Assembly (NCBI GenBank): GCA_903866825.1
Contig: CAIPPE010000022.1
Span: 1 to 32,498 of the forward strand
Direction: 5' to 3'
DNA length: 32,498 bases
Source: an uncultured Methylococcaceae bacterium
GTDB lineage: Bacteria > Pseudomonadota > Gammaproteobacteria > Methylococcales > Methylomonadaceae
Positions 1-32,498 of this stretch are shown here, piece after piece. The stretch's first letter is position 1, and each line of letters begins with the position of its first letter. The notes beneath the pieces were generated by a model. The model did not search any database, was not told where the DNA came from, and saw only the letters and a list, made by a program, of their open reading frames with translations. The translations under genes and the position numbers were made by a program.

Positions 1-1
1 A

Positions 2-109
2 TACATCGCCAAAACAATAGAAGCCGTTAGAGAGGGGCGGTCTGCGCCAAGACTTTTGAAAAATATTAAGAATGACATTCATTTTACAGCCTATAAAAGC
101 GCTTTATAA
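2..109 (+). CDS. Possible C-terminal end of an upstream gene (partial)
   Basis: Frame 2 is open from the window edge to a TAA at 107-109. It gives 35 residues rich in Lys, Arg and Ala (reading YIAKTIEAVREG near the start), a composition that looks like a normal soluble protein tail. No start is visible because the window begins inside it, and no domain is recognisable in so short a piece. A chance open frame of this length is quite possible. The next gene has its own promoter at 215-243, which is consistent with a transcription unit ending here. Confidence 0.3.
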   Translation, partial: YIAKTIEAVREGRSAPRLLKNIKNDIHFTAYKSAL

Positions 110-214
110 TTATAGTGTTGCACCTTAACTTACTGGCATTGAGGTCAGAGAGGGTTATATTTAAGTTTATTCTGCCTGCACTAATTTGATTTCTTATAAT
201 ACAAGTCGGTTTTT

Positions 215-243
215 TTGACTGGAATACTGACACCCGCTATATT
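215..243 (+). promoter_or_regulatory. Sigma70-type promoter of the SGNH hydrolase gene
   Basis: TTGACT (215-220) and TATATT (238-243) are separated by exactly 17 bases, close to the sigma70 consensus. The predicted transcript starts near 250 and leaves a leader of about 54 bases before the ATG at 304. A second isolated TATAAT at 195-200 lacks a good -35 partner. The rest of 110-303 shows nothing else recognisable. Confidence 0.55.
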
Positions 244-303
244 TAGTATTTAGCCCATTGCTTTGGGAATGGCGAACCATTTAAATTACTGGGGATTTGA
301 AAC

Positions 304-1236
304 ATGCTAAACGTTAGTCACTTTGTAAGTAAATCCAGAATTCAATCTTATTTTCTGTCGGCCCTGCTTTTTGCGGCCCCTATTGTAAATGCAACCATCT
401 ACAGTTTAGGCGATAGCCTTTCTGACACTGGAGCACTTGGGTTTACATATACCAACCCGGTTCAATTATCGCCATTGGTTGAAGGCAATGTCTGGGTGCA
501 ATATATTACTAACAGTGTCCCCGCCTTTTGTAACGATCCCAAGCACTGTAAATTTGATGATGAAACATTCTATTATTCCTCTAATGGAAACAACTATGCC
601 GTCGGTGGAGCAGGCATCACTTTTGATTCAACGGATGCCACTTTGGCAGTCAGTTACACCAGTCTGCATTATCAGATTGAAGCCTTGGTTCATAATCATA
701 AATTAAGTAGTGAAGATGTTGTCACCGTATGGATAGGAGCCAATGATATTTTTGCAGCGGTCGTAAACAATCCTTTAACCAGCCCGGTCGTTGTGCAGCA
801 AGTGGCACAGGTATTTACGAATGAAATTGCTGCATTAGCGAAAACAGGTGCGAAGATTTATATACTTACGATTCCAGATTTAGGTTTGATTCCGTTAGGG
901 CTTAGTACTTCTGATGGGGGTGTGTTGCTCAGTAAGTTAACCACTATTTTCAATATAGGTATTGCTGGGGTAGCTAAGTTCAAGAATATCTCGCTGATCG
1001 AAAGTAATGCTTTAATGACGCAATTATTGTCAGCTAACCCCTTTGATAAGACTGAAATTTATTGCCCGGCGATTATTGATCCTACCCATATCTGTGGTGA
1101 TCCTCTCACTAACCCTGAACTGGTTAATTCAACTCCAGTGCCTTACTTTTTTGCTGATCCTATTCATCCCAGTTATGCAGCGCATAAAGTGATAGGTCAG
1201 GCGATTCAGAAGTTAATCCATAAAAAGACTCAGTAG
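304..1236 (+). CDS. Secreted SGNH/GDSL-family hydrolase (lipase/esterase or phospholipase type)
   Basis: A 310-residue protein with a signal peptide: a hydrophobic stretch at about 16-27 and likely cleavage after Ala30. The SGNH blocks are in order: GDSLSDTG at 36-43 with nucleophile Ser38, a Gly block around NYAVGGAG (97-104), GAND at 145-148 with oxyanion Asn147, and DPIH at 285-288 giving the Asp285/His288 pair. The family hydrolyses ester bonds of lipids or esters; the closest architectures are outer-membrane esterases and phospholipase/haemolysin-like enzymes. This protein ends 22 residues after the catalytic His and has no C-terminal beta-barrel, so it should be periplasmic or exported rather than an autotransporter. 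Four cysteines (76, 82, 254, 264) could form disulfides. A GGGGA Shine-Dalgarno precedes the ATG. The substrate cannot be told from sequence. Confidence 0.85.
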   Translation: MLNVSHFVSKSRIQSYFLSALLFAAPIVNATIYSLGDSLSDTGALGFTYTNPVQLSPLVEGNVWVQYITNSVPAFCNDPKHCKFDDETFYYSSNGNNYAVGGAGITFDSTDATLAVSYTSLHYQIEALVHNHKLSSEDVVTVWIGANDIFAAVVNNPLTSPVVVQQVAQVFTNEIAALAKTGAKIYILTIPDLGLIPLGLSTSDGGVLLSKLTTIFNIGIAGVAKFKNISLIESNALMTQLLSANPFDKTEIYCPAIIDPTHICGDPLTNPELVNSTPVPYFFADPIHPSYAAHKVIGQAIQKLIHKKTQ

Positions 1237-1260
1237 ATTTAAATTATGTCACTGACTGTT

Positions 1261-1290
1261 TTGACGCATAAACTTAAAGAGGATTATACT
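1261..1290 (+). promoter_or_regulatory. Sigma70-type promoter of the lipoprotein-yaiL unit
   Basis: TTGACG (1261-1266) and TATACT (1285-1290) with an 18-base spacer. Transcription would begin near 1297, giving a leader of about 100 bases before the ATG at 1396. It lies in the only sizeable gap between the SGNH gene and the lipoprotein gene. Confidence 0.5.
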
Positions 1291-1395
1291 CATGGCATTC
1301 AATGTGAAACGTTATGTACGCCTTATCGTTGATACCATTGTTGTAAGAATTCAGTTCTATAATTAACACGCTAAAATTTTCGAGAGAATGTAATT

Positions 1396-2019
1396 ATGAA
1401 TAAGAGAGTAATAACACTACTAAGCACCTTGGTGGTCTCAGGCTGTGCAACCTATGGCGGTTATACGCCAACCGTTGATGATAGTATCTATGGTCAACCG
1501 CAACAGCCTTATCAAAATCAACAATCCTATCAAACGCCGCCTCCACCGCCACCGCCTCAACAACTTTATCAGCAGCAGCAAGTGCTTGATAAAAAAGGCC
1601 GACCCGTTAAAGATCAATATGGTAACCCAGTGTACAAACAAGTCCCGGTCGTTGATCAAAATGGACAACCGGTTTATCAACAAACGCCACCACCGCCGCC
1701 ACCGCAAACTTATCAGCCTCAACAACAGGGGCCTCGTAATTCTGCGAATCAGGACGGAGCCGAATGTCAGCAAATCGCAAGAAATGCTTCAAATACAGCG
1801 ACAGAAGCTGTAGAGGGTGGTTTAGTGGGTGGACTGGTCGGAGCGGCAGGTGGAGCAGCACTCGGTGCGATTCTGGGTAATGCTGGAACGGGTGCGGCTA
1901 TTGGTGCAGCAACCGGAGGTATCGGTGGAGGCGCCTATACAGGTCTATCTGCCGATCAAAAGTTTAAGCAAGCCTTTAACAACTGCATGAGAAACCGTGG
2001 TCATAACGTACTTAATTAA
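1396..2019 (+). CDS. Gln/Pro-rich lipoprotein with C-terminal glycine zipper
   Basis: A 207-residue envelope protein. The N terminus is a lipoprotein signal with the lipobox VSGC, so Cys17 should be lipidated after cleavage. Residues about 35-115 are low-complexity Gln/Pro/Tyr sequence: two polyproline runs of seven and six residues flank two imperfect repeats of the form D-x-x-G-x-P-V-Y-x-Q. A glycine zipper (many GxxxG steps, roughly 140-180) follows, which in this family can pack as a membrane hairpin. The last part, F-K-Q-A-F-N-N-C-M-R-N-R-G, matches the usual end of gammaproteobacterial glycine-zipper lipoproteins. The function is unknown; an outer-membrane structural or stress role is an inference. 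It is 13 bases upstream of the DUF2058 gene and probably cotranscribed with it. Confidence 0.75.
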   Translation: MNKRVITLLSTLVVSGCATYGGYTPTVDDSIYGQPQQPYQNQQSYQTPPPPPPPQQLYQQQQVLDKKGRPVKDQYGNPVYKQVPVVDQNGQPVYQQTPPPPPPQTYQPQQQGPRNSANQDGAECQQIARNASNTATEAVEGGLVGGLVGAAGGAALGAILGNAGTGAAIGAATGGIGGGAYTGLSADQKFKQAFNNCMRNRGHNVLN

Positions 2020-2032
2020 TAAAATCTAGCGT

Positions 2033-2587
2033 ATGAGTAAACAGAAGTTATCGTTACAGGAACAATTATTAAAGTCCGGTTTGGTTAGTACGGCAAAGGC
2101 TAAAAGTGCTAAAACGGATAAACGTAAGCAAGAGCAACAGCAACGTAATAATAATGTAGTTATTGTCGATGAGGCTAAAGAGTTAGCAAAGAAAGTCCAT
2201 GCAGAGCAGGTAGAAAGAGATAGGGCGCTTAATCAATTAAAGCAGCAACAGGAAGAACATAAACAGGTGGTTGCTCAGATCAAGCAATTAATCGAGCTTA
2301 ATAAACAGTCTAAAGATCCGGATGGCGTAGCGTATCGTTTTGATGATGCTCATAAAGTTAAGACTATTTATGTTTCTGAAAGCATGCGTAAACAGATTAT
2401 TCGTGGCCGTTTGGCGGTTGTAAAGTTGGGTGAGAGCTATGAGGTTGTTTCTGCTGAGGTCGCAAACAAAATAAGCTTACGTGATCCAGCTTATGTCATG
2501 GTAGATAATGCAAAGCCTGTTGAGGAGGTCGATAAGAAAGATGATCTTTATGCGGACTTTCAAATACCGGATGATTTAATGTGGTAA
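2033..2587 (+). CDS. yaiL: DUF2058 / YaiL-family protein
   Basis: A 184-residue soluble, highly charged protein. The opening (KLSLQEQLLKSGLVS followed by a Lys/Ala-rich segment) is the family signature of DUF2058, named after E. coli YaiL and described as a nucleoprotein or polynucleotide-associated protein of poorly known function. Residues about 20-95 are Lys/Gln/Glu-rich and should form a long helix or coiled coil. The C-terminal half carries the conserved YVSE...R..I.RG.LA.V block and ends in an acidic tail. It follows the lipoprotein gene by 13 bases, with no obvious promoter between them, and ends just before a strong terminator. Family assignment is confident; the biochemical role is not. 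Confidence 0.85.
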   Translation: MSKQKLSLQEQLLKSGLVSTAKAKSAKTDKRKQEQQQRNNNVVIVDEAKELAKKVHAEQVERDRALNQLKQQQEEHKQVVAQIKQLIELNKQSKDPDGVAYRFDDAHKVKTIYVSESMRKQIIRGRLAVVKLGESYEVVSAEVANKISLRDPAYVMVDNAKPVEEVDKKDDLYADFQIPDDLMW

Positions 2588-2602
2588 ATGATAGCTGAAT
2601 TG

Positions 2603-2634
2603 AAAGGGAGGCATTGAATGCCTCCCTTTTTTTT
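2603..2634 (+). terminator. Rho-independent terminator after yaiL (convergent with dsbA)
   Basis: GGGAGGCAT (2606-2614) and ATGCCTCCC (2618-2626) form a perfect 9-bp stem with a 3-base loop, extended by A-T pairs and followed by eight T residues (2627-2634). The stop codon of dsbA on the other strand lies 3 bases beyond. In that direction the hairpin is followed by only a short T stretch, so it may also serve weakly as the dsbA terminator. Confidence 0.9.
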
Positions 2635-2636
2635 GT

Positions 2637-3257
2637 CTATTTTTTAGCGCTTTCTTGCGCAATCAGTTTATTCAGTACGACTATCATGTTTTCATGAGAG
2701 CCCGCTAATGTGCCGTTGATTCTATATTTACCATTAACAATTAGGGCTGGAACGCCCGTAATGCCGTATTTGGCTGCCATCACTGGTGCTTGACGCATTT
2801 TAGTATCGACGATAAATGAACTATAAGCTTCATGGAACTGTGTTTCATTAACGCCATGTTCGGCAAAGAATTTGGCTAAGGAGGCTTCAGTATCCAGATC
2901 CTGTTTTTTGTTTTGGATAGCATCAAAGAAGTCAGCATGTACTTTTTCAACGACACCTAATGCTTCAGCAGTAAAATAGGCTTTAGCATGTTTGGCCCAG
3001 GTTTCATTGAAAGCGGCGGGTTGGCGGATAAATTCAACATTCTTAGGCAGATTATGTGCCCATTTTTCTAATAAGGGTTCAAAAGCATAGCAATGTGGGC
3101 AGCCGTACCAAAAAAATTCAATGACCTCAACCTTATCTGGATGTTGAGTGGGTTGAGCGGGAGAGATTGTTTCATAGCCTTGCTCATTGGCATTAGATGC
3201 CAAAGAAAAGAACGATAAGAATAGGATTAGGGTGAAGTGGTAAATGTTTTTAAACAT
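2637..3257 (-). CDS. dsbA: Thiol:disulfide interchange protein DsbA
   Basis: A 206-residue periplasmic thioredoxin-fold oxidase that introduces disulfide bonds into exported proteins and is reoxidised by DsbB. A signal peptide covers about residues 1-23. The active site is CPHC at 53-56 inside FFWYGCPHCYAFEP, and the cis-proline partner is V169-P170 in TGVPALIVNG; the helical insertion lies between them. Length is typical for DsbA. It is downstream of the cytochrome c4 gene on the same strand, the common gammaproteobacterial arrangement beside engB, but a terminator-like hairpin lies in the gap between them. The SGNH hydrolase and the c-type cytochrome nearby are plausible clients of periplasmic thiol chemistry, though this is only context. 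Confidence 0.95.
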   Translation of the reverse strand: MFKNIYHFTLILFLSFFSLASNANEQGYETISPAQPTQHPDKVEVIEFFWYGCPHCYAFEPLLEKWAHNLPKNVEFIRQPAAFNETWAKHAKAYFTAEALGVVEKVHADFFDAIQNKKQDLDTEASLAKFFAEHGVNETQFHEAYSSFIVDTKMRQAPVMAAKYGITGVPALIVNGKYRINGTLAGSHENMIVVLNKLIAQESAKK

Positions 3258-3285
3258 AGTTTGGTTCTCAACGAGAGTGTGTTGT

Positions 3286-3326
3286 ATAAAAACAGCAGAT
3301 AAAACCCCAGTAGGGTATTATCTGCT
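3286..3326 (-). terminator. Terminator-like hairpin between cytochrome c4 and dsbA
   Basis: AGCAGATAA (3294-3302) pairs perfectly with TTATCTGCT (3318-3326), with an inner ACCC/GGGT stem. Read on the minus strand it is followed by GTTTTTAT (3293-3286). It sits 37 bases after the cytochrome c4 stop, so it should end much of that transcript. dsbA must then rely on read-through or a promoter in the short remaining gap. Confidence 0.7.
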
Positions 3327-3362
3327 TAAGGTAGTTAAAGTGGGTCAGTTGAACCTGGTAAA

Positions 3363-4028
3363 TTATTTCATCATTGATATGCGGTAAGAAACGGCTTTTA
3401 TTTCTTCAATAGTCATTTTCTTGGCAATCATGTGCATCATGTTTTCTGGATTATTGCTACGGGTATCGTTTTTAAAATCAGTTAAAGTTTGTATTAAGTA
3501 ATCCGCATGTTGTGAGCGGAGCGCTGGAAATGCAGCGGGTTTGCTGCCTTCACCAAATGGACCGTGACAGGCTATACAGGCAGAAACTTCTCGTGGAAGG
3601 TCGCCATTACGATATAAGTCACTGCCTAGGGCAATGAGATCTTCAATTGTTTGTTTTTTGCCTGCAGGTTTTTCATCCTCATCATCGTCATTTAAAACCG
3701 GCAATGGATTGGCTGAGATTTCTTGTACAGCATAGTAAGCAGCGATGTCAGTCATGTCGTCATAGCTTAAACCGGCAGCGATAGCGTTCATCATTGGGTT
3801 TTTACGCGTGCTGTTTTTGAAGGCTTCTAATTGCTTTATGATGTATGACGGGTTCTGCCCTGCTAGCTTCGGGAAGGTGGAAACTAGGCTGTTGCCATGG
3901 TCTCCATGACAACTGACACATGAAGCGGCTTTTTCTTTTCCTGCGTTAATAGAGGCTTCTGCATGTAAAATACTTGAAGTACTGGTAAACGCCAAGGCTA
4001 GTGAAAGTGCTAGCAGTTTTTTTTTCAT
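3363..4028 (-). CDS. Dihaem cytochrome c4
   Basis: A 221-residue periplasmic electron carrier with a signal peptide (about 1-23). It has two haem c sites, CVSCH (37-41) and CIACH (151-155), in two homologous class I cytochrome domains. Candidate axial methionines are in NPMM (78-80) and in the NMMHM segment (196-200). Cytochrome c4 usually carries electrons from the bc1 complex or other donors to terminal oxidases. The linker between the two domains holds an acidic run DDDEDE at 114-119. The start is supported by a strong AAGGGG Shine-Dalgarno just upstream. It is divergent from engB with a shared gap of 114 bases. Confidence 0.92.
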   Translation of the reverse strand: MKKKLLALSLALAFTSTSSILHAEASINAGKEKAASCVSCHGDHGNSLVSTFPKLAGQNPSYIIKQLEAFKNSTRKNPMMNAIAAGLSYDDMTDIAAYYAVQEISANPLPVLNDDDEDEKPAGKKQTIEDLIALGSDLYRNGDLPREVSACIACHGPFGEGSKPAAFPALRSQHADYLIQTLTDFKNDTRSNNPENMMHMIAKKMTIEEIKAVSYRISMMK

Positions 4029-4142
4029 CGGGTTCCCCTTTGTATTAAATTAGTTATTGTGCGCTAGCCTTATATTGTATTTATGTGGGCTGCTGTGTGT
4101 GGCCAGATTTTACCCTAATTAGTAAGCTTAAGCGAGGCAACG

Positions 4143-4766
4143 ATGAACCCAGTTTATCATCAGGCAAAATTTATTAACAGTTCACCTGATCTAAGAGATA
4201 CACCACAAGATCAAGGCAGAGAAATAGCGTTCGCAGGACGCTCCAATGCCGGCAAGTCGAGTGCGATTAATACCCTGACCAGACAAAACGGGCTAGCGAG
4301 AATTAGTAAGACCCCGGGTAGAACCCAGATGCTTAATTTTTTTGAAATTAATGATCAGCAACGTTTTGTAGATTTGCCTGGCTATGGTTATGCCAAAGTG
4401 CCTGTCGCGGTGAAAAAGAAATGGCATGAGTTGATGGAAAAATATTTAACACAGCGAAAATCACTGTGTGCGATTATTTTAGTAATGGATGTGCGGCACC
4501 CATTAACAGAATTTGACTGGCAAATGGTGGAATGGTGCCAGCATACCGGCTTGGCATTACATATTTTATTAACTAAAGCCGATAAACTAACCTATGGTGC
4601 CGCAAAAAATACTTTATTGCAGGTTCAAAAAGAATTAAATGATATTAACTTTCCTTTGTCCATACAGACTTTTTCAGCGTTAAAAAAGACCGGCATTGAT
4701 GATTTACATCAGGCTTTGGATAATTTGTTTAATCAGGATGATTTGCTGGAATCAGAGATAGAATAA
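4143..4766 (+). CDS. engB: Ribosome biogenesis GTP-binding protein EngB/YihA/YsxC
   Basis: A 207-residue TrmE-Era-EngA-EngB-Septin-like GTPase needed for large ribosomal subunit assembly. The motifs are all present: G1 GRSNAGKSS (32-40), G2 TPGRT (57-61), G3 DLPGYG (77-82), G4 TKAD (144-147), and G5 SALKK (178-182). Length is typical and no motif is damaged. It is transcribed away from the cytochrome c4/dsbA pair and converges on polA. A short hairpin (AATGC/GCATT, 4858-4872) followed by a T-rich stretch is the only plus-strand candidate terminator seen, and it is weak. Confidence 0.96.
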   Translation: MNPVYHQAKFINSSPDLRDTPQDQGREIAFAGRSNAGKSSAINTLTRQNGLARISKTPGRTQMLNFFEINDQQRFVDLPGYGYAKVPVAVKKKWHELMEKYLTQRKSLCAIILVMDVRHPLTEFDWQMVEWCQHTGLALHILLTKADKLTYGAAKNTLLQVQKELNDINFPLSIQTFSALKKTGIDDLHQALDNLFNQDDLLESEIE

Positions 4767-4775
4767 TGATGAGAC

Positions 4776-4814
4776 AAAAAAATACCCCAAATAGACAGGC
4801 TAGCTTGGGGTATT
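4776..4814 (-). terminator. Rho-independent terminator of polA
   Basis: AATACCCCAA (4781-4790) and TTGGGGTATT (4805-4814) form a 10-bp stem around a 14-base loop. On the minus strand the stem is followed by seven T residues (complement of 4776-4782). It lies about 110 bases beyond the polA stop. On the plus strand no T tract follows, so it is oriented for polA rather than engB. Confidence 0.8.
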
Positions 4815-4924
4815 AAAAGAAATAAGCCGATAAGGACAAGCAGGAGAGCGGCTAATTTAATGCTTAAAGCATTTTCTCTTCTAAAGACATATCAATGTGG
4901 GAAAAGTTTCAGAAGATGTGTTTT

Positions 4925-7633
4925 CTAATGAGCTTCATCCCAATTATTACCTATGCCAATATCAACCAGTAATGGAACGTTGAGTTCAGCCGCTGAGCAC
5001 ATTAGATTTCTAATGTGTTTACAGCAAGAGTCAAGGTGATCCTCGGCCACTTCAAACACGAGCTCATCGTGAACCTGCATTATTATTTTGGCATCAGGGT
5101 TTTCTTCTCGTAGCCATTGATCAGTACTAATCATCGCAAGTTTAATGATGTCAGCTGCAGTGCCTTGCATTGGGGCATTAATCGCGGTACGTTCTGCGTA
5201 TTGACGACGGGCGGCATTTTTAGATTTTATCTCCGGTAAGTACAGACGGCGACCAAACAAGGTCTCAACATAACCTTGCTCCCGAGCCTGTTCCTTAATG
5301 GTATCCATATAGTTTTTGACGCCAGGGTAACGTGCGAAATAGAGATCAATATAGGATTGAGCTTGTCCACGCGTTAAGCCTAACTGGTTTGCCAGCCCGA
5401 AAGACGACATGCCGTAAATGAGACCAAAGTTAATGGCTTTCGCTGAGCGGCGTAAGTCAGTGGTGACCTGATCAAGAGCAACGCCAAACACTTCTGCGGC
5501 TGTTGCTTTGTGAATATCTTCGCCTGCGCTAAAGGCTTTAAGTAATCCTGCATCAGCGGATAAATGCGCCATGATGCGTAATTCAATCTGTGAATAGTCG
5601 GCAGCGACAATTTTATAACCAGGAGGTGCTATAAATGCCTGGCGGATCTTACGGCCTTCTTCGCTACGAATGGGTATGTTTTGTAAGTTGGGGTCAGAAG
5701 AAGACAGTCTTCCAGTCGCGGCAACCGCTTGATGATAGGAGGTGTGTATTCGACCTGTTTTATCATCCACTTGTTGAGGTAGTTTATCGGTATAGGTCGA
5801 TTTAAGTTTACTTAAACTACGGTGTTCCAGGATCAGTTTAGGTAGTGGATATTCTAGTGCAAGTTCTTGTAAAACGGATTCTTCGGTAGAAGGCTGACCT
5901 TTAGGCGTTTTCTTTAAGATAGGCAGTTTTTGCTGGTCGTAGAGAATCGTTTGAATTTGTTTGGGTGAGCCGAGGTTAAAAACATGGCCTGCCAGGTCGT
6001 GCGCCTGTTGCTCAAGTGTGGCAATATAGCCGGCAAGTTCTAAGCTTTGCTGTGAGAGCATTGCATTATCAATGAGTACACCATTGCTTTCAATGCGGGT
6101 GAGCACTGTGAGCAGTGGGATTTCTATCTCTGAGTATAATTTAAGTAACGAAGGTTGCGCTTTCAGCTTGGTTATTAAGGTTTGATGCAGTTGCAGCGTA
6201 ATATCAGCATCTTCAGCGGCATAGGGTCCGGCTTGTTCCAGTGACACTTCCTGAAATGGAATTTGTTTGACTCCTTTGCCAGTAATGTCTTGATACGTAA
6301 TAGTGGTAACGCCTAAGTATTCTTTGGCGAGATCGTCCATATTATGTTTGGTGAGAGTGCTGTTTAATACGTAAGATTCCAGCATGGTGTCATGGGCAAT
6401 ACCTCTCAAAGTGATGCCGTGGTTTGCTAATATGTGAGCATCATATTTGAGATTTTGACCGAGTTTGGTTTTGGCCGGATTTTCAAGTAGTGGGCGGAGT
6501 TTATCGAGAATCTCTTCTCGGTTTAATTGTTGAGGTGCATCTGGATAAGTATGCCCAAACGGAACGTAAGCTGCACTGCCTGCAGTAACAGCAAAGGATA
6601 CGCCTACAATTTGGGCTTTGCTGTAATCAAGACTGGTTGTTTCAGTATCAAAAGCAAATAGTTCTGCTGATTCCAGTCGTTTTAGCCATTCTTCAAATTT
6701 AGAATACGTCAATATCGTTTCATAACTGGATTCTACGAGAGCCGACTTTTCTTCCTGGATTACGGGTTCTGGGGTGTTATCAAGCATTTTTACCCAAGAC
6801 ATAAAACCCAGTTGGGTTAACAGCTCCTTGAGCTCATGGTTAACAACTGGTTGGCGTTTTAAATCACTAATACCATAGGGCAAATCAAGGTCACATTTGA
6901 TGGTGGTTAATTGTTTAGCTAAGGGGAGTTGCTCTAAGCTGGCACGTAAGTTCTCGCCAATTTTGCCGGTAATCTTATCGGCATTAGCAATCAGGTTTTC
7001 TAAGGTGTGATATTGCTCTAGCCATTTGGCCGCTGTTTTCGGGCCGACTTTAGGTACGCCAGGAATATTGTCACTGGTATCACCCATTAAGGCCAGATAG
7101 TCAATAATCTGTTCTGGTTTGACACCAAATTTATCAAAAACACCTTGAATGTCCAGGCGTGTATTGGACATGGTGTTTTCCAGGATGATTTGCTCAGTGA
7201 CTAATTGGGCCATGTCTTTATCGCCAGTGGAGATAATCACATTGAAACCTTGTTGAGCCGCATGTTGAGCCAAGGCGCCTAAAACATCATCGGCTTCGAC
7301 GCCACTTTCCATAATTAACGGTAAGCCCATAGCGCGAATCAATCGATGCAAAGGCTCTATTTGTACCCGAAGATCATCTGGCATGGGGGGTCTGTGCGAC
7401 TTATAGTCTGCATAGAGTTCATTACGAAATGTTTTGCCTGGCGCATCAAAAACAACCGTGAAGTAGTCCGTGGGATAATCGGCCATTAATTTGCGTAACA
7501 TATTGGATACGCCATAAATTGCATTGGTGGGTTCGCCTTTGGAGTTACTTAACGGGGGAACCGCATGATAGGCACGAAATAAAAAAGAAGAACCATCAAT
7601 GAGAACCAGACTTTTGGGATTGTGTTGTGACAT
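4925..7633 (-). CDS. polA: DNA polymerase I
   Basis: About 902 residues, close to the usual length near 930. The order is an N-terminal 5'-3' flap exonuclease (LIDGSSFLFRAYHA, EADD, STGDKD, GDTSDNIPGVPKVG), a 3'-5' proofreading exonuclease and a family A polymerase. The proofreading residues look intact: DTET at about 329-332, NLKYDAH, and YAAEDADI. Polymerase motifs A (DYSQIELR), B (RRSAKAINFGLIYG) and C (VHDELV) are all complete. The frame can be extended to a TTG at 7648, but the ATG at 7633 gives MSQHNPKSLVLIDG, the usual type of N terminus; neither has a good Shine-Dalgarno. It follows relA on the same strand by 66 bases, probably in one transcript. It acts in Okazaki fragment maturation and excision repair. 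Confidence 0.97.
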   Translation of the reverse strand: MSQHNPKSLVLIDGSSFLFRAYHAVPPLSNSKGEPTNAIYGVSNMLRKLMADYPTDYFTVVFDAPGKTFRNELYADYKSHRPPMPDDLRVQIEPLHRLIRAMGLPLIMESGVEADDVLGALAQHAAQQGFNVIISTGDKDMAQLVTEQIILENTMSNTRLDIQGVFDKFGVKPEQIIDYLALMGDTSDNIPGVPKVGPKTAAKWLEQYHTLENLIANADKITGKIGENLRASLEQLPLAKQLTTIKCDLDLPYGISDLKRQPVVNHELKELLTQLGFMSWVKMLDNTPEPVIQEEKSALVESSYETILTYSKFEEWLKRLESAELFAFDTETTSLDYSKAQIVGVSFAVTAGSAAYVPFGHTYPDAPQQLNREEILDKLRPLLENPAKTKLGQNLKYDAHILANHGITLRGIAHDTMLESYVLNSTLTKHNMDDLAKEYLGVTTITYQDITGKGVKQIPFQEVSLEQAGPYAAEDADITLQLHQTLITKLKAQPSLLKLYSEIEIPLLTVLTRIESNGVLIDNAMLSQQSLELAGYIATLEQQAHDLAGHVFNLGSPKQIQTILYDQQKLPILKKTPKGQPSTEESVLQELALEYPLPKLILEHRSLSKLKSTYTDKLPQQVDDKTGRIHTSYHQAVAATGRLSSSDPNLQNIPIRSEEGRKIRQAFIAPPGYKIVAADYSQIELRIMAHLSADAGLLKAFSAGEDIHKATAAEVFGVALDQVTTDLRRSAKAINFGLIYGMSSFGLANQLGLTRGQAQSYIDLYFARYPGVKNYMDTIKEQAREQGYVETLFGRRLYLPEIKSKNAARRQYAERTAINAPMQGTAADIIKLAMISTDQWLREENPDAKIIMQVHDELVFEVAEDHLDSCCKHIRNLMCSAAELNVPLLVDIGIGNNWDEAH

Positions 7634-7699
7634 AAGTTTTAGCTGCAAGTGTAAAGGCGATAGGGGTAACTTAGTCTTCTTGGCTCTGCCGTGTGTTGA

Positions 7700-9805
7700 T
7701 TAAGTTTTACGTTTCACTTCTATTATATTGGGTGCACAGCTTATTTTATTAAGAATTTGACTTAATTGATTAGTATCCACAACCTGAATGGTTAAGTTTA
7801 AGGTCGCTGAAAAATCAGGGTGAGTATCAAGGGCCGCGTTATAGATATGAATTTTAGCCTGCGCAAGGATTTGAGATACATTGTTCAGTAAGTTTTCGGC
7901 ACTAAAGGCTTGAACAATAATCGGTACAGCATGGCTGGCTTTTTTATCTCCCCAAGACACTGAGATGAGTTGGGGCTTTTTTTCTATAGGCAGTTGAGTG
8001 ATATTTTTACAATCTAGCCGGTGGATAGTAATGCCGCTATGATGAGAAATATAGCCAATAATGTCATCGCCTACGACGGGAGAACAGCAGTGAGCCAACG
8101 TCGTATGGACGTTATCAATGCCTGCCACAGAAATCATCGATTTAAACGACGGTTCCTTCTGTCTAGCATTCGGTACATTCTCAAGTTCAGGAACCTTTAG
8201 ATAGCCCGCAATCTGCCGGTTATTAATATCACTACGCCCAATGGCTTCAAGTAATGCGTCAGTAGTGGGTTGCTTAAAATGGCTTAGCATATCGACCCAG
8301 TTCAGGGTTTTTATGCCTAAGCGCTTACTTTCTTTCTCTAAAAGTAGTTTTCCCCTGGCAATGTTTTCAATTTGTTGTTGATTACGAAACCAGTTTTTTA
8401 CTTTGGTAATGGCCCGCGATGTTTTTAAATAGCCAAGATTGGGGTCTATCCAGTTATGGTTAGGAGCGCTTTCTTTAGTCGTTAATATTTCTATTTGTTC
8501 ACCTGATTTAAGCGAGTAGGTCAATGGGACAATTCTGCCATTCACTTTTGCGCCCCGACAGCGATGACCAATTTCTGTATGAACGGCGTAAGCAAAATCC
8601 AGCGGTGTTGAACCTTTGACTAAATCGATCAGTTTACCCGCTGGCGTTAAGACATAAACCCGATCGTTAAATAGTTCACTACGAAAGTTTTCGCTTAATA
8701 CGTCGTCTATGTTTTTTTGGGCCAGTAATTTTCGTAAGCTGGCCACGCCTTTTTCAATAGCGGCAGATTGTCTGCCACCTTCTTTATAGGCCCAATGTGC
8801 GGCAACACCAAGTTCCGCATAATCGTGCATTTGTCGAGTACGAATTTGTACTTCGATACGATTGCCTTGAGGATCTAAGATGACAGTATGCAGTGATTGA
8901 TAGCCATTTTCTTTGGGATTCGCTATATAGTCGTCAAATTCTTTAGGGATATACTGCCAAACGCTGTGCACAATTCCCAAGGCGGTATAGCATTGCGTTA
9001 AATTATCGACAATAACCCGCACCGCTAACAAGTCGTAGAGCTCGTTGAAGTCTAATTGCTTGTGCTGCATTTTTCGCCAGATGCTATAAATGTGCTTGGG
9101 GCGTCCATAGCAAGTGCCATTTATATTTTCACTGCTTAAGTGTTGCTGTAAAAGCTCAACAAAACTATTTATACAGTTTTCCCGTTGCACTCGATTGTTG
9201 GCTAGAGACTTTGCGATACCTCGATAAGCTTGAGGCTCTAAATACCGGAAAGCCATATCTTCAAGTTCCCATTTGAACTGATGAACACCCAGTCGATTGG
9301 CAATCGGGGCATAGATATCCAGTGTTTCTTGCGAGATGAAGTGTCTCAATTCATAGGTTTCTTTAGCTAAGTTCCGTAAGCGATGGAGGCGGTAAGCCAG
9401 TTTAATTAATACGGCCCTAACATCCTGAGTCATTGATAAAAGCATACGACGTAATGTCTCAGCTTCATTCGGCTTTTTCGTCATGTCCTTAGAATAAACC
9501 GTTAAATTGTTCAACCAGTTCACATCTTTAACAATGGCCGCGATAGTTTCACCAAATAAGGCTTTAATATCAGGCTGGGGGTTTAATTGGCCTAGACGAG
9601 GATCGCTTAAGATCGCAGCAATAAGGGTTTTGTTGTCAACCTTATAAGTTTTTAAAATGGCGGCAACCTCAGTGCCTTTAGGTCGATAATAATGCGGATC
9701 ATCTGGAATGCGACCAATAATTTCTAAGGCAAGATCAAGTTCACTAGTTTCACTATCTGAAAAGTAGCTAGAAAGTGGTTGAGAGGGATCTGTGGTCTTA
9801 TGCAT
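7700..9805 (-). CDS. relA: (p)ppGpp synthetase RelA (monofunctional type)
   Basis: A 701-residue long RSH protein. The pseudo-hydrolase domain (about 20-175) has lost the HD metal site: where SpoT and Rel have HDxxED this protein reads SDPRLG (67-72). The synthetase domain (about 235-345) carries EFDD at 289-292, the acidic EXDD motif of monofunctional RelA rather than the RXKD of bifunctional enzymes. A TGS domain (about 382-440), a helical region, a zinc-finger-like part with HCC (572-574) and Cys599, and a C-terminal ACT domain (about 626-700) follow. It should bind stalled ribosomes and make (p)ppGpp from ATP and GTP/GDP. A separate SpoT-like hydrolase is expected elsewhere in the genome. 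Its promoter is seen at 9889-9916. Confidence 0.93.
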   Translation of the reverse strand: MHKTTDPSQPLSSYFSDSETSELDLALEIIGRIPDDPHYYRPKGTEVAAILKTYKVDNKTLIAAILSDPRLGQLNPQPDIKALFGETIAAIVKDVNWLNNLTVYSKDMTKKPNEAETLRRMLLSMTQDVRAVLIKLAYRLHRLRNLAKETYELRHFISQETLDIYAPIANRLGVHQFKWELEDMAFRYLEPQAYRGIAKSLANNRVQRENCINSFVELLQQHLSSENINGTCYGRPKHIYSIWRKMQHKQLDFNELYDLLAVRVIVDNLTQCYTALGIVHSVWQYIPKEFDDYIANPKENGYQSLHTVILDPQGNRIEVQIRTRQMHDYAELGVAAHWAYKEGGRQSAAIEKGVASLRKLLAQKNIDDVLSENFRSELFNDRVYVLTPAGKLIDLVKGSTPLDFAYAVHTEIGHRCRGAKVNGRIVPLTYSLKSGEQIEILTTKESAPNHNWIDPNLGYLKTSRAITKVKNWFRNQQQIENIARGKLLLEKESKRLGIKTLNWVDMLSHFKQPTTDALLEAIGRSDINNRQIAGYLKVPELENVPNARQKEPSFKSMISVAGIDNVHTTLAHCCSPVVGDDIIGYISHHSGITIHRLDCKNITQLPIEKKPQLISVSWGDKKASHAVPIIVQAFSAENLLNNVSQILAQAKIHIYNAALDTHPDFSATLNLTIQVVDTNQLSQILNKISCAPNIIEVKRKT

Positions 9806-9888
9806 TGAGGTGAGGGTGGAAGATGAGATAAACCGAATAATTATGGGTTAGATTAGCAGAAATCAACCCTTAATATCAGAGTAGACGC

Positions 9889-9916
9889 ATTATAAAGTTC
9901 AGTCTAACTAAATCAA
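9889..9916 (-). promoter_or_regulatory. Sigma70-type promoter of relA-polA
   Basis: On the minus strand TTGATT (9916-9911) and a perfect TATAAT (9894-9889) are separated by 16 bases. Transcription would begin near 9882, giving a leader of about 75 bases before the relA ATG. The tandem array begins about 80 bases upstream of this promoter. Confidence 0.6.
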
Positions 9917-9995
9917 TGTGTTAGGTGATAATCATTTGTCCGTATAAAAAATGCATAAGAATGGCGCAATCAATCATTACCCTACAGTTTTCGTA

Positions 9996-10394
9996 GTCTT
10001 GTCTGTCGTATTTAGATGTTTGGATGTAGCAAACATCTCCATGTTTACGTTAAACAGAACCTTGTTTGTTACATTCTTAATCTCTTTTAGAGTAAACATG
10101 ATCTTGTTTGCTACAAACAAGTATTCTTTTGCTCTAAAAATGGTTCTGTTTACTCCGAAAGTCTTTCTTTTTAGCGCATTCAAGGTTCTGTTTGCGACAA
10201 AAGGAAGTCTGTTTAGAGTAAACATGATCTTGTTTGTAGCAAACAAGTATCCTTTTGCTCTAAAAGTGGTTCTGTTTACTCTGGAAGTCTTTCCTTTTAG
10301 AGCATTCTGGGTCTTGTTTAGAGCAAGCTAGTCCTTGTTTGTTAGGTTTAAGTATTGATCTACTACAACCCCGATCTTGTTTGCCGCACTCTTG
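9996..10394 (+). repeat. Array of nineteen 21-bp tandem units with internal dyad symmetry
   Basis: The 399 bases divide exactly into 19 units of 21 bp with no insertion or deletion. The common pattern is YTGTTT at unit positions 4-9, a variable five-base centre (10-14), and AAA at 15-17, so most units are palindromic around position 12. The clearest is CTTGTTTGTAGCAAACAAG within 10227-10247. Units differ from each other but keep phase. A higher-order period of six units (126 bp) is visible: 10101-10184 and 10227-10310 differ at 11 of 84 positions by my count. No unique spacers exist, so it is not CRISPR. The array lies between the divergent relA and purC genes. Long open frames across it on both strands are a by-product of 21 being a multiple of three. 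Confidence 0.92.
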
Positions 10395-10574
10395 ATAACG
10401 CGTGTATTAATTTACAAGCATTTCGCTTTCAAGAATAATGTTAAAATCGCTTCAGCAATAACGATGTCACTGAAGAAATGGACTGTAAGTAGACTAACTA
10501 GCGTTAAATCTATTCGATACAGTTAATTCTTTATCAACAAATCGTTTCAAATTTTAAAACCTTTGCGAGGAATT
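10395..10574 (+). promoter_or_regulatory. Leader and candidate promoter region of purC
   Basis: This stretch lies between the array and the purC start. A candidate promoter is TTTACA (10411-10416) with AATAAT (10434-10439) 17 bases on; a TGTTAAAAT extended -10-like word at 10439-10447 is an alternative. A 6-bp stem CTTCAG (10450-10455) / CTGAAG (10470-10475) would fall in the leader. No PurR-type operator was recognised. The region 9806-9995 on the other side of the array holds only the relA promoter and nothing else I can name. Confidence 0.3.
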
Positions 10575-11471
10575 ATGACTACGCCGGCCGCTTTATATCA
10601 ATCAACACTGACTTCTTTAAAACTAAGGGCGCGTGGAAAAGTAAGAGATATCTATGATATTGATGATAACACCATGTTGATAGTGGCAACCGATAGGCTT
10701 TCTGCGTTCGATGTTATTTTACCCGATCCAATTCCGGGTAAAGGCCGCGTATTAACACGCATATCAAACTTCTGGTTTAAGACCTTGGGTCACATCATGC
10801 CTAATCATTTGACCGATATCAGTTTACAAACTGTTTTACCTGATGAGTCTGAACGTAATCAGGTTGAAGGTCGCTCGGTGATTGTCAGAAAATTAAAACC
10901 CTTACCGGTTGAAGCTATCGTACGGGGTTATTTGATAGGTTCCGGCTGGAAAGATTATCTAAAATCAGGTGAGGTATGTGGTATTAAATTACCGTCTGGC
11001 TTGCAACAGGCGCAACAATTACCCGAAGCAATTTATACTCCCTCAACAAAAGCGGCGATGGATCAGCATGATGAAAATGTATCGTTTGAAGCCACGGTTG
11101 CTTTGATGGGAAAAGACCTGGCAGAGCAAGTGCGTGACGCCAGCTTAAAGATCTATCAGGAAGCCGCCGCCTATGCAAAGGAGCGCGGTATTATTATTGC
11201 CGATACGAAGTTTGAATTTGGAGTGGATGATGAAGGCACTTTATATCTGATTGATGAAGTGTTAACACCGGATTCCTCAAGGTTCTGGCCGGCTGATCAA
11301 TATCAGGTTGGAGTCAGTCCGCCCAGCTTTGATAAACAGTATATTCGTGATTATCTGGAGACACTTAATTGGAATAAAACAGCACCCGGTCCGCTATTGC
11401 CTGCTGAAGTGACAGAGTTTTGTGCAAAAAAATATCACGAAGCAGAGGTCCGGTTAGTTGGAGAGGTATGA
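10575..11471 (+). CDS. purC: Phosphoribosylaminoimidazole-succinocarboxamide synthase
   Basis: A 298-residue SAICAR synthetase that condenses CAIR with aspartate using ATP in purine biosynthesis. Family sequences are clear: RGKVRDIYD near the N terminus (glycine-rich ATP loop), [32 protein letters not shown] and the [10 protein letters not shown] block. It is the roughly 300-residue form that includes the DNWNK-like region and a longer C terminus. The open frame extends upstream to a TTG at 10563, but the GCGAGGAA Shine-Dalgarno lies inside that extension and points to the ATG at 10575. It stands alone, between the tandem array and the atp operon promoter. Confidence 0.95.
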
Positions 11472-11609
11472 TCTGATTTTTTGAACAGAAAATATTATGC
11501 TACTTGGGTATTTTAATACTCATACCATAATCTAAGTAAGGTATAATGCATTCGAATAATTCGATACGCTGTAATTAGATATAAATACAGGATTTGAATT
11601 TATTCTACC

Positions 11610-11638
11610 TTGATTTAATTTGCATCGATATATATAAT
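11610..11638 (+). promoter_or_regulatory. Sigma70-type promoter of the atp operon
   Basis: TTGATT (11610-11615) and a perfect TATAAT (11633-11638) with a 17-base spacer. Transcription would start near 11645, leaving a very short leader of about 20 bases that holds the GGAGGG Shine-Dalgarno of atpI. The rest of 11472-11609 contains an imperfect hairpin (GGGTATT/AATACTC near 11506) without a T tract, so no convincing purC terminator was found. Confidence 0.65.
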
Positions 11639-11666
11639 CCCTGAGCTACTGCGTTTGGAGGGTTAT

Positions 11667-12026
11667 GTGATCGGTAGAAATTTATCTACGGTCAGTAAGA
11701 TTCTGAGTTATCAAGTCTTGATAATACTGATGATCACTGCGGGCTTTGGTTTTTTTGGTGGGCAATATCAAGGCTTATCTGGTTTTTTAGGAGGGATTGC
11801 GGCTTTTATGCCCAATCTTTTCTTTGCGTTAATGGTATACAAATCGTCTAGACAATCGGCAAGAAAGGTTGTCAATTCTTTTTATGTAGGAGAGTCAGGA
11901 AAGTTATTATTAACAGCTGTAATGTTCATAATAATTTTTAATGTTCCTGGTATAAAAATATTACCGCTGCTAGTGTGCTATATTGCAGCATTATCAGTTT
12001 TTTGGTTCGCACTATTGATGCGTTAA
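11667..12026 (+). CDS. atpI: ATP synthase subunit I (assembly factor)
   Basis: A 119-residue hydrophobic protein with four predicted membrane segments, first in the atp operon, as is usual for AtpI, which helps assemble the c-ring. The sequence is weakly conserved, so the call rests on position, size and topology. The open frame begins with TTG at 11655, but a GGAGG at 11657-11661 lies inside those first codons and is the ribosome site; the GTG at 11667, 5 bases after it, is the better start. The overlapping ATG at 11665 is immediately followed by a stop in its own frame. atpB follows after 27 bases. Confidence 0.85.
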   Translation: MIGRNLSTVSKILSYQVLIILMITAGFGFFGGQYQGLSGFLGGIAAFMPNLFFALMVYKSSRQSARKVVNSFYVGESGKLLLTAVMFIIIFNVPGIKILPLLVCYIAALSVFWFALLMR

Positions 12027-12830
<804 letters not shown>

Positions 12831-12860
12831 TTATTGTTTATCCTTTTATTATTTAAATAA

Positions 12861-13163
<303 letters not shown>

Positions 13164-13208
13164 TAATATCCCGTCGTTTTTATTTAATAGCAACAAGAGG
13201 AACGCATC

Positions 13209-13682
13209 GTGAGTATCAATGCTACTCTGATTGGGCAAATGATTACCTTTGCACTTCTGGTTTGGTTTACCATGAAGTACATCTGGCCGCCTTTATTTGA
13301 CTCTTTAGAAGAACGTAAAAAGAAAATTGCCGATGGTTTGGCGGCTGCTGAAAAAGGGCAGGAAGATATTCTGTTAGCTGAAAAGAAAGCCAAGAGTGTA
13401 TTGAAAGCAGCCAAAGAACAATCTTCAGAGATTGTTACCCTGGCTCAGAAACGTGCTAATGAAATTGTTGAAGAATCAAAAGACACTGCTAAACAAGAAG
13501 GTGAAAGATTGATTCTGGCGGCAAAAGCACAAATTGAACAAGAAATACAGCAGGCTAAAGAAGGTTTGCGTCAGCAAGTTGCTGAGTTGGCTTTGAGTGC
13601 GGCAGAACAAATTCTGGGTGCAGAAATTGATAAAGCCAAACATCAAGATATTATTAGTAAAGTTTCTAATCAACTGGGTTAA
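13209..13682 (+). CDS. atpF: ATP synthase Fo subunit b
   Basis: A 157-residue peripheral-stalk protein: one N-terminal membrane helix (about 5-25) followed by a long charged helix rich in Ala, Glu, Lys and Gln that dimerises and contacts delta and F1. Length matches the E. coli-type b subunit of 156 residues. The start is GTG, supported by AAGAGG 8 bases upstream. It ends 5 bases before atpH, so the two are likely translationally coupled. Confidence 0.95.
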
Positions 13683-13687
13683 GCGTA

Positions 13688-14221
13688 ATGAGCGAACTGG
13701 CAACATTAGCAAGGCCTTATGCAGCTGCAGTTTTTAAAAGAGCTAAAGAAACTCATGCGACTGCAGAGTGGTCCAAGAGCTTGGCTTTTATGTCAGCTGT
13801 ACTTAAAAATGAAGATATTTCTGTTGTAGTTGATAATCCAAAAGTTAATAAAGAAAGGTTATCGACGTTGATGCTGGATATTTGCCAAGAGCATATTAAT
13901 GCAGAGAATGGTAATTTTCTAAAGTTGCTGGTGCATAACAACCGATTAGTTCTGTTGCCTCATATTGCTACATTATTTGAGGCGTATAAAGCTGAAGATG
14001 AAGGTTATGTCGAAGTTCAGGTCTTAACTGCTTACACTTTATCTAAAGAAGCTAAGCAGCGTTTTACAGCTACTTTGGAAAAAACTTTAGGCAAGAAAAT
14101 TCATATGAATGTTGCCGTTGATAAATCATTAATTGGTGGCGTTTTAGTAAGGGCAGGCGACAGAGTCATTGACGGATCTATAAAAGGTCGGCTTCAACAA
14201 ATGCAAAAAGCACTACAGTGA
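13688..14221 (+). CDS. atpH: ATP synthase F1 subunit delta
   Basis: A 177-residue soluble OSCP/delta protein that links the peripheral stalk to the top of the F1 head. The N-terminal helical domain starts LATLARPYAAAVFKRA, a family hallmark, and the C-terminal part has the conserved KSLIGGVLVRAGDRVIDGSI block. It starts 5 bases after atpF and precedes atpA by 16 bases. Confidence 0.95.
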   Translation: MSELATLARPYAAAVFKRAKETHATAEWSKSLAFMSAVLKNEDISVVVDNPKVNKERLSTLMLDICQEHINAENGNFLKLLVHNNRLVLLPHIATLFEAYKAEDEGYVEVQVLTAYTLSKEAKQRFTATLEKTLGKKIHMNVAVDKSLIGGVLVRAGDRVIDGSIKGRLQQMQKALQ

Positions 14222-14237
14222 GAGTGAGAAATAGAAC

Positions 14238-15779
14238 ATGCAATTAAACCCATCTGAAATAAGTGATCTTATAAAAAAGAAGATCGAAAACTTCGACTTA
14301 AGTGCCGAAGCGCATACAGAAGGTACCGTAGTCAGCGTCACTGACGGTATTGTTAGAGTACATGGTCTTTCAGAAGCGATGCAAGGTGAGATGCTTGAGT
14401 TCCCGGGTAATACCTATGGGATGGCGCTTAACCTTGAAAGAGATTCAGTTGGTGTGGTGGTATTAGGTAACTATCAGCACATTACTGAAGGCGATACTGT
14501 TAAATGTACTGGAAAAATTTTAGAAGTCCCTGTTGGTGAAGCATTACTTGGTCGCGTTGTTGATGCGCTGGGTAATCCAATTGACGGTAAAGGTGCTATA
14601 GATACGACTGAAACGGCCCCGATTGAAAAAATTGCGCCCGGCGTTATTGCACGTCAATCCGTTGATCAGCCCGTGCAAATAGGTCTGAAATCAATTGATG
14701 CGATGATTCCAGTCGGTCGTGGTCAACGCGAATTGATTATTGGCGATAGACAGACAGGTAAAACTGCGATTGCTATTGATGCCATTATTAATCAAAAAGG
14801 CACTGGCATTAAATGTATTTATGTAGCGATTGGTCAAAAACGTTCATCGATTGCTAACGTAGTACGTAAGCTTGAAGAACACGGAGCCTTGGCACATACC
14901 ATTATTGTTGCAGCTTCTGCTTCTGAATCAGCAGCGTTACAATTTATTGCTCCGTATACCGGTTGTTCAATGGGTGAGTTCTTCAGAGATCGAGGTGAAG
15001 ATGCCCTCATTATTTATGATGATTTGACTAAACAGGCTTGGGCTTATCGTCAAGTATCATTGTTATTACGTAGACCACCAGGTCGTGAAGCGTATCCAGG
15101 TGACGTGTTTTACTTACATTCGCGTTTATTGGAAAGAGCGTCAAGAATTAATGCAGCCGAAGTTGAAAAATTGACTGGCGGTAAAGTAAAAGGCAAAACA
15201 GGTTCTTTAACTGCATTACCGATTATTGAAACTCAAGGTGGTGACGTATCTGCCTTCGTACCAACCAACGTAATTTCTATTACGGATGGTCAGATTTTCT
15301 TGGAAAGTAACTTATTTAACTCAGGTATTCGTCCAGCGGTCAACGCGGGTCTGTCAGTATCGCGAGTAGGTGGTGCTGCACAAACCAAGATTATTAAAAA
15401 GCTCGGGGGTGGTACACGTCTTGATTTGGCTCAATACCGTGAATTAGCGGCTTTTGCTCAGTTTGCTTCAGATTTGGATGAAAGCACGCGCAAGCAAATT
15501 GAACGTGGTCAACGCGTCACTGAGTTGATGAAGCAAAATCAGTATTCGCCGATGTCAGTTGCACAAATGGCAGTCTCATTGTTTGCTGCGAATGAAGGTT
15601 TTCTTGATGGTATAGAAGTCAATAAGGTGCTAAGTTTTGAATCTGCATTGCATCTATATGTGAAATCGGAACATGCTGAGTTACTTGATAACATTAATGC
15701 GACTGGCGATTTTAATAATGAAATAAGCAGCCGCTTACGCACTGCAATAGAAACTTTCATTAAAACTCATAGTTGGTAA
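14238..15779 (+). CDS. atpA: ATP synthase F1 subunit alpha
   Basis: A 513-residue regulatory nucleotide-binding subunit, the same length as the E. coli protein. The Walker A motif is GDRQTGKT, the Walker B region reads ALIIYDDL, and the catalytic-interface arginine is in the conserved [17 protein letters not shown] segment. The N-terminal beta-barrel and C-terminal helical bundle are complete. A GAGAGTGAG ribosome site precedes the ATG. Confidence 0.98.
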
Positions 15780-15791
15780 AAGGGTCTTCAA

Positions 15792-16655
15792 ATGGCTGTT
15801 GGTAAAGAAATACGCACAAAGATCGCGAGTATCAAGAATACTCAAAAGATCACTCGGGCAATGGAGATGGTTGCTGCGAGTAAAATGCGTAAAACAAAAG
15901 ACAGAATGCAGGCAACAAGGCCCTATTCTAAAAAGATAGGCCAAATTATTAAGCACTTGGCACAAGCCAATCCAGAATACAAGCACCCGTATTTAATAAC
16001 ACGTGATGTTAAACGTGTCGGTGTTATTTTGATAAGTTCTGATAGAGGTTTGTGCGGTGGTCTAAATTCAAATCTGTTTAGAAAAACGCTTGCTGAATTA
16101 TCTCAATGGAATAAAGCAAATATTGAAGTTGATATTTGTACTATAGGTACTAAAGCCTATGGTTTTTTCGGTAATTTAAAGTTGAATTTAGTCGGTCAGG
16201 TATCCAAATTAGGTGACGCTCCTCACCTACACGATATAATCGGCGTTATTAAAATAATGTTGGATGCTTACGAAGCAGGTAAGATTGATCAGTTATATGT
16301 CGTCAGTAACGAGTTTGTCAATACGATGACTCAACGACCAACTGTTGAAAAGCTTTTACCGGTTACCGCCTGCGATCTTGATGAAAATTTGGGTGGCCAT
16401 TGGGATTATATTTATGAACCTGATGCTAAAGAAGTTTTGGATCATTTATTGACTCGTTTTATAGAGTCAAAAGTATACCAGGGGCTGGTTGAAAATAATG
16501 CCTGTGAACAGGCTGCCAGAATGGTTGCTATGAAAAGCGCTTCAGATAACGCAGGAAATCTTATCGGTGAGTTGCAATTAATTTACAACAAAGCCAGGCA
16601 AGCTGCTATTACTCAAGAAATTTCGGAAATTGTTGCCGGTGCCGCCGCTGTTTAA
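15792..16655 (+). CDS. atpG: ATP synthase F1 subunit gamma
   Basis: A 287-residue central rotor shaft. The N-terminal helix ([20 protein letters not shown]) and the matching C-terminal helix ([18 protein letters not shown] and onward) form the coiled coil inside the alpha-beta ring; the middle Rossmann-like domain contains [11 protein letters not shown]. Length is typical. The gap to atpD is unusual in containing a dispersed-type repeat (see 16656-16682). Confidence 0.97.
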
Positions 16656-18098
<1,443 letters not shown>

Positions 18099-18103
18099 TG
18101 AAT

Positions 18104-18131
18104 ACCCTCTCCATCCTTGGATGGAGAGGGT
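18104..18131 (+). promoter_or_regulatory. Strong intra-operon hairpin between atpD and atpC
   Basis: ACCCTCTCCATCC (18104-18116) and GGATGGAGAGGGT (18119-18131) form a perfect 13-bp, GC-rich stem with a two-base loop. Only three T residues (18131-18133) follow, so it is not a full intrinsic terminator. It starts 5 bases after the beta-subunit stop and ends about 18 bases before the epsilon start. It may protect the upstream mRNA, partially terminate, or be a small repeat. Confidence 0.75.
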
Positions 18132-18149
18132 TTATGATAAGGTGAAGAA

Positions 18150-18572
18150 ATGACTATGACAGTACATGTAGATATTGTAAGTGCAGAAAAGGAGATATTT
18201 TCCGGAAGCGTGGAAATGGTTTTTGCACCGGGTGAGCTGGGAGAATTGGGCATTTCACCCCGTCATGCACCCTTGATTACAAAGCTGAATCCTGGCGAAG
18301 TTCGGGTAAAGATAAGTGACACTGAAAGTTATCCATTTTTTATATCAGGTGGGCTTTTAGAGGTGCAGCCTCATCTGGTGACAATTCTGGCTGATACAGC
18401 AGTAAGAGCAAAAGATATTGATGAAGTAGCGGCTTTGGAAGCTAAAGCAAGAGCTGAAGAAGCATTGGCAGATAAATCTGGAAAGATTGATTATGCAACA
18501 GCTCAATCACAACTACAGCAAGCTGTTATGCAATTAAGAACACTAGATAGGCATAGAAGACGTGGTGGCTAG
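18150..18572 (+). CDS. atpC: ATP synthase F1 subunit epsilon
   Basis: A 140-residue rotor subunit: an N-terminal beta-sandwich (about 3-87, with the conserved GELGILPRHAPL-like block here reading GELGISPRHAPLI) and a C-terminal two-helix domain that can inhibit ATP hydrolysis. Length matches E. coli epsilon. It ends the operon, with a classical terminator about 50 bases downstream. An AAGGTGA ribosome site precedes the ATG; a second ATG two codons on is possible. Confidence 0.96.
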   Translation: MTMTVHVDIVSAEKEIFSGSVEMVFAPGELGELGISPRHAPLITKLNPGEVRVKISDTESYPFFISGGLLEVQPHLVTILADTAVRAKDIDEVAALEAKARAEEALADKSGKIDYATAQSQLQQAVMQLRTLDRHRRRGG

Positions 18573-18622
18573 TTAATAGCCATATTTGACGTTGGTACGA
18601 TTACAGACAATACTTCAATTTT

Positions 18623-18663
18623 AAAAAAGCCCGATAGCGCCATATTCGTTATCGGGCTTTTTT
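18623..18663 (+). terminator. Rho-independent terminator of the atp operon
   Basis: AAAAAAGCCCGATA (18623-18636) pairs with TATCGGGCTTTTTT (18650-18663), with further pairing GCG/CGT inside and a seven-base loop. The hairpin is followed at once by the T tract that also forms its base. It separates atpC from glmU, whose start is 17 bases beyond. Confidence 0.92.
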
Positions 18664-18680
18664 GTTTAACAGGATTTTTC

Positions 18681-20042
18681 ATGAAAATAACAACAATTAT
18701 TCTGGCCGCAGGTAAAGGGACGCGAATGCGCTCTGAGTTACCTAAAATATTACATAAAGTTGCAAACAGACCCTTATTGCAACATGTCTATGATATGAGC
18801 AAACAGTTAAACAATAATGAAATTACCATTGTATATGGACATGGGGCAGATTTAGTAAGAAGCACTTTAAAAGATTTATCAGCAAACTGGGTAGAACAAA
18901 AGCAGCAGTTAGGTACAGGGCACGCAGTACAGCAGTGTAAGGATCAAATCAGTGACGATGACACGGTATTAATTCTATATGGTGATGTGCCATTATTAAA
19001 GTTAGGAACAGTCAGTCAATTAATAGCCAATGTGACCCCTAAATCACTAGCTTTACTAACGGTTAAACTTGATAACCCGACGGGTTATGGACGGATTGTT
19101 AGAGATACGTCAGGAAAGATATTAAAAATTGTTGAAGAAAAGGATGCCTCCCCGGATGAAAAGCTAATTAATGAAGGAAATACCGGAATTATGGCCGTGC
19201 AAGGGGGGCTGTTAAAAAAGTGGTTAGCACAGTTAGGAAATAATAATGCTCAAGGTGAATATTATTTAACCGATATCATTGAAATGGCAGTTGCTGATAA
19301 TGTAGAGGTAATTACCAGTCAGCCAGATACGGTGGATGAAGTATTGGGTGTGAATAATCGGGTGCAATTAAGTCATTTAGAGCGCGTTTATCAGAATGAA
19401 CAAGCGCAATGGTTAATGGAACAAGGCGTTACGTTAATGGATCCAGCCCGTTTTGATATCAGAGGTTCAATAGAAAAATTAGGGATTGATATAATTATTG
19501 ATGTTAATGTGATTATTGAAGGGAAAAACAGCATAGGTAATAACGTAAAAATCGGTGCTAATACATTAATTTATAATTCAATTATAGGGGATAATGTCGA
19601 AATACTGGCTAACAGTGTGATTGAAAATGCGGTTATAGGTACGGGCAGTAAAGTCGGGCCTTTTGCACGATTACGTCCAGGCACAGTATTGGAAGATAAT
19701 GTACATATTGGTAATTTTGTTGAGATAAAAAACTCATCGGTAGCGGTATCCAGTAAAATTAATCATTTAAGTTATATTGGTGATGCGACAGTAGGAAGCG
19801 GTGTTAACATAGGCGCAGGAACAATAACCTGCAATTATGATGGTGCTAATAAATTTAGAACAGTGATTGAGGATGGTGCATTTATAGGCTCGGATACACA
19901 ATTAGTTGCTCCAGTAACTATTGGAAAAAATGCTACGATTGGGGCTGGTTCAACGATTACAAAAGATAGCCCAGAAAATCAATTGACTTTAAGTAGGGTT
20001 AAGCAAACATCAATTCACGGTTGGAAACGACCAACTAAATAG
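18681..20042 (+). CDS. glmU: Bifunctional UDP-GlcNAc pyrophosphorylase / GlcN-1-P acetyltransferase
   Basis: A 453-residue enzyme that makes UDP-GlcNAc for peptidoglycan and LPS. The N-terminal uridyltransferase domain has LAAGKGTRMRSELPKILHK, QLGTGHAVQ, YGDVPLL and EGNTGIM. The C-terminal left-handed beta-helix shows repeated hexapeptides from about residue 250 (for example IGNNVKIGANTLI), the acetyltransferase residues in HLSYIGDA, and GAGTITCNYDGANK. Length is typical. An AGGA Shine-Dalgarno lies 7 bases before the ATG. glmS follows after 9 bases, the classic operon. Confidence 0.98.
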   Translation: MKITTIILAAGKGTRMRSELPKILHKVANRPLLQHVYDMSKQLNNNEITIVYGHGADLVRSTLKDLSANWVEQKQQLGTGHAVQQCKDQISDDDTVLILYGDVPLLKLGTVSQLIANVTPKSLALLTVKLDNPTGYGRIVRDTSGKILKIVEEKDASPDEKLINEGNTGIMAVQGGLLKKWLAQLGNNNAQGEYYLTDIIEMAVADNVEVITSQPDTVDEVLGVNNRVQLSHLERVYQNEQAQWLMEQGVTLMDPARFDIRGSIEKLGIDIIIDVNVIIEGKNSIGNNVKIGANTLIYNSIIGDNVEILANSVIENAVIGTGSKVGPFARLRPGTVLEDNVHIGNFVEIKNSSVAVSSKINHLSYIGDATVGSGVNIGAGTITCNYDGANKFRTVIEDGAFIGSDTQLVAPVTIGKNATIGAGSTITKDSPENQLTLSRVKQTSIHGWKRPTK

Positions 20043-20051
20043 GAAAATAAT

Positions 20052-21881
20052 ATGTGCGGAATTGTCGGTGGAATCGCTCAACGAAATATAGTCCCTATAT
20101 TAATTGAGGGTCTCAAGCGTTTGGAGTATCGAGGCTACGATTCAGCAGGCATTGCCGTCATTAATAACCAAAGTATTTGTCGTAAAAGGGAGTTAGGAAA
20201 GGTTAAAGGCCTTGAAGATTTAATAAAGCATGAGCCTATTACTGGAACAATTGGTATTGCCCATACTCGATGGGCAACACATGGGAAGCCAAGTACAGAT
20301 AATGCTCACCCCCATGTTAGTAGAGATAAAATAGCTGTAGTTCATAATGGTATTATTGAAAATCATGAGAACTTACGCAGTTCGTTAAAAATTAGTGGCT
20401 TTGAGTTTACTTCCGAAACTGACAGTGAAGTAATTGTGCATCAGATATCGTCAGCTTTGGAAGATACTGGCGATTTTTTGAAAGCTGTCAAGCAGACTGT
20501 AAAAAAACTGGAAGGCGCTTACTCATTAGGAATTGTAAGTACAGAGCATCCAGATACGCTAATTGCCTGTAGAAAAGGGAGTCCATTGGTTATAGGTGTG
20601 GGCATTGGAGAATATTTCATCGCATCTGATGTGGCTGCATTATTACCAGTAACACAACGATTCATTTTTCTGGAAGATGGTGATATTGCCGACATTAAAG
20701 TCGATGAATTAATGATTTATGACGAAAATGATCAGCTCATAAGCCGACCCGTTATAGAAAGTAATTTAACATCAGATTCAGTCAGTAAAGGTCAGTACCG
20801 TCATTACATGCTAAAAGAGATTTATGAGCAGCCTTTTGCGATTTCTCAAACATTAGAAGGTCGGTTTATAAATAATAGACTGAGCGACAGCGCGTTCGGT
20901 TTTAACGCAAATGAAGTATTTGATAATATTAAATCAGTACAAATTCTGGCCTGTGGAACTAGTTATCATGCGGGTTTGGTGGCGCGATATTGGTTTGAAA
21001 GGCTTGCAAGGGTACCTTGTAATATTGAAGTTGCAAGTGAGTTTCGCTACAGAGAGCCGGTATTGGCAGCAGACTCTTTAATTGTCACAATTTCTCAATC
21101 AGGTGAAACGGCTGATACATTAGCAGCATTACAAGAAGCAAAGAAGTTAGGTGCAAAGTATTCGTTAGCAATATGTAATGGACCGGAAAGCTCATTAGTC
21201 AGAGAATCTGATTTGGTCTTGATGACACGTGCAGGCCCTGAAATTGGTGTAGCCTCAACCAAAGCATTTACGACCCAATTGACTGCGTTGATGTTATTGG
21301 TAATAGCCATAGGACGACGCTTTCAGTTAACTGAGGTAATGGAAGCTAAAATAACATCTGCATTATTTCGATTACCTAGAAAAATTGAAGCCGTATTAAA
21401 ATTAGATAAGGAAATTGAAACACTAGCGGAACAATTTGCAGAGAAACAACATGCGTTATTTTTGGGGAGGGGGAGCCATTACCCAATTGCTATGGAAGGC
21501 GCACTCAAGTTAAAAGAGATTTCTTATATTCATGCAGAAGCTTATCCAGCGGGTGAGTTAAAGCATGGGCCGTTAGCCTTAATCGATTCCGACATGCCTG
21601 TCGTTACCGTAGCGCCCAATAATAAGTTATTAGAAAAATTAAAATCAAATATACAGGAAGTAAGTGCAAGAGGGGGACAGCTTATTGTATTTATGGATGA
21701 AACTCTAGTTAATTCAGCTGATGATAATGTAACCATTATTAAAATACCTGAAGTTGAGAATGAAGTATCTCCTATCGTTTATACCATTCCATTACAATTA
21801 CTCTCTTACTATGTTGCGATTTTAAAAGGTACAGATGTAGATCAGCCAAGAAATCTCGCAAAATCGGTCACGGTAGAATGA
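20052..21881 (+). CDS. glmS: Glutamine--fructose-6-phosphate aminotransferase
   Basis: A 609-residue enzyme converting fructose-6-P and glutamine to glucosamine-6-P, the entry to amino-sugar synthesis and the substrate line feeding GlmU. Cys2 of CGIVGG is the N-terminal nucleophile of the class II amidotransferase domain; the RGYDSAG and HTRWATHG blocks follow. Two SIS isomerase domains (about 285-425 and 460-600) carry CGTSYHA, SQSGETADT, STKAFTTQ and the C-terminal LAKSVTVE. E. coli GlmS has the same length. No ribozyme-type leader is present, as expected in this lineage. The response-regulator gene starts 44 bases downstream. Confidence 0.98.
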   Translation: MCGIVGGIAQRNIVPILIEGLKRLEYRGYDSAGIAVINNQSICRKRELGKVKGLEDLIKHEPITGTIGIAHTRWATHGKPSTDNAHPHVSRDKIAVVHNGIIENHENLRSSLKISGFEFTSETDSEVIVHQISSALEDTGDFLKAVKQTVKKLEGAYSLGIVSTEHPDTLIACRKGSPLVIGVGIGEYFIASDVAALLPVTQRFIFLEDGDIADIKVDELMIYDENDQLISRPVIESNLTSDSVSKGQYRHYMLKEIYEQPFAISQTLEGRFINNRLSDSAFGFNANEVFDNIKSVQILACGTSYHAGLVARYWFERLARVPCNIEVASEFRYREPVLAADSLIVTISQSGETADTLAALQEAKKLGAKYSLAICNGPESSLVRESDLVLMTRAGPEIGVASTKAFTTQLTALMLLVIAIGRRFQLTEVMEAKITSALFRLPRKIEAVLKLDKEIETLAEQFAEKQHALFLGRGSHYPIAMEGALKLKEISYIHAEAYPAGELKHGPLALIDSDMPVVTVAPNNKLLEKLKSNIQEVSARGGQLIVFMDETLVNSADDNVTIIKIPEVENEVSPIVYTIPLQLLSYYVAILKGTDVDQPRNLAKSVTVE

Positions 21882-21925
21882 TAAGTTAGCTTGAAGAATA
21901 TAAAAGGGATGACTTTGGAGGTTAA

Positions 21926-22594
21926 ATGCGGCTTTTATTAGTTGAAGATGATGAGATACTAGGTGATGGCTTAGTGGCCGGCTTAAGAATGGAAGGATAT
22001 GCTGTTGATTGGCTAACCAATGGTAAGTTAGCTGATGAAGCATTGAAGCTCAATAGCTATGAGTTGATCGTATTGGATTTAAACCTCCCTGATATGGATG
22101 GCATGGCTATTTTACGGGCCTTAAGAGGTCGTAAAGATGAAACTCCTGTTATGGTTTTGACAGCTAAAGATACAATTTCTGATCGTGTGTCGGGCTTGGA
22201 TAGTGGTGCGGATGATTTTGTAATTAAGCCATTTGAGCTGGACGAGGTGTGTGCCCGGTTAAGAGCCTTGGCTAGACGCAGTGAAGGACGAAGTGCGCCA
22301 ACTATTGAATACAAAGGAATTGTGCTTGATCCTGCTTCACATCAAGTGACTTTTAATAATGAAAAAGTAGATTTATCTCAAAAAGAATTTGAGATATTAA
22401 GCTTTTTAATGAGTAATATCGGTAAGGTGGTCTCTCGTTCAAGACTGGAAGAAAGTCTTTATTCTTGGGATTCTGATGTAGAGAGTAATACGGTTGAAGT
22501 TCATATTCATTACTTAAGAAAAAAGCTCGGCTCTTCACTTATCAGAACGGTACGTGGTGTAGGTTATATTATTGATAATGCAGAGGAGATATGA
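21926..22594 (+). CDS. OmpR-family response regulator (QseB/PmrA-like)
   Basis: A 222-residue two-component regulator. The receiver domain has the acidic pocket E7-D8-D9, the phospho-acceptor Asp51 in VLDLNLPDMDG, Thr79 and Lys101 in IKPFE. A winged-helix DNA-binding domain (about 125-218) has LSQKEFEIL, VEVHIHYLRKKL and IRTVRGVGYI. A GGAGG site lies 5 bases before the ATG. Its stop overlaps the kinase start (ATGA), so the two proteins are a cognate pair. It follows glmS by 44 bases with no obvious terminator, so read-through from glmUS is likely. Confidence 0.92.
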   Translation: MRLLLVEDDEILGDGLVAGLRMEGYAVDWLTNGKLADEALKLNSYELIVLDLNLPDMDGMAILRALRGRKDETPVMVLTAKDTISDRVSGLDSGADDFVIKPFELDEVCARLRALARRSEGRSAPTIEYKGIVLDPASHQVTFNNEKVDLSQKEFEILSFLMSNIGKVVSRSRLEESLYSWDSDVESNTVEVHIHYLRKKLGSSLIRTVRGVGYIIDNAEEI

Positions 22595-24207
22595 ATTATT
22601 CTCTTAGGCAATTACTGTTGGTGAGTTTGCTTTCAGCTTCAATGCTGATTTGGGGGGTTGCGGCTTATTTAAATTATAAAGTAACACGTGACGAGGTAGC
22701 CAATCTGTTTGATGCAGAATTGGCTCAGTCGGCAAAAGTTCTAAATGCTTTTGTTGAAAGCTTATTCCGTGAAGGCTCTTTATCGGGTCATTGGAGTCAA
22801 GAACAAGAGAGAGAAAAATCAGATGAGATTTTCCGAGCTTATACATTAAAACGTAAGACTCAAAGTAATAGCGCTTTCCAGTTATGGTCTGAGGATGAGG
22901 ATTTTTCATTGAGACCAGAAAACGCACCTAGTTTTTCTTTGCCTGGATTCAATCAAAGTAATATTGATGAGCAGTTATGGCCTATTTTTGATGATCTATT
23001 AAAAGCAAATGCTTTAGGACATAAATATGAAAGGAAGGTCGCCTTTCAGTTGTGGTCAAAAAAGGAAGGTTTGATTTTGAGATCAGATAGTGCGCCTAAG
23101 TTCGCTTTTTCATCGTCTGATCACGGATTTAGTGATACTAATATTGATGGTCATGAGTGGCATGTTTTTAGTATTGCGAATGCAACAGGCGAATATGTCA
23201 TTCATGTCGGTCAAAAAGAGGAAATACGCGCTGAACTGACAGATGAAATATCTTCACAATTAGTCACTCAATTTCTTGTCGGTTTACCCATCTTGGGCTT
23301 GGTCATCTGGTTTATTGTGGGTTTATCGTTGAAACCCCTTAATCGATTAGAAAAGGCGCTTGCAAAACGTGAAGCAAGCTATCTTAAGCCGCTTTCTATC
23401 AAACGACTGCCCAATGAGATTGTTCCTGTTGTTAATGAAATTAATAATCTCTTTGTACAACTTGAGCGTGCTTTTGAACATGAGCGTCGATTTACTGCAG
23501 ATGCCTCACATGAGTTGAGAACACCTTTGGCGGGTTTACTGACCCAAGCACATGTTGCCTTAAGAACAACAGATGAAGAGGTTAGAAAGCAGGCACTTTC
23601 ACGCATTAAACAAGCTGTTAACCGAATGACTTATATGGTTCAGCAGTTATTGACATTTTCGAGAATTGAGTCAAATACTGAGTTTCTAACTAAACAAAAT
23701 ACTATGGTAAGCCGTGAAGTCGTTCATGTGATTACTGAGTTAGAGCCAGAAGCACATAAAAAGAAAATTGTTATTGAATTTATAGAAGATAATGCCGTTC
23801 CTGCTATAGTTAACGCCCCATTAGTAACTATTTTAATTAGAAATATTATTGATAACGCAATTAAATACACACCTGCTAAAGGCAATGTTTTAATCACTGT
23901 TGCAGGTCAAGAAAAATATTTACTATTGTGCGTAGAAGATTCCGGGCCTGGAATTTCACCTGACCAATACGAGAAATCTTTGGAGCGTTTTCATCGTTGT
24001 GTTGAGACGGCAAACACAGCTAAAGGCACGGGCTTAGGGTTTTCGATCGTACAGCGTATTGCTGCAATACATAATGCTGATCTGATTCTTGGTGTTTCCC
24101 AGTTTGGCGGTCTCAAGGTTTCTGTGTTGTTTCCTCTGCCAGTCAGGCCTGTAGACAAAACATGGCAAAAGAAACTCAGTTTCTTCCATCTAAGGAAAAG
24201 TGCTTAG
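22591..24207 (+). CDS. QseC-like sensor histidine kinase with a duplicated sensor module
   Basis: A 538-residue membrane kinase, longer than the usual 450-480 for QseC/PmrB types. Membrane helices lie at about 7-28 and 225-246 with a periplasmic region between. That region contains the same motif twice: AFQLWS...LRPENAP...NID..LW..F (95-133) and AFQLWS...LRSDSAP...NID..EW..F (151-193). This is the 2CSK_N-type sensor motif, normally single. A HAMP-like linker, the H box ASHELRTPL with His307, the N box RNIIDNAIKYTP, the G1 box VEDSGPGIS, an F box and GTGLGFSIV follow, so the catalytic core is complete. The signal is unknown; its neighbours make envelope or amino-sugar status a reasonable guess only. 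Confidence 0.92.
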   Translation: MNYSLRQLLLVSLLSASMLIWGVAAYLNYKVTRDEVANLFDAELAQSAKVLNAFVESLFREGSLSGHWSQEQEREKSDEIFRAYTLKRKTQSNSAFQLWSEDEDFSLRPENAPSFSLPGFNQSNIDEQLWPIFDDLLKANALGHKYERKVAFQLWSKKEGLILRSDSAPKFAFSSSDHGFSDTNIDGHEWHVFSIANATGEYVIHVGQKEEIRAELTDEISSQLVTQFLVGLPILGLVIWFIVGLSLKPLNRLEKALAKREASYLKPLSIKRLPNEIVPVVNEINNLFVQLERAFEHERRFTADASHELRTPLAGLLTQAHVALRTTDEEVRKQALSRIKQAVNRMTYMVQQLLTFSRIESNTEFLTKQNTMVSREVVHVITELEPEAHKKKIVIEFIEDNAVPAIVNAPLVTILIRNIIDNAIKYTPAKGNVLITVAGQEKYLLLCVEDSGPGISPDQYEKSLERFHRCVETANTAKGTGLGFSIVQRIAAIHNADLILGVSQFGGLKVSVLFPLPVRPVDKTWQKKLSFFHLRKSA

Positions 24208-24263
24208 TCCATTTTCTACTTATAACTAATTAGTCCTTCAGCTGTAGTGCAGCAATTAGTCAA

Positions 24264-25136
24264 TTAATATAGAGCAGTAGGCTCGGGTTCATCAATCACA
24301 AAGTTGCTCAATTGTCCTATTCCTTCTATTTCAATTTTAACGGTTTGTCCTGATTTCAAATATCCACGGGGTTGCATTTTAAATCCAACTCCACTGGGTG
24401 TGCCAGTAGTAATTACATCGCCGGGTTCTAAGGTCATTGCTTGTGATAAATATGCGATCATTTCGTAGCAATTAAAAATCATTTGATTGGTATTGGCATT
24501 TTGTCTCAATTCATTATCAACCCACGTTTTAATTCCCAGGTTATGCGGGTCAATAATTTCATCAGATGTGACTAGCCAAGGTCCCAGTGGACCGCAAGTG
24601 TCGAAGGATTTGCCTATCATGAATGTAGGAGAATGCATTTGCCAATCACGGACAGAAACATCATTAGCAATAGTGAAGCCTGCAATGACTTGATGGGCTT
24701 TTTCAACGGGAACATGGCGGCAATGTTTTCCGATGACAAAGGCTAGTTCTCCTTCATAGTCTAGCTTATCGGAAACTTTGGGTTTATGGATGGCATCGCC
24801 GTACCCAATAATACAGCTACTTTGTTTAGTAAAAAAGCTTGGGTATTTGGGTTGCTCAAATCCGGTTTCATTAATATGGTCAGCGAAGTTAAGGCTAATA
24901 CCTAAATATTTATGGGGTCTAGGGATAGGGGCGTTAAGTTTGATATCGTTGAGTTCAAGTCGTGACAATCCACTTTCGATTAGGGTTTTCATTGCATCAA
25001 GGCTGTTTATGCCCCCCTCAAGAAAAGCAATCATGGTCTGCGGTATTTTATTACTGCCTTGACTATCAACAACCATATCATTAATTACTGCACCAATGCG
25101 AGTTAGATTGTTATGAGTAAAGGTCACTAGTTTCAT
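24264..25136 (-). CDS. Fumarylacetoacetate hydrolase-family protein
   Basis: A 290-residue FAH-fold enzyme. Metal ligands expected in the family are visible: Glu128 and Glu130 in DYEGELAFVIG, and Asp159 in IANDVSVRDWQ. The TGTPSGVGF loop (244-252) and the KYLGISLNFADHI segment are also characteristic. Members hydrolyse or decarboxylate 2-keto acid type substrates, including acylpyruvates, oxaloacetate and 2-hydroxyhepta-2,4-diene-1,7-dioate; the exact substrate cannot be read from sequence. It is a single minus-strand gene converging on the histidine kinase and divergent from rpe, with AGGAAA as ribosome site. No catabolic partner genes lie near, which argues against a dedicated aromatic pathway here. 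Confidence 0.88.
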   Translation of the reverse strand: MKLVTFTHNNLTRIGAVINDMVVDSQGSNKIPQTMIAFLEGGINSLDAMKTLIESGLSRLELNDIKLNAPIPRPHKYLGISLNFADHINETGFEQPKYPSFFTKQSSCIIGYGDAIHKPKVSDKLDYEGELAFVIGKHCRHVPVEKAHQVIAGFTIANDVSVRDWQMHSPTFMIGKSFDTCGPLGPWLVTSDEIIDPHNLGIKTWVDNELRQNANTNQMIFNCYEMIAYLSQAMTLEPGDVITTGTPSGVGFKMQPRGYLKSGQTVKIEIEGIGQLSNFVIDEPEPTALY

Positions 25137-25202
25137 TGAATAGGTTTCCTGTTATGATGGTGTTTTCGTTGTTTATAGCAAGATCAACGGATAAAAAAAA
25201 GA

Positions 25203-25208
25203 TATAAT
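25203..25208 (+). promoter_or_regulatory. Candidate -10 element of rpe
   Basis: A perfect TATAAT lies 28 bases before the rpe ATG, in the 99-base gap shared with the divergent FAH gene. No good -35 hexamer is found 16-18 bases upstream (the best place reads AAGATC), so an activator or an unusual promoter may be used. Confidence 0.35.
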
Positions 25209-25235
25209 AAACAATTTTACACAGAGGAACAGAAT

Positions 25236-25907
25236 ATGAACGAAAATTGGATTGCTCCTTCCATTCTTTCAGCCAATTTCGCTAAATTAGGTGAAGAAGT
25301 TGATAACGTTTTAGCGGCAGGTGCAGATGTGGTGCATTTTGATGTGATGGATAATCATTTCGTGCCTAATCTGACAATTGGCCCTTTAGTTTGTGAAGCC
25401 TTAAGAAAACATGGTGTTACTGCACCGATTGACGTGCATTTGATGGTTGAGCCCGTTGACCGTCTTATTCCTGATTTTGCTAAAGCGGGTGCGAGTATCA
25501 TCACCTTCCACCCTGAAGCCTCTGTGCATATTGATCGCACCTTACAATTGATTAAAGATAACGGCTGCCAAGCGGGTTTGGTATTTAATCCGGGTACACC
25601 CTTACATTATCTGGATTATGTTTTAGACAAACTGGATATTATTTTATTAATGTCAGTTAATCCGGGTTTTGGTGGTCAATCATTCATTCCTTCAGCTTTA
25701 GATAAATTAAGTCAAGTTAGAAAAATAATTGACGATAGCGGTTTAAACATCCGTCTGGAAATCGATGGCGGTGTAAAAACTGATAATATCCGATCTATTA
25801 AAGCAGCGGGTGCTGATACGTTTGTCGCTGGTTCAGCTATTTTCAATCAACCAGACTATAAGAAAGTTATTGATGATATGCGTGCGGAATTGGCATTGGC
25901 AGTCTAA
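25236..25907 (+). CDS. rpe: Ribulose-phosphate 3-epimerase
   Basis: A 223-residue TIM-barrel enzyme interconverting ribulose-5-P and xylulose-5-P in the pentose phosphate cycle (and in the ribulose monophosphate cycle if the host is a methylotroph). Conserved elements: [12 protein letters not shown], the metal and catalytic [28 protein letters not shown] and EIDGGV with the second catalytic Asp. An AGAGGAA ribosome site precedes the ATG. In many gammaproteobacteria a phosphoglycolate phosphatase gene (gph) lies between rpe and trpE; here that place holds only a palindromic repeat. Confidence 0.97.
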
Positions 25908-25966
25908 TTTCACAGAGTGAACATAATTACTTTTTTGATTGGTTGGTAATTGAAATAGCTCATTAA

Positions 25967-26035
25967 GCTGGGTTAGCGTTAGTTAATCCAGCATTTGCGG
26001 CTTCGATGTGTTGGGTTATCAACTTCTAGTCCAGC
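25967..26035. repeat. Degenerate palindromic dispersed repeat (MITE-like) upstream of trpE
   Basis: The 69-base stretch begins GCTGGGTTAG and ends CTAGTCCAGC, imperfect inverted ends. Inside, GCTGGGTTA (25967-25975) also pairs with TTAATCCAGC (25983-25992). It resembles a family of intergenic repeats with cores such as GGGTTAGCG and TTCGATGTTGGGTTA that is common in genomes of gammaproteobacteria; this likeness is from memory, not a search. It carries no coding potential. It lies between rpe and trpE, where it may form an RNA hairpin in any read-through transcript. Confidence 0.6.
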
Positions 26036-26077
26036 CTACGTACTAATTGATTAATTACGTTGAATAAAAAAACCACC

Positions 26078-27565
26078 ATGACCCCAGAACAATTTAATTT
26101 CTATGCCCAGCAGGGCTATAACCGTATCCCGGTTGTTCGCGAAGTGTTGGCCGACTTGGATACGCCTTTAAGCGCTTATCTGAAGCTTGCTGATGGCGCA
26201 TATTCTTATTTATTTGAATCTGTTCACGGTGGTGAGCAATGGGGACGTTATTCCATCATTGGTCTACCTTGTAAAACCGTTGTTAAAATATACGACAATC
26301 AAATTCGCTTAGAAGTTAATGGTCAGTTGCTTGAAACAGTGACGCATGAAAACCCGCTAGAGTGGATTGAATGTTTTAAAGCGAGTTATAAAGTACCAGA
26401 TATAGCCGATTTGCCCCGCTTCAATGGAGGCTTAGTGGGTTATTTTGGTTACGAAACCATACATTATATCGAACCGCGTTTGCGTGGTTCAGATAAGCCA
26501 GATCCTTTGGGATGTCCAGACATTCTTTTAATGGTGTCTGAAGAAATATTAGTTTTTGATAATCTGTCAGGCAAAGTCTTGTTGCTAACTCATGCTGATC
26601 CAGGTGAAAGTGATGCCTATAATCGTGCCGTGGCGCGAGTGTCAGACTTGGCAAATAAGCTGCGTGAGTTCCACGCTAAGCCAGAGAAACATTCTAAACC
26701 TTGTAAGGTTGAAGAGTCCGATTTTGTCTCAGGATTTACACAGCAGGGTTTTGAGGCCGCTGTATTAAAAGCTAAAGAATATATTACCGATGGCGACATC
26801 ATGCAGGTAGTGTTGTCTCAGCGTCTTTCGATTCCCTATACAGCCTCACCACTGAATTTATATCGCTCCTTGCGGTGTTTGAATCCATCGCCCTATATGT
26901 TTTATTTAAATCTGGGTGATTTTCATGTTGTGGGATCATCGCCAGAGATATTAGTCAGGCTGGAAGATAATACCGTCACTGTTCGTCCGATTGCTGGGAC
27001 GCGTCGGCGAGGCGCTACACCAGAACAGGATATTGCGCTTGAACATGAATTATTAGCCGATCCAAAGGAACTGGCCGAACATTTAATGCTGATTGATTTG
27101 GGGCGTAATGACACAGGGCGTGTTGCTGTTTGTGGTTCAGTCCAATTGACTGACAAGATGATTGTTGAGCGCTATTCGCATGTTATGCACATTGTTTCAA
27201 ATGTAACTGGAACCCTTCAGCCTGGTAAAAATGCCTTTGACGTATTGGCTGCAACCTTTCCCGCTGGAACGGTCAGTGGCGCGCCCAAAATTCGAGCGAT
27301 GGAAATTATTGATGAATTAGAGCCTGTTAAGCGAGGGCTTTATTCGGGAGCGGTTGGTTACATTGCGTGGTCAGGTAATCTGGATACTGCAATTGCCATT
27401 AGAACAGCCGTCATTAAAGACAATCGTTTGTACATTCAAGCGGGGGCTGGGATTGTTTATGATTCGATTCCTACAAGTGAATGGGATGAAACCATGAATA
27501 AAGGGCGTGCTATATTCCGGGCGGTAAGTATGGCTGAAGCTGGGTTGGAAGGAGAGCAGGCATGA
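26078..27565 (+). CDS. trpE: Anthranilate synthase component I
   Basis: A 495-residue chorismate-using enzyme that, with TrpG, makes anthranilate in the first step of tryptophan synthesis. The N-terminal region holds the Trp-feedback motif LLES in the altered form YLFES. The catalytic C-terminal domain has [56 protein letters not shown] and [10 protein letters not shown]. The frame reaches a TTG at 26060, but the ATG at 26078 yields [20 protein letters not shown], the standard N terminus; neither start has a clear Shine-Dalgarno. It overlaps trpG by 4 bases (ATGA). No Trp-rich leader peptide was seen upstream. Confidence 0.97.
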
Positions 27566-28152
27566 GTGCAGTAAAAGTGGTAATGGTCGATAATTATGAT
27601 TCATTTACTTATAATCTGGTGCAGTATTTTGGAGAGCTAGGTGCAGAAGTCATTGTTGTACGTAATGATCAGGTAACGATTGCCGATATTGAAGCGCTGG
27701 CACCTGACAAGATCGTTATTTCTCCAGGTCCTTGTACACCTAAAGAAGCTGGTGTTTCAGTTGAGGCAATTTTAAAATTTGCAGGCAAATATCCTATTTT
27801 AGGCGTTTGTCTTGGGCATCAAAGTATAGGATATGCTTTTGGAGGTCATGTTATTCATGCCAAAAGTATTATGCATGGAAAAACATCACAAATTCATCAT
27901 CATGATGGTGGAGTATTTAAAGGGCTGAGCAACCCATTTACAGCTACTCGCTACCATTCTTTAGTTATCGAACAAGCTACCTTACCTGATTGTTTAGAAA
28001 TTACCGCTTGGACGCAAGATGAAGACGGACAACTCGATGAAATCATGGGTGTTCGTCATAAAACGTTAGATATTGAAGGCGTGCAATTTCACCCAGAATC
28101 AATTCTAACCGAACATGGGCATGACTTATTAAGAAACTTTTTAGAGCGATAA
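27562..28152 (+). CDS. trpG: Anthranilate synthase component II (glutamine amidotransferase)
   Basis: A 196-residue class I glutamine amidotransferase supplying ammonia to TrpE. Catalytic triad: Cys83 in [10 protein letters not shown], with His177 and Glu179 in QFHPESIL. The N terminus [20 protein letters not shown] is characteristic. It overlaps the end of trpE, which implies translational coupling and equal amounts of both subunits. It could also serve 4-amino-4-deoxychorismate synthase (as PabA) since some bacteria share one subunit. trpD follows 40 bases later. Confidence 0.96.
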
Positions 28153-28192
28153 ACATAAGGTCGGTTTGCCGGGTTTTTGCTACTACTCAATT

Positions 28193-29209
28193 ATGAATAT
28201 ACAACACGTTTTACAACAGTTGCTGGATAAGCAAGCGCTGACGTTTGAAGAAATGCGTGACGTGATGCATTTTATTATGTCAGGTTCGGCAACCGATGCT
28301 CAGATTGGTGGGTTCTTAATTGCGTTACGCTGTAAAGGTGAAACCATCGATGAAATCGCCGCCGCCGTTGAAGTGATGCGAGAACTGGCTAATAAAGTGA
28401 CCGTTAATGGGGCGCATATTATTGATACCTGTGGTACCGGGGGTGATGGCGCCAGTACTTTTAATATTTCTACCACTTGTGCGTTTGTTGTTGCGGCGGC
28501 CGGTGGTCAGGTCGCAAAACATGGCAATCGTTCGGTTTCAAGTCGCTGTGGCAGTGCAGATTTATTAGAAGTCGCTGGGGTTAATTTAAACTTAAGCACC
28601 GAGCAAGTTGAGCAGTGTGTTAATGATCTAGGCGTCGGATTTTTATTTGCGCCCAAACATCATGGTGCGATGAAACATACGATTCATGTGCGTAAGGAAA
28701 TGGGCGTCAGAACCTTATTCAATTTATTAGGCCCTTTATCCAATCCTGCAGGCGCCCCTAATCAATTAATTGGCGTTTTTGCCAAAGAATGGATCGAACC
28801 TTTGGCTCAGGTCCTTAAAAAAATGGGTAGCCAGCATGTTTTAGTGGTCAATGCTGAAGATGGCTTGGATGAAATTAGTATTGCATCCGCTACTTCAGTT
28901 GCAGAATTAAAAGCTGGGCAAGTGTCTACTTATACCATCAGCCCCGATCAATTTGGTTTTAATCGAGCCTCCTTAGCTGAGCTAGCGGTGGATAATGCTG
29001 AGACGAGTTTGGTCATGGTAAAATCGGTATTGGATAATAAAGACAGTGCGGCAAAAGACATCGTCTTATTAAATGCCGGGGCAGCGATTTATGCTGCAAA
29101 TCTGACGGATACTTTGGCAGCAGGTATAGAAAAAGCACGTCAAGTTATCGCAAGCGGTGAAGCAAAGGCAAAGCTGAATGCTCTGATCGCTTATTCACAA
29201 AAATTTTAA
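28193..29209 (+). CDS. trpD: Anthranilate phosphoribosyltransferase
   Basis: A 338-residue enzyme joining anthranilate to PRPP. Substrate motifs: the PRPP-binding [35 protein letters not shown] and the HHGAMKH and [13 protein letters not shown] blocks. The frame can extend to a TTG at 28166 (27 bases earlier), but the ATG at 28193 gives the usual family N terminus and length. The ribosome site is weak. The gene is in series with trpG and trpC and is not fused to either, unlike the TrpGD fusion of enteric bacteria. Confidence 0.97.
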
Positions 29210-29224
29210 TTACTTTAAGAAAGC

Positions 29225-30025
29225 ATGACTAATACGCCTGATATTTTGAAAACCATTTTAGCTAAAAAAGCCGAAGAAGTCGCAAGACGTAAAACAGGGA
29301 TGCCTATCTCTAATTTAGAAGAAATTGCATCGGGAGTAGAGCGTCCGCGTGGTTTTTATAATATGTTGCAATCTAAAGCTTCAGCCAGGAAACCGGCTAT
29401 TATTGCAGAAATAAAGAAAGCCTCTCCGAGTCAGGGTGTGATTAGGGAAAATTTTCAGCCGGTTACGATCGGTCAAGATTACGCTATGAACGGAGCGTCT
29501 TGTTTATCAGTCTTAACGGATAAAGAATTTTTTCAGGGCTCTGAAGCTTATCTACAAATGGTCAGAGAGCGTTGCCCTTTGCCTGTTTTAAGAAAAGATT
29601 TCATGATAGACGCCTATCAAATCTACGAAGCGCGTGCTTTAGGAGCGGATTGTATTTTGTTGATTGTCGCGGCCTTAGAAGATTCGCTCCTGCATGAACT
29701 CTCTGATGTTGCTACTAAATTAGGCATGGATGTGTTAGTGGAGGTGCATGATGCCGAAGAGTTACAAAGAGCCTTAACGTTAGATACTAAATTGATTGGT
29801 ATTAATAACCGTAACTTACGCACATTTCAAACTTCATTGCAAACCACCCTGGATTTAAAACAGGAAATCCCAGATGATCGTTTGGTGATTACGGAAAGCG
29901 GTATTCATACGCAGGAAGATGTTCAATTAATGCTGGATAACGAGGTTTATGCATTTTTAGTCGGTGAAGCGTTTATGAGGGCTGAAAGCCCAGGAAGAAA
30001 AATGCGTGAGTTGTTTGCATTATAA
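29225..30025 (+). CDS. trpC: Indole-3-glycerol phosphate synthase
   Basis: A 266-residue TIM-barrel enzyme closing the indole ring from CdRP. Conserved parts: [17 protein letters not shown] with the catalytic lysine, [34 protein letters not shown] and [10 protein letters not shown]. Length is that of the monofunctional form, so TrpF, along with TrpA and TrpB, must be encoded elsewhere. It begins 15 bases after trpD with an AAGAAAG ribosome site. Confidence 0.97.
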
Positions 30026-30061
30026 GAATGACTTTACGCTGTTTATTCGTTTTTATTAATC

Positions 30062-30742
30062 ATGAGCAACACTAAATTAAATGCCCTGCTTGCACAAATC
30101 AGGCAAGCGGAAATAGCGTATCACCGTGCCCCTTTGTCAGTGCAATTGTTGGCCGTCAGCAAAACCAAGACGGCTAATGATATTGCACAATTATATACTG
30201 CGGGACAGCGACATTTCGGAGAGAACTATTGTCAGGAAGCCCTAAAGAAACAGCAGGAGCTAGGGGCTTATGATATTACCTGGCATTTTATTGGGCCGAT
30301 TCAGTCTAATAAAACCAAGGTAATTGCGACACATTTTTCTTGGGTACATAGTGTTGATAGTTTAAAAGTAGCCCGGCGCCTTAGTGAGCAACGTCCAGCC
30401 TATTTACCTCCTTTAAATATTTGTCTTCAAGTTAATATCAGTGGTGAAGTAAGTAAATCGGGTATTACCCTGGATGAGTTACCAGAGCTTTGTGAGTTGG
30501 TAGTCGTTTTACCCAATATTAACTTACGGGGTGTTATGGCTATTCCTGAGCCAGAAGAGAGTTTTGAAAAGCAGCGTCAGCCCTTCAAAACACTTTATCA
30601 GGCAGTCGAAAAAATACACACTTCAATACCATTAGATACCTTTTCTTTTGGAATGAGTGGGGATTTAGAGGCGGCAATTGCTGAGGGTGCCACTATCGTC
30701 AGAATTGGCACCGCGTTATTTGGTGCCAGGGATTTAATGTGA
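30062..30742 (+). CDS. yggS: YggS-family pyridoxal-phosphate homeostasis protein
   Basis: A 226-residue PLP-binding TIM-barrel protein related to the N-terminal domain of alanine racemase, but without known catalysis. The PLP lysine is Lys34 in LLAVSKTK; other signatures are FGENYCQEA, WHFIGPIQSNK, and the C-terminal SFGMSGDLEAAI...VRIGTALFG. It buffers PLP and affects amino acid balance. It usually neighbours proC or pilT; here it follows trpC by 36 bases and could be cotranscribed with the trp genes. Confidence 0.93.
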   Translation: MSNTKLNALLAQIRQAEIAYHRAPLSVQLLAVSKTKTANDIAQLYTAGQRHFGENYCQEALKKQQELGAYDITWHFIGPIQSNKTKVIATHFSWVHSVDSLKVARRLSEQRPAYLPPLNICLQVNISGEVSKSGITLDELPELCELVVVLPNINLRGVMAIPEPEESFEKQRQPFKTLYQAVEKIHTSIPLDTFSFGMSGDLEAAIAEGATIVRIGTALFGARDLM

Positions 30743-30896
30743 TTTATCTTAAGGTCTGAAATCTAGGAACTTAATTGATGCCAAGTTGATAGATTGCTCT
30801 CAGAATCTAATAAAACAAATCACTTCTAAGGAACTATGGTTTTTTATAGGTACCGACAGAACTCTCTACAGCATAAGCTATAGGATTAAACAACCG

Positions 30897-30912
30897 TTGC
30901 GGAAGACCGCAA
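30897..30912. other. Short hairpin in the gap between yggS and psd
   Basis: TTGCGG (30897-30902) and CCGCAA (30907-30912) enclose a four-base loop. On the minus strand it lies about 30 bases after the psd stop and is followed by CGGTTGTTT, so it may be a weak terminator of queF-psd. The remainder of 30743-30942 shows no gene and no recognised RNA. Confidence 0.35.
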
Positions 30913-30942
30913 TCCCGTTACACCGATCTGATTGCCTTTTAG

Positions 30943-31803
30943 TTAAGCCAGTATAGACCCAATAGATTCACCCATTTTAATGACTTTATCTGCACTAAAG
31001 TCGTCATTCCATTTTGCCTTGTCTTGGCCAAACAAAACAATAATGGTCGAGCCCATATTAAAGCGGCCCATTTCTTCACCTATCGTCAACGTGGGTGCAT
31101 TCTCTTGATACTGCCAGCTTCTGACTGAACGGATGGTGGGCGGGGTAACGACACCATGCCATACCGTTTCAATGCTGGATACAAAGATAGCACCGACCAA
31201 CACTAAAGCCATTGGCCCTATCTCAGTATCAAAGATAGCCACAACACGTTCATTACGGGCAAATAAACCCGGGACAGAGCGCGTGGTAGCACTATTAACA
31301 CTGAATAAGCGACCCGGCACATGCACCATTTCTCTTAGGGTGCCTGTCAACGGCATGTGAAGGCGATGATAATCTTTAGGAGAAAGATAAATAGTCGTAA
31401 ACACGCCATGATTAAACGGGGCTGCCCGTTCTGCACTACCCCCCAATAAATCCGTTACCGTAAAGCTTTTACCTTTAGCCTGAAAAATAGAACCTTCCGT
31501 AATAGCACCGGCTTGGCTCACTGCTCCATCCGCAGGACTGGCGATAGCTTGGGGTTCGGTTGTTAAAGGCCGGACTCCTGCTCTGAGTTCACGGGTGAAA
31601 AAGTGATTAAAGCTGGTAAAGGCATTGATATCTTGCTCAAGCGCTTCAGACATGTTGACCCCATAATGAGCAATAATCTGTTTGATAAACAGATTCTTCC
31701 AGGTCTTATTTTCGCAATGAGTCAGTTTACTCATCAACGTCGATAAGGCATGATGAGGCAAAAGGTATTGAGGTAATGTTGTTAATGCGTCTTTAATTGT
31801 CAT
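30943..31803 (-). CDS. psd: Phosphatidylserine decarboxylase proenzyme
   Basis: A 286-residue membrane-associated enzyme making phosphatidylethanolamine. It is self-cleaved at the Gly251-Ser252 bond in FNMGSTIIVLF to give a pyruvoyl group on the alpha chain. The protease triad expected in the family is visible: Asp92 in SPADG, His149 in YHRLHMP and Ser252. The N-terminal part is longer than the catalytic core, as in other type I proteins. It lies 23 bases downstream of queF on the same strand and is probably cotranscribed. Confidence 0.95.
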   Translation of the reverse strand: MTIKDALTTLPQYLLPHHALSTLMSKLTHCENKTWKNLFIKQIIAHYGVNMSEALEQDINAFTSFNHFFTRELRAGVRPLTTEPQAIASPADGAVSQAGAITEGSIFQAKGKSFTVTDLLGGSAERAAPFNHGVFTTIYLSPKDYHRLHMPLTGTLREMVHVPGRLFSVNSATTRSVPGLFARNERVVAIFDTEIGPMALVLVGAIFVSSIETVWHGVVTPPTIRSVRSWQYQENAPTLTIGEEMGRFNMGSTIIVLFGQDKAKWNDDFSADKVIKMGESIGSILA

Positions 31804-31826
31804 GGGGCTAGGTCTTTACAAAAAGC

Positions 31827-32216
31827 TTAAGGTAAAGTCACTAATTCAGGTGCTTGCCAAGCACTATTTCTATGTTCTACGACAACCGTCGTATAGATAC
31901 CACCACGAACATTAAATTCTGCACGGATACGCATAAAATTAGGTTGTATGGCTTTAACAATATCATTAAGCATTTCATTGGTCACTGCTTCATGAAACGC
32001 ACCTTGATCACGGAATGACCACATATATAATTTGAGGCCTTTTAATTCCACACACAGTTCGTTCGGCACGTATTCTATTTGAATGGTTGCAAAGTCGGGT
32101 TGTCCGGTTTTGGGGCACAAACAGGTAAACTCTGGAATATCGATACGTATGGTGTAATCACGTTCGGGTTGTGGGTTAGGAAACGTTTCGAGGTCTTTAG
32201 TGGGTTGTGTGGTCAT
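31827..32216 (-). CDS. queF: NADPH-dependent 7-cyano-7-deazaguanine reductase (type I QueF)
   Basis: A 129-residue unimodular QueF that reduces preQ0 to preQ1 in queuosine biosynthesis. Cys34 in [11 protein letters not shown] is the expected nucleophile that forms a thioimide; Asp41 and Glu76 (in GAFHE) fit the other catalytic positions. The NADPH-binding family motif reads [15 protein letters not shown]. The length is that of the short type, while many gammaproteobacteria such as E. coli have the longer bimodular form. No preQ1 riboswitch was recognised upstream. A 21/42-bp tandem array begins about 75 bases upstream of the start codon. Confidence 0.95.
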
Positions 32217-32290
32217 TGTTATACTTAATCGTGTTTATTGAATGATGCGTCATTTTACCAGCAACATACTATTTCATGGCTTTTTCTTAT

Positions 32291-32498
32291 TGCTTCCGTT
32301 ACGTAAGCAATAGTGATCGTTACGTTTCTAACTGCTTACGTTACGTAATCAATTGTGATCGTTACGTTTCTAACTGCTTACGTTACGTAAATAATTGTGA
32401 TCGTTACGTTTCTAATTACTTACGTTACGTAAATAATTGTGATCGTTACGTTTCTAATTACTTACGTTACGTAATCAATTGTGATCGTTACGTTTCTA
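32291..32498. repeat. Tandem array of 42-bp units, each two 21-bp half-units, cut by the window edge
   Basis: Five successive copies start at 32291, 32333, 32375, 32417 and 32459; the last is cut after 40 bases by the window end. Each 42-bp copy is two 21-bp halves that share the core CGTTACGT at the same phase (unit positions 7-14) and agree at 12 of 21 positions in copy 2. The first half is palindromic around TTACGT-T-ACGTAA; copy 1 shows the longest dyad, TGCTTCCGTTACGTAAGCA. The second half carries TGATCGTTACG, giving one GATC per 42 bp. Copies differ by a few substitutions only and there are no unique spacers. The array lies upstream of queF. Confidence 0.92.

What the first reader, a model, noticed from the sequence alone, without database searches (positions are those of the whole stretch)
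9996..10394. Nineteen phased 21-bp palindromic units between divergent relA and purC
The sequence divides exactly into 21-bp units without any indel, although units have diverged widely in sequence. Keeping phase while losing identity is unlike a young slippage repeat and suggests selection on spacing: 21 bp is two helical turns, so all dyad centres face the same side of the DNA. It sits between the relA promoter and the purC promoter region. A binding platform for a dimeric DNA-binding protein, or a structural element for chromosome organisation, is an inference; no known iteron or operator family is recognised.
Basis: partly seen in the sequence, partly recalled or inferred. Interest (0 to 1): 0.65.

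Follow-up and report, generated by a model that had tools for sequence, protein, structure and literature searches.

The report
Gene-linked 21-bp palindrome arrays
A run of about nineteen 21-base palindrome-like units between two housekeeping genes of a methane-eating bacterium belongs to a large class of such arrays, many of them sitting in front of copies of an undescribed gene family, which suggests an unknown DNA-organising or gene-control system.

Summary
The array is real: lag-21 identity 0.476 against 0.280 in shuffles (z 8.8), with dyad-symmetric units. It is one of many. The window's genome, from a methanotroph MAG lineage, carries intergenic arrays of mostly unrelated sequence sharing a period near two helical turns (20-23 bp): 10 of 14 non-coding arrays in a 460-kb sample.

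The main result goes beyond the finding. Such arrays lie upstream of members of a multicopy protein family (~204-212 aa; novel helical N-domain, Fn3 C-domain): 41 of 43 testable gene loci, against 4 of 30 purC control loci, those four being this same array. Unit length broadly follows protein clade, while unit sequence is nearly always unrelated below 70% protein identity. 26 of 39 arrays are significantly dyad-symmetric, without clear G-U bias.

Best reading: tandem sites for a symmetric dimer, probably the cis-encoded protein. This array is a solitary member, kept upstream of purC in four species; in one of them relA is not nearby. The gene-array pairing is shown. DNA binding and any effect on relA or purC are inferred. 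No known system tested fits, and seven literature searches listed no description.

The parts
9996..10394 (.). Array 1: 19 phased 21-bp units, computed consensus TTTTTGTTTGCTGCAAACATG, dyad-symmetric; 126-bp higher-order repeat
7700..9805 (-). relA (RelA/SpoT family: HD_4, RelA_SpoT, TGS, ACT_4 domains), transcribed away from the array
9889..9916 (-). sigma-70-like promoter match upstream of relA (TTGATT-16-TATAAT); a consensus match only
   Evidence: 3 matches found in the region vs mean 2.3 in shuffles, so not significant by itself
10411..10439 (+). sigma-70-like promoter match upstream of purC (TTTACA-17-AATAAT), just past the array; a consensus match only
   Evidence: same caveat
10575..11471 (+). 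purC (SAICAR synthetase); the mechanical ORF begins at TTG 10563, likely ATG at 10575 (read by eye)
9951..10331 (+). ORF of 126 aa through the array; judged non-coding because its frame is shorter in three orthologues
32283..32498 (.). Array 2: unrelated 21/42-bp array (GTTACGTAAC-type dyads) cut by the contig end; 94% identical array in G012:C34, relatives in G000:C202, G012:C161 and C82

Best explanation
The array is a solitary member of a family of gene-array modules. A full module has an array of roughly 10-30 head-to-tail units of 20-22 bp (two helical turns), usually ending 130-250 bp before a gene for a ~204-212-aa protein with a novel helical N-domain and an Fn3 C-domain; a promoter-like CTATACT lies in that gap in some loci. 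SHOWN: periodicity, dyad symmetry of most tested consensus units, gene linkage, unit length broadly following protein clade, unit sequence diverging faster than the protein in most pairs, occurrence in two families of the order, and the purC-upstream copy in four species. INFERRED: a homodimer, most simply the cis-encoded protein, occupies one dyad per unit, so that neighbours line up on one face of the DNA and polymerise into a nucleoprotein segment; this would control the module's own promoter and, at solitary arrays such as the one upstream of purC, act in trans on nearby promoters or on chromosome organisation. The confidence below is for 'tandem dimer sites recognised by the linked protein family'. 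The gene-array pairing alone I put at about 0.95.
For: Gene linkage: 41 of 43 essentially full-length gene loci with at least 330 bp of upstream sequence carry an array (several loci are orthologues of each other), against 4 of 30 purC control loci, those four being the orthologous array. Background: 10 arrays in 460,224 bases, about one per 46 kb. Periods: 31 arrays binned at 21, 5 at 22, 5 at 20-20.5, largely grouped by protein clade. Array similarity: 5 of 5 pairs at >=90% protein identity, 3 of 6 at 80-90%, 2 of 7 at 70-80%, 1 of 802 below 70%; same period in 46 of 47 pairs at 60-70%. Dyads: 26 of 39 at p<0.05, Fisher p 2e-37. No clear G-U bias: 604 G/T vs 570 A/C mismatches, 0.514 vs control 0.487. 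Some solitary arrays share unit family with gene-linked ones; two carry adjacent gene remnants.
Against: No known DNA-binding domain: no Pfam family is matched by more than 1 of 31 N-domains at E<=0.1, and the N-domain's best PDB fold hit has E 0.81. Most proteins are near neutral (pI 5.1-9.7, mostly 5-8). 13 of 39 arrays are not significantly dyad-symmetric. Proteins 84% identical can have unrelated arrays (L227/L241, L252/L260), odd for a sequence-specific binder. A second protein family (P0001/P0002), unrelated by profile comparison, has arrays upstream in 2 of the 3 unbroken cases held. Only 2 of 10 arrays in the G000 sample are next to the first family. This array has no gene remnant nearby.
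Confidence: 0.5

Rival explanations
1. RNA system: the array is transcribed into tandem short hairpins or about 21-nt units that are bound or processed by the linked protein, as in type III toxin-antitoxin or TIGR loci.
For: Arrays precede the gene in most loci; many fold stably as RNA (median z about -2 on both strands over 34 arrays); period following protein clade would fit a processing ruler.
Against: Stability is similar on both strands and absent in several arrays; the G-U excess among dyad mismatches is only about 2 standard errors; a promoter-like CTATACT lies between array and gene in 7 of 26 loci; no Rfam match near a gathering score for this array.
Confidence: 0.2
2. The arrays are sites for other regulators or nucleoid proteins, and the Fn3-protein genes are merely clients.
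For: The proteins lack a recognisable DNA-binding domain and are mostly neutral; arrays also precede a second protein family and stand alone.
Against: Each paralogue would need its own regulator, since unit sequences are unrelated; unit length broadly follows the protein's clade.
Confidence: 0.15
3. Mobile or satellite-like DNA: gene-array modules duplicate and arrays expand by slippage, with no cellular role.
For: Dispersed copies with nearly gapless similarity over 400-460 bp; gene remnants beside two arrays; 21- and 42-bp indels; fast array turnover in several pairs.
Against: Slippage alone does not explain why unrelated sequences share a 20-22-bp period and dyad symmetry; the purC-upstream arrays are more conserved than purC four-fold sites, though the purC leader is conserved as well.
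Confidence: 0.12
4. Curved-DNA element acting by shape alone.
For: This array and its gene-linked relatives are predicted strongly curved (1.65 vs 1.09 in column-permuted controls, z 8.2; L219 z 7.8, L220 z 11.3).
Against: Only 8 of 31 arrays exceed z 1.64 and the median z is -0.3.
Confidence: 0.03

Closest known systems
ParR-parC centromeres of type II (ParMRC) plasmid partition
   Same: Tandem repeats upstream of a gene, bound cooperatively by dimers; pSK41 uses 20-bp repeats; ParR proteins bind cognate but not non-cognate parC families (PMC9426499, passages read).
   Different: No ParM or ribbon-helix-helix gene recurs beside the modules (no third gene in 3 or more loci within 1.5 kb); tens of copies per chromosome; no match on 72,556 plasmid records with two queries.
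Iteron arrays of Rep-type plasmids (recalled, no call)
   Same: Direct repeats spaced about two helical turns beside the gene for the binding protein (from memory).
   Different: The linked protein matches no Rep family in Pfam, PHROGs or NCBIfam for four members scanned; chromosomal MAG contigs; more units.
TIGR-Tas
   Same: Array beside a single gene, upstream or downstream; some clades have palindromic parts.
   Different: TIGR: two alternating 8-12-nt repeats with 9-nt spacers, 36-nt RNAs, Nop-domain protein (PMC12045711, passages). Here 20-22-bp units, no regular spacers, no Nop match.
Type III toxin-antitoxin loci (recalled, no call)
   Same: Tandem-repeat array upstream of a gene for a ~200-aa protein (from memory).
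   Different: Different unit length and protein fold (helical plus Fn3); no clear strand-specific RNA signal.
Intergenic heptamer and other prokaryotic tandem repeats
   Same: Intergenic tandem arrays of unknown function (PMC6344855, passages).
   Different: Longer, helically phased units tied to a gene family.

Membership tests
ParMRC partition (parC) | adjacent ParM-like and ParR (RHH) genes | tested here: not met
   No recurrent gene in 3 or more loci within 1.5 kb of the modules; four linked proteins have no Pfam match above cut-off
ParMRC partition (parC) | dimer binding to tandem sites | not testable with these tools
   Dyad symmetry is compatible; no binding data
Iteron-Rep replicons | Rep initiator gene beside the array | tested here: not met
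   Four linked proteins scanned, no Rep match
TIGR-Tas | Nop-domain protein | tested here: not met
   No Nop match in Pfam at E<=0.01 for 4 family members or at 0.1 for 31 N-domains
TIGR-Tas | 36-nt unit with alternating repeats and 9-nt spacers | tested here: not met
   Units 20-22 bp
CRISPR | identical repeats separated by unique spacers | tested here: not met
   Continuous diverged units; a true CRISPR of 60-bp period in the same genome looks different (L113)
Type III toxin-antitoxin | RNA antitoxin repeats transcribed and processed by the toxin | tested here: inconclusive
   No clear G-U bias; similar strand stability; no expression data
Known RNA families (Rfam 15) | match at gathering score | tested here: not met
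   Window 9400-11000 only: best of 4 weak matches 25 bits against a 117-bit gathering score
Coding repeat | open frame conserved in orthologues | tested here: not met
   Longest open stretch in the frame is 115 codons here, 78 in G200, G012 and G217

The most novel reading that the evidence does not exclude
Some methanotroph chromosomes carry tens of orthogonal protein-DNA addresses: an expanded family of dimeric Fn3-domain proteins of a new DNA-binding fold, each with its own helically phased array next to its gene and solitary copies elsewhere (for example upstream of purC) that it binds in trans to build nucleoprotein segments controlling genes or chromosome folding. The protein fixes the unit length while the sequence specificity turns over quickly.
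Probability: 0.3. Interest if true: 0.9.

Novelty: categorically new. Interest (0 to 1): 0.75.

Why it matters
If the arrays are dimer platforms with private proteins, one bacterium holds tens of naturally orthogonal array-protein pairs of an undescribed fold, useful for studying how specificity evolves and as DNA-tethering tools. It would also place the promoter region of purC, and here relA (stringent response), in methane consumers next to an unknown regulatory element. Even if the arrays prove selfish, a two-turn period shared by unrelated sequences would need a new explanation.

Tried and rejected
Rejected: decayed coding repeat (frame not conserved). Rejected as a general cause: intrinsic curvature (8 of 31 arrays), although this particular array is predicted to be strongly curved. 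A local dyad score on single sequences gave a weak signal (median z 0.5 over 34 arrays); the consensus-level test replaced it because units are diverged, and both are reported. Four-fold identities for G217 and G182 were wrong (stop codons dropped in the alignment) and were redone for G217. I first called the array 'relA-purC' in all four species; one search showed that relA is not within 7.8 kb of it in G012, and in G200 and G217 it was not seen in the short flank held.

Led nowhere: Rfam; PHROGs, NCBIfam and PADLOC for linked proteins (one PHROG of unknown function at E 0.0004 for one of four members, and two NCBIfam matches far below cut-off); fold search of the N-domain (none at E<=0.001); plasmids and phages; viral contigs (one search failed for lack of conserved stretches). 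The pattern hits in viral contigs showed no 21-bp array. One exact hit in an Omnitrophota MAG (L032) has no array. Differences between same-array and different-array protein pairs gave no clear specificity region. Nearness of arrays to defence or toxin-antitoxin genes was noticed but not tested against a background.

Literature: nine searches. One search targeted TIGR-Tas and ParR/parC; the other seven looked for such arrays or the protein family, and their listings (capped at 8-20 rows, of up to 1,525 papers) showed none. Only open-licence papers are held.

Full report
THE OBSERVATION. Window 9996-10394 holds 19 in-phase 21-bp units: lag-21 identity 0.476 against 0.280 in shuffles (z 8.8), mean pairwise unit identity 0.49. 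Longer multiples (42 to 126) also stand out. The consensus is dyad-symmetric. In this genome the array lies between a RelA/SpoT-family gene and purC, with a promoter-like match on each side; such matches are no more frequent than in shuffles (3 vs 2.3). A 126-aa frame through it is not kept in orthologues.

ORTHOLOGUES OF THIS ARRAY. Among 35 genus members, purC was found in 32 and 30 loci were cut. Three besides G000 carry the array upstream of purC: G200, G012 and G217. In G012 relA is not found in the 7.8 kb beyond the array; in G200 and G217 the flank held is too short to tell. So the array is kept with purC, not demonstrably with relA. Nine loci show relA and no array, with 156-354-bp intergenic regions (L079-L082, L084, L085, L089, L092, L098); in the other 17, relA was not in the flank held and no array was seen. 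In G012 and G200 an antitoxin-like and an acetyltransferase-like gene lie between array and purC (in G012 TacA1 and GNAT matches). Pairwise array identity is 0.83-0.95, while purC four-fold sites are 0.57-0.86 identical. The purC leader is 0.90-0.95 identical, so the whole intergenic region is conserved and local recombination is not excluded. Indels: a 1-bp gap in one unit in the other three relative to G000, and a 42-bp insertion in G200.

A GENOME-WIDE CLASS. A unit pattern (one mismatch allowed) hit 4 of 201 genomes of the family, all in the genus. In a sample of 60 G000 contigs (460,224 bases; at most the first 20 kb of each), a scan over all lags 8-120 found 14 arrays outside long ORFs (ORF filters 150 and 100 aa). 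Ten have a period near two helical turns: L107, L116, L121, L122, L145, L153, L154, L185 and L195 at 20.5-22, L117 at 23; L195 was seen first at lag 63 and at 21. The other four are a CRISPR (L113), an AT-rich stretch (L138) and two that look coding by eye (L105, L111). Unit sequences are mostly unrelated. Other samples: G012 1 of 1 non-coding array near two turns (168 kb); G006 4 of 5, one of them weak (185 kb); G154 0 of 1 (255 kb); G171 0 of 2 (200 kb). Scaled up, G000 would hold about 90 arrays (inference).

LINK TO A GENE FAMILY. Flanks of unrelated arrays held paralogues of one protein. Its profile finds 25 matches in G000, 24 in G012, 16 in G006, 20 in G008 and 13 in G002, fragments included, in 9 of 21 relatives; 31 of 301 genomes of the order, in 2 genera; and no genome but G000 in a sample of 398 from the phylum. 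Of 60 gene loci cut (best-scoring matches, several orthologous), 43 have an essentially full-length gene and at least 330 bp upstream; 41 of these have an array whose lags are multiples of about 20-22 (27 of 28, 14 of 15). L239 and L244 were hidden by the ORF filter and count, which looked only at lags 18-23 and 39-43. The misses are L229 and L253, both with weak period-21 signals; L231 and L233 count as hits but are weak. Ten loci have less than 250 bp upstream, two are gene fragments without an array, and five short fragments were not scanned. Arrays lie within about 700 bp upstream, usually ending 130-250 bp before the gene. Three loci of one clade (L237, L238, L240) have a 20-bp-period array downstream; L238 also has a 21-bp signal upstream. 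Control: 4 of 30 purC loci, all this same array (the window's own copy was hidden there by the ORF filter and is known); two others had arrays at unrelated lags.

PERIOD FOLLOWS PROTEIN, SEQUENCE DOES NOT. Estimated periods, binned to half bases, are 21 in 31 arrays, 22 in 5, 20-20.5 in 5, plus one spurious 16.5. That estimator looked only for arrays with lags near multiples of 19-23, but searches used all lags. On the protein tree four of the 22-bp arrays fall in one subclade of the f4 (second taxonomic family) proteins and the fifth (L254) on its own f4 branch; the f4 subclade of L252, L253, L260 and L271 has 21; two 20-bp downstream arrays fall in one clade and the 20.25-20.5 pair together; L246 (20.25, weak) and L247 (20.75) depart from their neighbours. 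Arrays are similar in 5 of 5 protein pairs at >=90% identity, 3 of 6 at 80-90%, 2 of 7 at 70-80% and 1 of 802 below.

DYADS, NOT CLEARLY RNA, NOT CURVATURE. By column permutation 26 of 39 arrays are dyad-symmetric at p<0.05 and 22 at p<0.01. Six near-duplicates and arrays with weak or non-integer periods were left out first; the set includes solitary arrays, and several boundaries were set by eye. In arrays with a clear dyad, mismatched pairs are 604 G/T and 570 A/C (0.514 vs control 0.487, about 2 standard errors). Folding energies are similar on both strands. Curvature exceeds permuted controls in 8 of 31 arrays, strongly here (1.65 vs 1.09).

THE PROTEIN. AlphaFold2 (pLDDT 88.6, pTM 0.52) gives N-terminal helices and a C-terminal beta domain. 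The profile matches Fn3 domains in the PDB (best E 1.4e-17) and Foldseek agrees. The N-domain alone (pLDDT 89.4, pTM 0.79) has no convincing PDB match (best E 0.81) and no Pfam family matched by more than one of 31 members. Most members are near neutral. CTATACT occurs in the last 200 bp before the gene in 7 of 26 loci, and no third gene recurs in 3 or more loci within the flanks held.

A SECOND FAMILY. The array in L122 lies upstream (-684 to -221) of a 233-aa protein, P0001, unrelated to the first family by profile comparison; a homologue, P0002 (27% identity), has one in L195 (-472 to -221); L108 shows no clear array, and the L193 copy is broken and has none. P0001 relatives number 18 in G000, occur in the same 9 of 21 relatives and in 53 of 301 genomes of the order, in 7 genera. 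This family is therefore broader than the first and occurs in G154, where no non-coding 21-bp array was seen in the sample.

SOLITARY ARRAYS. The window array, the C148 array and several G012, G006 and G011 arrays share unit family with the gene-linked C90 type. Of 29 loci with arrays not linked to the first family, two (L035, L037) carry adjacent remnants of its gene, so some solitary arrays may be leftovers of modules. None was found beside the window array. Array 2 of the window is weakly related (E 2e-5) to the array upstream of the family gene at G000:C314. Eight further arrays of the G000 sample (two of them linked to the second family) had no relative among the first-family-linked arrays held.

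HOW IT MOST LIKELY WORKS. Repeats with dyads every two turns present the same face of the helix to a row of dimers. Since unit length broadly follows the protein's clade, the linked protein is the simplest candidate binder; rapid change of unit sequence would mean evolving specificity. An array in front of the module's gene suggests self-regulation, and a solitary copy upstream of purC suggests action in trans. None of these steps was tested, and the lack of a known DNA-binding domain and the arrays next to a second family are the main reasons for caution.

VERDICT. The ordinary explanations tested (coding repeat, CRISPR, known RNA, curvature alone) do not fit; a selfish or satellite-like origin is not excluded. 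ParR-parC and iterons resemble it in working principle, but their defining genes were not found. I file it as a new kind of gene-array module, with the mechanism open.

Noticed in passing
window 32283-32498: Second 21/42-bp array of unrelated sequence (GTTACGTAAC dyads) at the contig end beside queF; in G012 the 94% identical array lies between the queF-like gene and an upstream 288-aa gene (L022).
   Followed up: partly
L012 6935-7722 (G012) and L076 upstream of purC (G200): A TacA-like antitoxin plus GNAT gene pair sits between array and purC in two species and not in G000 or G217; G012 also has a DUF4160 gene on the other side.
   Followed up: partly
L014, L031, L038, L017, L036, L009, L020: Several arrays lie near CRISPR-ancillary (Csm6/Csx1-like, STIV_B116-like in L014) or GmrSD-like restriction genes (L009), others by eye; enrichment not tested.
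   Followed up: no
L122 2303-3001, L195 9952-10641, L108 5184-5831: Second multicopy protein family (18 matches in G000) with upstream arrays in two of three unbroken cases held; no Pfam or NCBIfam match for P0001 and P0002.
   Followed up: partly
L154 9483-10256, L015 5677-6606: A pentapeptide-repeat gene (L154) and a gene with a similar N-terminus (L015, by eye) lie beside two arrays of different families.
   Followed up: no
L113 6227-7126: Typical CRISPR array, period 60, in the same genome.
   Followed up: no
window 9996-10394: This array and its gene-linked relatives are predicted to be strongly curved, unlike most other arrays.
   Followed up: partly
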